From contig NZ_BMER01000001.1 in the NCBI RefSeq assembly GCF_014636865.1, forward strand, positions 124,001 to 188,000: 64,000 nucleotides of DNA. Direction: 5' to 3'. The stretch comes from Parapedobacter pyrenivorans (GTDB lineage: Bacteria > Bacteroidota > Bacteroidia > Sphingobacteriales > Sphingobacteriaceae). Made by a program: the position numbers and the translations under genes. Every line of letters starts with the position of its first letter. The first letter of the stretch is position 1. The notes beneath the pieces are model-generated. The model had not been told where the DNA came from. It did not search any database and was given only the letters and a program-made list of their open reading frames with translations. Below, piece after piece: positions 1 to 64,000 of the stretch.

Positions 1-90
1 CAATAATACGCCGCTTACTACCAATAAATGAAAAAAATGACCAAGTAAAGTTATGCAAACGTTGCCGATAGCAGCACACAGATGCGATAG

Positions 91-1107
91 CTAGCTTCGG
101 CGGGTAGATTCTCGTGCAATTAAAACGCCGGGAAGCGTGATCTCCCGAACCTGGAAGTTATTCTTACGGACAATATGCTGTAACAGCAACTCGCAACTTT
201 GCTTCCCCACCTCATAAGCTGGCTCCGCCACGGTCGATAAACTGGGCGATATGATGGCCGACATCGGGTCGTCCGTAAAACCGATCACACCAAAATCCGG
301 TCCGACACGAATGCCACGTTTCTTTAATTGCAGTATCACGCCGATGGCCTTTCGATCGTTTACGGCAAAAACTGCATCCGGTCTTTCCTTTCCCTCCCAA
401 AGCACCTCCAAATCGGCCTCACCGTCTGCTTGCGAAAATCCCGAATGGACAATCCATGCTGGTTCAACCGGCAGACCGTAGCGTTCCAATGCATCCAGGT
501 ATCCCGCCAGCCGATGCTTTGTAAAATCCAGACCGGCAGGGCCTGCGATGTGTGCAATACGGGAAAAACCCTGTTTGACAAGATGTTCAACAGCCTCAAA
601 CGCGCCATTGTAATCATCCTGCACGACCTTAGACGCATCCACACTTCCCAATACCCGATCGAAAAAAACAACCGGAGTGCCCTCGGCAATGATCTGTTCA
701 AAGTAATTGTTGGCTGCGGAATCCGAACATACAGACACCAATACGCCGTCCAGGTTTTGCGTGTTCAGGTTCCTCACGACATCCATTTCCCGCTCAGGCG
801 AATCATTGGTGACATACAATACGATATTGTATCCCTTGGCATAGGCTACCTCCTGAATACCGGTAATCACCATCGAAAAATAGTAGTTGGTAATAAAAGG
901 CAGGATAATCCCGATGTTGCGCGTTCCGCCTCCTGCCAATCCGGACGCATTGAAATTCGGCTTATAGTCCAGTTCTTTTGCCAGATGTAGCACTTTCTCC
1001 CGCGTTTCCGGGTTGACATCATAAGCATCGCGTAATGCACGTGACACCGTGGAAACAGAGATATTCAGAATCCTGGCAATGTCCTTGATCGTAATGTGTT
1101 CTGGCAT
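91..1107 (-). CDS. LacI family transcriptional regulator
   Basis: The 338-residue protein has the standard LacI/GalR layout. A helix-turn-helix lies at residues 5-30 (IKDIARILNISVSTVSRALR), followed by a hinge helix ending near residue 60 and a periplasmic-binding-protein-like effector domain starting at GIILPFITNYYF. The effector domain keeps the sugar-pocket signatures FDRV and FAVNDRKAIG. It is transcribed away from the amino-sugar susC operon across a 268-bp intergenic region, so it most likely represses or activates that operon and itself. The effector is unknown; a hexosamine or a phosphorylated derivative would fit the neighbours. The ATG start at 1107 gives full family length. Family assignment is secure; target and ligand are inferred from context. 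Confidence 0.93.
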   Translation of the reverse strand: MPEHITIKDIARILNISVSTVSRALRDAYDVNPETREKVLHLAKELDYKPNFNASGLAGGGTRNIGIILPFITNYYFSMVITGIQEVAYAKGYNIVLYVTNDSPEREMDVVRNLNTQNLDGVLVSVCSDSAANNYFEQIIAEGTPVVFFDRVLGSVDASKVVQDDYNGAFEAVEHLVKQGFSRIAHIAGPAGLDFTKHRLAGYLDALERYGLPVEPAWIVHSGFSQADGEADLEVLWEGKERPDAVFAVNDRKAIGVILQLKKRGIRVGPDFGVIGFTDDPMSAIISPSLSTVAEPAYEVGKQSCELLLQHIVRKNNFQVREITLPGVLIARESTRRS

Positions 1108-1110
1108 AGC

Positions 1111-1118
1111 TAACGTTA
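1111..1118. promoter_or_regulatory. Candidate LacI-family operator half (TAACGTTA palindrome)
   Basis: A perfect 8-bp palindrome, TAACGTTA, lies 4 bp upstream of the lacI start codon. The 7-mer TAACGTT recurs at 1195-1201 in the same divergent intergenic region. LacI-family operators are usually palindromes with a central CG, so both are candidate sites for autoregulation and control of the susC operon. Short length keeps confidence low. Confidence 0.3.
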
Positions 1119-1141
1119 TTCAACCTACTGACGCTTGAAAC

Positions 1142-1149
1142 GCAAATTT
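1142..1149 (-). promoter_or_regulatory. Putative -7 element of the lacI promoter
   Basis: On the minus strand the sequence is TAAATTTG, an exact match to the Bacteroidota -7 consensus TAnnTTTG. It lies about 35 bp upstream of the lacI start. I see no convincing TTTG at -33. The TAACGTTA palindrome would fall just downstream of the predicted start of transcription. Confidence 0.35.
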
Positions 1150-1225
1150 ATGCAAATAACGGATGAAATTACAGCCGCTACCCCCCTATTTCGGTAACGT
1201 TCTCGCTAATATAACTGGGCAAATC

Positions 1226-1257
1226 ATTGCGTTCACTGATCTGACATGATACTTTTG
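1226..1257 (+). promoter_or_regulatory. Putative Bacteroidota promoter of the amino-sugar susC operon
   Basis: ATTG at 1226-1229 is separated by 20 bp from TACTTTTG at 1250-1257, which matches the -33/-7 pattern TTTG-N19-21-TAnnTTTG. This gives a leader of about 110 nt before the susC ATG. The TAACGTT copy at 1195-1201 lies about 25 bp upstream of the -33 element. Confidence 0.45.
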
Positions 1258-1375
1258 GACGTACCAATTTGTAAAACCCCCATTGAAACGAGGGCAAGGG
1301 AGCGTCATCGCATCGGAAGAATGCATGGCCAAACTTAGAAACAATTAATGTTTGAAAAAACAAAATAGATGAATT

Positions 1376-4300
1376 ATGAAAATAAGAACTTCCATTTACT
1401 ACTCGCTGATGATGGTCTGTTTGACTATGTGGAGTACGTTCCGACTGCATGCACAGCAGAACCGTGAAATCGGTGGAACAGTGAAAGACGCGGCTACAGG
1501 TGCAACGCTTACCGGTGTAAGCGTGCGCGTAACGGGCAAGAGCCAAGCGACAGCAACCGACGAAACGGGGCGCTTTGTTCTGCAAGCTGCGCAGGGCGAC
1601 GTACTCGTCTTTTCTTACTTGGGATATGTCACGCAGGAGGTATCGATTGGAACGTCATCCACCTATACCGTTAATCTCCAGCCTGCTGAGTCTGAAGAAC
1701 TCGGTGAGGTGGTAGTCACGGCACTTGGTATCGAACGGCAGACACGATCGTTGAGCTACGCAACGCAGCGGCTATCTGCAGACCAGTTGAACGAAGTACG
1801 GGATAACAGTGGCAACCTGATGAACAGTCTGTCAGGTAAGGTTGCTGGCGCTGTTATCACTCCGGCGGCAACCGGTCCGGGTGGTGCTGCTCGCATCGTC
1901 TTACGCGGCAACCGCTCTATCAGCGGCAATAACAATGCGCTCATTGTGGTGGACGGCGTGCCCATAGACAACTCCGCCAATACACAGGCCAACAGTACAT
2001 TCAACTCTTACGGCGGTAGCGACGGTGCCGCCAACCTCAATCCAGACGATATCGAATCCGTGAATATACTGAAAGGTGCGACGGCCGCTGCCCTGTATGG
2101 AAGCCGGGCCGCAAACGGGGCCATCGTCGTTACCACTAAACGCGGCAAGGAAGGCAAGCTCGCGATCGACTACAACGGCGGTGTCAGCATAGACCAACCC
2201 AACCTATTGATGGATTTCCAGAACACTTATGGCCGCGGCAACGGCGGGGAAGCCGGTGCTACTGCCGGTGAAAGCTGGGGAGCGCCCACCACCACCTATC
2301 CCGACAACGTACAAAGTGTATTTCGCACGGCAACGACCGTCAACAATGCAATAAACATTTCCGGTGGCACGGAAAATATGCAGGGCTACGCATCCTATAC
2401 CAATAACCACAACTCCGGTATTTTACCGGGTAATGACCTGGACAGAAACACGCTCAATCTTCGCGTCAACAACACCTTCTTCTCCAAGTTGAATACCGAT
2501 GCGAAAATCACTTACTTGAACCAGAAAATCAGTAATAAACCCCGACTTGGGGATACCGGAACACCGATGGGCATCTACATCATGCCGCGCGATATGAGTG
2601 AAAGTGAACTGCGGGACTTTGAAGGAACCGATCCCGTCACCGGCGAACCAACACGTAAATACTGGACAACATCATCCATTTTTGACAATCCCTACTGGGA
2701 CCTGAACCGCACTTCAGTCAACGAGGAGCGCAATCGCATCACCCTACTCGGTTCCGCCACCTATCAGGCAACAGAGTGGCTACGCGTGTTGGCACGATAC
2801 AGCTTCGACCGGTATGACGATTGGGAAACCGGACGGTATTACAACGGCACCGTATCGTTGGGCAACGTGCAGCCGGGAGGTCAATACTTTGAAAACAGCA
2901 TTGTGCGCAGTGAGCGCAACATCGACGTGTTATTCTCTGGCGATCATCAATTGTCTACCGATTTCTCCCTCACCTACAACGTGGGCGGCAGCCTCCTAAA
3001 CCGGAAAAGCCGGGGTCTGCAGAACATGGCCAACGGTTTGAGTATCCCTAACCAGTTCAACCTCGCATTTGCTACCACACCAGCATTCAACAATGTTTCC
3101 ATCATTGACCGGGAACTGCAGTCTGTGTATGGAAGCGCACAGGTAAACTTTAAGGATTACCTCTATCTGGATTTATCGGCACGTAACGATTGGTCATCCA
3201 CACTTCCCGCACCGCACAGTTACTTTTATCCATCCATCGGACTATCTGCTATACTTTCAGACGCATTATCATTACCGAACTGGGTATCGTTTGGCAAGGT
3301 AAGAGCCTCCTATACCGAAGTGGGCAACGATGCGGCACCTTACCTGCTGAACCAACTATATAACTTCTCACTGGGCGCAGGGCAGGGCTTCGTGAGCAGA
3401 AACCTCACACGCGCCATCAACAACCTCAGGCCCGAAAATACGCAAGCGTATGAAGTGGGGCTCGACTGGCGGTTCCTCAATGATCGCCTCGGAGTTGAAG
3501 CAACGTTTTACAAGACCAACACCATCAATCAGCTACTGTTCATCGGATTACCGCTGGCCAGCGGGTACAGTAACCAATACATCAATGCCGGCGACATCGA
3601 AAATAAAGGAGTCGAATTGCAACTAAATGGCACGCCTGTCCGCAGTGAGCAGTTCAGCTGGAACACCTATATTAACTTTTCACACAACGTAAACAAAATC
3701 CTTAAACTCGCCGATCAATCCAGCCGGGCAGACCTATCTACCAGCACCCGCCTAGCCAGTGTCGTAGCGGTTGAAGGGGGTTCTTACGGCGACTTGTATG
3801 GGTATGCGTGGGAAAAAGATGCCAATGGCAACCACCTCGTAAACGATGCAGGACTACCAATCGTAAAAGCCAATACTAAAATCGGCAACTTCAACCCCGA
3901 CTTCCTATTGGGCTGGGGTAATACCCTCAATTATGGGCAATTTTCATTATCATTCCTCATCGACGGCCGTGTGGGTGGCGAAATGGTCTCTGGAACGGAT
4001 TCCTTTCTCGGCGCCTATGGTCTGGGCGACTACACTGCACAATACCGCGACGGCGGATTGGTGCTGCCAGGTGTAAAAGCCGATGGAACGCCCAACACCA
4101 CCGCCGTCGATGCCCAGACTTTCTGGACAGCCGTGTCGCAGAACGGCCGCGATGCCTGGGGTGAGTTCTTCACCTATTCGACGACCAATTTCAGGCTGCG
4201 CGAAGCATCGCTCGGCTACGAATTCCCACTCAACGGAAGTGCGTTCAAGCGGGCACAAGTGTCCGTAACCGGACGCAACCTGTTTTTCTTATACCGCGGC

Positions 4301-4450
4301 AAATCCACGTTGGATATTCCAGGTATGCAACGCCGTACCATCCCCATCGATCCGGAAGCGGCACTCGGCATCAACAATTATCAAGGGGTAGAAGCCGGGT
4401 TACTTCCTCCCGTGCGTAGTTTCGGTCTTAATGTTAAACTGTCTTTCTAA
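1376..4450 (+). CDS. SusC/RagA family TonB-dependent outer-membrane receptor
   Basis: The 1024-residue protein begins with a signal peptide ending near LHAQ (residue 27). A carboxypeptidase-D-regulatory-like domain (about 31-110, from GGTVKDAATGATLTGVSVRV) and a TonB-box-like stretch (GEVVVTALG) follow, then the plug with the typical VLRGNRSISG and ALIVVDGVPID motifs, and a long beta-barrel ending in a terminal Phe. SusC proteins import oligosaccharides together with a SusD lid, powered by TonB. The susD gene starts 11 bp downstream, and nagB, nagA and a GH109-like gene follow on the same strand, so an N-acetylhexosamine-containing glycan is the likely substrate. Family is certain; substrate is inferred. 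Confidence 0.96.
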   Translation: MKIRTSIYYSLMMVCLTMWSTFRLHAQQNREIGGTVKDAATGATLTGVSVRVTGKSQATATDETGRFVLQAAQGDVLVFSYLGYVTQEVSIGTSSTYTVNLQPAESEELGEVVVTALGIERQTRSLSYATQRLSADQLNEVRDNSGNLMNSLSGKVAGAVITPAATGPGGAARIVLRGNRSISGNNNALIVVDGVPIDNSANTQANSTFNSYGGSDGAANLNPDDIESVNILKGATAAALYGSRAANGAIVVTTKRGKEGKLAIDYNGGVSIDQPNLLMDFQNTYGRGNGGEAGATAGESWGAPTTTYPDNVQSVFRTATTVNNAINISGGTENMQGYASYTNNHNSGILPGNDLDRNTLNLRVNNTFFSKLNTDAKITYLNQKISNKPRLGDTGTPMGIYIMPRDMSESELRDFEGTDPVTGEPTRKYWTTSSIFDNPYWDLNRTSVNEERNRITLLGSATYQATEWLRVLARYSFDRYDDWETGRYYNGTVSLGNVQPGGQYFENSIVRSERNIDVLFSGDHQLSTDFSLTYNVGGSLLNRKSRGLQNMANGLSIPNQFNLAFATTPAFNNVSIIDRELQSVYGSAQVNFKDYLYLDLSARNDWSSTLPAPHSYFYPSIGLSAILSDALSLPNWVSFGKVRASYTEVGNDAAPYLLNQLYNFSLGAGQGFVSRNLTRAINNLRPENTQAYEVGLDWRFLNDRLGVEATFYKTNTINQLLFIGLPLASGYSNQYINAGDIENKGVELQLNGTPVRSEQFSWNTYINFSHNVNKILKLADQSSRADLSTSTRLASVVAVEGGSYGDLYGYAWEKDANGNHLVNDAGLPIVKANTKIGNFNPDFLLGWGNTLNYGQFSLSFLIDGRVGGEMVSGTDSFLGAYGLGDYTAQYRDGGLVLPGVKADGTPNTTAVDAQTFWTAVSQNGRDAWGEFFTYSTTNFRLREASLGYEFPLNGSAFKRAQVSVTGRNLFFLYRGKSTLDIPGMQRRTIPIDPEAALGINNYQGVEAGLLPPVRSFGLNVKLSF

Positions 4451-4461
4451 TCCATACAGTC

Positions 4462-6012
4462 ATGAAGAATTTGCTTTTAATTACATTCGCTGCATCACTG
4501 ACCCTGTCGTGTACGGATAACTTTACGGAATTGAATACCGACCCTAGCAAGCTCACCGAAGCCGGGCCCCGGGAAATGCCTTTTATGTTTTCGCGGGCAC
4601 AATCCGCCGCAGCGATGGACCGGAGTTTCTACCAAACCGTACAGAACCTGGGGCCTGACCTCTATGCGCAGTACTTTGCACTTTCCGTAACGTCTTTCCA
4701 AACGGACCGATACGTGCTCACTGCCGACTGGCAACGTCGTTTTTGGACGGTTGTATATGCCAACACGGCCCCGCAACTCAAAGCCATCATGGAAAATTCA
4801 GCTTCTGCCTCTGGCGAACAGGCGCTTGCAAACATCTTGTGGGTGTACGCATTCCATCGGCTTACCGATCAATTTGGTCCTGTGCCTTACTTCCAAGCTG
4901 CAGACCCCGTAGAACAAATCCCCTATGATAGCCAAGAGGCCATTTACGATGACTTTTTCAAGCGACTGGACCAAGCCGTTACGGATCTCAAGGCACTTGG
5001 TTCGGACGCAACGATTTTTCAGGGTTTCGACCTGATGTATAATGGTGATGTAAACAGCTGGATCTTATTTGCCAACACGCTACGTTTACGATTGGCGTTA
5101 CGCATTGCAGGGATCAGCCCCGATAGAGCACAACAGGAAGCGGAAGCCGCAGTAGCCGCCGGTGTATTGACAGACAACGGTCAAAACGCGTCGTTGGCCA
5201 AATCGCTGAAAGGCAATGATACCCACGGCCTGGCCCAGACCGCAGCATGGAACGAATTTGCCATGAGCTCGACCATCGCTTCATACCTTAAAGGTTATAG
5301 CGACCCGCGCCTTGGCAAATATTTCCAGCGCGATGTGACCAACGGACAATTTAACAGCTTGCGCAACGGGCTCCCGCCTTCAGCGCTCAATAACCCCCGC
5401 AACAACAGCGCACAAAACTCCAATGTGGGCACCTATTGGGTCAATTGGTCTGCCGCTTCTGGAGCTTGGACACCCAACCTCGAAGCCAGGTTTCATGTGA
5501 TGAGCGCCGCTGAAGCGTGGTTCCTCCGGGCGGAGGGCGCCATCAATGGGTGGAACATGGGTGCGGCAGCCCGTGAATGCTACGAACAGGGGATTACCAC
5601 CAGCCTCGCACAATGGGGAGCAGACCAAGCGGCAATCAGTACCTATCTAACGTCTGCCGAGCTGCCTGCTTCACCCGGCGACACCGAAAATTCGCCAGCC
5701 GTGGCCACTACGCCAATTGAATGGGCATCCGATGAATCGACACAACGCGAACAAATTGGCGTACAAAAATGGCTGGCTTTATTTCCCGACGGGATGGAAG
5801 CCTGGGCGGAATTCCGCCGCACCGGATTCCCGAAAATGTATCCCGTGGTAGAATCGGGCAATGCAGATTTGCCATCGGGCACTTTTATCAACCGCTTGCC
5901 GTTTCCTATTGTAGAGGAGAACAATAATGCAGCGGAACTGGCTAAAGGGCGGGCACTCCTTGGCGGCCCCGACAACGCAGCGACACGCCTCTGGTGGGAC
6001 GTAAACGAGTAA
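4462..6012 (+). CDS. SusD/RagB-like surface glycan-binding lipoprotein
   Basis: The 516-residue lipoprotein has a signal peptide with lipobox TLSC (Cys17) followed by the SusD-type opening FTELNTDPSKLTEAGP. That opening and the later helical repeats resemble the SusD-like_2 group more than the classic RagB group. The C-terminal part contains the common signature in which a whole-row trait (REQIGVQKWLALFPDGMEAW) precedes the end of the fold. It sits 11 bp after its SusC partner and would form the hinged lid of the outer-membrane importer. Family is confident; ligand is not determinable. Confidence 0.93.
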   Translation: MKNLLLITFAASLTLSCTDNFTELNTDPSKLTEAGPREMPFMFSRAQSAAAMDRSFYQTVQNLGPDLYAQYFALSVTSFQTDRYVLTADWQRRFWTVVYANTAPQLKAIMENSASASGEQALANILWVYAFHRLTDQFGPVPYFQAADPVEQIPYDSQEAIYDDFFKRLDQAVTDLKALGSDATIFQGFDLMYNGDVNSWILFANTLRLRLALRIAGISPDRAQQEAEAAVAAGVLTDNGQNASLAKSLKGNDTHGLAQTAAWNEFAMSSTIASYLKGYSDPRLGKYFQRDVTNGQFNSLRNGLPPSALNNPRNNSAQNSNVGTYWVNWSAASGAWTPNLEARFHVMSAAEAWFLRAEGAINGWNMGAAARECYEQGITTSLAQWGADQAAISTYLTSAELPASPGDTENSPAVATTPIEWASDESTQREQIGVQKWLALFPDGMEAWAEFRRTGFPKMYPVVESGNADLPSGTFINRLPFPIVEENNNAAELAKGRALLGGPDNAATRLWWDVNE

Positions 6013-6022
6013 CTAAATAGAT

Positions 6023-8062
6023 ATGAAAAGATTAATATGGGTCATCCTAACGGGCCATCTGCCGTTTTCCGTGTGCGGGCAGGAATCTTTATTGCCGCGT
6101 GTACATGAGGTGGAGCCCATAGACTACCCGGCCATGCAACTCAGGTTAGGTGCCGCTAAAGTTGCACAACGGCAACAGCTGCCCCAAACCGCTGCAGATT
6201 GGAAAACCCTTGCCAAGCGGTTGAAAGCTCGGATTGCACACGATTTGGCACTACCTTATCAACACAATTTGTCATTGGATATGCGCGAAACAGGGATGGT
6301 GCAAGGCGAGGGCTTTACCATCCGTAACATCAGTTTCCAAACCCAGCCCGACGTACTGGCTACAGCCAACCTATACGTGCCGGACGGCAAAGGCCCTTTC
6401 CCGGCCGTAGTCATCACCCACGGCCACTGGCCCGATGGGCGCCGGGCCCCTCTTTTCCAAGCAGTAGCGCAAACACTGGTACGCAATGGGTATGTATGTC
6501 TCAACATCGATGCCTGGGGGGCCGGCGAACGAGGCACATTGCCTGGCCAACAGGAATACCACGGTGCCAACCTCGGCGCATCGCTGATGAATGTGGGGCA
6601 CACCCTCATGGGCTTACAGCTTGCCGATAATATGCGAGCTGTTGATTTATTGGCTTCATTACCCTATGTAGACAGCACGCGAATCGGTGCCACGGGAGCC
6701 AGTGGTGGCGGCAACCAAGCGATGTGGCTCGCCGCCATGGATGAACGCATAAAAGCAGCTATGCCGGTAGTGAGCGTCGGCACCTTTCAATCGTATATCA
6801 TGAATAGCAATTGCGTATGCGAACTGCTGCCCAGCGGACTTACCTACACTGAAGAGGCGGGTGTGTTAGCATTAGTGGCTCCACGTGCCCTGAAAATCAT
6901 CAATGCCGTGGAGGAGCGGAACCCCAGCTTCATGCCCCAGCAAATGCTTATTTCTTTCCAACAGGCCAAGACGATGTACCACATACTCGGTGCCACGGAC
7001 CACATCGCCTATCACATTGCCGCCGGAGGCCATGATTACAGCACCGAAATGCGCGAACACCTCCTTGGTTGGTTCGATATGCACCTGAAAGGTGACGGAA
7101 ACGGTACTCCGAGGGAAACGCCCCCCATATCACTCGTCGAGTCATCGCTCCTCGCCACGTATCCCAAGGGCAACCGTGATGGCGCGGTCGTGACTACCGA
7201 AAGGTATTGCCAATTGGAAGGCAACCGGCTCAAAACTGAACAAGCGAACGCCCAGTTACCCTCACTGACCGTATTGCGAGACTCGCTGCAGCAGTTATTG
7301 CAGCTCCAACCGCTCACGGCTGTGCAGGTAAACAATTATTCCCCGAAAGACGGATGGATACGGATGTCGGTGGAAACCAATGCAGGGAGCATTATCCCGA
7401 TTTTATATAGCCCCCCGGCCCAGGGGGGCCGTTATGCACTGCTACTACATAGCAGCGGCAAAGACAGCATCCCCAATACGCGTATCCAGCAACTCCTCAA
7501 CCAGGGCTATGGCGTGATATTGGCCGACCTGTGGGGCACAGGCGAACAAGCTTCGGCAGAGGCTCTGCGGATAGACGGTGCGCAGCCGCCATTTCATACA
7601 CTGGCCCGCTCGGCGCTATGGCTCGGGAGACCAATTATGGGAATATGGGCTGCGGAAATACAACTACTCCTGCAACTCTGTACCGACCGGCTGGAGGCCA
7701 AAGGTATCCACATGGAAGCTTATCGAGATGCCGCATTGGCCACCGCCTACGCTTTAGCGCTTTCAGAAGCCCCCAACGTTGAATTCCGGGCGGTAGATTT
7801 TCCATACAGCTACCTTTTCGACAGCCGTGTAGGCATCGAACATTATTCGATGGCCGTACACGTACCACGCATCCTGCAATGGGGAGATGTATCGCAACTA
7901 CTGGCCATGAGTCGGGCCCAATTAGCACTCGATGGCGTCCGGACGCTATCTGGCAGGCCATTGAGCCATCATGAGCAGTTGGTTTACCAACAGGAAATTG
8001 AAAACATCGCGAGACAGGCCGGTCTATCGACGACGGTACGTTTCATTGAGACAACGCCATAA
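6023..8062 (+). CDS. Two-domain alpha/beta hydrolase, acetyl-xylan-esterase-like
   Basis: The 679-residue secreted protein has a signal peptide (to about residue 20) and two alpha/beta-hydrolase modules. The first (about 60-360) has the nucleophile elbow GATGASGGG with Ser227, and a GGHDYS histidine at residue 337. Together they fit the Axe7/dienelactone-type esterase fold. The second (about 420-670) keeps core strands such as YALLLHSSGKDS and GVILADLWGTGE, but I see no G-x-S-x-G elbow, so it looks catalytically dead. It starts 10 bp after susD and overlaps nothing. A role in removing O- or N-acyl groups from the imported glycan is inferred. Substrate is unknown. Confidence 0.82.
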   Translation: MKRLIWVILTGHLPFSVCGQESLLPRVHEVEPIDYPAMQLRLGAAKVAQRQQLPQTAADWKTLAKRLKARIAHDLALPYQHNLSLDMRETGMVQGEGFTIRNISFQTQPDVLATANLYVPDGKGPFPAVVITHGHWPDGRRAPLFQAVAQTLVRNGYVCLNIDAWGAGERGTLPGQQEYHGANLGASLMNVGHTLMGLQLADNMRAVDLLASLPYVDSTRIGATGASGGGNQAMWLAAMDERIKAAMPVVSVGTFQSYIMNSNCVCELLPSGLTYTEEAGVLALVAPRALKIINAVEERNPSFMPQQMLISFQQAKTMYHILGATDHIAYHIAAGGHDYSTEMREHLLGWFDMHLKGDGNGTPRETPPISLVESSLLATYPKGNRDGAVVTTERYCQLEGNRLKTEQANAQLPSLTVLRDSLQQLLQLQPLTAVQVNNYSPKDGWIRMSVETNAGSIIPILYSPPAQGGRYALLLHSSGKDSIPNTRIQQLLNQGYGVILADLWGTGEQASAEALRIDGAQPPFHTLARSALWLGRPIMGIWAAEIQLLLQLCTDRLEAKGIHMEAYRDAALATAYALALSEAPNVEFRAVDFPYSYLFDSRVGIEHYSMAVHVPRILQWGDVSQLLAMSRAQLALDGVRTLSGRPLSHHEQLVYQQEIENIARQAGLSTTVRFIETTP

Positions 8063-8072
8063 ACTACAGCGC

Positions 8073-9515
8073 ATGACAACCAACAGAAGAACATTTTTAA
8101 AACAATCCGGTCTCGCAGGCGCTGGGTTACTGGGCACTTCATTGCTCGGGACAGCCTGCGCAGAAAATGTCAAGGCCGGGGACGACTCCCTGGCTCACAT
8201 CCGCCAGCAGGCAAGCCAATCGCATATACAGCAATTCAACATGTGCGGTTATGCCGCACCTGCAATCGAGACGGTTCGCATCGGGTTTGTCGGTGTAGGC
8301 AACCGGGGATCAGCGGCGGTAGAACGGATGAGTTACATACAGGGTGTAGCAATCAACGCAATCTGTGATGTGCGACCAGCGAAAGCGGAAGCAACTAAAC
8401 AGCGCATTAAAAGTACAGGGCATGAAGCGACTTTGTATACGGAAAGTGACGAATCCTGGAAAACGGTCTGTGATCGGGATGATATCGATCTGGTGTACAT
8501 TGCAACTCATTGGAAAATGCATACCCCAATCGCGCTTTATGCAATGGAGCAAGGTAAACATGTAGCAGTAGAGATACCCGCAGCAACCACCGTGGAAGAC
8601 TGTTGGAAACTCGTCGAAGCTTCCGAGAAAATGAAGAAACACTGCGTTATCCTCGAAAACTGCTGCTATGATTTCTTTGAGTTGCTCACGCTTAATTTGG
8701 TGCGCCAGGGTTTCTTCGGCGAATTGGTCCATGCAGAAGGCGCGTACATCCACGATATTCTTCACAGCTTGGTCGATCCCGAAAAGCGTTACGACTTTTG
8801 GCGGTTGGAAGAAAATACCAAACGTAACGGTAACCTATACCCTACCCATGGACTCGGACCAATATGCCAGGCGTTGGATATCAACCGGGGCGACCGCCTC
8901 GAATACATGACTTCCATGGCTTCCAACGATTTTATGCTTAGCTCACTAGTGGAAGAGGCCGCTAAAGAAACTACTGAACTTAGGAAGCACGTCGGCCCGA
9001 CTTCTCGGGGCAACATGAATACAAGCGCTATTCGTACGGCTAAAGGCAAGACCATCATGCTTCAACACGATGTTTCGTCACCCCGGCCGTATTCGCGTAT
9101 CCACCTACTGAGCGGCACCAAGGCAACGGCCCAGAAGTATCCACTACCGGCCCGCATTGCCACAGGACATGAAGGTTGGTTAGACGAGCAGGCTTTTGCG
9201 GAACTCGAAGCAAAATATACGCCAGCCATTGTCAAAAAAGTCGGTGAGCTCGCCAAACAAGTTGGTGGCCACGGTGGCATGGATTTCCTGATGGACTGGC
9301 GCTTGATCGATTGCTTGCGTAATGGGCTACCCGTAGACATGGATGTGTATGATGCAGCGCTGTGGAGTGTCATCGGACCGCTCAGCGAATGGTCTGTGGC
9401 AAACCGCAGTGCGCCGATCGATATCCCCGACTTCACCAACGGGGCCTGGAAAGCCAATCAACCCGTGGATATCTCCCTGGAAAAGGGCGGAACTACAACC
9501 GTTAATCTTGGATAA
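8073..9515 (+). CDS. GH109-like Gfo/Idh/MocA-fold glycosidase (alpha-N-acetylgalactosaminidase family)
   Basis: The 480-residue protein starts at ATG 8073, 10 bp after the esterase gene; the open frame upstream of this ATG overlaps that gene and lacks a signal. The N-terminus RRTFLK is Tat-like and is followed by the lipobox GTAC (Cys29), so a Tat-exported lipoprotein is likely. A Rossmann motif (GFVGVGNRGSAAVERM) comes next. The middle and end resemble the NAD-dependent GH109 alpha-N-acetylgalactosaminidase of Elizabethkingia as I remember it: FGELVHAEGAYIHD, GNLYPTHGLGP, DINRGDRL, GGHGGMDFLMD, LDVYD-like VDMDVYDAALWS, and IPDFTNGAWK. Adjacent nagB and nagA support a hexosamine substrate. 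A plain oxidoreductase is the alternative. Confidence 0.83.
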   Translation: MTTNRRTFLKQSGLAGAGLLGTSLLGTACAENVKAGDDSLAHIRQQASQSHIQQFNMCGYAAPAIETVRIGFVGVGNRGSAAVERMSYIQGVAINAICDVRPAKAEATKQRIKSTGHEATLYTESDESWKTVCDRDDIDLVYIATHWKMHTPIALYAMEQGKHVAVEIPAATTVEDCWKLVEASEKMKKHCVILENCCYDFFELLTLNLVRQGFFGELVHAEGAYIHDILHSLVDPEKRYDFWRLEENTKRNGNLYPTHGLGPICQALDINRGDRLEYMTSMASNDFMLSSLVEEAAKETTELRKHVGPTSRGNMNTSAIRTAKGKTIMLQHDVSSPRPYSRIHLLSGTKATAQKYPLPARIATGHEGWLDEQAFAELEAKYTPAIVKKVGELAKQVGGHGGMDFLMDWRLIDCLRNGLPVDMDVYDAALWSVIGPLSEWSVANRSAPIDIPDFTNGAWKANQPVDISLEKGGTTTVNLG

Positions 9516-9545
9516 TTTTTACATAAACTATTTTTACTCACACTA

Positions 9546-10292
9546 ATGAACATTCAGATTTTAGCAAGTCCACATGAACTAGGCATAGCAGCTGGCAAAG
9601 AAGCCGCGGCACACATTAAAATGGCAATAGCTGATAAAAACGCAGCAAACGTAATCCTGGCCACTGGGGCAAGCCAGTTTGAAACACTTAAACAATTAGT
9701 CAGCGAAACGGGCATTGATTGGTCGAAAGTAACCATGTTTCACCTAGACGAATATATTGGGCTGCCTGAAAGCCATCATGCAAGTTTCCGGAAGTACCTA
9801 CGTGAACGCTTTCTGGACCTAGTTCCTTCGTTAAACGCCTCCTATCTCATCAACGGGGAGGGCGACCCGCAGGCAGAAGCAGACCGCTTGGGCAAACTAA
9901 TCAGCCAGCATCCAATCGATGTGGCCCTCGTGGGCATTGGTGAAAACGGGCACCTGGCCTTCAATGACCCCCCAGCTGATTTTGAAACGGAAAAACCCTA
10001 CCTCGTGGTTAATCTAGATGGTCCATGCCGAGCCCAGCAATTTAATGAAGGTTGGTTTGATTCGGTCGAAGACGTACCTTTACAAGCGATCAGCATGTCC
10101 GTCCAACAAATTATGAAATCACGCCACATCATTTGCTCCGTACCGGATGCGCGCAAGGCACAGGCGGTGAAAAACAGCCTGGAACAGGAAGTAAGCAACC
10201 AATTCCCCGCCAGCATCCTCCAACAACACGCCAGCTGTAGCTTCTATTTGGATAAGGAATCCGCAAAATTACTTTCCACAAGCAGCGTATGA
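9546..10292 (+). CDS. nagB: Glucosamine-6-phosphate deaminase
   Basis: The 248-residue cytoplasmic enzyme converts glucosamine-6-phosphate to fructose-6-phosphate and ammonia. Visible motifs are LATGASQFETL (phosphate loop), HLDEYIGL with Asp68, and GIGENGHLAFNDP with His136. Relative to the Escherichia coli enzyme the catalytic-loop Asp141 position is Asn134 and the Glu148 position is Asp141; the Asn also occurs in Bacillus-type NagB, so this need not mean loss of function. It shares a 4-bp ATGA overlap with the permease gene downstream, which indicates translational coupling. Together with nagA it forms the last steps of hexosamine breakdown. An AgaS-type deaminase is unlikely because that belongs to a different fold family. 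Confidence 0.9.
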   Translation: MNIQILASPHELGIAAGKEAAAHIKMAIADKNAANVILATGASQFETLKQLVSETGIDWSKVTMFHLDEYIGLPESHHASFRKYLRERFLDLVPSLNASYLINGEGDPQAEADRLGKLISQHPIDVALVGIGENGHLAFNDPPADFETEKPYLVVNLDGPCRAQQFNEGWFDSVEDVPLQAISMSVQQIMKSRHIICSVPDARKAQAVKNSLEQEVSNQFPASILQQHASCSFYLDKESAKLLSTSSV

Positions 10293-11599
10293 CATTACTA
10301 ACCGCTGCGGAATCACTCACTAAAAGGCAAACAGCGATCTCGATCGTTATCATCGGGATGCTATTTTTCATTTTCGGATTCGTATCGTGGGTCAATGCGA
10401 TCCTGATTCCCTATTTCAAGATTGCCTGTGAGCTCAACCATTTCCAATCCTACCTCGTTGCATTCGCGTTCTATATCGCTTATTTTGTGGTGTCCGTGCC
10501 CTCGGCCTATTTACTAAAGCGGGTCGGTTTCAAGAAAGGCATGATGGTAGGCTTTTGGCTGATGGCGGTGGGAGCGGCCATCTTCGTACCGGCGGCCTTG
10601 GCAAGGATGTATGAGCTATTCCTATTGGGGCTCTTCACGCTGGGTGGTGGTTTGGCTATCCTGCAGACGGCCGCCAATCCCTACATCACCGTATTGGGCC
10701 CCAAGGAACGAGCCACACAGCGCATCAGCATCATGGGTATCTGCAACAAGGGGGCTGGCATCCTCGCGCCGCTGGCATTTGCGGCTGCGATACTTCGGCC
10801 CACGGACAGCGAATTGTTCGCCCAGATTCCGCTAATGGATGAGCATACACGCGCACAGGCACTGGATGCGCTGATCCGCCGCGTGATTGTTCCATACACG
10901 TGTGTAAGTGCGGTGCTGTTTACTTTGGGTTTGGCAGTCCGCTACTCCCCCTTACCGGAGATCGATACCGAGCATGAGTCCGCCGAAGTTGCCTCGCGCA
11001 ACGAAGGCAAAACCAGTATTTTCCAGTTCCCCCACCTCATCCTCGGTGCGCTGGCCATCTTCCTGCATGTAGGTACGCAGGTAATCGCCATTGACACCAT
11101 CATCGGTTATGCTGGCTCGATGGGCATGGACCTGCTACAAGCCAAGTCGTTCCCCTCGTATACACTGACGGCAACAATTGTCGGCTATCTAATCGGTATT
11201 TCCTGCACACCTCGGCTCTTCAGCCAGCTGACGGCGTTGCGGGTTTGCACACTGCTGGGATTGACTTTTTCCATAGGCATATTATTACTTTCCGGCAATG
11301 TCCGGCTACTGGGGCACGAAGCGGATATCTCCATCTGGTTCGTTGTGCTGCTCGGCCTGGCCAATTCGCTCGTATGGGCAGGAATATGGCCGCTTGCGCT
11401 GGACGGCTTAGGCCGGTTCACCAAACTGGGCGGATCAATTATGATCATGGGCTTATGCGGAAACGCCCTGCTTCCACTGCTTTATGGCTACCTCGCCGAT
11501 AACATTTCGCTCCGCGATGGGTATTGGGTGTTGATTCCGTGTTACCTTTACCTGATATTTTATGCTTTTAAAGGCTATCGCCTGCGCAGGTGGGCCTAA
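10289..11599 (+). CDS. nagP: FHS-family sugar:H+ symporter, probable N-acetylhexosamine permease
   Basis: The 436-residue inner-membrane protein has about 12 hydrophobic segments typical of the major facilitator superfamily. Its FHS (FucP/GluP/NagP) signatures include FIFGFVSWVNAILIPYFK near residue 30, and LQTAANPYITVLG, the hallmark A-A-N-P-Y motif. Position between nagB and nagA points to N-acetylglucosamine or N-acetylgalactosamine uptake, as for NagP. The gene overlaps nagB by 4 bp (ATGA) and ends 19 bp before nagA. Substrate is inferred from the operon; the family itself is clear. Confidence 0.88.
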   Translation: MTLLTAAESLTKRQTAISIVIIGMLFFIFGFVSWVNAILIPYFKIACELNHFQSYLVAFAFYIAYFVVSVPSAYLLKRVGFKKGMMVGFWLMAVGAAIFVPAALARMYELFLLGLFTLGGGLAILQTAANPYITVLGPKERATQRISIMGICNKGAGILAPLAFAAAILRPTDSELFAQIPLMDEHTRAQALDALIRRVIVPYTCVSAVLFTLGLAVRYSPLPEIDTEHESAEVASRNEGKTSIFQFPHLILGALAIFLHVGTQVIAIDTIIGYAGSMGMDLLQAKSFPSYTLTATIVGYLIGISCTPRLFSQLTALRVCTLLGLTFSIGILLLSGNVRLLGHEADISIWFVVLLGLANSLVWAGIWPLALDGLGRFTKLGGSIMIMGLCGNALLPLLYGYLADNISLRDGYWVLIPCYLYLIFYAFKGYRLRRWA

Positions 11600-11618
11600 G
11601 AATAAACGATTAGTGCCA

Positions 11619-12821
11619 ATGGAACATAACAAGCCAATCAAGATTGTGAATGCAACGGCGATTACGCCCCAACGTATGATCAAGGAGTGCTGTATCGTAT
11701 TGAGCGACGGAAAAATACTCGATATCGGCACTGGAAACATCGATGTACCGGGCACTCTAGTGATCGATGCCCAGGGACAATTCGTGGGGCCGGGGTTTAT
11801 TGACCTGCACATCCACGGCGGTGGTGGCCATGATTTCATGGACAACACGGTGGAAGCTTACCTTGCCATTGCGGAATGCCATGCGCGTTTCGGTACCACT
11901 TCCATGTGCCCGACCACACTGACCGCCGAAAAAGAGGATCTACTCAAAACACTGTCCATTTATGAAGAGGCCAATCGACAAAACCAAAATGGGGCGCAGT
12001 TTATCGGCTTGCATTTGGAAGGCCCTTATTTTGCCGTGAGCCAACGTGGTGCCCAGGATCCCAAATATATCAGAAACCCCGATCCGGCGGAGTACCAAGA
12101 GATCTTAGCAAGTTCTCCGCACATACGCCGGTGGAGCGCAGCTCCTGAGCTACCAGGTGCCATGGCATTTGGCCGTTACCTGCGCTCGGAAGGCGTGCTT
12201 GCGGCTGTCGCGCACACCGACGCAGTGTATGAAGATGTGGTAGCCGCCGTGGAAAATGGCTATTCGCTGGCTACGCACCTATACTCCAGCATGTCGGGCG
12301 TAACCCGACGCGCGTGTTTCCGGTACGCCGGGGTCATCGAGGCGGCATACCTGATTGATGAAATGGACGTGGAAATCATTGCTGATGGCGTGCATTTGCC
12401 CACACCGTTGTTGAAAATGGTGCACAAATTCAAAGGCGCCCACCGAACAGCCCTGATTACCGATGCTATGCGTGGCGCGGGCATGCCAGCGGGCGAAAGC
12501 GTGCTGGGCAACAAGGAAACCGGCCTAAAGGTCATCATCGAAGATGGCGTCGCCAAGCTTCCCGACCGCAGCTCATTTGCCGGTAGTGTGGCCACCGCCG
12601 ACCGATTGGTACGCAACATGGTGCAGCTGGCCGGAGTAAACCTGCTGGAAGCGATACAGATGATCACCACGACGCCCGCCCGAATCATGGGCCTGCAGGA
12701 CCGGAAAGGATCGCTGACCATAGGCAAGGATGCGGATCTTGTCATTTTTGATGAGGGGATTAACATCCGGCATACCCTGGTTGGAGGTAACGTAGTTTAT
12801 CAATCCCAACCCGCATCGTGA
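11619..12821 (+). CDS. nagA: N-acetylglucosamine-6-phosphate deacetylase
   Basis: The 400-residue amidohydrolase removes acetate from N-acetylglucosamine-6-phosphate to feed NagB. Metal and substrate motifs are present: FIDLHIHGGGGHDFMD, GLHLEGPYF, AVAHTDA, ATHLYSSM, DGVHLP and the catalytic Asp in LITDAMRGAG. I chose ATG 11619 because it starts the family-typical KIVNATAITP segment and lies 19 bp after the permease; a longer in-frame start at 11562 would overlap the permease gene by 38 bp. It ends the operon. GalNAc-6-phosphate specificity (AgaA-like) cannot be excluded, given the GH109-like gene upstream. Confidence 0.91.
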   Translation: MEHNKPIKIVNATAITPQRMIKECCIVLSDGKILDIGTGNIDVPGTLVIDAQGQFVGPGFIDLHIHGGGGHDFMDNTVEAYLAIAECHARFGTTSMCPTTLTAEKEDLLKTLSIYEEANRQNQNGAQFIGLHLEGPYFAVSQRGAQDPKYIRNPDPAEYQEILASSPHIRRWSAAPELPGAMAFGRYLRSEGVLAAVAHTDAVYEDVVAAVENGYSLATHLYSSMSGVTRRACFRYAGVIEAAYLIDEMDVEIIADGVHLPTPLLKMVHKFKGAHRTALITDAMRGAGMPAGESVLGNKETGLKVIIEDGVAKLPDRSSFAGSVATADRLVRNMVQLAGVNLLEAIQMITTTPARIMGLQDRKGSLTIGKDADLVIFDEGINIRHTLVGGNVVYQSQPAS

Positions 12822-12901
12822 ATCGCCATTCCAAAAACATAACACAAAAAATCGGGGAGAACCTTTAAGACGCTGTGAGGGAACAGGTACGCAGCCTTTA
12901 T

Positions 12902-14101
12902 TTACTCATATATTTCGGGTATATCAACTAGTGTCCGTGTGTACATTTGGAGGGAGCCCTTTACATTGGGGTGGTGATAAATCTTACCCCAATCATAATC
13001 TTCAAAATACATCGTGGTTTTGTCTACTTCTTGCCCATCGTGATTTAACGATGTCGCAAGGTCGAATTTACACCCTTTTATACCGTACTTTTGGCGGACA
13101 CTTTCGATGATAGCGTTTATCGGTATCTGCGTGCCGCTTTCGTTGCTCGGAATATTGTTCAGTATCGGTATAGACCCTTGGGAAAGAATATACTCCACCA
13201 GTTCACTTAGGTTTTCCTTGGTGTTTCCACCGTTGGTACCAATAGTAACCATCACGTATTTTGCTTTTATAAAGGGAAGTTCATTTTTTATCCGCTCCAT
13301 TAATTCCTTGATGGTCGTACCTCCTCTACCACTAGATATTGCTGTGCCGGTCATGTTTTGCATGATAAGCTGCGGCCAGGACTTGGGAAAATCCACGGTA
13401 GGAAAATATCCTTCCGGTTCCGTGATGGAATCCCCATATATCAACAGTGTTAAGTCAGCTTCCTTAGCCAGCACACAGATTTGCTTGACCAACATTTCGC
13501 TCCCTACTTCCAAACCAAAACAATAATAATCATACTGACGCCCTACGAAAAAACCTGTACCAACAGCACCGCTACCAACACCTCCTGTACCATCCATCGT
13601 GGCGGAGACCTCGTCAGAATAACCAGAATACAAATCAATAATCTTGATTTTCGATGTTTGATAATCGCGATGAACTTCCACAATATAGTCATGGCTGGCG
13701 TCCAAAAAACTTACCGTTTTTTCTGTAATGGGATCCGTGCCAATTGCTATCCGCTTATTGGCGATATCCACATAGGCTTTAAAATCCCCTTTATCGCTAT
13801 GGAAAACCGCTCTGCAGTCACCTGAAAATCGGACGTGATAACGCACCAGCCGCTCGGCCAAAGCATAGTAATGGTTTAACTTCACAACGCCACCATTTCC
13901 CGCGATACGCAATCCCATTTCGGTAAATTGGACATTAACACCTTCCATTACCAGTTCTTGATAGTTTCCTTTTTCGGTGATGGTCCTATTATACAGTACG
14001 GAGGTAGGCTGTGCTACAGGGAAGGCAGCATTCGCGATTTGTGCATTCAGCAAGCAGGCCGAACTCATCAATAATGTGCAAAATATGTGATACTTCATCA
14101 T
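12902..14101 (-). CDS. Secreted SGNH/GDSL-family hydrolase (putative carbohydrate esterase)
   Basis: The 399-residue protein has a signal peptide (to about residue 26), an N-terminal beta-rich region (about 35-200) and a C-terminal SGNH domain. The SGNH blocks are visible: block I IYGDSITEP with nucleophile Ser225, block II SSGRGGTT, block III TIGTNGGN, and block V with the His in HHPNVKG near the end. The beta-sandwich before the GDSL block resembles the arrangement in CE2/CE20-type esterases, but I cannot assign a CAZy family. It is the last gene of the long minus-strand utilisation operon, so deacylation of the incoming glycan is likely. ATG codons at 14101 and 14098 are both possible starts. 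Confidence 0.83.
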   Translation of the reverse strand: MMKYHIFCTLLMSSACLLNAQIANAAFPVAQPTSVLYNRTITEKGNYQELVMEGVNVQFTEMGLRIAGNGGVVKLNHYYALAERLVRYHVRFSGDCRAVFHSDKGDFKAYVDIANKRIAIGTDPITEKTVSFLDASHDYIVEVHRDYQTSKIKIIDLYSGYSDEVSATMDGTGGVGSGAVGTGFFVGRQYDYYCFGLEVGSEMLVKQICVLAKEADLTLLIYGDSITEPEGYFPTVDFPKSWPQLIMQNMTGTAISSGRGGTTIKELMERIKNELPFIKAKYVMVTIGTNGGNTKENLSELVEYILSQGSIPILNNIPSNESGTQIPINAIIESVRQKYGIKGCKFDLATSLNHDGQEVDKTTMYFEDYDWGKIYHHPNVKGSLQMYTRTLVDIPEIYE

Positions 14102-14157
14102 AACAATACTTGGTGGACTAATGCAAATTATTGACCTGATTCACTAACCATAAGATA

Positions 14158-15495
14158 TCAATCAACTCTAGTAAATACGGTTCTTGGAGACTCCATATCG
14201 AAATGATTGACAGTACTGATACTCACGTTTGCACCTGCACCCGCCGGCACCATCACCACCGTTTTCAGTTCTGGCAACCCCGACATCGGTATCGCCTCAT
14301 CGCCATTGGTATCGAAGCGCTGATAAACGCCATGTTCCGGAAATCGTGCAATCAACTGGTTACCGTTATAGATATTGAACTGCTTGATGCCCGACTCGAC
14401 ATCAGCAGTGGCTTGCCAACTCAATTCTACGGCAACGTTGTGTAAGCGCTTATGAGTTAATCCATAAGGGGCCGGTGGCGGAGTTCGGTCAACTACCGTT
14501 CCGGTGATGACATACTCTTTCCATTTGGCGGCGACCATTGAGTCTGGCAACCAAGACAACGCCATCGGTGTTGAGGTGTATTCCGCATACTTATAAGTAT
14601 TCGTCAATAGCGTATCACCTAGCCAACCCGTTGTCTCATCGATATCCCTCATAGCGGTAAAGGAAACGGATTTTCCCATAGGAAGCCGTTTGGCGAGTAC
14701 CGACGAATAAAAGGGAATAGCCATATAGCGAACGAAGCTATAATTATGGTTTTGGTAAGGCGTGTGTGCAATGCTGGCGAGCCCTCCCGCTGACCTGAGC
14801 TTATGAAATGTATTGACTGCTGTTTCCCAGCATTTTCCATCCGGTGAATTGCTATCATTCGCGCCCGCATGGCGAATCATCACGGGTATTTTCAACGCTT
14901 CGTCTGGGTACGCCCACTGTGGATCGAAAGCGGGCGAATAACAAAATGCGGCCAATATCCTTTCGGGATAATCTTTCATCATTCCTAGCACCCAATGTCC
15001 GCCGCCGGAATGCCCCCATAAAAGCCAAGGGGCGTCCCTCAATTCAGGGTAGTTGGAAGCTTTCCCTACTTGTTCTAAAGCTTTCAATAGCGAGGGGCCA
15101 GATCCGGATTCGGGATTTTTCCAATCATGGCATCCCGATTCATAATACAAATCGGGGCCAACGACCGCCAATCGCCACTTCTTGGCAAATGCTTGATATT
15201 GCACATCGTAAGCCGTGGCTACACCACGCCCCTCCATGCCACATCCGTGCTGGTGAATAAACGCACCCCGGACAGTATCCACACCGGTAGGTATGAACAC
15301 ATTGTACACTGCGTAGTTAGCGGTATCGAGGTTTTTAACGACCACACGATATACGATACCATTTTCTGTGGGATACTCTTCTACCTGCGACTCCACTGAG
15401 CTTTCTACCTGCGGAATACCGCTGACTTGTTGCGAAAATAACAGCCCGAAGGACATACAGGCAATCGCGACCATCCAAGTTTTTAATCTTATCAT
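14158..15495 (-). CDS. Secreted alpha/beta hydrolase with C-terminal Fn3-like domain
   Basis: From ATG 15495 the protein is 445 residues with a clean signal peptide (IRLKTWMVAIACMSFGLLFS). The alpha/beta-hydrolase core contains an oxyanion-like IHQHGCGMEG and the nucleophile elbow WGHSGGGHW. The late NHNYSF may carry the catalytic His. After PPPAPYGLTHKR a fibronectin-III-like module (about 345-420) follows. An earlier ATG at 15528 overlaps the stop of the upstream gene as ATGA and would add 11 polar residues, so translational coupling from there is possible. Feruloyl-esterase, acetylesterase or glucuronoyl-esterase activity would all fit. It belongs to the rhamnosidase operon. Substrate is unknown. 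Confidence 0.78.
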   Translation of the reverse strand: MIRLKTWMVAIACMSFGLLFSQQVSGIPQVESSVESQVEEYPTENGIVYRVVVKNLDTANYAVYNVFIPTGVDTVRGAFIHQHGCGMEGRGVATAYDVQYQAFAKKWRLAVVGPDLYYESGCHDWKNPESGSGPSLLKALEQVGKASNYPELRDAPWLLWGHSGGGHWVLGMMKDYPERILAAFCYSPAFDPQWAYPDEALKIPVMIRHAGANDSNSPDGKCWETAVNTFHKLRSAGGLASIAHTPYQNHNYSFVRYMAIPFYSSVLAKRLPMGKSVSFTAMRDIDETTGWLGDTLLTNTYKYAEYTSTPMALSWLPDSMVAAKWKEYVITGTVVDRTPPPAPYGLTHKRLHNVAVELSWQATADVESGIKQFNIYNGNQLIARFPEHGVYQRFDTNGDEAIPMSGLPELKTVVMVPAGAGANVSISTVNHFDMESPRTVFTRVD

Positions 15496-15524
15496 ATTGC
15501 TTCGCTTTTTTGAACAGACGATTA

Positions 15525-17663
15525 TCATTCCAACACATCCCCCTTATAAATCGCTTCCTCCCAGTTTTTTACTCCGATAATTGGCCTTGCAAAGGCGCAG
15601 GCTTCATCCTCTTTTGGCGTATCCAATGATTGATAAAGGTACCATATCGGCTTCCTGCCAGAGGGATCTTCATCGTCAGGAAAACGTCTTAAGCCTAACT
15701 GTAAGCCTCCTTCACCCCGAAAATCCCGCCAAAAATGATACTGAAAAGTTTCTATACCATCCAACGCTTTCATCTTTTTCCAAACGTAAGCCAGACTGGC
15801 AGCCTGTTCGGCGAGGTCGCCCGGTGAATAAGTCCTGGAATTGGGCCCTTGTTCTGAAAAATGTATCGTTCGGCGCTTAATACCCCTGAAAAACGTTGCG
15901 GGCTGCTTTGTCCAAGCGTCCAACACCTCGATGTTCTTAAAGGTAATCAGGGGACTCCGATACGTATAGTCAACACGTTTATCAAGCCAGCTCTTAGGTT
16001 CAAACAAGGATTCAGGAAACGGATGGTAAGCAATGCCCCATTCAAAATCACCCTCTTTTCGGGAAAATTCCAACAGCGTAGCTAACAACACGGTTGCTGG
16101 ATAAAACTGCGGATCAGACACTTGGTCCCAATGGTGGTCCAATGATATAAATACCTTAGCGTGGGGATTATACTGCCGTGCGATACAATAGATAGCACGC
16201 ATGGATTTATGGTAAACATCCATATAACGTCTGGGATGCTTTTCTCCTATATTCGTCCAAACCCAGCCTGCGCTGATTTCATTGTGCGCTATCCAGTGAT
16301 GTATCCTCCCGTATTTTTTATCTACCCGGCCATACCGGCTGGCCAAAAAGTCGAGCATCGCGGCATAATGTATCACACCTTCTTTTGTGGTCAAATCGGG
16401 CATCGTATATATTCCCGATGGATCGTGGTCAGGATGGGGAAGCACTGACGCGATTTCCTTGTCAGGAGTAACTGAAGGATGATCTATTAGAATAATCGCT
16501 GACACGATAATGTTTCTTTTCGTTGCTTCCATGATGGTCGCGTCCATCTTTCCCAACCAGTCGGCATTGATATAAAATGTACGGCCGTTGTATACATGAG
16601 CCAAGGTAGCGCTATTTCGTTTCGACCGGAGTATTTCCCGCGACCAGAAATTGACATTAACGCTAGTTATACCCAGAGAATCAAGGTCTTCGATCATTTT
16701 CGGCCTTGACGCGTCGAAATCGGCCAACCCTTTTCTGTTTGACGGCCTTTCCTCAGCATACTGATTTGCAGTGTAGATACTATCTGGATACCGGATATGG
16801 CTTTGTGCGGAAAGTCGACCTCCAACCTTCTTAGTAATCATCCACCGTGAAAGAGCACGGTCATCGCCCAAAGGATTAAAACGCTCGACCTTCCGCTCAA
16901 ACGCTTCACCAGAACCAAGCGGTACAATGTGTGTGATATCGTCGAGCGCATACGCATCCATCCACAACGGAATTTCGGCTAAAAAAAGGGAATCCCGATT
17001 TCCCGCTTGCCCGTTGATTGTCAGTACATCCTTACCCACTTCCACACGTGTTACCTGCGACCCAAAAGAAGCAGACAGATAACTGTTCATAAGTGCCAGC
17101 AAGCGTCGCTCCGAGGCCTGATTTTTCGCCTTCTCCTTATTACGCTTTTTTTCGATAGCAGTAGGGGCACGCAAATGCAGATTCCGGATATTTAACACAT
17201 ATCCCCTTTTATCGCCTAGCGATATCCGAAGGTAGTCACCTGCTTTCCCCCAACTATCTTTAATTTGAGCCAACGAAATCGAGTGTAATGACCATCCTTC
17301 CCTGATTCCAAGCGAGGTATCCAACTGTCGTTCATTACCGCCCGTATCCAATAGTGCAATCGTCAGTTTATCCAGGTAATCGGTAGCAAAATACTCAAAG
17401 CTCAGAACGTTATATTCTTCAGGAAGTCCACCGATAAGCGGGAGCGTATATAAAGTTGGAGTGGCTCCGGTTGCCTTAAAAGAGAAATAGCCCGTCTGCT
17501 CGGTCCATTCGATGTCGGTTGATTGTGCCTTATGAAATTGAAGTGGCCAGGGACCAATAAACCCATTACCGGTCAAAACATCGTCGTAATCCACTATTCG
17601 ACCGGCCAATAAAAAAACCGGCAGTAACGATATAACGCTTACAAACCAGATGCGCACATTCAT
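15525..17663 (-). CDS. Secreted DUF5722-like putative glycoside hydrolase
   Basis: The 712-residue protein has a signal peptide (to about residue 21), an N-terminal beta-sandwich (about 30-170) that looks like a carbohydrate-binding module, and a TIM-barrel-like domain (about 300-690). Barrel motifs include HHWIAHNEISAGW, where the N-E pair suits a clan GH-A acid/base, and IHFSEQGPNS, a candidate nucleophile strand. The general layout recalls DUF5722 proteins, but that name is from memory. It lies 22 bp after a glycosidase-like gene and overlaps the next open frame by 4 bp. The catalytic Glu assignments are inference and the glycan target is unknown. Confidence 0.68.
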   Translation of the reverse strand: MNVRIWFVSVISLLPVFLLAGRIVDYDDVLTGNGFIGPWPLQFHKAQSTDIEWTEQTGYFSFKATGATPTLYTLPLIGGLPEEYNVLSFEYFATDYLDKLTIALLDTGGNERQLDTSLGIREGWSLHSISLAQIKDSWGKAGDYLRISLGDKRGYVLNIRNLHLRAPTAIEKKRNKEKAKNQASERRLLALMNSYLSASFGSQVTRVEVGKDVLTINGQAGNRDSLFLAEIPLWMDAYALDDITHIVPLGSGEAFERKVERFNPLGDDRALSRWMITKKVGGRLSAQSHIRYPDSIYTANQYAEERPSNRKGLADFDASRPKMIEDLDSLGITSVNVNFWSREILRSKRNSATLAHVYNGRTFYINADWLGKMDATIMEATKRNIIVSAIILIDHPSVTPDKEIASVLPHPDHDPSGIYTMPDLTTKEGVIHYAAMLDFLASRYGRVDKKYGRIHHWIAHNEISAGWVWTNIGEKHPRRYMDVYHKSMRAIYCIARQYNPHAKVFISLDHHWDQVSDPQFYPATVLLATLLEFSRKEGDFEWGIAYHPFPESLFEPKSWLDKRVDYTYRSPLITFKNIEVLDAWTKQPATFFRGIKRRTIHFSEQGPNSRTYSPGDLAEQAASLAYVWKKMKALDGIETFQYHFWRDFRGEGGLQLGLRRFPDDEDPSGRKPIWYLYQSLDTPKEDEACAFARPIIGVKNWEEAIYKGDVLE

Positions 17664-17685
17664 AGCATAGACTTTAATAAATTGC

Positions 17686-19449
17686 CTATTTACCGTAACT
17701 GAAATTTAACCGTCCAATGGGAGCGCTATCGCCTGTAACGTAGTAATCCATGATGTCATCGTAACGCGTAACATGATCGGCAACCTTAAACTCGATGCCA
17801 CAGTTTTCTGGCGTTAAGCCCAGTTGTTCCAACGGAATCGCCACTTGCATGACGTTTCCCCTGACCACGTATTCTGCTTCGCCGCTTTTTTCCCAATCAT
17901 ATCCGCCTATCGATCGCTCCACGGTGGTACGCGCCGATTCCGGCTTCCGGTTGATAATGTAGTGATATCCTTCAAAATGCGTATCTCCGGTAGAACGGAT
18001 CAATATGTTCATCCAATTCAAATCGGTCCCATTATAAGGGGTAATAGCTGCAAGCGTTTTTATCCTGAAATAGAGCTTTTTCCTGTCGTGGGCAACCTTC
18101 ACCTCAACGATATCATTCCGGTTGCTTTGATCGGTATACCTTCCTGTGCCCGCAGCGTTTTCAAAATCCCGGGGTATCGCATCGCCCGCAAAATCGACAT
18201 AGGTAGCTTCACCCCGCTCCCACTGCTGATCATGATCTTTATTTTCTGCAAACTTAAACTTACGGACATTCTGGGCCAACTGTAAATAGAAATTATCGTT
18301 ATACCCCCCTTTCATCATTTCGATATCCCTAGAAAACGCTGCGTTGTATACATCTACAAAAAATACGTCGGTCGAATCACGCACGTATTTGATGGCCATC
18401 CATTCGTTGAACGACGTAACCAATACATTGTTCACCGCTTGCTTACTCGCAAAAACGGCATCCCACATGGTCTGGAAACTTGTCCCCGCTGTCCAGTCGG
18501 GATTCACTTGTTTAGTGGCGTTATTGTAGCCGCGATTGCATTCCGGATGCCTGCTGCTGGCATAAATAACCGAATGACTATGCTGCGCAACGGGCACCGC
18601 TACCGTGCCGTTATGATTCCATTGCGGCGATTGCCAGCTCATCCAGGGGATGGAATTCGGATTGTATTCTCCATTTGGCCATTGAGATTCACGGACGTCA
18701 AAGTACGCCTTCATGGCTGGAGTTACAAACGCTTTAAACCCGTCGGGTGGATGCAAATCATCTTCAAATCGGGTTTGATCGGAGGCCTTGCCATTTTCTT
18801 CGGTAATTCCAACAATCATCGGCTTCCCGTTCGGTTTAAACCAGACTTCTTCATACATGCCTGATTTATAAAACTTTTCATACAAGGCATCTACCGTAAC
18901 TCCCGAGTGCGAATTGGTGTAAAACACGACTTTCGGAACCTGAAACCCCTGTTGTTGGAAATTCAATAAGGCGTCTAGCAGATTCCGGGTAGACGATTCA
19001 TACACTACATTGTTGGTCGCGTCGATACACAGGTAGTCTATCGACGCGTTGGTAAGCAATTCGATATGGCGGGCGACAATCCACGGGTCACTCATGCTAT
19101 AGTAGCCGTACAGTGGTTCGCCCCAGAAATGAAATTCATGTAACGGGCTTTCGGGGTTACCCTTAGGATCGTTGAGTGCCGTAGGATTCGTATCGAGCAT
19201 CCGTTGGATGTCATACACCTCGCGCTGCATCGCCTGGTGCTGCCCGAGCCAAACCGAATAAAACACACCGACGTACCGCTCTTGGCCCTGCACTTGCCGT
19301 GCAGTTTCGATGCGTCTGCCCAACGCATCCGTAGCAGAAAGGTTCATTACGGAATAGCGATGCTTTAGGGTCGCGGGGCTATCTTTATCCTGCCCCAGCG
19401 CTAAAAAGCCAATTTGTCCGGCGATGAAAATACTTAAGAGACGTTTCAT
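17686..19449 (-). CDS. Secreted GH71/GH99-like putative glycosidase, tandem paralogue B
   Basis: The 587-residue protein has a signal peptide (to about residue 19). A catalytic-barrel-like region follows (about 45-390), with HFWGEPLYGYY, IDYLCIDATNNV, VVFYTNSHSG and VTSFNEWMAIK. A C-terminal beta-sandwich (about 410-587) resembles CBM9/DOMON-type domains and ends DIMDYYVTG...PIGRL. The N-E-W motif on a late strand is also seen in GH99-like and GH71 proteins, so I infer an endo-acting glycosidase. It is homologous along its whole length to the neighbour at 19493-21286. Exact family is not recognised. Confidence 0.6.
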   Translation of the reverse strand: MKRLLSIFIAGQIGFLALGQDKDSPATLKHRYSVMNLSATDALGRRIETARQVQGQERYVGVFYSVWLGQHQAMQREVYDIQRMLDTNPTALNDPKGNPESPLHEFHFWGEPLYGYYSMSDPWIVARHIELLTNASIDYLCIDATNNVVYESSTRNLLDALLNFQQQGFQVPKVVFYTNSHSGVTVDALYEKFYKSGMYEEVWFKPNGKPMIVGITEENGKASDQTRFEDDLHPPDGFKAFVTPAMKAYFDVRESQWPNGEYNPNSIPWMSWQSPQWNHNGTVAVPVAQHSHSVIYASSRHPECNRGYNNATKQVNPDWTAGTSFQTMWDAVFASKQAVNNVLVTSFNEWMAIKYVRDSTDVFFVDVYNAAFSRDIEMMKGGYNDNFYLQLAQNVRKFKFAENKDHDQQWERGEATYVDFAGDAIPRDFENAAGTGRYTDQSNRNDIVEVKVAHDRKKLYFRIKTLAAITPYNGTDLNWMNILIRSTGDTHFEGYHYIINRKPESARTTVERSIGGYDWEKSGEAEYVVRGNVMQVAIPLEQLGLTPENCGIEFKVADHVTRYDDIMDYYVTGDSAPIGRLNFSYGK

Positions 19450-19492
19450 TTCTAAATAAGATTCAATACGATATTCCGCTAAATGTGATGAG

Positions 19493-21286
19493 CTAAAATG
19501 TGTAAAGATAACTCAATCGCCCCATGGGCATGGCGCTTCCTGACACATAGTAATCCATAATATCTTCCGGATGATTGACACCATCAGCCACTTTAAAATA
19601 AAATGATTTCGTATCTTCATCAACATCCAAAGTCTGTTTGGAAATCGCGATTTGCAAGCTATTTCCAAAAACGCTGACATCGGCAGCTCCCACGATGGTT
19701 TTGGAAAAGTCGGCATTCAGTTTTACAACCTGTAATCCATTGCCCGTAGGCGCATGCTGGATTAAAAATTCATATCCTTCCCATCCTTTGAGGGATGGCT
19801 GGTCGACACCGATAAATAGATTCATCCAATTGTCATGACCACTATAGGACGTAATAGCGTCTCTGGTGCTGATTAGCATGTAAATGTGCTCGTCATCGTG
19901 ACATACCTTAATACCCTGTAGGTTGTTTTCTGGGGCCGCCTGCGTATACCGAAGTGTTTGGGTCACCCCATAGGCATCGCGCGGTGGCTGCTTTTTTCCA
20001 ATCATCCGGTATTCGGCCTTCACCGATTCCCATTGGCCTATGCCGGCGTCAATATTAATGGTTTTTTTTTGTTGTTGAAATGCATCATTGGCGCAGGGTA
20101 TCGTTTTATATCGGCGGATATTCCGAATCAGCTGCATATAAAATGCATCTCCATAGCCACCAGACATCGGTTCAATATCACGGGAATACTCTTTATCCAC
20201 GGCATCACAGAGCATATACTCCCCACCCCATGGCTGCTTGTACGCAATCCACTCATTCCACCCGCCCACGAATACATGTGAAGGGTCTACATTCAATGCG
20301 TGGTCCCACTGATGTTGGAAAAACGTTCCCTTATCAACGTTGTCGGCAATGTTTTTCTTCAAAAAGGGGTCCCATCCCCTTCCCCAATTGATGGAATCGC
20401 GGGTGAGCGAAAAGGACATCGGTACACTGGGGTGGCTGGCCACTGTTACATTCACCACATCGGTATGCACCGGCGGCGGAAATGACCATTCAATCCACGG
20501 GAATCCATCCGCATAAAACGGATCAAAAGGCCATTGCGGCTTCCTAAAGTGGAAAAATTGCTTAATCTCATCGTCGTAATCCGTTGCACGATATGCCGTA
20601 TCACCTCGGCTTAGCGCTTCGGCATGGTCATCAGCCACCTGTTGATAAGCGATGATCAACGGTTTCCCGTCTATACGATACCACGTCTCTGGGTAGCGTT
20701 GCTGACAATATAATTCGTCGTACAGCTGCTTCGTCGTCTGCATGGATCTGGAGTGGGTATAAAACACCGTCTTGGGTGCCGGCCAGCCTTCAGCGAGGTA
20801 TTCGCTGATAACCGCCATCAATTTGAGGTAAACGGGTTTGTACGTAACGACATTAGTTGCATCGAATACGATGTAATCAACACCAGCTTGTATAAGCAAC
20901 TGTACCTGCTTACGCATTACCCATTCATCTTCCGAATTGTAATATCCCCACAAAGGTTTACCCCAAAAATGCGCCTGGCGGTCTGGACTTATCGTATCGT
21001 TGAGGTGGTCGAAATCGAAAAGCAACGCTTTACCATCTGGCATCTTGAGAATTTCGGTGGCATCATAGACGCCACTCGCATAAGGCTGCCCCATCCAGAG
21101 CCAAAAGAACATCCCTACTTCTTTGCCCGGCCGCTCGCCCGAAAAGGGGGTAAACGCCCTGCCAAACCGATCGATACCAACCGTTCTGCGTAGGGTGTAC
21201 TGCCCATTCAAACTATCTGCCTGGCCAAACACCGTACCGGATGATAACCAAACCAAAAACACCAAACTGGATAAACAGACTTTCAT
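19493..21286 (-). CDS. Secreted GH71/GH99-like putative glycosidase, tandem paralogue A
   Basis: The 597-residue protein has a signal peptide (to about residue 22) and shares its architecture with the next gene. Matching blocks are HFWGKPLWGYY, VDYIVFDATNVV, TVFYTHSRS, FVGGWNEWIAYK, YSRDIEPMSGGYGDAFY and a terminal sandwich ending DIMDYYVSG...PMGRL. The two copies differ strongly between these blocks, so the duplication is old and the copies may act on different linkages. It starts 24 bp after the GH78 gene and ends 43 bp before its paralogue. I infer glycosidase activity from fold-level motifs only. Confidence 0.6.
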   Translation of the reverse strand: MKVCLSSLVFLVWLSSGTVFGQADSLNGQYTLRRTVGIDRFGRAFTPFSGERPGKEVGMFFWLWMGQPYASGVYDATEILKMPDGKALLFDFDHLNDTISPDRQAHFWGKPLWGYYNSEDEWVMRKQVQLLIQAGVDYIVFDATNVVTYKPVYLKLMAVISEYLAEGWPAPKTVFYTHSRSMQTTKQLYDELYCQQRYPETWYRIDGKPLIIAYQQVADDHAEALSRGDTAYRATDYDDEIKQFFHFRKPQWPFDPFYADGFPWIEWSFPPPVHTDVVNVTVASHPSVPMSFSLTRDSINWGRGWDPFLKKNIADNVDKGTFFQHQWDHALNVDPSHVFVGGWNEWIAYKQPWGGEYMLCDAVDKEYSRDIEPMSGGYGDAFYMQLIRNIRRYKTIPCANDAFQQQKKTINIDAGIGQWESVKAEYRMIGKKQPPRDAYGVTQTLRYTQAAPENNLQGIKVCHDDEHIYMLISTRDAITSYSGHDNWMNLFIGVDQPSLKGWEGYEFLIQHAPTGNGLQVVKLNADFSKTIVGAADVSVFGNSLQIAISKQTLDVDEDTKSFYFKVADGVNHPEDIMDYYVSGSAMPMGRLSYLYTF

Positions 21287-21310
21287 CGTAACCTATTTTT
21301 TCTTTCGGAT

Positions 21311-24022
21311 TCAATTGGTCCAAGTTGATTCAAAGCGATAATCGCCAGATGGAACTGAAAACACGGCGAAATCACCTTCTTGCCTTTGATAGTTTACATA
21401 TTCGTGTTTACGGAAAGGTTTACCATCAACCAGTAAGTCCTGCTCTTTTGTCGTCGGGACGTAAACCGTCGCTACGCTATTACCAGGAATTTTAACTTCA
21501 AACTGCAGCCTATTCCCAGTTTTGTGCCAGGCACTTTTTACTTCACCCCGAATGCTTTGATATGTCCCCTCACTGGTTTGCAGACCTGACGGGATATAAG
21601 GTTTGATGATAAACGCTTCAAACCCCGGCTTATCGATCATCGGAATGATGCCTAACAAATATTTGTATAACCACGAACCTACCGATCCCATCATCGGATG
21701 ATTGTGGGAATTCATGGAGCCGCCTGTCTCGTATTCCCAGCGTTCCCATAGCGTAGTTGCCCCGTTCTCAATCATGTAGCCCCAGCTTGGATAGGTGGTT
21801 TGCGTAGCGATTTTATAGGCCACGTCGACGTATCCGTTTTCAGTAAGCACCTCCAGAAGGTATTTGGTACAAATATTTCCGGTGGTCAAATGATAGCCCT
21901 GTTTTTTAACGTCATTGACGAGGCTCTCCAGCGTCCGCGCCTTTCGCTCGTTTTGCGCCAGCCCAAAAGACAGGGCCAACGAATTACAGGCTTGATTGTT
22001 CGTACCGTACCCACCTGCTTCCTCATCCCAAAACCGACTGTTGAACGCTTCGCCCGTTTTCAATGCCAACGTTTGATAGGCCGCTGCATCCTGTTGTTTT
22101 CCCAGAATGGATGCAATCTTTGCTAGCATGTCTGCCGAGTGGTATAAAAAGCCTGTAGAGACCAATGCCCCCGGCGTGCTTTTCGAGATTGCCCCATACC
22201 CCGCACCGGCCACACCAAACTCAGCCGGCGGCGACCAATCGCCATAGTAACTATATTCAAGAATACCTGCATTGGTGCGAGAGTTCAAATAATCCACCCA
22301 GGCTTTCAGCCCGTCGTAATGTTGATCGAGCACATCCTTATTGCCGTAATACTCGTAACTCTTCAACGCCAATAATAAGTAACTCGCTGACACCGGATCT
22401 GCCGGCCTCGCGCCGTATCGGTAAGGAGCTGTGCAAGTAATTCTTCCGAATTCATCCTGCGTATCGGCCACATCCACCAGGTATTTCGGATAAAACCGAG
22501 ACATATCATAATTATAGATCGCTTGTTCAATACGCACCGTCATGTCATTCATCCAGCCCATGCGCTCATCGCGTTGCGGACAATCCGTGGGGATGCTATG
22601 CAGGTTACTGGCTTCGGTACGTTTAACCATCAGCCAAATCGAATTCAGCAGTTCGTTGCTGCTGTTAAATTGACCCGCATCGGCAACGGCGGAACGCACG
22701 CGCTTAATTGTAAAATCAGACAATGTTGGCTGGGTCGGGTAGCCTTCTACCTGAACATACCTGAATCCATGATAGGTAAACGACGGTTCCCATTCTTCGC
22801 CAGCGGGGTCGCCTTTCAACACGTAGGTGTCGGTGGCTTCGGCAGTCCGCAGGTTTTCTTGATTTACCGTCCCGTCAGGATAAACGGTCTCTGCAAATTT
22901 CATAGTAATTACATCACCCCGTTTGCCCAATACATTTAAATGCATCCAACCCGCCATATTTTGGCCAACATCGAGCACATACACTCCCGGGGAGGTTTCT
23001 TCCATACGCACCGGATGGAATTCCTCCACGACCTGAATGGGTTCAAGGTGCTGCGACACCATTTTACCCCCGGGCGGCTCAACAAAGGGCGCATACCCCC
23101 AAGTTTCATTCGGTAGGCCTTTGATAATGGTATCCGTTGGCAGTAACCAGTTTTCCTGCTCCAAACGGGCGTCATAGTATTCGCCATCCAAAATCCCAGA
23201 CCGCACGGTAGGGCCCGTCGTTACATGCCGGATATCACTTGAGGTAATGCGTCTTGTCGTTCCGTCAGCAAACGTGAGCTCCATCTGCATCCTCAATTTC
23301 GGCATACCATACCAACCTGGTGCAACGGAAATGAGCAATACATTATCCTGCGCTAGAAAATCTGACACGTCAAACGTGGTATAATAGACCCGCCTGGCAT
23401 AGTCGCTCGTTGCTGGATCAAGCACGTTCTTCCCGACTTTCTTTCCGTTGATTGATAACTCATGATAGCCGATTCCGGCAAGATATACCTTGGCAGACGT
23501 CACCGCGATGGGGCAATGAAACACATGGCGGAAGTAAAGCACTTTGCCAACCCAGCCAAAAGGAAATCCAGTCCAATCGGCCTGCCAATCCGACTGACCC
23601 ATCAGCGCAGTCTCGAATACCGCCACATCGCTCTCGATCGAATCATTGTCATGCGCTTCCCATATCTTCACTTTCCAGTAGTAGGTATGACTACTTTGCA
23701 ATGCACTTCCATCGTATCGCACACCCACGGACCGATTCGATTGCACCACTCCGCTATCCCAAATGTTGCCTTCGGAACGCGCCAATTTCTCGGGCGAATC
23801 GGCTACCAAAACCCGATAGGCTTGCTGCTTGACATTCCGCCGATCACTATCAAACTCCCAACTGAACTGGGGGTTTTCTACCATTAACCCAATGGGATGA
23901 TCGGCATATTCCACTTTCAGATTTGTCAATCTCAGATTCGCAGTGCCCCATGCCTGGTATACCGTCGCTACCAAAACCACAATGGACAAGACTAACAGTC
24001 TCACCTCTTTTATTCGCTTCAT
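21311..24022 (-). CDS. Alpha-L-rhamnosidase, GH78
   Basis: The 903-residue protein starts at ATG 24022 with a signal peptide; a TTG three codons earlier is less likely. The Fn3-like N-domain begins LTNLKVEYADHPIGL, with the common SWEF motif. The concanavalin-like rhamnosidase N-domain follows (about 165-330), then the domain opening YVLDVGQNMAGW. An (alpha/alpha)6 barrel follows, with the hallmark TDCPQRDERMGWMND and the later acid ATTLWERWE, where GH78 enzymes place their catalytic Glu residues. It cleaves terminal alpha-L-rhamnose from glycans or glycosides. Placement after an FHS permease and near a lactonase/dehydratase operon suggests full rhamnose use. Confidence 0.93.
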   Translation of the reverse strand: MKRIKEVRLLVLSIVVLVATVYQAWGTANLRLTNLKVEYADHPIGLMVENPQFSWEFDSDRRNVKQQAYRVLVADSPEKLARSEGNIWDSGVVQSNRSVGVRYDGSALQSSHTYYWKVKIWEAHDNDSIESDVAVFETALMGQSDWQADWTGFPFGWVGKVLYFRHVFHCPIAVTSAKVYLAGIGYHELSINGKKVGKNVLDPATSDYARRVYYTTFDVSDFLAQDNVLLISVAPGWYGMPKLRMQMELTFADGTTRRITSSDIRHVTTGPTVRSGILDGEYYDARLEQENWLLPTDTIIKGLPNETWGYAPFVEPPGGKMVSQHLEPIQVVEEFHPVRMEETSPGVYVLDVGQNMAGWMHLNVLGKRGDVITMKFAETVYPDGTVNQENLRTAEATDTYVLKGDPAGEEWEPSFTYHGFRYVQVEGYPTQPTLSDFTIKRVRSAVADAGQFNSSNELLNSIWLMVKRTEASNLHSIPTDCPQRDERMGWMNDMTVRIEQAIYNYDMSRFYPKYLVDVADTQDEFGRITCTAPYRYGARPADPVSASYLLLALKSYEYYGNKDVLDQHYDGLKAWVDYLNSRTNAGILEYSYYGDWSPPAEFGVAGAGYGAISKSTPGALVSTGFLYHSADMLAKIASILGKQQDAAAYQTLALKTGEAFNSRFWDEEAGGYGTNNQACNSLALSFGLAQNERKARTLESLVNDVKKQGYHLTTGNICTKYLLEVLTENGYVDVAYKIATQTTYPSWGYMIENGATTLWERWEYETGGSMNSHNHPMMGSVGSWLYKYLLGIIPMIDKPGFEAFIIKPYIPSGLQTSEGTYQSIRGEVKSAWHKTGNRLQFEVKIPGNSVATVYVPTTKEQDLLVDGKPFRKHEYVNYQRQEGDFAVFSVPSGDYRFESTWTN

Positions 24023-24055
24023 ATCGCTCAATTACAACCGTCCGTACATTATTAG

Positions 24056-25279
24056 TTACCCTGCAGAAATTCTATGACCCCAACGCGCGTACCAAAATAC
24101 TACCATAAAACTGAAACAGGGCAACACAAAAGCCATTGACGTCATCGCGGCATCGGCAAGCAAGCCCATAATGGGCGGAATCAATGCCCCACCTACGATA
24201 CTCATGATCATGTAAGAGCCCGCCTGTTTGGTTTCCTTTCCCAGCCCTTTCAGTCCTAATGCAAAAATAGTGGGAAACATGATGCTCATACAAAAACAGC
24301 TAAGCATCAGTGCATAGATGGATATCAAACCCAAATTAAGCATCACGGTAACCATGGATAGCGCAGCGATCAATGCGTAGCCTGCCAATAGCTTTGTAGG
24401 TGATACATACCGCAACAGTGCAGTACCCAGAAATCGACCTGCCGTATATAGTGCCATTGCGGCAGTGAGGTAGAAAGCGCCTGTCTTGTTGGTCATTCCG
24501 GGTACTTCATCCGCCACATAGTTAATGAAAAAGCCCCACACACCAGCTTGAGCCCCGATGTAAAAAAACTGTGCAACTAATCCAAACACAAAGTGCCGGT
24601 GTTGGAATAACTTTTTCGAGGCGTCCGCCGATTGTTCCACGGCGGTTTCCTCCGTTGCGGTAATCTCCGGTAGTTTTACCAACGAAAAAACAACAAACAA
24701 GGCTAGTACCACACAACCTATAATTAAATATGGTTGTTGTACGGATGTCAATCCTTCGTCGGCGCTACCCGCTGTAAACAATACCAGCCCACCGATGAGT
24801 GGCCCCAAGACCACACCTAGGCCGTTAAAAGATTGGGCAAGGTTAAGCCTGAATACCGCTCCGTTGGGGTTTCCCAATACGGTCACATAGGGATTCGCGG
24901 CTGTTTCGATAATAGCCAATCCGCACCCAATTACAAATAAGGCGGTGAGGAAAAAGCCGAACGTTGCCACTTGGGCTGCCGGGTAAAACAAGAAAGCCCC
25001 AAGCGCGTATAACGAAAGCCCTAGCAATATCCCCCGCTGATAACCGAAACGCCGCATAAAATAGCCAGCTGGTAAGGCCATCAGAAAATAAGCACCATAA
25101 ACCGCAAACTGCACGAGCCCCGATTGACCCTTCGATACCGCCAATACATCCTGAAAATGCTTATTCAGCACGTCAAGCATACTAATAGCCAGGCCCCACA
25201 TAAAAAATAAGGTGGTAACCATGACTAGCGGAAAAAAATAGGTTTCTTTCCGACTCGCTAGCGTACTCTTCTGCTGCAT
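24056..25279 (-). CDS. FHS-family sugar:H+ symporter, FucP-like
   Basis: The 407-residue membrane protein has about 12 transmembrane segments. It carries FHS hallmarks FMWGLAISMLDVLNKHFQ near residue 30 and IETAANPYVTVLG near residue 130. These are closer to the L-fucose permease pattern (WGLA...LN..L) than is the permease in the nag operon. It sits between susD and the GH78 rhamnosidase, so L-rhamnose, L-fucose or another released monosaccharide is the probable cargo. It ends 33 bp before the GH78 start. Confidence 0.87.
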   Translation of the reverse strand: MQQKSTLASRKETYFFPLVMVTTLFFMWGLAISMLDVLNKHFQDVLAVSKGQSGLVQFAVYGAYFLMALPAGYFMRRFGYQRGILLGLSLYALGAFLFYPAAQVATFGFFLTALFVIGCGLAIIETAANPYVTVLGNPNGAVFRLNLAQSFNGLGVVLGPLIGGLVLFTAGSADEGLTSVQQPYLIIGCVVLALFVVFSLVKLPEITATEETAVEQSADASKKLFQHRHFVFGLVAQFFYIGAQAGVWGFFINYVADEVPGMTNKTGAFYLTAAMALYTAGRFLGTALLRYVSPTKLLAGYALIAALSMVTVMLNLGLISIYALMLSCFCMSIMFPTIFALGLKGLGKETKQAGSYMIMSIVGGALIPPIMGLLADAAMTSMAFVLPCFSFMVVFWYARWGHRISAG

Positions 25280-25330
25280 GTAAAAATCGCTAATTGTTTA
25301 TCTTTCGTTGACCTCGGCCCTGCTTTACAT

Positions 25331-27112
25331 TTATTGCCATGCCGCAGGCTGGATCAATCCTGCCATCTTCTTGGCATCTTCCAGCGGAATTGGCATCACC
25401 AGATATTTGTCGGTATATGACTGGTAATCACGGATTTTCTTCCGTTCGTAACTGAATTCGCCATCTTCACCTTTGGTAATCCGCATTCCAGTAACAAAAC
25501 GGTTGGTTTCGTTTAGAACCTTCCAACGACGCTGATCATTAAATCGGTACTGCCCTTCGAGGCAATACTCTACGCGTCGCTCATTGCGGATACGCTGGCG
25601 GACAAAATCCTGCGAATTGGTAAAACCGGGTACATCTTGGATCCTCGGTTGCAAAGCACGCTCCCTGATGATATTCAGTGCGGCCATGGCGCCTTCCAGG
25701 TCGCCAAGTTCGCAAAGGGCTTCGGCCTTTTGCAGGTAGAATTCCGCTAGGCGGAAAAACACCCAATGCGTAGGCTCATGGCCTTGGCTGCCACCCGGCC
25801 CCCAGAATTTAACCTGTTTGTCTTTACCACTATAGTAGCCGGTACACGACCGTTGCGTTTCCTGAGAGATTACGTCATTGAAACCGTTGCGTCCTCCTAC
25901 AAACGTTTCAATGATATAGGGTTCGGTACAATTATACGGCACACCATAATTCATCATATTGTGGACGATATTGATATAAAAACGGGCATCGCGGTTAGCA
26001 TAGGGGTCACCGCCTGTTGCTTCACTATATCCCAGTTCGGCTGCGCCGGGCGTAACCGACACCCGGGTATGCGTTTCATCGTCGTAGGTGACGGGCAATG
26101 CGCCATTGGTCATTTCAAAGGCATCCACTAATTCCTGAGTGGGAGATTCGCCGCAATTCCACAAATGGTTGATGCTGGCGTAGGGATAACTTCCCACATC
26201 AACGCCATTGGCATTGTTGATATGGGAATTATCGGACCATGCCCGCCAAATGATTTCGGTCACTGGCGTGGCATGAGCGCCGATAAATAGCCTTTTGTAA
26301 TTTTCCATGCTCACCAAGCTGTAGCTGGGTAAGTTAATTACATCGGTTGCCGCATCGGCCGCACGCTGCCATTTGGTTTGATTATTGTCCGGATTGTTGA
26401 GCGGACTCGCATTGTAGAGCAACACACGTGCACGGATTGAATAAGCGATGCCGTTATCAACCTTACGCGCATCTTGTGATGGTTGGCGTTCAGGCAAAAT
26501 CCCCGAATTAATCACATCGAGTAATTCTGCTTCGATTTGTGAGGCGATCTCATCGTAAGTTGGCCTCGTGAGTTCGTTCCACCCCATGTAAGTCGGTTCG
26601 AAAGGCTCCGTTATCCAGGGCATCGGCCCGTAGAATTCCAACAGGTTCAAGTAATACCAACAGCGTAGCACCCTTGCTTCCGCTATCCATGTTCTTCGCT
26701 CCTGCTCGGTAATCACCGTTGATTGCGGCAAATATTTTATTGCATTGTTCGCTAACCGGATACCCCGCCAGAAATCGGGCCATAGCTGCTCGCTCGGAGA
26801 AGCCCAAGGCCAATTGATGACCGGATTGGAAAGTGACAGTGAGCCATTGTGCCACTCATACGCGTTAAAGGTGGCTGCCCAAAATGCATTGTCCGTCAAG
26901 GTTTCTATGGGGTTCATCACGAAAGAGATCTGGTCTCTCGCCTGATAGATTTCACCATAGGCGGCATCGATGAGCCCCTTGCTACGGTTGTAATTGTTCA
27001 ATACCTGATCGATCGTTGTCTGACCATCGGGCGTTTTCTCCAGCACTTTTTCGCAACCATACTGGGAAAAAGTCACCAGCGCTATAATGAAAATTGAAAT
27101 TCCTTGTCTCAT
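25331..27112 (-). CDS. SusD/RagB family surface glycan-binding lipoprotein
   Basis: The 593-residue lipoprotein has a lipobox ending at Cys20 (SQYGC) and then the RagB opening EKTPDGQTTIDQVLNN. The C-terminal SusD block is well preserved: FFRLAEFYLQKAEALCELGD, LNIIRERA and a closing IRNERRVEYCLEGQYRFNDQRRW. It lies 12 bp after its susC gene. It would cap the SusC barrel at the cell surface and bind the glycan that the downstream rhamnosidase and glycosidases attack. Confidence 0.95.
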   Translation of the reverse strand: MRQGISIFIIALVTFSQYGCEKVLEKTPDGQTTIDQVLNNYNRSKGLIDAAYGEIYQARDQISFVMNPIETLTDNAFWAATFNAYEWHNGSLSLSNPVINWPWASPSEQLWPDFWRGIRLANNAIKYLPQSTVITEQERRTWIAEARVLRCWYYLNLLEFYGPMPWITEPFEPTYMGWNELTRPTYDEIASQIEAELLDVINSGILPERQPSQDARKVDNGIAYSIRARVLLYNASPLNNPDNNQTKWQRAADAATDVINLPSYSLVSMENYKRLFIGAHATPVTEIIWRAWSDNSHINNANGVDVGSYPYASINHLWNCGESPTQELVDAFEMTNGALPVTYDDETHTRVSVTPGAAELGYSEATGGDPYANRDARFYINIVHNMMNYGVPYNCTEPYIIETFVGGRNGFNDVISQETQRSCTGYYSGKDKQVKFWGPGGSQGHEPTHWVFFRLAEFYLQKAEALCELGDLEGAMAALNIIRERALQPRIQDVPGFTNSQDFVRQRIRNERRVEYCLEGQYRFNDQRRWKVLNETNRFVTGMRITKGEDGEFSYERKKIRDYQSYTDKYLVMPIPLEDAKKMAGLIQPAAWQ

Positions 27113-27124
27113 GATTTCGTTATT

Positions 27125-30100
27125 TTAGAAAGTTACGTTCAGTCCGAAGTTATAAGCTTTGAACACAGGATACATTAACTCGTTATTTTGTTCAGGGTCC
27201 TGATATTTTACGGGATACCGATCGAAAGTCAATAGGTTAAGTCCGTTGGCATAAAGCCGTACCGATGTGGCTCCTATCCTTTTCGATAGTCCTTCTGGAA
27301 GCGTATACCCCACTTCCGCGTTCTTCAGCCGGATGTAGCTTCCATCCCTGTACCAAAAGTCTGAAGGCAGCTTGCTGGCGTTGCTTCCGGGATCAAGACG
27401 AGGATATGTAATGGGTAATCCTGCGTCATAGCGTTCCTGGCTCCATGCCTCCTTGTGCCATTCGTTGAAATTGTAGGTTTCCCAAATCCGCTGCCCTGCC
27501 AGAAAATAACTCCGATTGGCTACGCCTTGCCACATCATACTGATATCGAACCCCTTGGTCTGGAAACTAAATGCCGCACCGAATGTCCATTCGGGCATCT
27601 CGGGAGCGCCAATTGGCGCCATATCAAATTCGCTCACCACACCGTCGCCATTAATATCCATATATTTCAAGTCGCCTACCTTTGGGTTAGCGCCAACGGG
27701 CGACTGATCATACCAGTTGTCGATTTCGGCCTGCGAATTAAAAAAACCGGCTGTTTTATATCCCCATTGTTGTCCCAGTGGGTAGCCGGTACTCCGAAGG
27801 TTGTACGCATACTCTTCAGGGAGCGTCACCTCACTCAGGTAAAGCACTTTGTTGCGGTTGAACGCGCCATTCACTCGCACATCGAGGCGTGTATCGGCAT
27901 TGAAGGATTTTTGATAACCACCGACCAATTCAAACCCCCTATTCTCAATCTTACCGGCATTCACCCGAGGGAGGATACCGGAGACGAATACGCCTCCAGT
28001 ACCAAACATACCCGTCGGCACAAGCCCCGTTGCCGAAATCAAAATATTGTCGCGTTTCTCATAGAAAACATCCGCCTCCAAACTGAAATTGTTGAAGAAG
28101 CGCATTTCCAATCCGATGTTGGACTTATTTGCTTTCTCCCATGCCAATTCGTTATTTCCAATCTGCGATTCGTAACTACCGTTCCACAGCGTAAGGAAAG
28201 CAAAGCGGGCGCCGTTCATGTTATCATTACCCACTTGACCATAGGAAGCACGCAGTTTAGCATACGAAAGCCAAGGAAGCCCATCTTTGATAAAATCCTC
28301 TTCCGATGCAACCCATCCAGCGGAAACGGACGGGAAAAAGCCCATTTTATGGCCAGGCGCAAATTGCTCTGATCCGTTATACCCGAAATTAACTTCCGCG
28401 AGGTACCTGTTGTCATAGCCATAGGTGGCACGACCTACATATCCCACATAATTGTAAGGAAGTTCAATATTAATTACCCGTTGATACCGATTGAATAAGA
28501 GCAACCCAGTCACATCGTGCGCACCGAACGTGCGGCTGTAATTGAACGACGCATCGATATTCGTCATGTTCCACTGCGATTGATTTTGGCTGTCGGACAA
28601 ACTGCTGTTTGTATTGGTTCCTGTCGGCTGGTAGATTACACCAGTGGGGTCGTCGGGATCCGGCCTTGCCTCGTAGAGCTGATAGGTCCGCTGCCTGACC
28701 TGTTGGTTGATGGAGGTCGCATCATAGGACACCACCACTTTTGCAGATAATCCATCGGTTATGAAATCAAGCTTCTGCTCTGCACCCAAACTCGCGGTGA
28801 CCTGGTTGGTCAATGTATTGCGGAAGCCAGACCTATTAAGCATGCCGTAAGGCACATTATTGATATTCCCACCTTTCAGTGGAGTGGACAACACTTCCCC
28901 ATCCGGAGTCAGGTCGTTGTGATAGTTGCTCGGTGTCTGGAGCAACGAACCGATCACCACGGAATATGCATTGACATCGTCTAAGTAGGCACCATTATTT
29001 GGCACCACTACGGGGTCATTTTTCTTTTGCATGTATCCGCTTACATTCAGGAACATGCTCAACGATTTATTGATATCGATGTCGAAATTTGAACGGAAGT
29101 TGACCCGATTGGCCTTGGACGTGGGGTCGTAGTCGTACTCGTCAAACTTTTCTGTTTTGAAAATCCCCTCCTGAAAGAGGTATCCAACGGTGGTGAAGTA
29201 ACGCATCCGGTCATTACCCCCACTCACATTGACGTTCAACCTCCGCATGGGAAATCCTTCTTTCATGAAATCACCTACATAGTCGCGTACAGGATATAAG
29301 TCGGGGCTATTACCCAACCGATAGTGTTCCAAAGCAACATCATCGTAAATCGACTGCCGTCCATTCTGTTCCTCGACCTGATTTCGCAACAACGCGTAAT
29401 CATACGCGTTGGCCATCTGGGGCATACGGGTGGGCGCCTGCCAGGTCTGCTCCGCCGTTAGATCAATAATCGGTTTGCCCGAATGCCCACGGCGCGTTGT
29501 GATGAGAATAACACCATTTGCCCCCCGCACACCGTACACGGCCGTAGCCGATGCATCCTTTAAGACAGAAATGGTTGCGACCTCTCGTGGATCAAGCGCC
29601 GTGAAATCTCTCGGCACACCATCTACGAGGATGAGGGGTTGCTGGCCATTGACGGTACTTCGGCCACGGATATAAAACTCCATCATCTCGCCACCGGGAA
29701 CTCCGGAGCGTTGGATGGCAGTCAACCCCGGCAAACGGCCCGCAAGCGCGATACCAATGTTAGAAGCCGGTGTCTGTCTTAATCCCGCGGCATCCATGGT
29801 GGAAATCGCTGCCACTACACTCGCCTTCTTTTGCGTACCATACCCTACGATGACGGCCTCCTCCAGTTCAGTGGCCGACCCCAGTAAGGTGACGTTAATA
29901 ACGCGTTGTGTACCCACGGTAATTTCCTGTGATGAATACCCGACAAACGAAAAAGCAAGAACCGCGTTTGCATCGGGTACGGAAATGGTATACGTTCCAT
30001 TATCGCTGGTAGTGGTGCCGCCCGTTGTTCCTACAACTTGTACCGAAACACCCGAAATCGGACTGTTGTCTTCGCTGGTCACCGTACCGGTGACCACGAC

Positions 30101-30181
30101 CTGTGCATAAAGGGAAAAACTGAACGTTAATCCACAGAGCACAGCTAAGAGTAAAGATTTAAACATACGTATTTTCTTCAT
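27125..30181 (-). CDS. SusC/RagA family TonB-dependent outer-membrane receptor
   Basis: The 1018-residue protein has a signal peptide ending SLYAQ (about residue 26). A carboxypeptidase-regulatory-like domain opens VVVTGTVTSEDNSPISGVSV; the plug shows VIVGYGTQKKASVVAAIS, LAGRLPGLTAIQRSG and PLILVDGVPRD. A barrel ends in a terminal Phe (GLNVTF). It opens the operon that runs down to 12902. Its 264-bp upstream gap separates it from the AraC gene on the same strand. I found no clean TAnnTTTG there, so its promoter is undefined and may need the activator. Confidence 0.96.
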   Translation of the reverse strand: MKKIRMFKSLLLAVLCGLTFSFSLYAQVVVTGTVTSEDNSPISGVSVQVVGTTGGTTTSDNGTYTISVPDANAVLAFSFVGYSSQEITVGTQRVINVTLLGSATELEEAVIVGYGTQKKASVVAAISTMDAAGLRQTPASNIGIALAGRLPGLTAIQRSGVPGGEMMEFYIRGRSTVNGQQPLILVDGVPRDFTALDPREVATISVLKDASATAVYGVRGANGVILITTRRGHSGKPIIDLTAEQTWQAPTRMPQMANAYDYALLRNQVEEQNGRQSIYDDVALEHYRLGNSPDLYPVRDYVGDFMKEGFPMRRLNVNVSGGNDRMRYFTTVGYLFQEGIFKTEKFDEYDYDPTSKANRVNFRSNFDIDINKSLSMFLNVSGYMQKKNDPVVVPNNGAYLDDVNAYSVVIGSLLQTPSNYHNDLTPDGEVLSTPLKGGNINNVPYGMLNRSGFRNTLTNQVTASLGAEQKLDFITDGLSAKVVVSYDATSINQQVRQRTYQLYEARPDPDDPTGVIYQPTGTNTNSSLSDSQNQSQWNMTNIDASFNYSRTFGAHDVTGLLLFNRYQRVINIELPYNYVGYVGRATYGYDNRYLAEVNFGYNGSEQFAPGHKMGFFPSVSAGWVASEEDFIKDGLPWLSYAKLRASYGQVGNDNMNGARFAFLTLWNGSYESQIGNNELAWEKANKSNIGLEMRFFNNFSLEADVFYEKRDNILISATGLVPTGMFGTGGVFVSGILPRVNAGKIENRGFELVGGYQKSFNADTRLDVRVNGAFNRNKVLYLSEVTLPEEYAYNLRSTGYPLGQQWGYKTAGFFNSQAEIDNWYDQSPVGANPKVGDLKYMDINGDGVVSEFDMAPIGAPEMPEWTFGAAFSFQTKGFDISMMWQGVANRSYFLAGQRIWETYNFNEWHKEAWSQERYDAGLPITYPRLDPGSNASKLPSDFWYRDGSYIRLKNAEVGYTLPEGLSKRIGATSVRLYANGLNLLTFDRYPVKYQDPEQNNELMYPVFKAYNFGLNVTF

Positions 30182-30445
30182 AAAAGGTTAATTTATTCGT
30201 TTGGTTCACCTATCGATTTACAAGCAGCAAATGGCAATGATTCAGGGTAAAAACCACAACGCTCAAACAAGGTAACAGATGATCTGGTGCGAATTGCCGC
30301 CTCTGGCTCTACATACTTCATCGATTAATCAGGGTTATAATTTAAACACAAAGAAAGGTAGAAGCAACCAAGCAGACCAGTACGGATTTGGCCACTATCA
30401 ATACGCTTTTGACTAAGGTTAGGACTGGATTAACCGATAAGATGG

Positions 30446-31348
30446 CTATTTAATATTGTTATGGTGTACACCCACGATATTAATGCGGTATTGTTGCGGA
30501 GTAATCCCTTTTATCTCTTTGAATCGACGGTTAAAATTGGATATATTATTAAATCCTACTTCAAAACAGATTTGTGTGATGCTATGCCGATTTTCTTCCA
30601 ATAATTGACAGGCATAATTGATGCGGAGGTCATTGATGAACTCCTTTAGTGTACGCTTGGTCCGTGCCTTGAAATACCGACAGAAAGCAGAAGGGGAGAT
30701 ATGAGCCTGCATCGCCATATCGTCTAGTGCGATCTCCTTTGTGAAATTCTGGAGAATGTACTCATAGATACTACTCATACGCATCGCATCATGGTCATTG
30801 AGGTTATCCCAGTATCCAGCCGATGAAAGCAAGTCATGCTCCTTGGTGGTAGATAATTCCTCCAGAATTTGAAGTAACAGAATGACTCGCCTCGATCCGG
30901 TATCGTCCGCCAGCTTGGTCATCCATTGCGAAATACGCTTCCTTGCTTCACCATAGATCACCAAGCCACGCGTGCTTTTCTTGAGTATGGCCTGGATTGC
31001 ACTCATTTCCGGAATGGCAAAAAAAGATTCACCTAGGCAAGATTCACTGAAATGTACAACAATAGCACTGTGCGAAAGCCCCGCGTTGTAAGCCGCTCCC
31101 TCTTCCGTGCCAACCATCGGTTCATGCAACCATGCATGGGGAAGGTTGGGACCATAGAATACCAAATCACCGCCCTCAAAGGTTGCGATACTGTTACCCG
31201 CAATCCGCTTGCCATGCGGGTAGTTTATGTAGGCTAATTCATACTCCGTATGGTAATGCCACTTTGTATCAAGCATATCAAAATAATCTTTCCTAACTTG
31301 GAAAGCCGCGCGGCTACCTAACGGAGGTTTGGCATAAATGGGCTTCAT
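30446..31348 (-). CDS. AraC family transcriptional regulator
   Basis: The 300-residue protein has an N-terminal cupin-like sensor (about 25-110, HYHTEYELAYI...GDLVFYGPNLPHAW) and a C-terminal AraC DNA-binding domain (about 200-295). The two helix-turn-helix units read DDMAMQAHISPSAFCRYFK and ITQICFEVGFNNISNFNRRFK, ending with the signature GITPQQYR. It sits immediately before the susC operon on the same strand and is divergent from the lactonase operon across 202 bp, so it may govern both. Sensor ligands in this subgroup are usually sugars; rhamnose would fit the GH78 gene. Confidence 0.93.
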   Translation of the reverse strand: MKPIYAKPPLGSRAAFQVRKDYFDMLDTKWHYHTEYELAYINYPHGKRIAGNSIATFEGGDLVFYGPNLPHAWLHEPMVGTEEGAAYNAGLSHSAIVVHFSESCLGESFFAIPEMSAIQAILKKSTRGLVIYGEARKRISQWMTKLADDTGSRRVILLLQILEELSTTKEHDLLSSAGYWDNLNDHDAMRMSSIYEYILQNFTKEIALDDMAMQAHISPSAFCRYFKARTKRTLKEFINDLRINYACQLLEENRHSITQICFEVGFNNISNFNRRFKEIKGITPQQYRINIVGVHHNNIK

Positions 31349-31514
31349 GATGACGTATGAGTTTATGGATCGCTATTATTTATATATTATATTGATGGAT
31401 AATTTACTACTTTTATTACTTTCCAATCAATTAAATACCGAAAGTAATACAAATAGATTAACAATCCGTCATTAAATCAAATTCGTATTGATACTGGTTA
31501 ATCCGATATCATTG

Positions 31515-31540
31515 CCGACCTCATTTTACTTATACCTTTA
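31515..31540 (+). promoter_or_regulatory. Weak candidate promoter of the lactonase operon
   Basis: ATTG at 31511-31514 and TACCTTTA at 31533-31540 are 18 bp apart and resemble TTTG/TAnnTTTG with one mismatch each. The -7 element would sit only 10 bp before the ATG, so the transcript would be nearly leaderless. The rest of the 202-bp divergent region (31349-31550) is AT-rich, with no further clear site. Confidence 0.22.
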
Positions 31541-31550
31541 AAAAATTTTT

Positions 31551-32426
31551 ATGATTACATTGAACACCAGCTATACCAATCGCCGAATCACAGATGCCCA
31601 TGTACATTTCTGGGATCTTTCGAAGATGAGTTATCCGTGGCTAGATGAAGTACCGGCTATCAAAAAGTCTCTCGGGCTACCAGATTATGAAACAGCGACG
31701 GAGGGGATAGCCGTATCGAACATTATATTTCTTCAATGCGAGTGCCTACCTAGTGAGTACCAAACCGAGGTAGATTATATAACACAGCTCGCTACGCACG
31801 ACCGCCGCATCAGCGGGATCGTCGCATACTATCCGTTGGAGGCCGCTGATGCGGCCGAAAAATTGCAGGTACTTATAGCCAACAAATTGGTCAAAGGCAT
31901 CCGTAGGCTGGAAGAGGATTTCACCTCTTTGTATAGCAATCCGCTTTTCGTATCCAATATGGGCTTGTTGCACCAATATAAGCTAAGTTTTGACCTAGGT
32001 GTGAAAGCCAATCAGCTACCGGCTGCCGTGAAACTCGTGCAAGCCGCACCCGATGTTCGCTATATGTTGGATCATTTTGGCAAACCAGCGATCCGCACCC
32101 AAGCGTTCACGCAATGGAAACACCACATGATGGAACTTGCCAAAAATCCCCAAGTCTATTGCAAGCTTTCCGGCTTGGTTACGGAAGCAGACTGGAACCG
32201 TTGGACAATCGCCGATTTGCAACGCTATGTCGATCTTATACTGGAGTTTTTTGGCCCAAAACGCATCGCTTTCGGCAGTGATTGGCCAGTAGTAACACTC
32301 GCATCAAGCTATGGACGTTGGTTTGACACGGCACTGCAATTGTGCCATAAACTTGCCCCCGACGACCTTGATCACGTGTTTTATCAAAATGCGCTGGACT
32401 TCTATCAAATCGAAGAATACGCATGA
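31551..32426 (+). CDS. Amidohydrolase-family sugar lactonase (L-fuconolactonase/L-rhamnonolactonase-like)
   Basis: The 291-residue cytoplasmic protein belongs to the COG3618-type amidohydrolase-2 group. It shows the metal motif TDAHVHFWDLSKMSYPWL, then LDHFGKPAI, VYCKLSGLVTEADW and the Asp-containing FGSDWPVV. Members of this group open L-fuconolactone or L-rhamnono-lactone to the acid. It overlaps the next gene, a Gfo/Idh dehydrogenase, by 4 bp (ATGA), which ties it to a dehydrogenase-lactonase-dehydratase sequence. The actual sugar is inferred from the neighbouring GH78 locus. Confidence 0.82.
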   Translation: MITLNTSYTNRRITDAHVHFWDLSKMSYPWLDEVPAIKKSLGLPDYETATEGIAVSNIIFLQCECLPSEYQTEVDYITQLATHDRRISGIVAYYPLEAADAAEKLQVLIANKLVKGIRRLEEDFTSLYSNPLFVSNMGLLHQYKLSFDLGVKANQLPAAVKLVQAAPDVRYMLDHFGKPAIRTQAFTQWKHHMMELAKNPQVYCKLSGLVTEADWNRWTIADLQRYVDLILEFFGPKRIAFGSDWPVVTLASSYGRWFDTALQLCHKLAPDDLDHVFYQNALDFYQIEEYA

Positions 32427-33496
32427 ACAGGTATACGCTAACCACTGATTTTAGACGGCCATCTACCGCGCACCCCATTCTGATAATCGGTGCGGGAGGC
32501 ATTATGGAAGAAGCCCACCTCCCCGCCTACCGAAAAGCCAATTGGCCGATTCTCGGCATATACGACCTTCAGCCGGAAAAAGCACGGCGGGTGGCGTCGC
32601 TATTTGAAATTCCAGCAGTGTACGAGTCTCTAGATGAACTTATTCGCAACGCGCCTTCGGATGCAGTGTTTGACATCGCGATACCAGCTTCCCGATTGAT
32701 CGATATCCTGAAGCAATTGCCGCTCGGTGCCCATGTGATGATGCAAAAACCGATGGGGGAAACGCTCGATGAAGCCAGGGAAATTCTCCGTATTTGTGAA
32801 TCCAAGCAGTTTACGGCCAGCGTCAATTTTCAGATGAAACTCATTCCCTCGATCATCGCAGCAAAAAATCTAATCGACCAAGGAGCTATCGGCGATCTGC
32901 ATGACATGGAAATACGAATGAACATTTACCATCCTTGGGAACTCTGGGAATTTCTTTTCGGCATACCACGAATGGAAATGCTATACCATAGTATCCATTA
33001 TATGGATATGATCAAATACTTTTTGGGAATGCCCAAACAAGTTTATGCCAAGACCTTCCAGCACCCCAAACAGATGCAGTTGGCCTCTACCCGTTCAATC
33101 ATCGTTTTCGACTACGAGCGGCCCGTACGTGCATTTGTAAACACCAACCATGGCCATGATTTCGGACTGAAGCACCAAGATTCATTTGTCAAGTGGGAAG
33201 GAACAAAGGGAGCCATCAAAGCTACGCTTGGCAAGAATATCAATTTCCCGGAAGGAGAAGCTGATCACTTTGAATATTTCCTATCGGAAGATCAATCCAA
33301 TGCGTGGCATGAAGAAACGATTCCCGGTGCTTGGTACCCGGATGCGTTCACGGCTACCATGGCAGATTTGCTATGCGCCATCGAAAATCCGGCCGCGGCC
33401 CACATCACTTCAGTGAAACACGCTTATGACACCATGCGCCTAGTTGAGGCCGCTTATTTATCGAACGACAGCGGTGGCACTACGATTCCAGACTAA
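32423..33496 (+). CDS. Gfo/Idh/MocA family dehydrogenase (putative sugar dehydrogenase)
   Basis: The 357-residue protein has an N-terminal Rossmann motif (ILIIGAGGIMEEAHLP) and the family helix MMQKPMGETLDEAREIL, where the conserved K-P is preceded by Gln instead of the more usual Glu. The C-terminal domain includes the candidate catalytic His in YHSIHYMDMIKYFLG. It is coupled by ATGA to the upstream lactonase and lies 39 bp before the dehydratase start, so oxidation of a free deoxysugar to its lactone is the best guess. Other redox reactions on sugars are possible. Confidence 0.8.
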   Translation: MNRYTLTTDFRRPSTAHPILIIGAGGIMEEAHLPAYRKANWPILGIYDLQPEKARRVASLFEIPAVYESLDELIRNAPSDAVFDIAIPASRLIDILKQLPLGAHVMMQKPMGETLDEAREILRICESKQFTASVNFQMKLIPSIIAAKNLIDQGAIGDLHDMEIRMNIYHPWELWEFLFGIPRMEMLYHSIHYMDMIKYFLGMPKQVYAKTFQHPKQMQLASTRSIIVFDYERPVRAFVNTNHGHDFGLKHQDSFVKWEGTKGAIKATLGKNINFPEGEADHFEYFLSEDQSNAWHEETIPGAWYPDAFTATMADLLCAIENPAAAHITSVKHAYDTMRLVEAAYLSNDSGGTTIPD

Positions 33497-33535
33497 GTCA
33501 ATTAATTGATTACTAATAACACATCAACTCACTTA

Positions 33536-35227
33536 ATGAATACCCCATTAAATAAATTTAGCCGTAAACTGACTGAAAATGAGGATCAACCAGGATCAAG
33601 GGCTATGTTGCACGCCATCGGATTAGATGAGCGTACCATCAAACTACCCCAAATAGGGATTGCAAGTGCGGGTTACGCAGGCAATCCCTGCAACATGCAC
33701 CTCAACGATCTCGCTGCGATCGTGGCAGACGCGATGAAAACAGTTGAGTTAACCGGATTAACATTCAATACAATCGGCGTAAGCGATGCCATCAGCATGG
33801 GTACGTTTGGCATGAACTTCTCGCTGCCTTCACGTGATCTCATCGCCGATTGCATCGAGACCGTAATGGGTGGGCAATGGTATGACGGATTGGTAACCGT
33901 CATGGGGTGCGACAAAAACTTGCCTGGCGCGGCGATTGCCATGGGCCGGCTCAACCGCCCTGCATTGATGATCTATGGCGGAAGCATCCATTCCGGTCGT
34001 CACAAAGGAAAGAAAATCAATGTGCTTTCCACTTTTGAAGCCTATGGGGCTAAGGTAGCGGGTCTTATCGACGAAGAAGAACTTGGTCAGATCATCCGCA
34101 ATGCATGCCCAGGTGCAGGGGCATGCGGCGGTATGTATACGGCCAATACGATGTCTTCTTCCATCGAGGCACTCGGCTTGTCGCTGCCCTACAGCTCGTC
34201 CAATCCAGCCACCAGCGACGAAAAGAAACAGGAATGTGTTACAGCGGCGGCAGCCATTAAACACTTGCTCGAACTGGACCTTAAACCGCGCGATATCGTG
34301 ACCCGAAGATCACTCGAAAACGCCTTGGTTGTCGTCATGGCATTAGGCGGTTCCACCAACGCTGTCTTACACTACCTGGCCATTGCACAGGCATTTGGCC
34401 TTCCCCTCGCATTAGACGATTTCCAGTACATCAGCAATCACACGCCATTGATTGCCGATTTGAAACCCAGTGGTAAATACATGATGGAGGATGTGCACGA
34501 CAGCGGTGGTACACCCGCTGTTTTAAAAATCCTCCTGGAGGGCGGGTTACTTGATGGTGACTGCCTCACGGTGACGGGTAAAACACTCCGTCAAAATCTT
34601 GAGAACATCAAACCCTGGAACAATGAATTGAATCTCCTAACACCCATCGATAAGCCATTGAAACCTACCGGACACCTGCAAATCATGTACGGAAATGTAG
34701 CGCCTGATGGTGCCGTGGCCAAAATAACTGGCAAGGAAGGCGAATTCTTTGAAGGTACGGCGAAGGTGTTCGACAGCGAAGATGAAACCGTAGACGCCGT
34801 GAAGAAAGGCCTCATCAAAGCAGGAGATGTCATCGTCATCCGCTATGTGGGCCCAAAAGGCGGACCCGGCATGCCGGAAATGCTGAAGGTGACCGCGGCA
34901 ATAATGGGTGCTGGTCTGGGCAAAGCGGTGGCACTGATTACCGACGGACGCTTTTCGGGTGGAACCCATGGCTTCGTGGTAGGCCACATTGCGCCCGAAG
35001 CCTTCGATGGTGGCCCGATTGCCCTATTAAGGGACGGCGATATCCTTACCATAGATGTGCGCAATAACCGGATAGCGGTAAATGCGAATGAAGAGGAACT
35101 AAGGTTGCGAATGGCCCGATGGGTAAAGCCTGCACCGAAATTCACACAGGGTGTACTCTATAAATATACACAGTTGGTATCGTCGGCATCCGCTGGGTGC
35201 GTCACCGACGGTAAGATATCGGAATGA
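33536..35227 (+). CDS. IlvD/EDD family dehydratase
   Basis: From ATG 33536 the protein is 563 residues, the usual length for dihydroxy-acid dehydratase; an upstream TTG at 33506 is less likely. Iron-sulphur ligands are visible in [21 protein letters not shown] and [16 protein letters not shown], and the C-terminal block [11 protein letters not shown]...[11 protein letters not shown] is intact. By eye it resembles genuine IlvD very closely, yet it stands alone with a sugar lactonase and dehydrogenase and without ilvBNC genes. It could therefore be IlvD itself or a sugar-acid dehydratase making a 2-keto-3-deoxy acid. No downstream aldolase is in the window. Confidence 0.85.
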
Positions 35228-35315
35228 GTCCAAAGCTAGCCGCCTTAGCAAAAATGATGAAAAGTTAATGCGTTGCTAATATTCAGGTAATCTCGCGCCT
35301 CCACCTTTGTGCAAT

Positions 35316-35429
35316 ATGGTATACCTACTGGAAATAACCATTTGCGCAATAGTGCTCACGTTGATCGGATGTTCTTATTTATTTATCAAATACGTGGATG
35401 TGCGATTTGATGATGAGGAAGATTACTAA
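35316..35429 (+). CDS. Small single-pass membrane protein (37 residues)
   Basis: This short frame reads from ATG 35316 to TAA 35427-35429. It encodes a hydrophobic helix (about residues 4-24, EITICAIVLTLIGCSYLFI) followed by a charged tail, YVDVRFDDEEDY. It ends 12 bp before the LpxH-like phosphatase gene, a spacing typical of an operon. The positive-to-negative layout and the acidic C-terminus look like a real small membrane protein, but I recognise no family. Expression is not shown by sequence alone. Confidence 0.5.
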   Translation: MVYLLEITICAIVLTLIGCSYLFIKYVDVRFDDEEDY

Positions 35430-35441
35430 CCTCCACCGCCT

Positions 35442-36293
35442 ATGAACAAACGGGATGTAGACCTTGTAGTCCTTTCTGACATACACCTTGGCACTTACGG
35501 CTGCCACGCAAAGGAACTCCTTCGCTACCTCAAAAGCATCAAGCCAAAACAGATCCTTCTCAATGGCGATATCATTGATATCTGGCAGTTCAGCAAACGG
35601 TACTGGCCTGAATCGCACATGAAGGTGGTCAGGAAAATCCTTAAATTCGTCGCCGATGGCATACCCGTAATCTACCTCACTGGTAATCACGACGAGATGC
35701 TCCGTAAATTTACGGACTTCAGGCTTGGTTCGCTTACCTTGACAGACAAACTCTCGCTGCGCGTTGGAAAAAAACGCGCTTGGGTTTTTCATGGTGACAT
35801 CTTTGATGTAACGATGCAGCACGCCAAATGGCTTGCCCGACTGGGAGCCATCGGATATGACAGCCTTATTCTATTAAATAGTGTAGTCAACTGGATGCTC
35901 ATCAAACTGGGCAGGGAGAAAATGAGTCTTTCCAAAAGAATCAAAAACAGCATCAAAAACGCTGTAAAATTCATCAATGATTTCGAAATCGCAGCGGCCA
36001 CATTAGCCATTGAAAAAGGGTACCACTATGTGATTTGCGGTCACATCCACCAACCCGAAATCCGGACAATAGAAACCGAAAAGGGTACCGTTACGTACCT
36101 CAACTCGGGTGATTGGGTGGAGAACCTGACTGCGCTGGAATTTCACCGCGGAGCTTGGCAGATATACCGCTATCAGGCAGCGGACTATTCAACGGTCGAC
36201 CAAGAGCCGGATGTTTCCGAAAATGACGACCTTAGCAACAAACTCGACATCAGGAGACTGCTTGATTTACTGAAATCGGAGCCGGTAGGTTAA
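35442..36293 (+). CDS. LpxH-like metallophosphoesterase
   Basis: The 283-residue protein belongs to the calcineurin-like phosphoesterases. Metal-binding blocks are VLSDIHLGTYG, LNGDIIDIW, LTGNHDEM, VFHGDIFD and CGHIHQPEI. It matches the UDP-2,3-diacylglucosamine hydrolase group (COG2908) at low to moderate level, but a better LpxH candidate is encoded at 49894-50643. This copy has an extended mid-region and a polar C-terminal tail. It is preceded by a small membrane protein gene. A lipid-A-related or other phospho-substrate is possible; I leave the symbol empty. Confidence 0.8.
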   Translation: MNKRDVDLVVLSDIHLGTYGCHAKELLRYLKSIKPKQILLNGDIIDIWQFSKRYWPESHMKVVRKILKFVADGIPVIYLTGNHDEMLRKFTDFRLGSLTLTDKLSLRVGKKRAWVFHGDIFDVTMQHAKWLARLGAIGYDSLILLNSVVNWMLIKLGREKMSLSKRIKNSIKNAVKFINDFEIAAATLAIEKGYHYVICGHIHQPEIRTIETEKGTVTYLNSGDWVENLTALEFHRGAWQIYRYQAADYSTVDQEPDVSENDDLSNKLDIRRLLDLLKSEPVG

Positions 36294-36344
36294 AAAATTT
36301 AAAATTAACCACTATAATTGTAGCGCCAATGTGGGGCATGCAAT

Positions 36345-37325
36345 ATGATAGATCAGTTTCGGAAATACACCCCTTTAAATATTCTGTTGTTATCTGCCGT
36401 AGGGCTTGTGCTATGTCTCGGTGTATTTACCCACCTGCCGGACAACCTCATGCCCGTTTTCTTCGAGCCGGCTATCAGCAATTTCACAGGTAAGCTCTCG
36501 CCAGAGAATATCTCTCCCCAAGCGAATGTGCTAATCACGCTCGTGCTCACCATCGTCCAGGCGCTACTGATCAATACCGTGATTAATCGCTTCAACCTCG
36601 TAGGGCGATCGAGCTTTCTGGCTGCATTGATGTATATGACGTTGGCGAGCCTGATGCTACCATTCCTCGTATTATCTCCCATACTGATTTGCAATTTCCT
36701 CACCATCTGGATGCTCGATAAGCTACTTAGCATCTACCGGCGCACCGAAATTAAGTCACTCATGTTTGATCTGGGTATGATCGTCGCCCTGGGCAGCCTG
36801 GTTTATTTTCCGTTCATCATCATGTTGCTGCTTCTGTGGTGTAGCCTGATTATCTTCCGCCCTTTTGATTGGCGCGAATGGCTGGCAATACCCATAGGTT
36901 TCGCTACGGTATATTTTCTATTGGGTGTGGTATACTTTTGGTTCGACCGTATGGATGCGTTTTATGAAATATGGCTCCCGCTTAGTTACCCGTTTCCTAC
37001 GTCTATCCGCATCGAAATTTATGACTACCTGGTATTGTTGCCCGTTGTCGTCATCCTGGTGCTGTTTTTCTTCACACTCCGGCAAAACCTCTTCAAAAGT
37101 GTTGTGCATATCCGCAAGTCATTCCAACTGCTGTTTTGCATGTTTGCATTGGCGGCCATCTCGTTCTACCTCAACGCCGACTGGTCCGTTAACCACTTCC
37201 TATTGGCGGTCCCTCCCATAGCGATATACATGACTTATTACTTCATTTATGCAGCAAAACGATGGTTTTACGAAAGTGTTTTTGCCGTTTTATTGCTCAC
37301 CATCCTTTATTTCCAATTTTTCTAA
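36345..37325 (+). CDS. Polytopic membrane protein, DUF6427-like
   Basis: The 326-residue protein is almost entirely hydrophobic, with about nine or ten membrane segments and short loops. It resembles the Bacteroidota-specific DUF6427 family in its opening (MIDQFRKYTPLNILLL) and in the central FRPFDWREWLAIPIGF. The family has no assigned biochemical role that I know. A TATAATTG at 36313-36320 may be a weak -7 element. It lies 51 bp after the phosphoesterase. Confidence 0.78.
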   Translation: MIDQFRKYTPLNILLLSAVGLVLCLGVFTHLPDNLMPVFFEPAISNFTGKLSPENISPQANVLITLVLTIVQALLINTVINRFNLVGRSSFLAALMYMTLASLMLPFLVLSPILICNFLTIWMLDKLLSIYRRTEIKSLMFDLGMIVALGSLVYFPFIIMLLLLWCSLIIFRPFDWREWLAIPIGFATVYFLLGVVYFWFDRMDAFYEIWLPLSYPFPTSIRIEIYDYLVLLPVVVILVLFFFTLRQNLFKSVVHIRKSFQLLFCMFALAAISFYLNADWSVNHFLLAVPPIAIYMTYYFIYAAKRWFYESVFAVLLLTILYFQFF

Positions 37326-37392
37326 TTGATTTATAAGCAGTGTTTTAACCTTTTTTAACAAAAAGGATGTCCCGCGGCAACTAAAAATTAGA

Positions 37393-37400
37393 TAGCTTTG
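37393..37400 (+). promoter_or_regulatory. Putative -7 element upstream of the outer-membrane protein/lptC genes
   Basis: TAGCTTTG matches TAnnTTTG exactly. Just upstream, 37349-37366 can fold as a short AT-rich hairpin (CCTTTTT and AAAAAGG around TAAC), which may end transcription from the preceding gene. No clear -33 TTTG is seen. Confidence 0.35.
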
Positions 37401-37515
37401 CATACATTTTTTAGATTATTTTAACTGATTGTCATCAACAAGTATTCATCGACATCGTCGTCCCGTTTTAAATCAGCACATGCAGCACCGCATACCGAAG
37501 CTCCCTTATAGCATT

Positions 37516-38814
37516 ATGCACGTCACTCCCAGCGTTTTCTTCGCACTAGTTACACTCTTACTATTTACAACAGCGGCGCAAGCGCAGCGCTCAACGACCA
37601 GTTCACCGTATTCACGGTATGGATTGGGGGAGATCCGCGGCGATCTCCTCCCGCAAAGCCGTGCCATGGGGGGAATCTCGACCGGTATACGCTACCTGAG
37701 CGGATATGGCAATATCAACGTAGGAAACCCGGCATCTTACTCCGCATTGGCACTCACTACCATTGATGTCGGTGTGTTTGGCAACATTACACAACTCAGC
37801 AAAAACCAACTTTCAGAAAACTCCTATAATTTTTCACTTAGCCATATCAATTTCGGGATTCCACTAGGCCGCCCGGGCGGCATCAGCTTTGGGATCATGC
37901 CTTTTTCGGATGTCGGCTTTAGTTACGCTATTCCTGGCAAAATCGACACCACTGATATCCGCACGGTATATGCCGGAGCCGGTGGCACAACCAAGGCCTA
38001 CCTGGGCTATGGAATCCAAATTAATAAGAATTTCAGCGTAGGAACTAATGTTTCCTATATATTCGGCACGCTGGAAAGCATCAACTCGGTGGAATTCCCC
38101 GGCGATGTGGGCGCATTGAATGTGCGGACAGACAGCAGCCAATATGTTAATGGATTTAGCTTTGATTATGGTGCGCAATACTTCCAACCGTTGGGCAACA
38201 ACGTCAGTTTGACCATCGGTTATTCGGGCACCGCCGGTACCCCGCTCAACACGAAGGCATCCCGCGTAATCACCCGTACGCCCACCAGCGTGGAAGACGA
38301 TTACGAGAACCTGCCCGTAGATACCATAGGCACCTACGAAGGTGCAAAGCAACGGATCACCATGCCCATGAAACACAGTGTAGGTTTCAGCGTAGCCAAA
38401 GGCAACAACTGGATGGTAGGCGGCGACGTGAACTATGCCAAATGGAGCAGTTACCGGATCGGCGAACATAACCCGCAATTGACTGATAGCTACGGTTTTG
38501 CTGTGGGTGGGCAAATCACTCCCGACGTTACATCCGTAAATTACCTGAACGTAGTGGATTACCGCCTTGGATTCAAATACAACAAGTCCTATATCAATAT
38601 CGACAATCAAGACATTAACCAAATGGCTTTGACCGTAGGCTTCGGTTTTCCGCTGCCTTCCCTATTTGGGACATCATTTTACAAAATCAATTTCTCCACC
38701 GAATTCGGCCAAATGGGCACGCTTTCCAACAGCTTAGTACGTGAACGCTACATCAATTTCAATTTAGGGTTTACGCTCAATGACCGTTGGTTTAGACGTA
38801 CAACTTACGATTAG
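37516..38814 (+). CDS. Outer-membrane beta-barrel protein
   Basis: I chose ATG 37516, giving 432 residues with a clean signal peptide (HVTPSVFFALVTLLLFTTAAQAQ). ATG 37480 in frame would add 12 residues; the farthest start is a TTG. After cleavage the protein begins with SPYSRYGLGEIRGDLLPQSRAMGG, a pattern common in Bacteroidota FadL-like or PorV-like barrels. It has alternating amphipathic strands throughout. It stands 25 bp before lptC, a pairing I recall from other Bacteroidota. Function is unknown. Confidence 0.72.
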   Translation: MHVTPSVFFALVTLLLFTTAAQAQRSTTSSPYSRYGLGEIRGDLLPQSRAMGGISTGIRYLSGYGNINVGNPASYSALALTTIDVGVFGNITQLSKNQLSENSYNFSLSHINFGIPLGRPGGISFGIMPFSDVGFSYAIPGKIDTTDIRTVYAGAGGTTKAYLGYGIQINKNFSVGTNVSYIFGTLESINSVEFPGDVGALNVRTDSSQYVNGFSFDYGAQYFQPLGNNVSLTIGYSGTAGTPLNTKASRVITRTPTSVEDDYENLPVDTIGTYEGAKQRITMPMKHSVGFSVAKGNNWMVGGDVNYAKWSSYRIGEHNPQLTDSYGFAVGGQITPDVTSVNYLNVVDYRLGFKYNKSYINIDNQDINQMALTVGFGFPLPSLFGTSFYKINFSTEFGQMGTLSNSLVRERYINFNLGFTLNDRWFRRTTYD

Positions 38815-38839
38815 GAAGAGAACGCTTATACGATAAGTC

Positions 38840-39424
38840 ATGAACGTAGTTGGCAAGATTTTCCGCATGACACTACCTGCATCGCTTGGTGTAATTCTAC
38901 TTGCCTCCTGTGAAACAGACCTGAAAGAAGTGGATCGCATTGCTGCCATCCAAGCGGAGGAACCGGTGGATATATCCCAGGGGGTAACCGTCGTTTACAG
39001 CGATTCCGCGCTGGTGAAAGCCCAGATGACCGCTCCCGAAATGCGGCACTACAATGTGGAGAAGCCGTACTACGAGTTTCAAAAGGGCGTGACCATTATC
39101 TTCTTTGATGACATCGGCGCGGAAACACAGCGCATCACCTCAGATTACGCCATCCAAAAGGAGACAGAAGAGTTAACCGAATTCAGGGGAAATGTAGTGA
39201 TCACACGTGCCGATGGGTCTATCATCAAAACGGAGGAGCTTATCTACGACCAAAAAGCCAATACATTTTACAATCATGTGCCCATCGAAGCCTACTTCAA
39301 AGACGGCAGGGGCAATTTCATGGGATCTTCCTTTACGTCAGACGCAAGCTTCGAAAACATTGAAGTGCAGAATTCTACGGGATTGTATATCTTCGAAGAT
39401 GGCGAAGGGCCGGCTTTCCGATAG
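38840..39424 (+). CDS. lptC: LPS export protein LptC-like lipoprotein
   Basis: The 194-residue protein has a lipobox ending at Cys24 (LLASC). It then shows the repeated beta-jellyroll pattern of LptC/OstA-N proteins: VVYSDSALVKAQMTAPEMRHY, GVTIIFFDDIGAETQRITSDYAI and FRGNVVITRADGSIIKTEEL. LptC couples the inner-membrane LptBFG transporter to LptA in lipopolysaccharide export. Bacteroidota versions are lipidated. It precedes a PpiD-type foldase gene, which fits an envelope-biogenesis block. Confidence 0.86.
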   Translation: MNVVGKIFRMTLPASLGVILLASCETDLKEVDRIAAIQAEEPVDISQGVTVVYSDSALVKAQMTAPEMRHYNVEKPYYEFQKGVTIIFFDDIGAETQRITSDYAIQKETEELTEFRGNVVITRADGSIIKTEELIYDQKANTFYNHVPIEAYFKDGRGNFMGSSFTSDASFENIEVQNSTGLYIFEDGEGPAFR

Positions 39425-39447
39425 ATGAATCGCAATTTATTTAAGTT

Positions 39448-39479
39448 TTTGCGCTTTTTTTGATAAAAGTCGTATCTTG
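39448..39479 (+). promoter_or_regulatory. Putative promoter of the PpiD-like gene
   Basis: TTTG at 39448-39451 and TATCTTG at 39473-39479 are 21 bp apart. The GTATCTTGCGCC string here recurs at 43698-43709, upstream of the polyprenyl synthase, which suggests a shared local promoter form. Confidence 0.4.
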
Positions 39480-39569
39480 CGCCTCGTTTAAAAAAAGTGG
39501 AGACAACCACCTGAAAACAAGAATTTGACACAAAAAATAACAGCTTAAAAAAACAGGTTTATACAGGCT

Positions 39570-41678
39570 ATGGGATTCATGAATTATTTGCGCAACCGGG
39601 CGGGTGTAGTTATCGTCGGTTTTATCGGTTTCGCGATTGTTGCGTTTTTATTAGGGGACATCATCAACTACGGTACGCCCTTTTGGGCACGCCATCAAAA
39701 CCAAGTCGGTAGCATCAATGGCGAAGCCATTGACATCAATGAATTCAACGCCCAGGTAGACCAAACCACCGAGATGTTTCGCCAGCAGATGGGCGGTACA
39801 CTAAACCCGCAGATGAAATCCTACGCCGTACAGCAGGTATGGAACCAATACCTCAACCGGGAATTGCTAAAAAGCGAGGTTGAACGTATCGGTCTTTCCG
39901 TCGGGAAAGCGGAGCTAAATGAACTCGTTCAGGGGGATAATCCGTCCATGCAGATCCAACAGGCATTCCGCAACCCGCAGACCGGACAGTTCGATCGCGA
40001 TCAACTTAATAATTTCATTTCGCAAGTGGGAGCACTACCCCAAGGTCATGAGGCACACGGACAATGGGAGGCACTGCTTCAAAATGTCATCGATGAGCGG
40101 ACAAGCACCAAGTACACCAATCTCATCAATAACAGTGTTTACGTAACGTCATTGGAGGCAACCGAAGAGTATAATCAACGCAACAAGCTAGCCAATTTCG
40201 AATACGTATTATTGGATTATAATTCCGTACCTGATAGCGCGGTGACCCTTTCGGAACAGGATTATAAGGAATACTATAACGAAAACAAAGGTGTATTCAA
40301 AAATCCCGAAGAAACCCGCAGTTTGGAATACATCGTTTTCGATGCCAGCCCCACTGCGCAAGACACAGCACGGGTACGGACTACCATTGAAGAACTAAAG
40401 GCGCAATTGACGGAATCGACAACGGATTCATTGTTCGCAGCGGTCAATTCAGATACCAAATATCCATACGTCTTCCGCAAGCAGGGCGAATTCGGCCCAG
40501 CACTAGATACCCTCCTATTCGGTGTGCCAGTAGGTACCACCGTAGGACCGGTACTGGCAAACGGAAGGTTTGAGATCGCCAAAGTAGTAGATACCAAAGT
40601 CGGTCCTGATTCGGTAAAAGCGAGTCACATCCTACTCAACCCGGCTACCGAGGGCGGAATGGACAAAGCAAAGGCGAAAGCCGATTCCATCAAAGGGCTG
40701 ATTGAAAAAGGTGAGAGTTTCGCTGCATTGGCGGTACAGTTTAGCGTAGACGAAGGCAGCAAAATCAACGGTGGCGAACTGGGCACATTCGCTCGTGGCA
40801 TGATGGTACCTGCCTTCGAGAACGCAGCCTTTGACGCAAAGGAAGGCGAAGTTGTGATAGCGACCTCGCAGTTTGGTATCCACATCATCAAAGTGAATGA
40901 TCAAATCGGTTCTTCACGGGTAGTAAAAGCCGCCGTCATCGACAAACCGGTTAACAGCGGTCGGGAGACTTTGGATTCGGCTTACAGCAAGGCAACCCAG
41001 TTTTTTGGCGAATTAGACGCAGCTAATTTCCAGGAATCGGCTACACAACAAGGCTTATCTGTACGCAAGGCGGACGACATCACGGCGATGGAAACCACGC
41101 TAACGGGCGTCGAAGTGCCCCGTGAACTTGTGAGGTGGGCCTTTGATGCCGATAAGGGTGATATTACCGACAAAATCTACGAGTCGGAAACCAATTACAT
41201 CGTTGCCCGGCTAACCGGTATACGCGAAAAGGGCCAGCTTCCGCTGGACGTTGTAAAAAGTGACATGGAAAGCGCGGTACGCAACAGGGTGAAGGCCAAA
41301 AACCTAATAACCCAGGCTACCGAAGCCGCTAACGGTGCCACCAGTATTGCACAAATTGGCCAAAAGCTGAATAAAACTGCTTCACTAGCCGAGAATATTG
41401 TATTTGCCAATCCAGTAATACCGGGGGTGGCTCAAGAAAATGCCGTGGTGGGCACGGTATTCGGGTTGCAGCCCAAACAGCCTTCTAAGCCAATACGAGG
41501 TTCACAGGGCGTATATATTGTGGAAGTTGCCAGTTTTGTAAATCCCGCGGCACCGACCGACCTGAGCGCCCAGAAGCAACAGATCAGCCAGTCGTTATCG
41601 CAACGTACCTGGTCCCTGGCTTTCCGTGCTTTACAGGATAAGGCTGACGTCGTAGACAACCGCGCACGATTCTTTTAG
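39570..41678 (+). CDS. PpiD/SurA-like periplasmic peptidyl-prolyl isomerase
   Basis: The 702-residue protein has one N-terminal membrane anchor (about 13-33, VVIVGFIGFAIVAFLLGDII) and a SurA-N-like chaperone domain (about 45-180). A parvulin domain follows (about 345-440), with KASHILLNP, FAALAVQFSVDEGSKINGG and FGIHIIKVND. A second, more degenerate isomerase-like segment follows. It would assist folding of outer-membrane proteins at the inner-membrane face. Its length exceeds PpiD of E. coli (about 620 residues), typical of Bacteroidota. Start at 39570 or the ATG three codons later are both possible. Confidence 0.9.
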   Translation: MGFMNYLRNRAGVVIVGFIGFAIVAFLLGDIINYGTPFWARHQNQVGSINGEAIDINEFNAQVDQTTEMFRQQMGGTLNPQMKSYAVQQVWNQYLNRELLKSEVERIGLSVGKAELNELVQGDNPSMQIQQAFRNPQTGQFDRDQLNNFISQVGALPQGHEAHGQWEALLQNVIDERTSTKYTNLINNSVYVTSLEATEEYNQRNKLANFEYVLLDYNSVPDSAVTLSEQDYKEYYNENKGVFKNPEETRSLEYIVFDASPTAQDTARVRTTIEELKAQLTESTTDSLFAAVNSDTKYPYVFRKQGEFGPALDTLLFGVPVGTTVGPVLANGRFEIAKVVDTKVGPDSVKASHILLNPATEGGMDKAKAKADSIKGLIEKGESFAALAVQFSVDEGSKINGGELGTFARGMMVPAFENAAFDAKEGEVVIATSQFGIHIIKVNDQIGSSRVVKAAVIDKPVNSGRETLDSAYSKATQFFGELDAANFQESATQQGLSVRKADDITAMETTLTGVEVPRELVRWAFDADKGDITDKIYESETNYIVARLTGIREKGQLPLDVVKSDMESAVRNRVKAKNLITQATEAANGATSIAQIGQKLNKTASLAENIVFANPVIPGVAQENAVVGTVFGLQPKQPSKPIRGSQGVYIVEVASFVNPAAPTDLSAQKQQISQSLSQRTWSLAFRALQDKADVVDNRARFF

Positions 41679-41752
41679 CAGCCGGAAGCTAAACTTTATT
41701 TTTGTACCTTTGTATCCGGGTAGCTACGATTGCTATCCGGATTTTTATTGTT

Positions 41753-42268
41753 ATGGAAATACAAGAAACCATTGTCAATAAAGTTGCGCAAAGCGGCTTG
41801 GTGACGGTAGACCTTGCCCAGTTTGCCCCCCAAGGCGAGCGGGTCGTATATGATATCAAAGACAACCTGTTTCACGGTTTGATATTGAGAGAAAAAGACT
41901 TCAGAGATTTTGTAAAGGCACACGACTGGCAACAATACCTTGGAAAATACGTGGCCATCACGTGTACGGCCGACGCCATTGTCCCTACATGGGCATATAT
42001 GTTGCTGGCAAATCGTTTGGAGCCTTATGCTAAGGATATCGTTTTCGGCGACCCAGCCACACTGGAGACCGTGCTCTTTGAGCGGGTTTTGGCCACATTG
42101 GATATGGAAACTTACCGCGACCAGCGTGTGGTGGTGAAGGGCTGTGGTGATATTGACATCCCCGAATCAGCCTTTGTCAAATTCACATCCATGCTGAGCA
42201 AAGTAGCCAAAAGCATCATGTATGGAGAACCCTGCTCTACAGTTCCTGTTTTCAAGCGCAAGGGATAG
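41753..42268 (+). CDS. DUF2480 family protein
   Basis: From ATG 41753 the product is 171 residues; an upstream TTG frame is not credible. It matches the Bacteroidota DUF2480 group by its opening EIQETIVNKVAQSGLVTVDL and the block TADAIVPTWAYMLLANRL, and by VVKGCGDIDIPESAFV. The protein is soluble and has no signal peptide. No function is known to me. It ends 41 bp before a DUF3108 gene and the next few genes run in the same direction. Confidence 0.82.
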   Translation: MEIQETIVNKVAQSGLVTVDLAQFAPQGERVVYDIKDNLFHGLILREKDFRDFVKAHDWQQYLGKYVAITCTADAIVPTWAYMLLANRLEPYAKDIVFGDPATLETVLFERVLATLDMETYRDQRVVVKGCGDIDIPESAFVKFTSMLSKVAKSIMYGEPCSTVPVFKRKG

Positions 42269-42309
42269 GATATGGGTAAAATCGGCATTTTATTTGTATG
42301 GCATAGGGC

Positions 42310-43092
42310 ATGAAAAAAACGCTCGCCTTGATATGGATTTCGCTGAGCGTGGCGCTGCTTGCCCATGGTCAGCCACTTCCCTACCTGAAAGAACCGGCAT
42401 TCCAAGCCGGCGAAGAGTTGAGCTATCGACTCCGCTATGGGATGATCTCTGCGGCCACGGGCACGCTGAAAGTGGAAGATTCAAAAATAAAATTCAGTAG
42501 TCCACACAGTTTTCACCTCTCCGCCCGCGGGCGGACATCCAGCGCTTTCAGCATTTTTTTCACCGTTGACAACCGGTACGATTCGTACATTGATTCCCGC
42601 ACCTTCCTGCCTCATTACTATACCGAAAATATTAGGGAAGGAAACTACCGACGTACAGACATCGTCCGATTTGACCATCGGACGAAAACCGTGCAGGGTA
42701 ATAAAGGCACCTTCAAAAGCAAATCAACACAAACTTTTGATCTCCTTTCGGCTTATTATTTTGCGCGCAACTTGGATTTGTCGCAAGTGAAGAAAGGACA
42801 ATCTTTCGAACTCACTTATTTCCTTAATGATGAAATTGCGACATTGGGGATCGAATACGTTGGCGTAGAAACCATCAAAACCAATTTGGGCACCTTAGAA
42901 TGCCTGAAATTCAGCCCCGAAATAAAACCGGGGCGGATTTTTAAAAAAGACAGCCGTTTATACTTATGGGTAACCAATGATGGCAACCGCATACCAGTGA
43001 AGGCACAGGTAGAGATTTTGGTTGGCTCCGTAACCCTAGAACTGACCGATGCCAAAGGCTTAAAATACGCCCTTGGCGAAAAGGCGAAATGA
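42310..43092 (+). CDS. DUF3108 family secreted protein
   Basis: The 260-residue protein has a signal peptide (to about residue 20) and then the DUF3108 pattern: FQAGEELSYRLRYGMISAATG, FTVDNRYDSYIDSRTFLP and a final KDSRLYLWVTNDGNRIPVKAQ. The mature part is predicted all-beta, probably periplasmic. Family members are conserved but of unknown role. It is followed 19 bp later by a DUF3109 gene. Confidence 0.83.
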   Translation: MKKTLALIWISLSVALLAHGQPLPYLKEPAFQAGEELSYRLRYGMISAATGTLKVEDSKIKFSSPHSFHLSARGRTSSAFSIFFTVDNRYDSYIDSRTFLPHYYTENIREGNYRRTDIVRFDHRTKTVQGNKGTFKSKSTQTFDLLSAYYFARNLDLSQVKKGQSFELTYFLNDEIATLGIEYVGVETIKTNLGTLECLKFSPEIKPGRIFKKDSRLYLWVTNDGNRIPVKAQVEILVGSVTLELTDAKGLKYALGEKAK

Positions 43093-43111
43093 TGGCATAA
43101 AACAACCGACC

Positions 43112-43678
43112 ATGATGATTGAAGTAGGTTCTGTATTAGTAAGCGAAGAACTGATTAAAGAGGAATTTGTATGTAATCTTGGCAAATGCCGGGGTGCTTG
43201 CTGTGTGGAGGGCGATGCCGGTGCACCACTGCAACAAGACGAACTAGCGGTTCTGGCATCTATCTATCCCCAAGTAAAGCCCTACATGACCGAAAAGGGT
43301 ATCGCCGCCGTGGAGGAATATGGTACCCACGTAACCGATGCCGACGGCGATCTGACCACACCCTGCGTAGATGGCCATAAAGAATGTGCATACGTGACCT
43401 GGGAAAACGGCATCACCAAATGTGCCATTGAAAAGGCATATGAAAACGGAGAAATCAATTGGAAAAAACCCATCTCTTGCCACCTTTACCCCATCCGCAT
43501 TACCGCATATCCCGACTTTGACGCGTTACACTATGATCGTTGGCATATCTGCCATTCGGCCTGTTCCTTCGGCCGCGAACTCAAGGTGCCGGTATATGCA
43601 TTTTTAAAGGAGCCGCTCATCCGGAAATATGGCCAAGAATGGTATGGCGAGCTGGAAGAATCCGTGGCATTACTATAG
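43112..43678 (+). CDS. DUF3109 family cysteine-rich protein
   Basis: From ATG 43112 the product is 188 residues. It carries a dense Cys cluster, CNLGKCRGACCVEGDAG, and later Cys in TPCVDGHKECAYVTW, TKCAI, SCHLYPI and ICHSACSFG. This arrangement recalls the zinc/iron-cluster YkgJ-like proteins; the metal is unknown. A TTG start at 43073 would overlap the DUF3108 gene and is rejected. Function unknown. Confidence 0.84.
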   Translation: MMIEVGSVLVSEELIKEEFVCNLGKCRGACCVEGDAGAPLQQDELAVLASIYPQVKPYMTEKGIAAVEEYGTHVTDADGDLTTPCVDGHKECAYVTWENGITKCAIEKAYENGEINWKKPISCHLYPIRITAYPDFDALHYDRWHICHSACSFGRELKVPVYAFLKEPLIRKYGQEWYGELEESVALL

Positions 43679-43753
43679 GTTATTGGAAATTATCTTAGTA
43701 TCTTGCGCCGATTTTAACAGACAAATTACACTCGTGGCTGCCGACCGTTTCAC

Positions 43754-44725
43754 ATGCTCAAACTAAGCGAAATACAGAGGCCCATTGAAGGGGAGCTGAC
43801 AACTTTTGAAGATAAATTCAAGGAATCGATGCGAAGCTCGGTTCCGCTGCTCGACCGCATTACCCATTACATCGTTAAACGCAAAGGCAAACAAATGCGC
43901 CCCATGTTTGTCTTCTTCTCGGCAGGCTTATGTGGCACCATCAACGATGCTACGCATCGGGGCGCAGCGCTTGTAGAGCTTTTGCATACGGCTACGTTGG
44001 TGCACGATGATGTGGTAGACAATGCCAATGTACGGCGTGGTTTCTTTTCGGTGAATGCACTTTGGAAAAATAAGATTGCCGTACTTGTTGGTGACTTCTT
44101 ACTCGCAAAGGGGATGCAGTTATCTTTGAAAAACGATGACTTTGTGATGCTAAGAATTGTTAGTGATGCGGTGCAACAAATCATCGAAGGCGAATTGCTA
44201 CAGCTCGAAAAAGCCAGGCGCATGGACATTGAAGAATCCGTTTATTTTGAGGTCATCCGGCAGAAAACGGCTTCCCTCATCGCTTCGTGCTGTGCATGCG
44301 GAGCAGCTTCAGCTGGAGCCGACGAAGCAACCATCAATCAGATGCACCGATTTGGCGAAAAAGTAGGCATAGCCTTCCAGATCAAAGACGATTTGTTCGA
44401 TTTTGGCATCGATGACGTGGGAAAACCCTTAGGGAACGACATCAAGGAAAAAAAACTGACCCTGCCATTGATCCATGCATTGAAGCAAGTTAGCAAATCC
44501 GAAAAAAGGCGCATCATCAATTTGGTGAAAAATCATAACGAAGACCACCACAAAGTAAACGAAGTAATCGCCTTTGTAAAGGCAAATGGGGGGATGGAAT
44601 ACGCCACGTCGCAGATGCTGGCCTATCAACAGGAAGCATTCGATATCCTTACCCACTTCCCAGCCGGTGAGCACCGGCATGGGTTGGAACAATTGGTAAA
44701 ATATACAACTGAACGGAACAAATAA
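43754..44725 (+). CDS. ispB: All-trans polyprenyl diphosphate synthase
   Basis: The 323-residue enzyme condenses isopentenyl diphosphate units, most likely to the quinone side chain. The first Asp-rich motif is HDDVVDNANVRRG and the second is IKDDLFDFG; GKQMRPMFVFFSAG and ETDKKLTLPLIHA-type EKKLTLPLIHAL are also present. The product chain length cannot be read off reliably. A TATCTTG at 43699-43705 upstream may be its -7 element. TerC begins 2 bp after its stop. Confidence 0.9.
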   Translation: MLKLSEIQRPIEGELTTFEDKFKESMRSSVPLLDRITHYIVKRKGKQMRPMFVFFSAGLCGTINDATHRGAALVELLHTATLVHDDVVDNANVRRGFFSVNALWKNKIAVLVGDFLLAKGMQLSLKNDDFVMLRIVSDAVQQIIEGELLQLEKARRMDIEESVYFEVIRQKTASLIASCCACGAASAGADEATINQMHRFGEKVGIAFQIKDDLFDFGIDDVGKPLGNDIKEKKLTLPLIHALKQVSKSEKRRIINLVKNHNEDHHKVNEVIAFVKANGGMEYATSQMLAYQQEAFDILTHFPAGEHRHGLEQLVKYTTERNK

Positions 44726-44727
44726 AT

Positions 44728-45780
44728 ATGAGTAACGAACTTTTATTCTTTGGTGGCTTTTTACTTTTTATTATACTCATGTTGGCCATCGATTTAGGCC
44801 TTTTCAGCAAAAGTAATACCGCTGTAAGCTTCAAACAGGCGGCCATAATGAGCGCCGTTTGGGTGGCCTTCGCCTTGGGCTTTTACGTAGTTTTACGTGT
44901 TTGGGGGCACGAACTTCATGATATTCAAGATTTTGCTCGATTGGAGGAAGTCACAAAAAAACACCTCCATAACATCCGACTGATACCTGATGATTTTATA
45001 GCGAGTTTAAGCCTGTATAAACAGAATCTGGCACTCGAATACATTACCGGTTACGTGGTGGAGTATGCGCTATCCGTAGACAACATATTCGTCATGGTAC
45101 TGGTATTCAGCTCATTCGGCGTACCCACACAATATTACCATAAAGTATTGGTATGGGGTATTATCGGTGCCATCGTGCTGCGCTTCCTCTTTATCTTTTT
45201 GGGTGCGGCACTGATCAGCCAGTTTGGATGGATACTCTACATTTTCGGGATTTTTCTGGTATATACGGGCATCATGATGTTTATCCATCGCAACCAGGAA
45301 GAAGAAATTGATCCGCAGAATCATACCGTAGTGAAGTTTGCTTCGAAATATTTCTCCGTCTATCCGACATTCGTAAAAGGCAAGTTTTTTCACGCAGAAC
45401 TTGGGAAGAAATATGTTACACCCTTGTTTCTGGTGTTGTTGGTCATCGAATTTACCGACCTGATATTTGCCGTGGATTCCATTCCGGCCATCTTTGCTGT
45501 GACGAAAGATCCTTACATCGTATTTTTCTCCAACATCTTTGCCATTCTCGGATTACGTTCGATGTTCTTCTTATTGGTCAATATCATCCATAAATTCCAT
45601 TACCTAAAAACCGGGCTTTCATTCCTGCTGGTATTCATCGGATCGAAGATGTTGCTGCACGATTGGCTAACAGCCTGGGGTTTTACAACATCACATTCAC
45701 TCATCGTAATCGTGTCCATATTAGCCCTCAGTGTAATTGCATCGCTCGTTTTTCCGAAGAAAGAAGAAACCAGTATATGA
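44728..45780 (+). CDS. TerC family membrane protein (Alx-like)
   Basis: The 350-residue integral membrane protein has about nine segments. Acidic intramembrane signatures are EYALSVDNIFVMVLVF and LVIEFTDLIFAVDSIPAIFAV, and the family block ILGLRSMFFLL follows. TerC/Alx proteins have been linked to manganese export and metal handling. Its stop overlaps the start of the M28 peptidase as ATGA, suggesting coupling, although no functional link is evident. Confidence 0.92.
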   Translation: MSNELLFFGGFLLFIILMLAIDLGLFSKSNTAVSFKQAAIMSAVWVAFALGFYVVLRVWGHELHDIQDFARLEEVTKKHLHNIRLIPDDFIASLSLYKQNLALEYITGYVVEYALSVDNIFVMVLVFSSFGVPTQYYHKVLVWGIIGAIVLRFLFIFLGAALISQFGWILYIFGIFLVYTGIMMFIHRNQEEEIDPQNHTVVKFASKYFSVYPTFVKGKFFHAELGKKYVTPLFLVLLVIEFTDLIFAVDSIPAIFAVTKDPYIVFFSNIFAILGLRSMFFLLVNIIHKFHYLKTGLSFLLVFIGSKMLLHDWLTAWGFTTSHSLIVIVSILALSVIASLVFPKKEETSI

Positions 45781-47255
45781 TCCAATTCCTGAAACCCTTC
45801 ATAGTTTCCTTGTCCGCTTTGCTCCTCGGGATCCCGACTCCTTACCTATTGGCGCAGGAACAGCACGAATGGGAAACGGTATTCGGGCGGATCAATGTGG
45901 AAGTATTGGACCATTCAGAAGCTTATGCACGACTTGACGAATCCATTGAGCAGATTGGTCATCGACTCACCGGCTCTCCCAATGGGGAAAAAGCTGAGCA
46001 ATATGTATATGATTTATTGAAATCTTATGGGTTTTCGGATGTTTCTTTCCAGCCTTTTTCAACAAACGGATGGGCGCGCGAATACCTCAATCTTCAAGTA
46101 GGCACACCGGGGAGCATGCAACCGTTGAGCGCCGTTGCGCTGGCTAGCACGCCGGCTTCGGCCAATGTAACAGCCGAATTGGTAGACCTAGGAAATGGCC
46201 TGGAAAGCGACTACCTAGCAAATTCGGAAATAGCCCGAGGCAAAATTGTCCTCGCGGCATTGAACTTGCTTCCCAATACACCTCCGGGCACTAAAAACCT
46301 CCACCGGTCTGCTAAAGCTGCATTGGCAATGAAATACGGAGCAAAAGGCGTTATCTTATTCAACAGCGTGAGCGGCGGCACACTGCTCACTGGCACAGCA
46401 TCCATCACCGGCGAATTGCTACCCATTCCAGCTGTTTGCGTCGGATTGGAAGATGGGCATCGATTAAAAGAACGTATTGCCATGGGTGGCCAGCAAGCAA
46501 CGATCGCAATGAGGAACAAAACAGGCACAATGAATGCCCGGAATGTCATCGCACGTATTGCCGGAAGTGAACTGCCAAACGAAAAAATTGTAGTAGGCGG
46601 GCACTTGGATAGTTGGGACCTTGCCCAGGGTGCTGTTGATAATGGGTTGGGGGCCTTTTCGATCGTCGACATGGCACGCACATTCAAAGCGCTGGGCATC
46701 GCGCCCAAACGGACGATTGAATTTGTACTGTTTATGGGAGAAGAACAGGGGTTGCTGGGTTCAAAAACGTATGTGCGTCAAGCATTGGCCGATGGCAGCA
46801 TAGACCAAATCCGTTTCATGCTTAATTTTGACATGACCAATGACCCGAAGAGCTTCTACGCCAACTTGGTGGATAGCAAGGGACTGTTTGAAAAAATCGG
46901 TCATGTCGTATCCACCATAGACACTACGTTTAAGAACAATTTTACGGCGCAGGTGGGGTTATACAGCGACCACCAGCCTTTCATGCTGCAAGGTATCCCC
47001 ACAGGCGGTGCCAATGACGGCACGCTGAGCCGGGAAGCGCTGAACTGTTATCATGCAGACTGCGACAATTTAGAGCTGGTCAATGAACAGGAAATGAAAA
47101 ACACCGTACGGTTCAGCAGCATGCTGATCTATGGATTAGCAAATGCCCCTGAAATCCCCATAAAACGCTTATCGGATACCGATATCAAGCAATTGATGCT
47201 TGACAACAACTTGGAAGAAGCGTTGCGTATCGGCGGCGATTGGCGTTGGGATTAA
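45777..47255 (+). CDS. Secreted M28-family metallopeptidase (carboxypeptidase Q-like)
   Basis: From ATG 45777, overlapping terC by 4 bp, the protein is 492 residues with a signal peptide (to about residue 28). A protease-associated insert precedes the dizinc catalytic domain. The zinc motifs are VGGHLDSWDLAQGAVDNGLG, MGEEQGLLGSK and NFDMTNDP, with a final CYHADCDN providing His. It likely cleaves peptides in the periplasm. A longer open frame upstream of 45777 lies inside terC and is rejected. Its stop overlaps by 4 bp the stop of the convergent acetyltransferase gene. Confidence 0.9.
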   Translation: MIQFLKPFIVSLSALLLGIPTPYLLAQEQHEWETVFGRINVEVLDHSEAYARLDESIEQIGHRLTGSPNGEKAEQYVYDLLKSYGFSDVSFQPFSTNGWAREYLNLQVGTPGSMQPLSAVALASTPASANVTAELVDLGNGLESDYLANSEIARGKIVLAALNLLPNTPPGTKNLHRSAKAALAMKYGAKGVILFNSVSGGTLLTGTASITGELLPIPAVCVGLEDGHRLKERIAMGGQQATIAMRNKTGTMNARNVIARIAGSELPNEKIVVGGHLDSWDLAQGAVDNGLGAFSIVDMARTFKALGIAPKRTIEFVLFMGEEQGLLGSKTYVRQALADGSIDQIRFMLNFDMTNDPKSFYANLVDSKGLFEKIGHVVSTIDTTFKNNFTAQVGLYSDHQPFMLQGIPTGGANDGTLSREALNCYHADCDNLELVNEQEMKNTVRFSSMLIYGLANAPEIPIKRLSDTDIKQLMLDNNLEEALRIGGDWRWD

Positions 47256-47533
47256 AACAGCACATCCCTAATTTCTGGCGTTCGCTCAAATACGCTTTTC
47301 GCGTACGGGCACAAGGGTAAGATCTTGAGGTCGTTCTCTCGGGCAAACTCCACAGCGGCCATCACCAACTGCTTACCAATGCCCTTACCCGAAAAGTCAG
47401 GGTTTACCTCGGTATGATCGATAATGAACTTGTGATCGCCCGCCCACGTATAGGTCATCAGACCCGCCTCTTCCTCATTGACCAGGACACTGAACTGCCC
47501 TTTTTTACCGTTGTCGTCTCGTTGGATTTTCAT
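47252..47533 (-). CDS. Short GNAT-type acetyltransferase
   Basis: I start at ATG 47533 (93 residues), matching the common opening KIQRDDNGKKGQF of the small COG2388-type GNAT group; ATG codons at 47539, 47551 and 47581 are alternatives, the last overlapping the S9 peptidase gene. The acetyl-CoA motif A reads DHTEVNPDFSGKGIGKQLV, followed by ILPLCPYAKSVFERTPE. Substrate is unknown. It is co-directional with the S9 peptidase and follows it closely. Confidence 0.8.
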   Translation of the reverse strand: MKIQRDDNGKKGQFSVLVNEEEAGLMTYTWAGDHKFIIDHTEVNPDFSGKGIGKQLVMAAVEFARENDLKILPLCPYAKSVFERTPEIRDVLF

Positions 47534-47570
47534 CGTCATCGTTTTTATCATTGCATTATAGGCTTGTCTG

Positions 47571-49712
47571 TCATTCAACATAGGAGGTTCCGGTGTTCTG
47601 GAACAAAAACGCCCATTTGTCAGTTTGCTCAGCGATCACCATAGCCGTCGGCTTACCCGCCCCATGCCCTGCTTTTGTTTCAATACGTATCAACACCGGG
47701 TTCGATCCCTTATGATATTCTTGCAAACGCGCTGCAAACTTAAAGGAATGCGCGGGCACAACACGATCATCATGATCGGCCGTGGTGACCATGGTTGCTG
47801 GGTATACCGTTCCCGGTTTGAGTGCATGGTAAGGGGAATAGGCGTACAGGTAATTAAACATCTCCTCATTATCGTCGGCAGTGCCGTAATCGTACGCCCA
47901 GCCGGCGCCTGCCGTAAATTTATGGTAACGCAACATATCCAACACCCCCACAGCCGGTAACGCCACTTTGAACAGCTCCGGGCGTTGCGTCATGGTTGCA
48001 CCTACTAATAGGCCTCCGTTGGACCCGCCCGCAATGCCTAGTTTTTCGGGTGATGTATAACGTTCACTAATGAGGTACTCCGCGGCAGCGATGAAATCGT
48101 CGAATACATGCTGCTTCTGCAGCTTCGTGCCTGCCAGATGCCATTTTTCACCGTATTCTCCGCCACCCCTCAAATTCGCAACCGCATACACGCCGCCCTG
48201 TTCGAGCAGGATAATGTTGGATGTACTGAATGAAGGCGTAAGGCTGATATCAAAGCCGCCATAGCCATACAACAAGGTAGGGTTATGACCATCAAGCTCC
48301 AAGCCTTTTTTATGGGTGATGATCATCGGTATCTTCGTACCGTCCTTCGATGTATAAAACACCTGTTTGGATTCATACTTCATTGGATCGAAATCAACCC
48401 CCGAAGCTTTGTATAGCTCCGAGGTACCCGATGCAATGTTGTATTTAAATATTGTAGGGGGATAAACGTAGGATGTGAAGGAGTAGTACAGCTCTTTATC
48501 GTCCATTTTGGCACTAAAGCCCGCCGCTGATCCCACATCGGGCAGCTCGATGGCACGTTCCAGCCTACCGTTGCGGTCGTACTGTTGCACCATCGAGGTC
48601 GCATCTTTGAGGTAGTTGGCAAATATTTTGCCGCCCCCCGTGCCGGGATTGAGTACATTTTCGGTCTCCGGAATCAGGTCTACCCAATTTTCGGGCTTGG
48701 GATTGCTCGCGTCCACGGTTACGATCTTCCCATTGGGTGCATTTAGATTAGTATAAATAAACAGCCGCTCCCCCTCATTGTCGATTACGGCATGGTTTTT
48801 CTCAAAATTATCGACGACAGTCAAAATCGGACTTCCCGGTTTAGATAAGTCCTGGATATACAGTTCTCCACCACTCGTGGTATTCGCCGCGGTAATGATT
48901 AGGAATCGTTCATCTTCGGTGAGGTATCCTCCAATATAACGGCGGGGTGTCACAGAGCCGCCAAAAACCAGTTTGTCCTCGCCTTGGGGGGTATTAAGCG
49001 TGTGGAAATAAAGTTTGTGTTCATCCGTTACTCCCGAAAGCGTACTCCCTTCCACTGGCTTGTCGTAGCTACTGTAATAAAATCCCGCATTCCCGCGCCA
49101 CGCCAGATCACTGAATTTGACGTCCAACAAGGTATCGCCGACAATGGATTTATCTTCTGTACGGATCACAATTACCTTACGCCAATCGGAGCCTCCTTCG
49201 GAAATCTGGTAGGCTACCAGACTACCGTCTCGACTAAATGCTATACCGGCCAGTGATGTGGTACCATCTTCTGAAAATTTATTGGGATCAAGAAAGATCT
49301 CTGTCGTCCCATCTTCACCTTTCTGGCGGTACAGCACGCTTTGATTCTGCAGGCCATCGTTTTTATAAAAATAGGTATAATCTCCCTCTTTAAACGGCGC
49401 GGAAAACCTTTCGTAGTTCCAGAGCTTTTCCAATCGGGCGTAAATTGCATCACGGAAAGGGATCTGGTCGAGATAAGCATTAGTCACCTTGTTCTGTTCA
49501 GTCACCCAGGCCTTGGTGTCAGCGGCAGTATCATTCTCAAGCCAGCGATAAGGGTCAGGCACGGTAGTACCAAAATGGCTATCCGCCACATTTCCCTTTT
49601 CCGTGGACGGATAAGGTAATAACGTTATTTCTTCTGCAGGATTAATAGCCTTTTCATTTTGACAGGCTGTGACGAGTGTAGCCAATACGATGGTTTTGAA
49701 ATTTTTGTTCAT
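47571..49712 (-). CDS. Prolyl oligopeptidase family serine peptidase (S9), lipoprotein
   Basis: The 713-residue protein has a lipobox ending at Cys17 (VTAC). An N-terminal seven-bladed propeller opens with DPYRWLEND. The catalytic domain shows GIAGGSNGGLLVGA (Ser), DHDDRVVPAHSF (Asp) and AGHGAGKP (His). It resembles classic prolyl endopeptidases in size and order of domains. As a periplasmic or surface lipoprotein it would cleave after Pro in short peptides. Confidence 0.93.
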   Translation of the reverse strand: MNKNFKTIVLATLVTACQNEKAINPAEEITLLPYPSTEKGNVADSHFGTTVPDPYRWLENDTAADTKAWVTEQNKVTNAYLDQIPFRDAIYARLEKLWNYERFSAPFKEGDYTYFYKNDGLQNQSVLYRQKGEDGTTEIFLDPNKFSEDGTTSLAGIAFSRDGSLVAYQISEGGSDWRKVIVIRTEDKSIVGDTLLDVKFSDLAWRGNAGFYYSSYDKPVEGSTLSGVTDEHKLYFHTLNTPQGEDKLVFGGSVTPRRYIGGYLTEDERFLIITAANTTSGGELYIQDLSKPGSPILTVVDNFEKNHAVIDNEGERLFIYTNLNAPNGKIVTVDASNPKPENWVDLIPETENVLNPGTGGGKIFANYLKDATSMVQQYDRNGRLERAIELPDVGSAAGFSAKMDDKELYYSFTSYVYPPTIFKYNIASGTSELYKASGVDFDPMKYESKQVFYTSKDGTKIPMIITHKKGLELDGHNPTLLYGYGGFDISLTPSFSTSNIILLEQGGVYAVANLRGGGEYGEKWHLAGTKLQKQHVFDDFIAAAEYLISERYTSPEKLGIAGGSNGGLLVGATMTQRPELFKVALPAVGVLDMLRYHKFTAGAGWAYDYGTADDNEEMFNYLYAYSPYHALKPGTVYPATMVTTADHDDRVVPAHSFKFAARLQEYHKGSNPVLIRIETKAGHGAGKPTAMVIAEQTDKWAFLFQNTGTSYVE

Positions 49713-49764
49713 GTTGCAACGGTTTATGTGTACATTGGTTTATACGTAATAAACCCCAATAGAG

Positions 49765-49772
49765 CAAAGCTA
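49765..49772 (-). promoter_or_regulatory. Putative -7 element of the S9 peptidase promoter
   Basis: On the minus strand TAGCTTTG matches TAnnTTTG exactly, about 53 bp upstream of the S9 peptidase start. No convincing -33 element is seen at the right distance. Confidence 0.33.
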
Positions 49773-49830
49773 ATAAGAATTTCCCTATTTTTTCGCTATA
49801 CCAAAGTCTCAATGGCCGCAGAGCGTCCTA

Positions 49831-49878
49831 TAATTTTCTTTTACATGTATATATGATGTTGCATGTAAAAGAAAATTA
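49831..49878. repeat. Perfect 17-bp inverted repeat in the S9 peptidase/lpxH intergenic region
   Basis: The arm TAATTTTCTTTTACATG (49831-49847) is perfectly complementary to 49862-49878, with a 14-nt loop. It sits between divergent genes. The right arm falls exactly in the 19-bp spacer of the predicted lpxH promoter. No T-run follows, so it is more like an operator or attenuating hairpin than a terminator. Confidence 0.85.
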
Positions 49879-49888
49879 GCTAAGTTTG
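49858..49888 (+). promoter_or_regulatory. Putative lpxH promoter with near-leaderless start
   Basis: GTTG at 49858-49861, then 19 bp, then TAAGTTTG at 49881-49888, an exact TAnnTTTG. The ATG follows only 5 bp later at 49894, so the transcript would start at or next to the start codon. Confidence 0.48.
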
Positions 49889-49893
49889 GCCGC

Positions 49894-50643
49894 ATGGCCA
49901 TACGCGACAAAATTTATTTCGCTTCGGATTTCCATCTGGGCGCCCAACCCCATTCGTCAATCCGTGAACGCGAAGCGCGTATTGTCCGGTGGCTCGACAA
50001 CATCAAGTCGGACGCAACAGAGCTATACCTGATGGGCGACGTTTTCGACTTTTGGTTCGAATATGCTACTGTGGTGCCGAGAGGATACATCCGATTTTTG
50101 GGTAAGCTGGCAGAATTGGCCGATATCGGCATCAAGCTCACGCTTTTCAAGGGCAACCACGATATGTGGATGTTCGGCTACCTAAAAAACGAGCTTGGCG
50201 CCACAATCATCGAAAATGAACTGATCATTGAACGTAGCGGAAAAACCTTCTACCTGCACCATGGCGACGGGCTGGGTCCGGGTGATAGCAAATACAAGCT
50301 GCTCAAAAATGTATTCAGAAGCCGGCTGTGCCAGTGGTTGTTTGCCCGGTTGCATCCCAATCTGGGAATCGGAATCGCCCAGCGGTGGTCGGCCCATAGC
50401 CGTATCGCCTCCCATGGCCAAGAGACTTTTCAAGGGGAGGCTAACGAATGGCTGGTCACCTATGCGAAGGAAGTACTCATGCACCACCATTACGATTATT
50501 TCATCTTTGGCCACCGCCACCTCCCCATTGACATGGCGTTGCCCAAAGGCAGCAGGTATATCAATCTGGGTGAATGGATAAATTACAACACCTATGCAGT
50601 ATTCGATGGTGAAACATTGGAGTTAAAGGAATGGACAGCATGA
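49894..50643 (+). CDS. lpxH: UDP-2,3-diacylglucosamine diphosphatase
   Basis: The 249-residue calcineurin-like phosphatase removes UMP from UDP-2,3-diacylglucosamine to give lipid X in lipid A synthesis. Metal blocks are FASDFHLGAQP, LMGDVFDFWFEY, FKGNHDMWMFGY, LHHGDGLGPGD and FGHRHLPID. They match LpxH better than the phosphoesterase at 35442, including FDFWFEY and the length. Its 3' end overlaps the Crp-family gene by 13 bp or, from the second ATG, by 4 bp. Confidence 0.88.
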   Translation: MAIRDKIYFASDFHLGAQPHSSIREREARIVRWLDNIKSDATELYLMGDVFDFWFEYATVVPRGYIRFLGKLAELADIGIKLTLFKGNHDMWMFGYLKNELGATIIENELIIERSGKTFYLHHGDGLGPGDSKYKLLKNVFRSRLCQWLFARLHPNLGIGIAQRWSAHSRIASHGQETFQGEANEWLVTYAKEVLMHHHYDYFIFGHRHLPIDMALPKGSRYINLGEWINYNTYAVFDGETLELKEWTA

Positions 50644-51230
50644 TACCACAGCGGGCTAACACGACCTGGGATATCGACAAAATCATCACGCGTTCGCTCG
50701 ATATTCCCGTCAATTCGCTCCGGAAGATTACCGACATCGTTCGGTCCGTTGAATTCCCGAAAGGGCATTTACTTTTCCGTGGAGGCAAGGTCGAACATGA
50801 CATGTATTTCCTCGCGAAAGGCATCGCTCATGCATACTACTACCACGAAGCGAATAAAGTTACCTTGTGTTTCAACAGCGAGGGTGACGCGCTGATTTCC
50901 TTGAAAAGTTACATCCAGCACCAGCCTGGCTACGAACATATTGAACTGCTCGAACCCTGTAAATTATACCATTTGAAGACCGCAAGCCTCTATGAATTAT
51001 ATAATTCCGACATCCACATCGCCAATTGGGGGCGTAAGCTAGCTGAACTGGAATTGATTAAGGCTGAAGAACAATTGATGTCAAAGCTTTTCAAAACTGC
51101 TTCAGAACGATACCAAGAGCTCATCCAAAAGCAACCAAGCTTACTCCAACGCGTGCCATTGGGCACCATCGCATCTTACCTTGGCATCAGCCAAGTGACG
51201 TTAAGCCGGATTCGGGCGGAGGTAAGGTAA
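50631..51230 (+). CDS. Crp/Fnr family transcriptional regulator
   Basis: The 199-residue protein has a cyclic-nucleotide-binding-like beta-roll (about 20-125, FPKGHLLFRGGKVEHDMYFLAKG) and a short C-terminal helix-turn-helix (VPLGTIASYLGISQVTLSRIR). The cAMP-binding Arg/Ser pocket is not recognisable, so another ligand or none is likely. ATG 50640 would give an ATGA overlap with lpxH and is an equally good start. It precedes an SMR exporter by 80 bp and may regulate it. Confidence 0.88.
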   Translation: MDSMIPQRANTTWDIDKIITRSLDIPVNSLRKITDIVRSVEFPKGHLLFRGGKVEHDMYFLAKGIAHAYYYHEANKVTLCFNSEGDALISLKSYIQHQPGYEHIELLEPCKLYHLKTASLYELYNSDIHIANWGRKLAELELIKAEEQLMSKLFKTASERYQELIQKQPSLLQRVPLGTIASYLGISQVTLSRIRAEVR

Positions 51231-51310
51231 CTTACTTTTTTATCATTTGTAAAATCTTACTCCTAACTAAATGTAGATATTTGCACCGCATAAGTTAAGT
51301 AATAGTTGGC

Positions 51311-51640
51311 ATGAACTGGATTATCCTTATTATAGCCGGCCTTTTCGAAGTCGGCTTTACAACAAGTCTGGGCAAAGCAAAAGAGACAACGGGCCTCACG
51401 TCCTACTGGTGGTATGGCAGCTTCGCGGTGTGTCTTACCGCAAGCATGGTCTTACTGATTAAGGCCACGCAGACCCTGCCGTTGGGCACGGCGTACGCCG
51501 TGTGGACGGGCATCGGAGCTGTCGGCACGGTACTGATGGGTATTTTATTCTTTAATGAGCCAGCCACCCTGTGGCGGCTTGTCTTCATTACCACACTCAT
51601 CGGATCCATTATCGGGCTTAAAGTGGTTGCATCACACTGA
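51311..51640 (+). CDS. sugE: SMR-family exporter, SugE/Gdx-like
   Basis: The 109-residue protein has four transmembrane helices. It carries Glu13 in WIILIIAGLFEVGF, the proton-coupling residue of SMR transporters, and the Gdx-type stretch PLGTAYAVWTGIGAVGT. SugE/Gdx proteins export guanidinium; quaternary ammonium transport is the usual alternative annotation. I saw no guanidine riboswitch in the 70 bp upstream. A Crp-family regulator lies just before it. Confidence 0.9.
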   Translation: MNWIILIIAGLFEVGFTTSLGKAKETTGLTSYWWYGSFAVCLTASMVLLIKATQTLPLGTAYAVWTGIGAVGTVLMGILFFNEPATLWRLVFITTLIGSIIGLKVVASH

Positions 51641-51662
51641 CGGGGATTGTCGCAAAAAAACG

Positions 51663-51670
51663 TACTTTTG
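51663..51670 (+). promoter_or_regulatory. Putative -7 element of the prfA promoter
   Basis: TACTTTTG matches TAnnTTTG exactly, 73 bp upstream of prfA. It gives a leader of about 65 nt. No TTTG at a proper distance is seen for -33. Confidence 0.35.
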
Positions 51671-51742
51671 TCCACGGTTTGCTGCGTCGTGTTTCTGCAT
51701 CCACGTACGAAAACATACCAGCGAAATCACAAATAGATCGTC

Positions 51743-52816
51743 ATGTTAGAAAAATTAAAAGCCATAAAAGACCGCTGGGAGGAAGTGGAACGCGAGCTGA
51801 GCAGCCCCGATGCCATCAATGATATGAAACGGTATGCCCAGCTCAATAAGGAATACAAGGACCTGGGAAAAATCGTGGAGCAGTATCACCTTTATAAAAA
51901 TATGGTGAGTAACATCGAAACCAACAAGGGTATCCTAACCCATGAAAAAGACCAGGAACTACGTGAGATGGCCAAGGAAGAATTGGATATCTTGTTGGAA
52001 CAGAAAGACACGAAAGAAGAGGAAATACGCCTGATGCTCATTCCGAAAGACCCTGAAGATTCTAAAAATGCCATCCTCGAAATCCGGGGCGGTACGGGCG
52101 GGGACGAAGCAGCTTTATTTGCCGGGGATTTATATCGAATGTATAGCCGCTATTTTGAAGAAAAAGGATGGCGGGCTGAAGTGATGGATGTTACCGAAGG
52201 AACAGCGGGCGGTTATAAGGAAGTTATTCTGAAAGTAACGGGTGAGGACGTTTACGGCCAATTGAAATACGAGTCGGGCGTACACCGTGTGCAGCGCGTT
52301 CCCGACACCGAAACCCAAGGCCGTGTACACACTTCCGCGGCATCGGTAGCCGTACTGCCCGAAGCAGAGGAAGTAGACGTGGAGATCAATCCGGCAGATG
52401 TAGAATTGCAAACTTCACGTTCGGGCGGGGCCGGCGGGCAAAACGTCAATAAAGTGGAGACCAAAGTCCAGCTCACCCACAAACCAACAGGTATCGTGGT
52501 GGTATGCCAGGTGGAACGCTCACAATTAGCCAACCGCGAGCTTGCCATGGAAATGCTACGGTCCAAGCTTTATGAACTTGAAGTACAGAAAAAACATGGC
52601 GATATCGCGGCAAAGCGCAAAACCATGGTCTCTACCGGCGACCGATCTGCCAAAATCCGGACCTACAATTATCCGCAGGGGCGCGTAACCGAACACCGCA
52701 TTGGGCTAACCATGTATAACCTCCCAGCCATCATGGATGGTGATATTCAAGAGATTATCGATGCGCTCCAATTTGCAGAAAACGCGGAGAAAATGAAAGA
52801 TGGAACCACAGTATAA
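51743..52816 (+). CDS. prfA: Peptide chain release factor 1
   Basis: The 357-residue protein terminates translation at UAA and UAG. The GGQ tripeptide is at residues 231-233 ([17 protein letters not shown]), close to the E. coli position, and the RF1 C-terminal region [18 protein letters not shown] is intact. The length is standard for RF1. It is followed by a tRNA-Asp gene with its own promoter, so prfA probably ends its transcript in the 66-bp gap. Confidence 0.95.
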
Positions 52817-52833
52817 TTATTTTAAAATTTTTG

Positions 52834-52863
52834 TTTGCAAATAGATAAAACAAGCTATATTTG
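52834..52863 (+). promoter_or_regulatory. tRNA-Asp promoter
   Basis: TTTG at 52834-52837, an 18-bp spacer and TATATTTG at 52856-52863 form a near-canonical Bacteroidota promoter. The tRNA begins 19 bp downstream. Confidence 0.68.
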
Positions 52864-52882
52864 CAGACCCGAAAGGGAAGCA

Positions 52883-52956
52883 GGTTCGGTAGTTCAGCTG
52901 GTTAGAATACATGCCTGTCACGCATGGGGTCGCGGGTTCGAGTCCCGTCCGGACCG
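52883..52956 (+). tRNA. tRNA-Asp (GTC)
   Basis: The 74-nt cloverleaf has a 7-bp acceptor stem (GGTTCGG with CCGGACC, one G-T pair), a discriminator G at 52956, an anticodon stem CATGC/GCATG with loop CTGTCAC, and a TTCGAGT loop on a GCGGG stem. The anticodon GTC is at 52917-52919. The 3' CCA is not encoded. Confidence 0.96.
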
Positions 52957-52962
52957 CTCGAA

Positions 52963-53000
52963 AAAAACCTCTCTAAGATGATTAGAGGGGTTTTTTCTTT
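52963..53000 (+). terminator. Rho-independent terminator after tRNA-Asp
   Basis: A run of A is followed by the stem CCTCTCTAA / TTAGAGGGG with a 5-nt loop and then six T. It lies 15 bp after the tRNA and fits an intrinsic terminator. The rest of 53001-53141 holds only the predicted promoter of the next gene. Confidence 0.85.
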
Positions 53001-53110
53001 TCCAGGAAATGGAACGCCTCCAGAACCCGTTTATGAAGCTTTAACAACTTGAAGCAAAAGAAAACGTTTAATCATTTTAAATAGGATAAACCGCCTTCAT
53101 TATCTACTTT

Positions 53111-53118
53111 TACATTTG
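53111..53118 (+). promoter_or_regulatory. Putative -7 element of the lytS-like gene
   Basis: TACATTTG is an exact TAnnTTTG match, 23 bp before the ATG of the sensor kinase. The upstream -33 region has no TTTG, so the site is uncertain. Confidence 0.33.
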
Positions 53119-53141
53119 ATAGAATTGAGGCCAAGATCTAA

Positions 53142-54230
53142 ATGGTACGTGACTTTAACTGGTTTGGATGGTACACGCCAAAGGTGCGTGTCATTTGCCA
53201 TGTCATGTTTTGGTTCTTCCTGACGCTCCTTTATTACTTGAATTATGTCAGGCTGGCTGGCTCCCATTCCTGGCTATATGTGTTTAAAGACCTATTTGCT
53301 ACCTCTACCCTGTTCTATTTCACCACCTCCTTCGTGGTCAACCATTGGTTACTCAAACGGAAATACATCCCCACCTTACTTTGGATCATCTTCACCTATC
53401 TATGGTGGCTGACGCTGACGTATGTTGCCTGTTGGATTGACGTCAACTTTTTACCGGAAGCCCCTGAATATTGGCAAAGGTACCTTGCGCTTGTGCTTGA
53501 CGGCGGGTTGCTTTCGCTCCTAAGCCCCGGAAGCCTACCCATTTTTATTTTGGACTACATATACGTTATCTCTTTTCCGCTTTGGCCCAGGCTGATGAAA
53601 AGAATGATCGAACAATCCTACCTGACAACCAAACTAGAACGGGATAAACTTGCCATGGAACTGAATTTCCTGAAAACACAGATATCCCCGCACTTCCTGT
53701 TCAATACGTTGACCAATATCTATCAAATGGTGCGATTAGGTGAGCCCCATGCACCCACCGCAATTATGCAGCTTGCCGATATGATGCGCTATATCCTCTA
53801 TAAATCAAAACAGAGCACGATACCATTGAATCAGGAAACTAAATTCATCCAAGACTACATCCAGCTCGTGAGGATACGATACAAAACAGATTTCCCGCTC
53901 CACTGCAACATCAAAGAGCCCGATGAACCCTACCAGATACTGCCACTGCTTTTAATCCCGTATGTTGAAAATGCTTTTAAACACGGTCCGGACAGGAGTC
54001 TTCGGAATGCCTGGGTATCCATTGCCTTAACGATTGAAAACGATGTCTTGGTATTCATCGTAGAAAATGGCGTGAACAAGCTCTCCCCAGAACCTGAAAA
54101 GGGCGGTGCTGGACTTGAAAATGTCCGAAGAAGGCTTGAGTTGCACTATCCAGAAACACATAAACTCAATATCCAAGATAACAGTGACAGTTTCCACGTA
54201 TCACTGACATTGAATTTAAAATCCCTATGA
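53142..54230 (+). CDS. LytS/YehU-type sensor histidine kinase
   Basis: The 362-residue protein has about four N-terminal membrane segments (residues 15-160), then a His_kinase domain (PF06580-type) with TQISPHFLFNTLTNI, where His184 is the phosphorylation site. A degenerate ATPase domain with LIPYVENAFKHG and GAGLENVRRRLELHY follows. It ends in an ATGA overlap with the LytTR gene, so the two form one signalling pair. The stimulus is unknown. The pair converges on the lanthipeptide-type locus, which does not prove a link. Confidence 0.92.
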   Translation: MVRDFNWFGWYTPKVRVICHVMFWFFLTLLYYLNYVRLAGSHSWLYVFKDLFATSTLFYFTTSFVVNHWLLKRKYIPTLLWIIFTYLWWLTLTYVACWIDVNFLPEAPEYWQRYLALVLDGGLLSLLSPGSLPIFILDYIYVISFPLWPRLMKRMIEQSYLTTKLERDKLAMELNFLKTQISPHFLFNTLTNIYQMVRLGEPHAPTAIMQLADMMRYILYKSKQSTIPLNQETKFIQDYIQLVRIRYKTDFPLHCNIKEPDEPYQILPLLLIPYVENAFKHGPDRSLRNAWVSIALTIENDVLVFIVENGVNKLSPEPEKGGAGLENVRRRLELHYPETHKLNIQDNSDSFHVSLTLNLKSL

Positions 54231-54925
54231 ACATAACCTGCATAGCACTTGAAGATGAATTTTACGCCAAGGTTCATTTGGAAGCTTGTATCGTAAAAAC
54301 ACCTTTCCTTGAATTAAAAGGCAGCTTCGAAAACGCCCTAAGCGCTTGGGAATATTTAAAAAATGAAAACATTGACCTGGTGATATCGGATATTGCCATG
54401 CCCGATATTACCGGGGTGGCATTCTTGAAAAACCTCAGCAATCCGCCTTTATTCATATTTGTGACCGCTAATACGGAGTTTGCTGCAGAAAGCTATGAGC
54501 TTAATGTCGTGGACTACGTCGTTAAACCCTACGACTATGCCCGGTTCCTAAAAGCGGCCACCAAGGCCCAAAACCGCCTGAACAATGGTCAATCACATCC
54601 AACCATCATGGATTTTGTATCTGTAAGGGATGGCTATAAAAACATCATCATCCGATTCAGCGAAATCTTTTTCGTCGAAGGGAGCAAAGAATACGTCACT
54701 GTTTACACGGCGGAAAAAAATATCCTATTCAGAAAATCACTCATCCAAATGGAACAAATCCTTCCATCGGAAAAGTTCCTCAGGGTACAAAAATCCTATA
54801 TTGTCAATTTAGATTTCGTCCGGGAGGTTACAACGAGTAAAATCATTATGAAAGGAGGACTTCAGAACATACCCGTCGGACCGCAATACCGCCCTGAATT
54901 ATTCAGGCGTTTTGGATTGGAGTGA
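54227..54925 (+). CDS. LytTR-family response regulator
   Basis: The 232-residue protein has a receiver domain (1-120) with phospho-acceptor Asp55 in LVISDIAMPDI and Lys in VDYVVKPYDY. The C-terminal LytTR DNA-binding domain (about 130-230) contains FVSVRDGYKNI, FFVEGSKEYVTVYT and FLRVQKSYIVNL. It is coupled to the kinase by a 4-bp overlap. Its stop is 28 bp from the stop of the convergent dehydratase gene. Confidence 0.93.
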   Translation: MNITCIALEDEFYAKVHLEACIVKTPFLELKGSFENALSAWEYLKNENIDLVISDIAMPDITGVAFLKNLSNPPLFIFVTANTEFAAESYELNVVDYVVKPYDYARFLKAATKAQNRLNNGQSHPTIMDFVSVRDGYKNIIIRFSEIFFVEGSKEYVTVYTAEKNILFRKSLIQMEQILPSEKFLRVQKSYIVNLDFVREVTTSKIIMKGGLQNIPVGPQYRPELFRRFGLE

Positions 54926-54953
54926 TCCGTGGTTCAAGATAAACAGGAATCCT

Positions 54954-57900
54954 TTAGACCGTGCACTCCACTTCAGCCCGACAAATTTGAGCGTGGTAAA
55001 ACTTTCCGAGGAAATGGTAGATTACCATTTCATTCTCTCGTTGATTAACAAAGAAGACCTTATTCAGGTACATATGGCAAAGGCTGGCTAGGATGGAGCC
55101 CGTCTTCCCCCCGCGCCACTTGCCAAGGTCTGAAAATACATTTTCCAGTGCGGCAACTCGCTCTATCCTATAATTGTTTATCGTACCGCTGGTTTTACGA
55201 TGGTCAAGCAGGTTTACTTCAAGAATTGACCTAAATTTTCTATACCGGTTATCGATTTTCGCTTTAATTTTCCGGTCAACCTTAAATTCGTGCGCAAAAG
55301 CATCACGCCAATTGTCTACCATTGTGAGTTTCTCCGAAGTGGTTGCACCGAATGCATCGAGCATGTCATCAATTCCAGCAGCTGCACAAATCCATCGGGT
55401 CTGTTCGCCTCCCGGCCGGAGAAATAAGGGAAGCATTTGCAATACATGGTTACTATCAATCCCGAAGATTTCCTCGCAGCTTTCCATTGTACGTTCACCA
55501 TACCGTTCAATTTCCCGCTCATACGTATCGAAGGTCAACCGGTGCACGATCCCCGATGCGATCAAAGGAGAAAAAGATTCACTTATTGCTAACATCAGAC
55601 CGGCATAATCCAGGGCTGGTATGGCTCCCTTAGTAAGGAATCGCAAACGGATATGTGCCTCTGGATCACGATAACGAATAAAGTGCCATTTCGCTATCAG
55701 ACCCCTACCCTTGAAACCTTTAATAATATGCGGTAGATGTTCCATCAAAATACGATCAGCATCACGTTCCCCGCAGTATATTTTTGTGTACAGCCATTCG
55801 CTACCCGGCGGAAACGAACGAATCAAATCCCCCTTTATATCCATATTTCCGGATGGGGGGCAATCCCGGATTACCGAATCCGTATAAAATGGCAGAATAA
55901 CCTCGTTTGCATAAGCACGATTCTCCATATCTGAAACCGGACTGCCATTTTCATGCAAGCATTCAAGAAGTTTGGCGTTCCCCTTTTTCAGCCGCTCCAG
56001 CAATATCTGCTGTGCAAAGGGATTTGTTAGATCAAGGACAAGTTCATTGTCCGCATCAGCCAAAACAACCATTCCAGGCAATCCGAATCTTGCGCGCAGT
56101 CCCGCTACCATCGTGCTCTCGCCAACCTTTGCCAAATCATCAACAGAACCCTTTGGGATGTTCCATTCCGCGCGGGAAAGTATCAGGTGCTTGTAAATAA
56201 CCCTGGGCAGAAAAGGCAACCCGTCCAATGCTCCCCATTCCCAAGAAATATCAAGTGAATTGGACTGGAACTGTAGATCACAAAGAAATTGGTAAGCGGT
56301 AACACCATAACGGAAGTTATGGGCACAACTGAGCCTTGGTATCACATATTTATCAAGTGAACCGGAACGAAGCCATACCATTCCGTCTTTCACGGAAACA
56401 TACAGGTCAGTCAAAGGAATCTGTGATTGATCCGGAACCGTGCAATTAGCAAGTAAGGGGATTTCATACCGTCTTAGCTGTGGCCGCTGCATAATGTTTC
56501 CGATACGATCTTCCGGTAGGTGCACAATTTCAGCCATCACGGCATTTTTACTTTTCGCTTCTTCCCAAGAAGCGATTTCCCGTAGTCTGCATTCCAAAGC
56601 CGGATCAAGGTGTGAAAACCTCGCCATCAATGGCAATGCGGATGGGCCGCCACATGCCATTACGTTAAAGCGGAACTTACCGGAATCAAGTTCATGTCCA
56701 TTTGGGGCCAAAATCTCGCCAAGCACGAATCCGGTAAGGGGGAGATCCCGATTGGCTGGCTTTAGTGGCGCTCTTGCAATCAAATCTGTAATAGCAATTT
56801 CCGGCACATCGGGTGAAAACCCACCCAATTCCCGATATCGGGCGTAGATTGACCGGCTCAAATGGGAATGCAAATCGGTATTATTATTGTTCCTCGAAAG
56901 CCCCAGTCCCTTAATCAATGGGTTGCAATCCAGATACTGTCCGTCCTTATCTCCATAGCCGATACCTCTATCCTGATCGAGTACCTCCATCAAAGGCATT
57001 TCGCGCTCCCCGTAACGCGCCAAAAATCGCCGACAGAAGTCTTGGATTTGTTTTGGAACAATGGGTTCGTTGAGTGGAAGTAATTCGGCAACCTCGCGCA
57101 AAATGGTATCACGGGCCCGTTTTCCCAATACATTGTGGGTTGAACCGATGCGCAAGTCAACCTGCACTATATCTTTTCCGCTCCACCCATTTTCCAATGG
57201 TCCCAACGCTGATTTTAGGGCGCTTGCGGGGATAAGCCCGGCCATTGCTTGCTTAGCATATCCCTTTAAGTGCCTCAGGTGTGCAACCATATCGTTTTCA
57301 GGGCACAATCCGCCCAATCTCTTCAATAGATAATTGTAATGGTTTTCACCCGTTACAGATGCTTCTAATTCAGAAACCAACAATTGTTCCTTTACTAGCA
57401 GATCCAGGTATTCCGAGGCTGCAGCCGCCGGAACTCCCATTTCCGATACGTGGGCCACGAGCTCATTAAACCGGATGGGTGCTTTGGCAATTTCCAGTAC
57501 AGATTGCAGAATCGGGTTTTTTGTAACCTTCGTCCACTGGTAGGACCTCCTGCCTGCCCCTTCCTTCCGTTCTATGAACCTGTATTGCTCCCCTTGTTCA
57601 AATAGACTGTTATTCACGGTGTATTCCAACGAATGCCTAATGGAACTTTGTGACATCGCGGTTTTGGCGATGTGGCCCGAAAAGCCCATATCGAATCGCA
57701 CGTGGGGTGATTGTTGGCCCGAAAGCTCAATTCGCGAGTATTCAGAAAACTCCCCCAATGAAATTCCGGAGAACTTACCAAATGGTGTTGACCTGGCAGA
57801 CATCCGCAAGACATACTTAAACAAAGACAATCGAACTTTCGGAGACAACGGGTATAACGGCGATTTCAGCCACTCCACGAGCTGCCTGCCCAATTCTTCG

Positions 57901-58067
57901 CTTGCTATGCAAATAGCATCTACCAATTCCGGATCGGAGAACAGCTTGAGAAAATAAGCATCAAGCAATTCCTGATGGAAACATTGATTAAGTTCCCCCA
58001 AGGTTGCCAAAGGCAACCTCGGGGTCCTTAATAGGTAGATGTCCATACCTTCAATTCCGGGAGTCAT
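54954..58067 (-). CDS. Class I lanthipeptide dehydratase, LanB (full length)
   Basis: The 1037-residue protein combines both LanB halves. The N-terminal glutamylation domain (about 10-680) shows LLRTPRLPL, FKYVLRMSARSTPFGKFSGIS and RFDMGFSGHIA. The C-terminal SpaB-type elimination domain (about 750-1030) shows WLYTKIYCGERDADRIL, KWHFIRYRDPEAHIRLRFL and the final YHFLGKFYH. LanB enzymes glutamylate Ser/Thr with glutamyl-tRNA and eliminate to dehydroalanine and dehydrobutyrine. ATG 58046 (eight residues in) is an alternative start that avoids the 17-bp overlap with the receiver gene. It follows a peptide gene and a receiver gene on the same strand. No LanC homologue is adjacent. Confidence 0.94.
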   Translation of the reverse strand: MTPGIEGMDIYLLRTPRLPLATLGELNQCFHQELLDAYFLKLFSDPELVDAICIASEELGRQLVEWLKSPLYPLSPKVRLSLFKYVLRMSARSTPFGKFSGISLGEFSEYSRIELSGQQSPHVRFDMGFSGHIAKTAMSQSSIRHSLEYTVNNSLFEQGEQYRFIERKEGAGRRSYQWTKVTKNPILQSVLEIAKAPIRFNELVAHVSEMGVPAAAASEYLDLLVKEQLLVSELEASVTGENHYNYLLKRLGGLCPENDMVAHLRHLKGYAKQAMAGLIPASALKSALGPLENGWSGKDIVQVDLRIGSTHNVLGKRARDTILREVAELLPLNEPIVPKQIQDFCRRFLARYGEREMPLMEVLDQDRGIGYGDKDGQYLDCNPLIKGLGLSRNNNNTDLHSHLSRSIYARYRELGGFSPDVPEIAITDLIARAPLKPANRDLPLTGFVLGEILAPNGHELDSGKFRFNVMACGGPSALPLMARFSHLDPALECRLREIASWEEAKSKNAVMAEIVHLPEDRIGNIMQRPQLRRYEIPLLANCTVPDQSQIPLTDLYVSVKDGMVWLRSGSLDKYVIPRLSCAHNFRYGVTAYQFLCDLQFQSNSLDISWEWGALDGLPFLPRVIYKHLILSRAEWNIPKGSVDDLAKVGESTMVAGLRARFGLPGMVVLADADNELVLDLTNPFAQQILLERLKKGNAKLLECLHENGSPVSDMENRAYANEVILPFYTDSVIRDCPPSGNMDIKGDLIRSFPPGSEWLYTKIYCGERDADRILMEHLPHIIKGFKGRGLIAKWHFIRYRDPEAHIRLRFLTKGAIPALDYAGLMLAISESFSPLIASGIVHRLTFDTYEREIERYGERTMESCEEIFGIDSNHVLQMLPLFLRPGGEQTRWICAAAGIDDMLDAFGATTSEKLTMVDNWRDAFAHEFKVDRKIKAKIDNRYRKFRSILEVNLLDHRKTSGTINNYRIERVAALENVFSDLGKWRGGKTGSILASLCHMYLNKVFFVNQRENEMVIYHFLGKFYHAQICRAEVECTV

Positions 58068-58494
58068 GCTGCTGTCCCAAACGTTCCCTAATCACATCAT
58101 CGAGACACCTATTAAACCTTTCAAATGAAACAGGCTTGCAGAGTTCCCGTGGATTGGTTAACAAGTCCCTTTTTTGGTAATGGCTTAGCGGAATAGCAGA
58201 AACAACAACGATGCTGGATTCTTGTGGAAGCATCCCGAAGTGAAAATCTCCACAATTACCTAGTGGGATAATCAGATCAAGAAAAATAATATCCGGCTTT
58301 AAGGACTGGACCACTTTAGCAAGCTGTTCCATTTCCGTTACCACACCCAAAAGTTTGAGGTCTTTCCTAGACGCGACAAGATCCTTAATCATTTCGATCG
58401 AAAAAGGTTCGTTCTCCACAATGAGGCATCCAAAAACCCTGTAATGGATTGATCCATTTGGAATTCCTAAACGCCGTTGCTTGTCCAGTATCAT
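58051..58494 (-). CDS. Receiver-domain-only protein in the lanB operon
   Basis: The 147-residue protein is a stand-alone CheY-like receiver with no output domain. Its phospho-acceptor is Asp73 in PDIIFLDLIIP, with the Ser99 switch (VVVSAIP) and Lys120 (LCKPVS). The acidic pocket reads IVENEP, so one acid may be replaced by Asn. It lies 28 bp after the peptide gene and overlaps lanB by 17 bp. A regulatory or scaffold role in the modification operon is inferred; nothing shows a DNA-binding ability. Confidence 0.83.
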   Translation of the reverse strand: MILDKQRRLGIPNGSIHYRVFGCLIVENEPFSIEMIKDLVASRKDLKLLGVVTEMEQLAKVVQSLKPDIIFLDLIIPLGNCGDFHFGMLPQESSIVVVSAIPLSHYQKRDLLTNPRELCKPVSFERFNRCLDDVIRERLGQQHDSRN

Positions 58495-58522
58495 TGCTAT
58501 TTCAGTGTTCGGATAGCGTTTC

Positions 58523-58699
58523 TTATTTTAAAGCCATTTTAGTGGTTGTGGTGGTGGTGCTGATGGTCATGCCGCTGATGGTATCCCCATCACCCCAAAA
58601 ACCATCACCTTCCCGTAGGGCGCGGTGGTCGGCGCTGCAAAGTGTTTCTTTTTCAAGTTTCAGAAACTTGTCGAGCAGTTCATTACTGAATCTTTTCAT
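58523..58699 (-). CDS. Candidate RiPP precursor peptide with Thr-rich, Cys-free core (58 residues)
   Basis: This frame runs from ATG 58699 to TAA 58525-58523. The leader-like half reads MKRFSNELLDKFLKLEKETL, and its FLKLEKETL resembles the L-x-L-x-K-E-T-I leader motif of Bacteroidota class I lanthipeptides. The rest is Gly/Asp-rich (residues 31-39) and then Ser/Thr-rich: Thr40, Ser42, Thr45, Ser47 and six Thr at 48-53, ending KMALK. The only Cys is residue 21, inside the leader. Thr codons vary (ACC, ACA, ACT), so this is not a simple DNA repeat. Position directly upstream of the receiver and lanB genes makes it the natural LanB substrate. Maturation is unproven. Confidence 0.78.
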   Translation of the reverse strand: MKRFSNELLDKFLKLEKETLCSADHRALREGDGFWGDGDTISGMTISTTTTTTKMALK

Positions 58700-58749
58700 G
58701 GCATCAGAATTTAGTTAGCTGTCAAAATCGACAAGGCGAAACTACATCA

Positions 58750-58782
58750 TGAAAATACATTTGGCAAAACTTTGCAACCAAA
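58750..58782 (-). promoter_or_regulatory. Weak candidate promoter of the peptide-lanB operon
   Basis: On the minus strand TTTG (58782-58779), 21 bp, then TATTTTCA (58757-58750), a partial TAnnTTTG. The segment 58760-58782 has TTTGG...CCAAA ends, an imperfect palindrome. The remaining part of 58700-58935 shows nothing else clear. Confidence 0.25.
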
Positions 58783-58935
58783 CGAAGGACTAAGCCTACC
58801 AAACAAGGAATAGCGTCAACAATCGAGGGGGCAAGCAAAACCCCTTCAACGTCATTCTTTTCATGCCAATAAGAACTCGGGGCGAGAATCTACCCCAGAA
58901 AGGGAAATGAACTTTATAATAAATTAAGGCCGTAT

Positions 58936-60021
58936 CTATTCAGTATCACAGCCATCCGGTCGTTTGCTCAGTTCATATACGCCATTCAATTGGTTTCCAG
59001 CCAATAGGAGTAGCGACTGATTATAAACAACCAGTGAAGAGGCATGGGTCTTAGGACCATTGGCTTTTTTCGCTAAAGCCAGCCATTTCCCATCTCCTCC
59101 CATATAACAAACATCATTCTTATTATAAGCATCTGTTATTGATCCGGAAATCACCGAATTGCCTCCGATAAGCCAAAGCTTGTCATCGAATATGATTGTA
59201 TTGGGATATTGCACGCCGTCAATGGGAATGGGTTGCGCCTTACTCCAATTGATTCCATCTTCGGTACTGTATACCTCCCGGCTATAGTCGAAATCAGACA
59301 GCTCTCCATCTCCATACCAACCTCCCGACACCTGATAAATACGATCGTTAAAAACGCTCATCGTCCCAACAAGATTCTTGCCCATATGTTTGAGGGAGTC
59401 GGCAAGGCACCGCCAGGTAACCCCCTTATCTTCGGACACGTAAATATCTGTTTTTCCCGACTTGAAATCAGGCAGACCTTGTCCGCCGCCAACGAAGAAA
59501 CGCCCCTTGTACTCGACGCCTGCCATCAGCATCCTATTGCCGAAAGGGGATTTATCAGAAATCAATTGCCAATTCATCAGATCTTTCGACCTCCAGACTT
59601 CCGCCCGTTCAGCTTCACTGTTATATTGATCTCCACCGATGACATAGACATATCCATCGTCCGAATCTATACATACAAACGTATGCCGGGGTGCGAACGC
59701 AGCTTTCGAAAACAATGTCCAATTCCTTCCACCATCCCCACTCTTCCATATTTCATTGGTTGTAGCATGAAATGGCGGTGCAAAAGCCCTCGGATTCCAG
59801 CCCCCGATAAGAAATAACTCATCGCCGCGTGCAATCGCAGCGATCCCATCCCGCCATTGCGGAAAAATGCTATCCGACAACAATGTCCATTGAAATTCCT
59901 CACAAGGCCGCTGCGAAATCTCAACCTTTTCATTAAACCGCTTATCGACGAAAGATCGCTCGGATAATCCCAGAAAAAACGGAAGGAAACCGATAAGTAC
60001 TATCAATAAATTTATACTCAT
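58936..60021 (-). CDS. Secreted Kelch/BNR-type beta-propeller protein
   Basis: The 361-residue protein has an N-terminal signal peptide (to about residue 19). It has five or six propeller-like repeats, seen as ELFLIGGWN, YVYVIGGDQYN, RFFVGGGQGL, RIYQVSGGWYG and KLWLIGGNS, each about 50-60 residues apart. Interspersed Asp-box-like stretches (SGDGGRNWTLF, SEDKGVTWRCL, STEDGINWSK) recall sialidase folds. It overlaps the upstream glycosidase-like gene by 4 bp (ATGA). Binding or hydrolysis of a sugar is possible; no catalytic residues can be assigned. Confidence 0.8.
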   Translation of the reverse strand: MSINLLIVLIGFLPFFLGLSERSFVDKRFNEKVEISQRPCEEFQWTLLSDSIFPQWRDGIAAIARGDELFLIGGWNPRAFAPPFHATTNEIWKSGDGGRNWTLFSKAAFAPRHTFVCIDSDDGYVYVIGGDQYNSEAERAEVWRSKDLMNWQLISDKSPFGNRMLMAGVEYKGRFFVGGGQGLPDFKSGKTDIYVSEDKGVTWRCLADSLKHMGKNLVGTMSVFNDRIYQVSGGWYGDGELSDFDYSREVYSTEDGINWSKAQPIPIDGVQYPNTIIFDDKLWLIGGNSVISGSITDAYNKNDVCYMGGDGKWLALAKKANGPKTHASSLVVYNQSLLLLAGNQLNGVYELSKRPDGCDTE

Positions 60022-62861
60022 TTATAAAAAGCCGTTAGCTGGAGAGTTCCCCTCTTGCCGGTAAGATCGATGGTTTCTTGATCTGCATCAAAGGCGCGGT
60101 GTACCTTACCATTGAGTTCGACCTTTTCAATTCGTCGTTTGCCGGGTGTACGCAGGCGAATAAAAACTCGTTCCGCTACATCGACCTGACTGGGCATGGT
60201 TACCGCGACATTGATTTTCCCATTATCGATATCCGAGGTGATCAAATAATCCAGTTCTCCAAATAGTGTAGGTGCCTTTTCAACCTTAATATGCTTCCCT
60301 TGGGCTAACCAACCGCGCGGCGTTGAATGAGCCAAGTGAAGTTCCACTGGGGCTCCCATTTCTCCTTCTGTTTCGTAAACCAACATCAAGCGCAGCATCA
60401 GCAAAAACCAACTGTTGTTGAAACTTGAGGGGCTTAGATAAGACGTTCTATAATACTCTCCAGGATACGGCCCCACGGTATCCCCTTCTCCCGAAATAAA
60501 TGTATTTCGCGTCATACCGTGCGCCAACTTCGCATACAAAGAGAGCACCAATCGGTCTGGATCATCCATCATGGCTATCACACGACTGATATTCAGCCCG
60601 TATACATTATCCACACCAGTTGTCTTATAGCCGGGCAACCCATCCTTCCGATAATCGCCTATGGCTACCGGGTAATAGTTGAAACGGACCATGCCTAAAA
60701 AAAACGCGCCACAGTTCTTCAAATATTGATAGTATCCCGAGACCAGCTCACGATCTAAAAAACCCGATGCGGCTACATAAGGGAAACATAAATTCCAATA
60801 AGAACCGTATTTGGACGCCGTAATCATCGCATATGGCGCTGGCTTCGCTTTTGTAAACAGTTCCGTCGGCAAAAAAATACTACCATCGGATAATAACGTC
60901 TTACTTTCATTTACCGCACGGAGCAATCGGTTTCGGAGGCTATCCGCCAATGTCACGAAACGGCTGCCAACAGCCGATTGGCTAAGTGATAGCAGGATAG
61001 CGGCCATATCCCGCATACCGCGCCACGCAACCGCCTGATGATGGAGATAAACCAATTTTTCAGGGATGTCCCCGGAAAACGCTTCGGCACTCAATACCCC
61101 ATTTGCAGAAGCCTCCATTTGTGCCTGAAAATCTTCCATAAAACCGATAAATTTCTGCTCATGGCGCCGGATAAATGCGGTATCTTTCGACAGGTGATAG
61201 TATTGAGCGGAATGCGATAACAATTCACCCATTTCCCAGGTTCGGTACCTGCGAAAAGGCACGGAAAGCAATACCTCATGCATGGCCTTCTGACGCTCCA
61301 AGAAACCATATTCCCCCAGTATACGGGCAGCATCATTACCTTCGGGCTGGTACCAGGTTTGATAGGAATTACCAATGCTATAGAGGTAGCCCATAAACAG
61401 GTTCTGGATCAGCAGTCCTTTTTGCGCATTATTCACCCGCTCTTCGGGCACTTCGAATACCGCGCCTTTTGCCAGTTCACCGTCCCAAAACCCCTTCAGT
61501 TCTGCTTTCTCCACGTTATAGTAGCTGGCAGTTGGGTCAAAAGGCACACACTGGGCCGGATTTAGCAGCCTGGCCAGGTAAATCTCCTGATCACCGTGAC
61601 GCAAATCTACGTCATAGACGACTGTATTTCCGCCAGTCAGTTTTCCGCCTTCGGTCAGCATTGCCCGTACCTCGTTACCGACCTTCAACACGTTTCCATT
61701 AAGCGTAAGATCTCTATCTGAGAAATGCAGTCGTACCTTTACGGCATTTACCTCCGCGTTTCTTTTTTGTATAGTCAATTTGACGAAACTAACCAGTTCT
61801 GTTGTAGCGAATGTGTAGTCAGAAAAGGATTCCTGGACATACGTCACTCCCGAATAATCTGTGTAATTATTGACCAATATCGGTTGATAACCATCTTCCA
61901 GGCTTTCCTGGGCAAGCCGGGCCTCGGCAAAGCCAAACCGTTCGCGTCCTTCTGTCCCGACAAAGAAGGTAACTTTTGATCCGGTCGCAACCTGTGAAAT
62001 GACCTGGCTACCATCACCAACGTGCAGGGCAACCGGACCAAAACCGGCATTATTCAAAGGCCGGCCGAACGGCAGATAATATACGCCCGACTCCGTAACG
62101 GCCGTGCCGATGAGTTTCAAAGGAGTAAGGTAACCAGCTATATTTTCGTATGTAGGCCCCTCAGGCAATCGCAATACTTCTTCCCCCAATAAGTCTGTGC
62201 GTGAGTTCAGTGCATCATTTACGGAATTTTCATAGGCCTTAGGCGTCTTCTTCCGTTCGTCCAACATTTCATTGGCCGGCGGATCGCCTTCCCATCGGTC
62301 GAAGACTAATTCATGTGCTAAGTCATAGGCAAGCGGACCATACGTATTATAACCTTCTATTTGGTCTAGATTTTCTGCCGCCTTGGCTAATGATCCGGCA
62401 ACAGTGGCCGGCTCGCCTTTAAATAACTTGAGGTAGTAAACTTGCCCCTTCTCCAAATAAACATCCGTTGCAAACTCAATTTGATGCTTACCCGGTGATT
62501 TTCCCCCCAACGATCCCGTAGCAACCACTGTTCCGTATGGCGATTCACTGGATATCTGGGCTGCAATAAGTCCACTACTTTCTTCGTGTACCCATACATA
62601 TGCCGCTTTCAGCCTAGAGCACCGGGCCTCGAAGCTCGTGATGGCAATGTCATTGTCTCCGTAGATATCCGCAAACTTAGTGGCAGGTGTCGCTGGGGGA
62701 TGCGAAATGACCATGCTGTCGCCCTCGCAAATCGGAGTTTGATGACGGGGGGGCAAATGTGTTCCTCCTGATGCCCACGTTTCGGATACGCAAGCAAACA
62801 GCAACAGTAGATACAATGAACCTATTGTCACTTTTCCTGCAGGGTAAAAGCAGCTGTACAT
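60018..62861 (-). CDS. Secreted glycosidase-like protein of unknown family
   Basis: From ATG 62861 the protein is 947 residues with a signal peptide (TIGSLYLLLLFACVSETWA). Beta-rich segments fill roughly residues 60-480. A helical region of the (alpha/alpha)6 type follows (about 500-830), with SFRRYRTWEMGELL, LHHQAVAWRGMRDMAAILL, ITASKYGSYWNLCFPY and GEYYRTSYLSPSSFNNSWF, typical of six-hairpin glycosidases. A beta module closes the protein. I cannot name the CAZy family or catalytic acids. It is coupled to the propeller gene downstream and lies 16 bp after a DUF1080 gene. Starts farther upstream would overlap that gene. Confidence 0.7.
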   Translation of the reverse strand: MYSCFYPAGKVTIGSLYLLLLFACVSETWASGGTHLPPRHQTPICEGDSMVISHPPATPATKFADIYGDNDIAITSFEARCSRLKAAYVWVHEESSGLIAAQISSESPYGTVVATGSLGGKSPGKHQIEFATDVYLEKGQVYYLKLFKGEPATVAGSLAKAAENLDQIEGYNTYGPLAYDLAHELVFDRWEGDPPANEMLDERKKTPKAYENSVNDALNSRTDLLGEEVLRLPEGPTYENIAGYLTPLKLIGTAVTESGVYYLPFGRPLNNAGFGPVALHVGDGSQVISQVATGSKVTFFVGTEGRERFGFAEARLAQESLEDGYQPILVNNYTDYSGVTYVQESFSDYTFATTELVSFVKLTIQKRNAEVNAVKVRLHFSDRDLTLNGNVLKVGNEVRAMLTEGGKLTGGNTVVYDVDLRHGDQEIYLARLLNPAQCVPFDPTASYYNVEKAELKGFWDGELAKGAVFEVPEERVNNAQKGLLIQNLFMGYLYSIGNSYQTWYQPEGNDAARILGEYGFLERQKAMHEVLLSVPFRRYRTWEMGELLSHSAQYYHLSKDTAFIRRHEQKFIGFMEDFQAQMEASANGVLSAEAFSGDIPEKLVYLHHQAVAWRGMRDMAAILLSLSQSAVGSRFVTLADSLRNRLLRAVNESKTLLSDGSIFLPTELFTKAKPAPYAMITASKYGSYWNLCFPYVAASGFLDRELVSGYYQYLKNCGAFFLGMVRFNYYPVAIGDYRKDGLPGYKTTGVDNVYGLNISRVIAMMDDPDRLVLSLYAKLAHGMTRNTFISGEGDTVGPYPGEYYRTSYLSPSSFNNSWFLLMLRLMLVYETEGEMGAPVELHLAHSTPRGWLAQGKHIKVEKAPTLFGELDYLITSDIDNGKINVAVTMPSQVDVAERVFIRLRTPGKRRIEKVELNGKVHRAFDADQETIDLTGKRGTLQLTAFYK

Positions 62862-62877
62862 CAACGGTATGATCGAA

Positions 62878-63618
62878 TTACAACTCCCTGATACGTATAT
62901 TCCTAAACCATGCGCGGTCGCCATGGTCTTGCAACGCAATCCTGCCGTTGTTCGTTATTTTATAATCTGGGTAGTCCTTCCATTTACCTTCATTCTTTTC
63001 TTTATTCCAATCAGGGGTTCCCTCTGAAAAAGCAACGATTAACGCTCCATTGAGCCAGTGTTCCACATTTCCATCCTTATATACGATCTTGCTCGTGTTC
63101 CACTCACCTACTGGATTCAGCTTCTTCTTCGAATTATCTGCAGGGTTCATCGCATAGTTTGCACCCGCCTCCTGCCACTTTTCTAATTTTGCCCCAAAGC
63201 CGATGTCATCGATCAGTTGATATTCAGGACCAGTTTCATAAGGCGCATTGTATTTGCTATCTTCTACAACGTGGTACATCAGCCCTGAATTCCCTTGTTC
63301 CGAAATTTTCCATTCCCATTCCAACTCAAAATTCCCAAACTCCTCGTCAGTTACAATATCACCACCGATATCGCCACCGCCTGTTTTGCCTAAGCAAGTG
63401 AGCACGCCTTGCTCTACCACCCAATTGTCTACCGTGCCGGGTTTATTAAACCCATGCCACCCGTTTAGCGAAGTCCCATCAAATAAGGAAATCCATTCTC
63501 CCGTCGACTCAGCACCAACATCATTCACGTGTTGGTCGGCGGTTCGGTTACCCGAACCGCAAGCGATCATAAAAACACCCATTAAACCTGCTGCCATAAA
63601 ATACATCATTCTGTCCAT
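62878..63618 (-). CDS. DUF1080 (3-keto-disaccharide hydrolase-type) lipoprotein
   Basis: From ATG 63618 the product is 246 residues with lipobox IACGS (Cys20). The DUF1080 domain shows FDGTSLNGWHGF, NFELEWEWKISEQGNSGLMYHV, GPEYQLIDD, VGEWNTSKIVYKDGNVEHWLNG and ending DHGDRAWFRNIRIREL. Members have a concanavalin-like sandwich, and some hydrolyse 3-keto-glycosides formed by Gfo/Idh-type oxidoreductases. Other ATG codons lie upstream and downstream in the signal region. It is adjacent to a kinase-like gene and a glycosidase-like gene. Confidence 0.88.
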   Translation of the reverse strand: MDRMMYFMAAGLMGVFMIACGSGNRTADQHVNDVGAESTGEWISLFDGTSLNGWHGFNKPGTVDNWVVEQGVLTCLGKTGGGDIGGDIVTDEEFGNFELEWEWKISEQGNSGLMYHVVEDSKYNAPYETGPEYQLIDDIGFGAKLEKWQEAGANYAMNPADNSKKKLNPVGEWNTSKIVYKDGNVEHWLNGALIVAFSEGTPDWNKEKNEGKWKDYPDYKITNNGRIALQDHGDRAWFRNIRIREL

Positions 63619-63680
63619 AATAAAATTGAAATTATTAATGATAAAAACAAACAACGATAAGCCGCTACGCGGTAAAACGC

Positions 63681-64000
63681 TTATAACTCACGGCTATGAT
63701 AACCTGCCAGTTCCTCGATAACCGAAGGCAGTATCCTCCCCATGGTCATACCATGATATGCGGCTTCCTCTTTCAGTATAGTTATAAATCGATGTGCAAT
63801 CGATCCGACACAATTAAAGGTATAGGTTTGGTAATCGGGGTATAAGGCGACCAAACGAGAAAAGAAAGCCCGAAAAGAACTCCCGACCACATCATGTCGA
63901 TAAACCTCATCCATATCCGGTATATCCAGAAACCTAGCAAACCCGGCACAAAATCGGTTCGGCTGTGAGGACTTATATAACAGATCCATGATGTCCTCAG
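63681..64000 (-). CDS. BadF/BadG/BcrA/BcrD-type ATPase, C-terminal part (N-acetylglucosamine-kinase-like), cut by the window edge
   Basis: The readable part is about 106 residues and continues past position 64000, so no start is visible. The end carries the family signature FNCVGSIAHRFITIL followed by GRILPSVIEELAGYH, as in N-acetylglucosamine kinases of Bacteroidota. If so it would phosphorylate a hexosamine and feed NagA/NagB, which lack a kinase in their own cluster. The ATP-binding half is outside the window. Confidence 0.75.
   Translation of the reverse strand, partial: EDIMDLLYKSSQPNRFCAGFARFLDIPDMDEVYRHDVVGSSFRAFFSRLVALYPDYQTYTFNCVGSIAHRFITILKEEAAYHGMTMGRILPSVIEELAGYHSREL

Follow-up and report, generated by a model that had tools for sequence, protein, structure and literature searches.

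The 64-kb stretch of DNA analysed here (the window, to whose positions all coordinates refer and which is itself one of the loci compared) belongs to a bacterium related to Sphingobacterium with a genome 99.99% complete. Three genes follow one another on its minus strand, coding for a precursor-like peptide, a receiver-only protein and a LanB-type dehydratase (Table 1), with a gap of 28 bp between the first two and an overlap of 17 nt between the last two. The initial annotation had located these three open reading frames correctly and had described them, again correctly, as 28 bp apart or overlapping. It overlooked a convergent kinase/LytTR pair (53142-54925, plus strand), which is flanked by lanB and by a gene identified by eye as prfA, as well as two operator-like repeats upstream of the peptide gene.

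Table 1. Genes and operator-like boxes of the locus (positions in the 64-kb window)
Feature	Position	Strand	Basis or remark
Precursor-like peptide gene	58523..58699	-	58 aa, no Pfam/NCBIfam match
Receiver-only protein (stand-alone response regulator)	58051..58494	-	147 aa, without output domain; PF00072
Full-length LanB-type dehydratase, glutamylation and elimination domains	54954..58067	-	1037 aa; PF04738, PF14028
LytTR-type response regulator (receiver and LytTR DNA-binding domain)	54227..54925	+	PF00072 and PF04397; convergent with lanB
Membrane histidine kinase	53142..54230	+	PF06580
Box 1 of LytTR-like operator, TTTGGTAGGC	58794..58803	-	Spacing and shuffle comparison
Box 2 of LytTR-like operator, TTTGGTTGCA	58773..58782	-	Follows box 1 at 21 bp; peptide ATG 73 bp further on

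The LanB is the only one in the host genome. Its residues 44-688 match PF04738 (E 2.3e-132) and its residues 757-1023 match PF14028 (E 2.9e-61; positions 1-255 of 255), as expected of the full-length, 1037-residue dehydratase initially described. The glutamylation and elimination motifs R-TP, RY-D---H-R-R, E--RY and HM are retained in the alignment, and all rows covering the position of NisB H961 have the corresponding histidine; the loss of catalytic residues that the initial annotation had named as grounds for doubt is thus not seen. With both domains and the catalytic residues in place, the enzyme is predicted to be active, and a catalytically dead LanB seems unlikely on the strength of its sequence. 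Its nearest solved relative by sequence is the MadB dehydratase (PDB 9g04, E 1.5e-53; the entry occurs in an excerpt of the MadB paper, PMC12241602), which, unlike the LanB studied here, comes from a lantibiotic system whose cyclase, MadC, is of the LanC type (excerpt of PMC9889658).

The receiver-only protein scores 22.8 bits against PF00072, below the Pfam cut-off of 30.2, and has the phospho-acceptor Asp and the Lys that occur in 23/23 aligned sequences, the window's included; on these features the lone CheY-like domain of the initial annotation holds. The residues expected of a stand-alone receiver (acidic pair, Asp, Ser/Thr, Lys) are in place, except that Glu-Asn replaces the acidic pair in the window receiver and in that of locus L036. 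The 22 lone receivers form a single group (SH-aLRT 95). An AlphaFold model of the protein built from 2 sequences (mean pLDDT 42) was too poor for use, and any contact between receiver and LanB is a guess.

The kinase, for which crude hydropathy indicates three hydrophobic segments near the N terminus without a long loop, and the LytTR regulator, with its own receiver domain, constitute a two-component pair (PF06580, PF00072, PF04397). In 25/25 loci of full context the LytTR gene lies on the convergent side of lanB (directly adjoining it in 21), with the kinase gene beside it. The two boxes upstream of the peptide gene stand 21 bp apart, which is the spacing of LytTR operators: pairs at this distance reach a score of 156.2, against 53.1-96.5 for 18 other spacings and 53.0 +/- 4.2 (maximum 62.8) for 60 shuffles. 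In 24 of the 26 upstream regions the distance from the end of the pair to the ATG is 57-81 bp; L050 has no good pair (score 5.6). Such tandem repeats are a feature of autoregulated HK-LytTR operons, and the boxes can be regarded as a putative operator. The box matrix lacks specificity, the window containing 8 pairs that score at least 15 (the operon's included), two of which outscore the operon's 17.4, and we rejected it as a genome-wide regulon finder; a stringent pattern is matched exactly at 2 places in the genome, of which the peptide operon is one, and its reversed control also has 2. The HdrRM and BrsRM systems likewise have autoregulatory LytTR operons with direct repeats, mostly of 9 bp with 12-bp spacers (excerpt of PMC6193735), but pair the LytTR protein with an inhibitory membrane protein, whereas here it is accompanied by a kinase, receivers with phospho-acceptor residues and LanB.

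Receiver, LanB, LytTR regulator and kinase are found together in 24 of the 25 full-context loci of the LanB clade (window included), and in the remaining one, L054, only the receiver is missing by BLAST. Among other open reading frames of at least 90 aa, the commonest cluster occurs in 7 of the 24 core loci. Many of the loci are close relatives, and locus counts are therefore not counts of independent events. The cassette loci cluster as one group (support 90/91; 99/99 for the LanC-less part), and the distances of the four proteins correlate at 0.867-0.925 over 22 loci, with 0/2000 permutations as high for each pair. In L104 the LanB lies in two frames. Three loci, L039, L041 and L042, branch first under midpoint rooting; they have a LanC gene next door, and their Thr-rich peptide heads a class I cluster that is complete, LanC and a C39 ABC transporter included. 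The rule that all kinase/LytTR-linked LanB clusters have a Thr-tail peptide was rejected, as L069 alone among six more distant loci has one within 1.5 kb of the pair, a range that also bypasses the known peptides of L039 and L042. A looser scan also gave a 40-aa open reading frame in L060.

The peptide consists of a leader with an FLKLE box followed by a Thr-rich tail, TISGMTISTTTTTTKMALK, which is free of Cys, the single Cys lying ahead of it. Relatives with the same leader and tail directly precede the receiver gene in 21 other full-context loci (in one, they precede lanB) and head the operon in 3 further loci, bearing out the co-conservation of peptide and lanB on which the initial annotation had made its reading depend. 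A Ser/Thr-rich tail is shared by the whole collection of 27 peptides, which average 6.4 Ser/Thr among the last 17 residues against 1.9 expected from the rest of the peptide. Differences between close pairs of relatives fall mostly at third codon positions, and dN is mostly well below dS, in a comparison made on pairs of close relatives, of which the window peptide has none. Because of the position of its relatives before the receiver gene or lanB and of these third-position differences, we consider the peptide a real gene. A profile of 18 such peptides, the window's among them, finds one copy in the host genome. Searched without anchoring on LanB, the profile gave 24 places at E < 1e-6 (17 profile members, 3 already known and 4 new), a partly circular result since 17 of the 24 are in the profile; three of the new places could be judged, and all three adjoin a receiver gene and lanB. 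This search missed the known relative in genome G288 (L056) and did not recognise peptides of the L039 type. The peptide family was also sought across 395 genomes of the phylum, some of them from the same taxonomic family, which yielded the window itself and a single match that was weak and partial (E 0.005).

No match to LanC (PF05147) exists anywhere in the host genome, and of the 18 genomes searched among those carrying a LanC-less cassette, 10 likewise have no LanC. The absence of LanC noted initially is thus borne out, including for the part of the transcript just outside the window, but the suggestion that missing partners could lie elsewhere fails for LanC, and a lanthipeptide locus with its LanC elsewhere can be rejected for this genome. 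An ABC-transporter cluster is present in 4 of the 24 core loci, and the window is not among these four; the host genome has one C39-peptidase ABC transporter, unlinked and on another contig, and no double-glycine precursor was seen among the open reading frames around it. None of the 27 peptides has a Cys in its C-terminal half (18 carry one or two earlier), and lanthionine is therefore not a shared product. On the same ground, dehydration without cyclisation seems a better reading than a lanthipeptide locus that lacks some of its parts. The LanB-linked precursor-like peptide without LanC stands from the initial interpretation.

LanB is present among the features of class I lanthipeptide loci, and LanC, core Cys and clustered transporter are absent. 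Nisin-type loci share with this one the full-length two-domain LanB, a leader-plus-core peptide, a nearby two-component system and, as judged by eye, an FNLD-like leader box. They differ in that the genome here is without LanC, the C-terminal half of the peptide without Cys and the set without LanT, and in that a lone receiver is added and a LytTR protein takes the place of the OmpR-type regulator, the type to which NisR belongs. Two Bacteroidota class I clusters (L048 and L069), which we take to be pinensin-like, come from the same host family and have a LanB of the same superfamily, but they have Cys-bearing double-glycine precursors with LanC nearby, and their LanBs fall outside the cassette group. 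In Clostridium acetobutylicum, CA_C0082, a LanM-like gene, is tied to peptide signalling by an Agr quorum-sensing system without other lanthipeptide genes; according to an excerpt of PMC10301443 it is a downstream effector lacking conserved catalytic residues, whereas the LanB here keeps its motifs.

We propose, with a probability of roughly 55%, that the locus is a self-contained peptide-dehydration cassette, driven by the kinase/LytTR pair, in which LanB dehydrates without cyclising and the lone receiver provides a second phosphate input. Judging by sequence, LanB probably removes water from the small Thr-rich peptide under two-component sensor control, and the five-gene set looks more like a control circuit for a modified peptide than an ordinary antibiotic locus. 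LanB would bind the peptide through its leader box (F-L-x-I/L-E, similar to the FNLD box of class I), glutamylate Ser/Thr of the tail with Glu-tRNA and eliminate glutamate to leave uncyclised Dhb/Dha; this chemistry, like the binding of the repeats by LytTR, would follow what is known of these protein families. The kinase would activate the LytTR regulator, which would bind the two direct repeats and switch on peptide, receiver and lanB. The lone receiver, coming from the same operon, might take phosphate from the same kinase and would therefore damp the response or gate LanB.

The role we favour for the dehydrated peptide, though at somewhat less than even odds, is that of a signal acting back on the circuit. 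A tentative elaboration would make the linear, Dhb-bearing peptide an autoinducer sensed by the kinase, with LytTR amplifying through the boxes and the receiver exerting negative, phosphate-dependent feedback on either the kinase or LanB. Co-evolution of tail and sensor does not support signalling, as the two show no co-variation beyond LanB relatedness (partial r 0.03, 19 loci); the leader gives 0.28 with the sensor and 0.24 with the kinase part. Nor is the sensor part hypervariable, its mean identity being 37% against 46% for the kinase part. The conserved set contains no exporter or leader peptidase, and an extracellular signal would therefore need unlinked parts.

The lack of co-variation between tail and sensor is in keeping with a doubtful but serious alternative, in which the dehydrated peptide acts as an effector, whether antimicrobial or self-acting, and the kinase and LytTR regulator merely switch on its synthesis in response to another cue, with no signalling to the kinase. 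Two-component control of RiPP clusters is common, and the complete class I clusters of L039, L041 and L042 fit an effector as well; however, in the clustering of open reading frames of at least 90 aa no possible exporter or immunity gene is conserved beside the cassette (at most 7 of the 24 core loci for any cluster), and the regulatory genes alone are constant. The L039-type loci, branching first with LanC and a transporter, could also be taken, along with the split LanB of L104, as traces of a class I cluster that has since lost LanC and export. The retention of the whole set in 24 loci with protein distances that run together, the intact LanB motifs, the codon pattern of the peptides in close pairs and the complete absence of LanC from more than half of the cassette genomes searched largely refute such decay, which is very improbable; a pseudogene is likewise unlikely.

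Peptide aminoacyl-tRNA ligases (PEARLs) are LanB-like enzymes without an elimination domain. Were the LanB to behave in their manner, adding glutamate or another amino acid without elimination, the product would be a glutamylated peptide, or else would serve to read out charged tRNA. That such amino-acid-ligating enzymes exist (excerpt of PMC11962472) lends this some weight, but the full-length elimination domain and its conserved histidine make it improbable here.

A lanthipeptide study of Pedobacter lusitanus reportedly appeared in 2020. We found no account of the cassette among the best-ranked matches (titles and abstract openings, few of them subscription papers) in the literature on LanB with Bacteroidetes, response regulator, LytTR or Sphingobacteriaceae. 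Genome mining anchored on LanC, of which PMC7268733 (in excerpt) offers an example, would overlook such loci. If LanB on its own, coupled to a phosphorelay, does modify a peptide free of core Cys, lanthipeptide dehydratases would have a role beyond lanthipeptides, and the locus would represent a candidate circuit for a peptide whose promoter, regulator, enzyme and substrate can all be tested within about 5.7 kb. Should the peptide prove an autoinducer, this would be a form of peptide signalling in Gram-negative Bacteroidota built on uncyclised dehydroamino acids.

The receiver, LanB, LytTR and kinase set is a conserved unit, all four genes being present in each of 24 loci whose context is complete, from the group nearest the window: the window itself and L001, L033, L034, L036-L047, L050, L052, L053, L055, L056, L062, L102 and L104 (L-numbers designate regions round LanB matches in family genomes). 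These locus counts are not a measure of prevalence, the regions compared being 40 round the stronger LanB matches, that of S. mizutaii (L001) and four fetched afterwards, while a LanB match of some kind is present in 149 of the 301 family genomes; L035, L051 and L105 are truncated by contig ends. The compact arrangement proposed in the initial annotation, with peptide, receiver and lanB genes in that order on one strand and 28 bp apart or overlapping, is indeed present (see the table). L054 has the peptide, LanB, LytTR and kinase genes, but no receiver was found in it and its peptide gene abuts lanB. All 25 loci have the LytTR gene on lanB's convergent side; it is lanB's immediate neighbour in 21, being separated from it by one gene in L039, L041 and L042 and by kinase genes in L050. 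Among the other ORFs of at least 90 aa, the most widely shared cluster reaches 7 of the 24 core loci.

Features of the window locus
Feature	Position	Strand	Remarks
Box 1, TTTGGTAGGC	58803-58794	minus	upstream of peptide gene
Box 2, TTTGGTTGCA	58782-58773	minus	upstream of peptide gene
Peptide gene, 58 codons		minus	head of one apparent operon
Receiver-only protein, 147 aa		minus	starts 28 bp after peptide gene
LanB, 1037 aa		minus	17-nt overlap with receiver gene
PF06580 histidine kinase		plus	4-nt overlap with LytTR gene
LytTR response regulator		plus	kinase/LytTR pair ends 28 bp from lanB stop

One genome (G207) carries three cassette copies (L102, L038 and L050) with differing peptides, and the cassette LanB of L104 (genome G255) is split over two overlapping reading frames (4713-7824), either a frameshift or an assembly error. 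Elsewhere in the window, an ORF of 973 residues with a TTG start (60018-62939, minus strand), flanked by genes for a kelch-like protein and a PF06439 protein, has no Pfam match (E up to 0.1) and no NCBIfam match (E up to 1). Among the papers listed by a literature search, judged by titles and the starts of abstracts, none describes such a gene set; published mining took LanC as bait (PMC7268733), and according to a survey of the Bacteroidales that order lacks LanB (PMC10352776).

The cassette proteins have mostly been inherited or moved as one set. Pairwise distances of LanB, receiver, LytTR and kinase over 22 loci correlate at 0.867-0.925, a value reached in none of 2000 permutations for any protein pair. 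In a tree of 39 LanB sequences, a branch with support 90/91 separates the receiver-bearing loci and L054 from the others; under midpoint rooting the LanC-bearing L039, L041 and L042 diverge first, and the remaining cassette loci group at 99/99. In a quickly built, long-branched receiver tree, the 22 lone receivers fall into a single group (SH-aLRT 95), and those of the cassette LytTR regulators into a separate one (support 81).

An unanchored peptide-profile search of the 301 family genomes found 28 places, four of them weak (E 7e-4 to 5e-3) and 24 at E < 1e-6, the latter comprising 17 profile members, three that the LanB search had turned up before and four new ones, of which one is at a contig end and three adjoin receiver and lanB. 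The anticipated co-conservation was borne out, lanB lying alongside in 23/23 judgeable places and the receiver in 22/23; the search missed the known relative in genome G288. A search of 395 phylum genomes recovered nothing beyond the window and a single match, weak and partial. The 27 distinct peptides gathered (24 window-type and three of the L039 type, these partly chosen for their tails) have a mean of 6.4 Ser/Thr (minimum 4) in the C-terminal 17 residues, where the composition of their remaining residues would predict 1.9. Cys is absent from the C-terminal half of all 27, and 18 have one or two nearer the N-terminus. Their leader box, F-L-x-I/L-E, resembles by eye the FNLD box, the leader element bound by NisB (PMC7296275). 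In close peptide pairs dN is mostly well under dS, changes in a few pairs being too sparse to judge. A more distant LanB locus has, between a LytTR and a kinase gene, an ORF of 40 aa that includes a Thr-rich stretch (L060:15271-15393, minus strand).

The window LanB matches nearly the full length of both PF04738 and PF14028, as well as TIGR03891, and its closest solved relative is 9g04. In NisB, Y80, R83, R87 and H961 have been shown to be important (PMC4341554), and the motifs round them are retained in the window LanB and its relatives, none being found missing; R14 is matched by position only, because the NisB alignment begins at query residue 76. By this alignment the enzyme is probably active.

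The absence of LanC from the locus noted in the initial annotation extends to the whole genome (5.9 Mb, 99.99% complete, one LanB), which has no LanC match, so the suggestion that this partner might be elsewhere does not hold. PF05147 was searched in 29 genomes, 18 of them with a LanC-less cassette (G255 was left out): ten of these 18 have no match, and eight do, in one case weakly (G180, 24 bits) about 13 kb from lanB and in seven on a different contig or hundreds of kilobases away. LanC adjoins the receiver gene in G181, G088 and G238, the genomes of L039, L041 and L042. L039, fully read, is a LanC cluster that also encodes GG precursors, a C39 ABC transporter and an outer-membrane receptor and is headed by a Thr-tail peptide; the larger genes of L041 and L042 keep its order, and the Thr-tail peptide is present there too. 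Thr-tailed peptides free of tail Cys head class I clusters with GG precursors at L039:16522-16674 (also L041, L042) and L069:15645-15800, with a second small GG-containing protein directly 3' (L039:16319-16498, L069:15424-15642) that differs from the Cys-bearing precursors further on. The only C39-type ABC transporter match in the window genome is on another contig (L106:6078-8159, G000 contig C3), with no GG precursor seen round it; its context looks non-RiPP, and it is a possible unlinked exporter. A lanthipeptide by definition contains lanthionine, and since there is neither LanC nor Cys in the tail, we rejected that label for the window locus.

Upstream of the peptide gene lie operator-like repeats. 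Two copies of one 10-bp box were fitted to 18 representative upstream regions at fixed spacings of 12 to 30, and spacing 21 scored 156.2 against 53.1-96.5 at the 18 others. Dinucleotide shuffles at spacing 21 gave 53.0 +/- 4.2 (n=60, maximum 62.8); real sequences at wrong spacings mostly outscore them, which indicates that relatedness and a shared single box raise the score and that comparing spacings with one another is the fairer control. Known LytTR sites are 9-bp repeats with spacers mostly of 12 bp (PMC6193735), which places the repeat starts 21 bp apart. In 24/26 regions the end of the pair is 57-81 bp upstream of the ATG, the exceptions being L050, without a good pair, and L054, whose start codon is uncertain. 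With this matrix, trained on peptide regions, kinase-gene upstream regions of 22 cassette loci score at most 6.5, except L036 (11.2). Box pairs upstream of the Thr-tailed peptides score 23.5 in L039, 20.8 in L042 and a modest 12.3 in L069. The matrix alone does not single out the operon site, as two other places in the 64-kb window score higher. The Bacteroidota -7 element is TANNTTTG; its exact form occurs in none of the 26 upstream regions (220 bp before the peptide start), which might fit an activator-dependent promoter.

We put the probability that LanB acts on the peptide, which it would modify, at roughly 0.85, and control of the peptide operon by the LytTR regulator, which would switch it, seems equally likely. 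Somewhat better than even are the chances that phosphate from the kinase reaches the lone receiver, whose phosphorylation might damp the response or gate LanB. A signalling role for the product seems somewhat less likely than not, and tail-sensor co-variation lent it no support. In its working the cassette would resemble the opening half of class I lanthipeptide chemistry, placed under a LytTR circuit.
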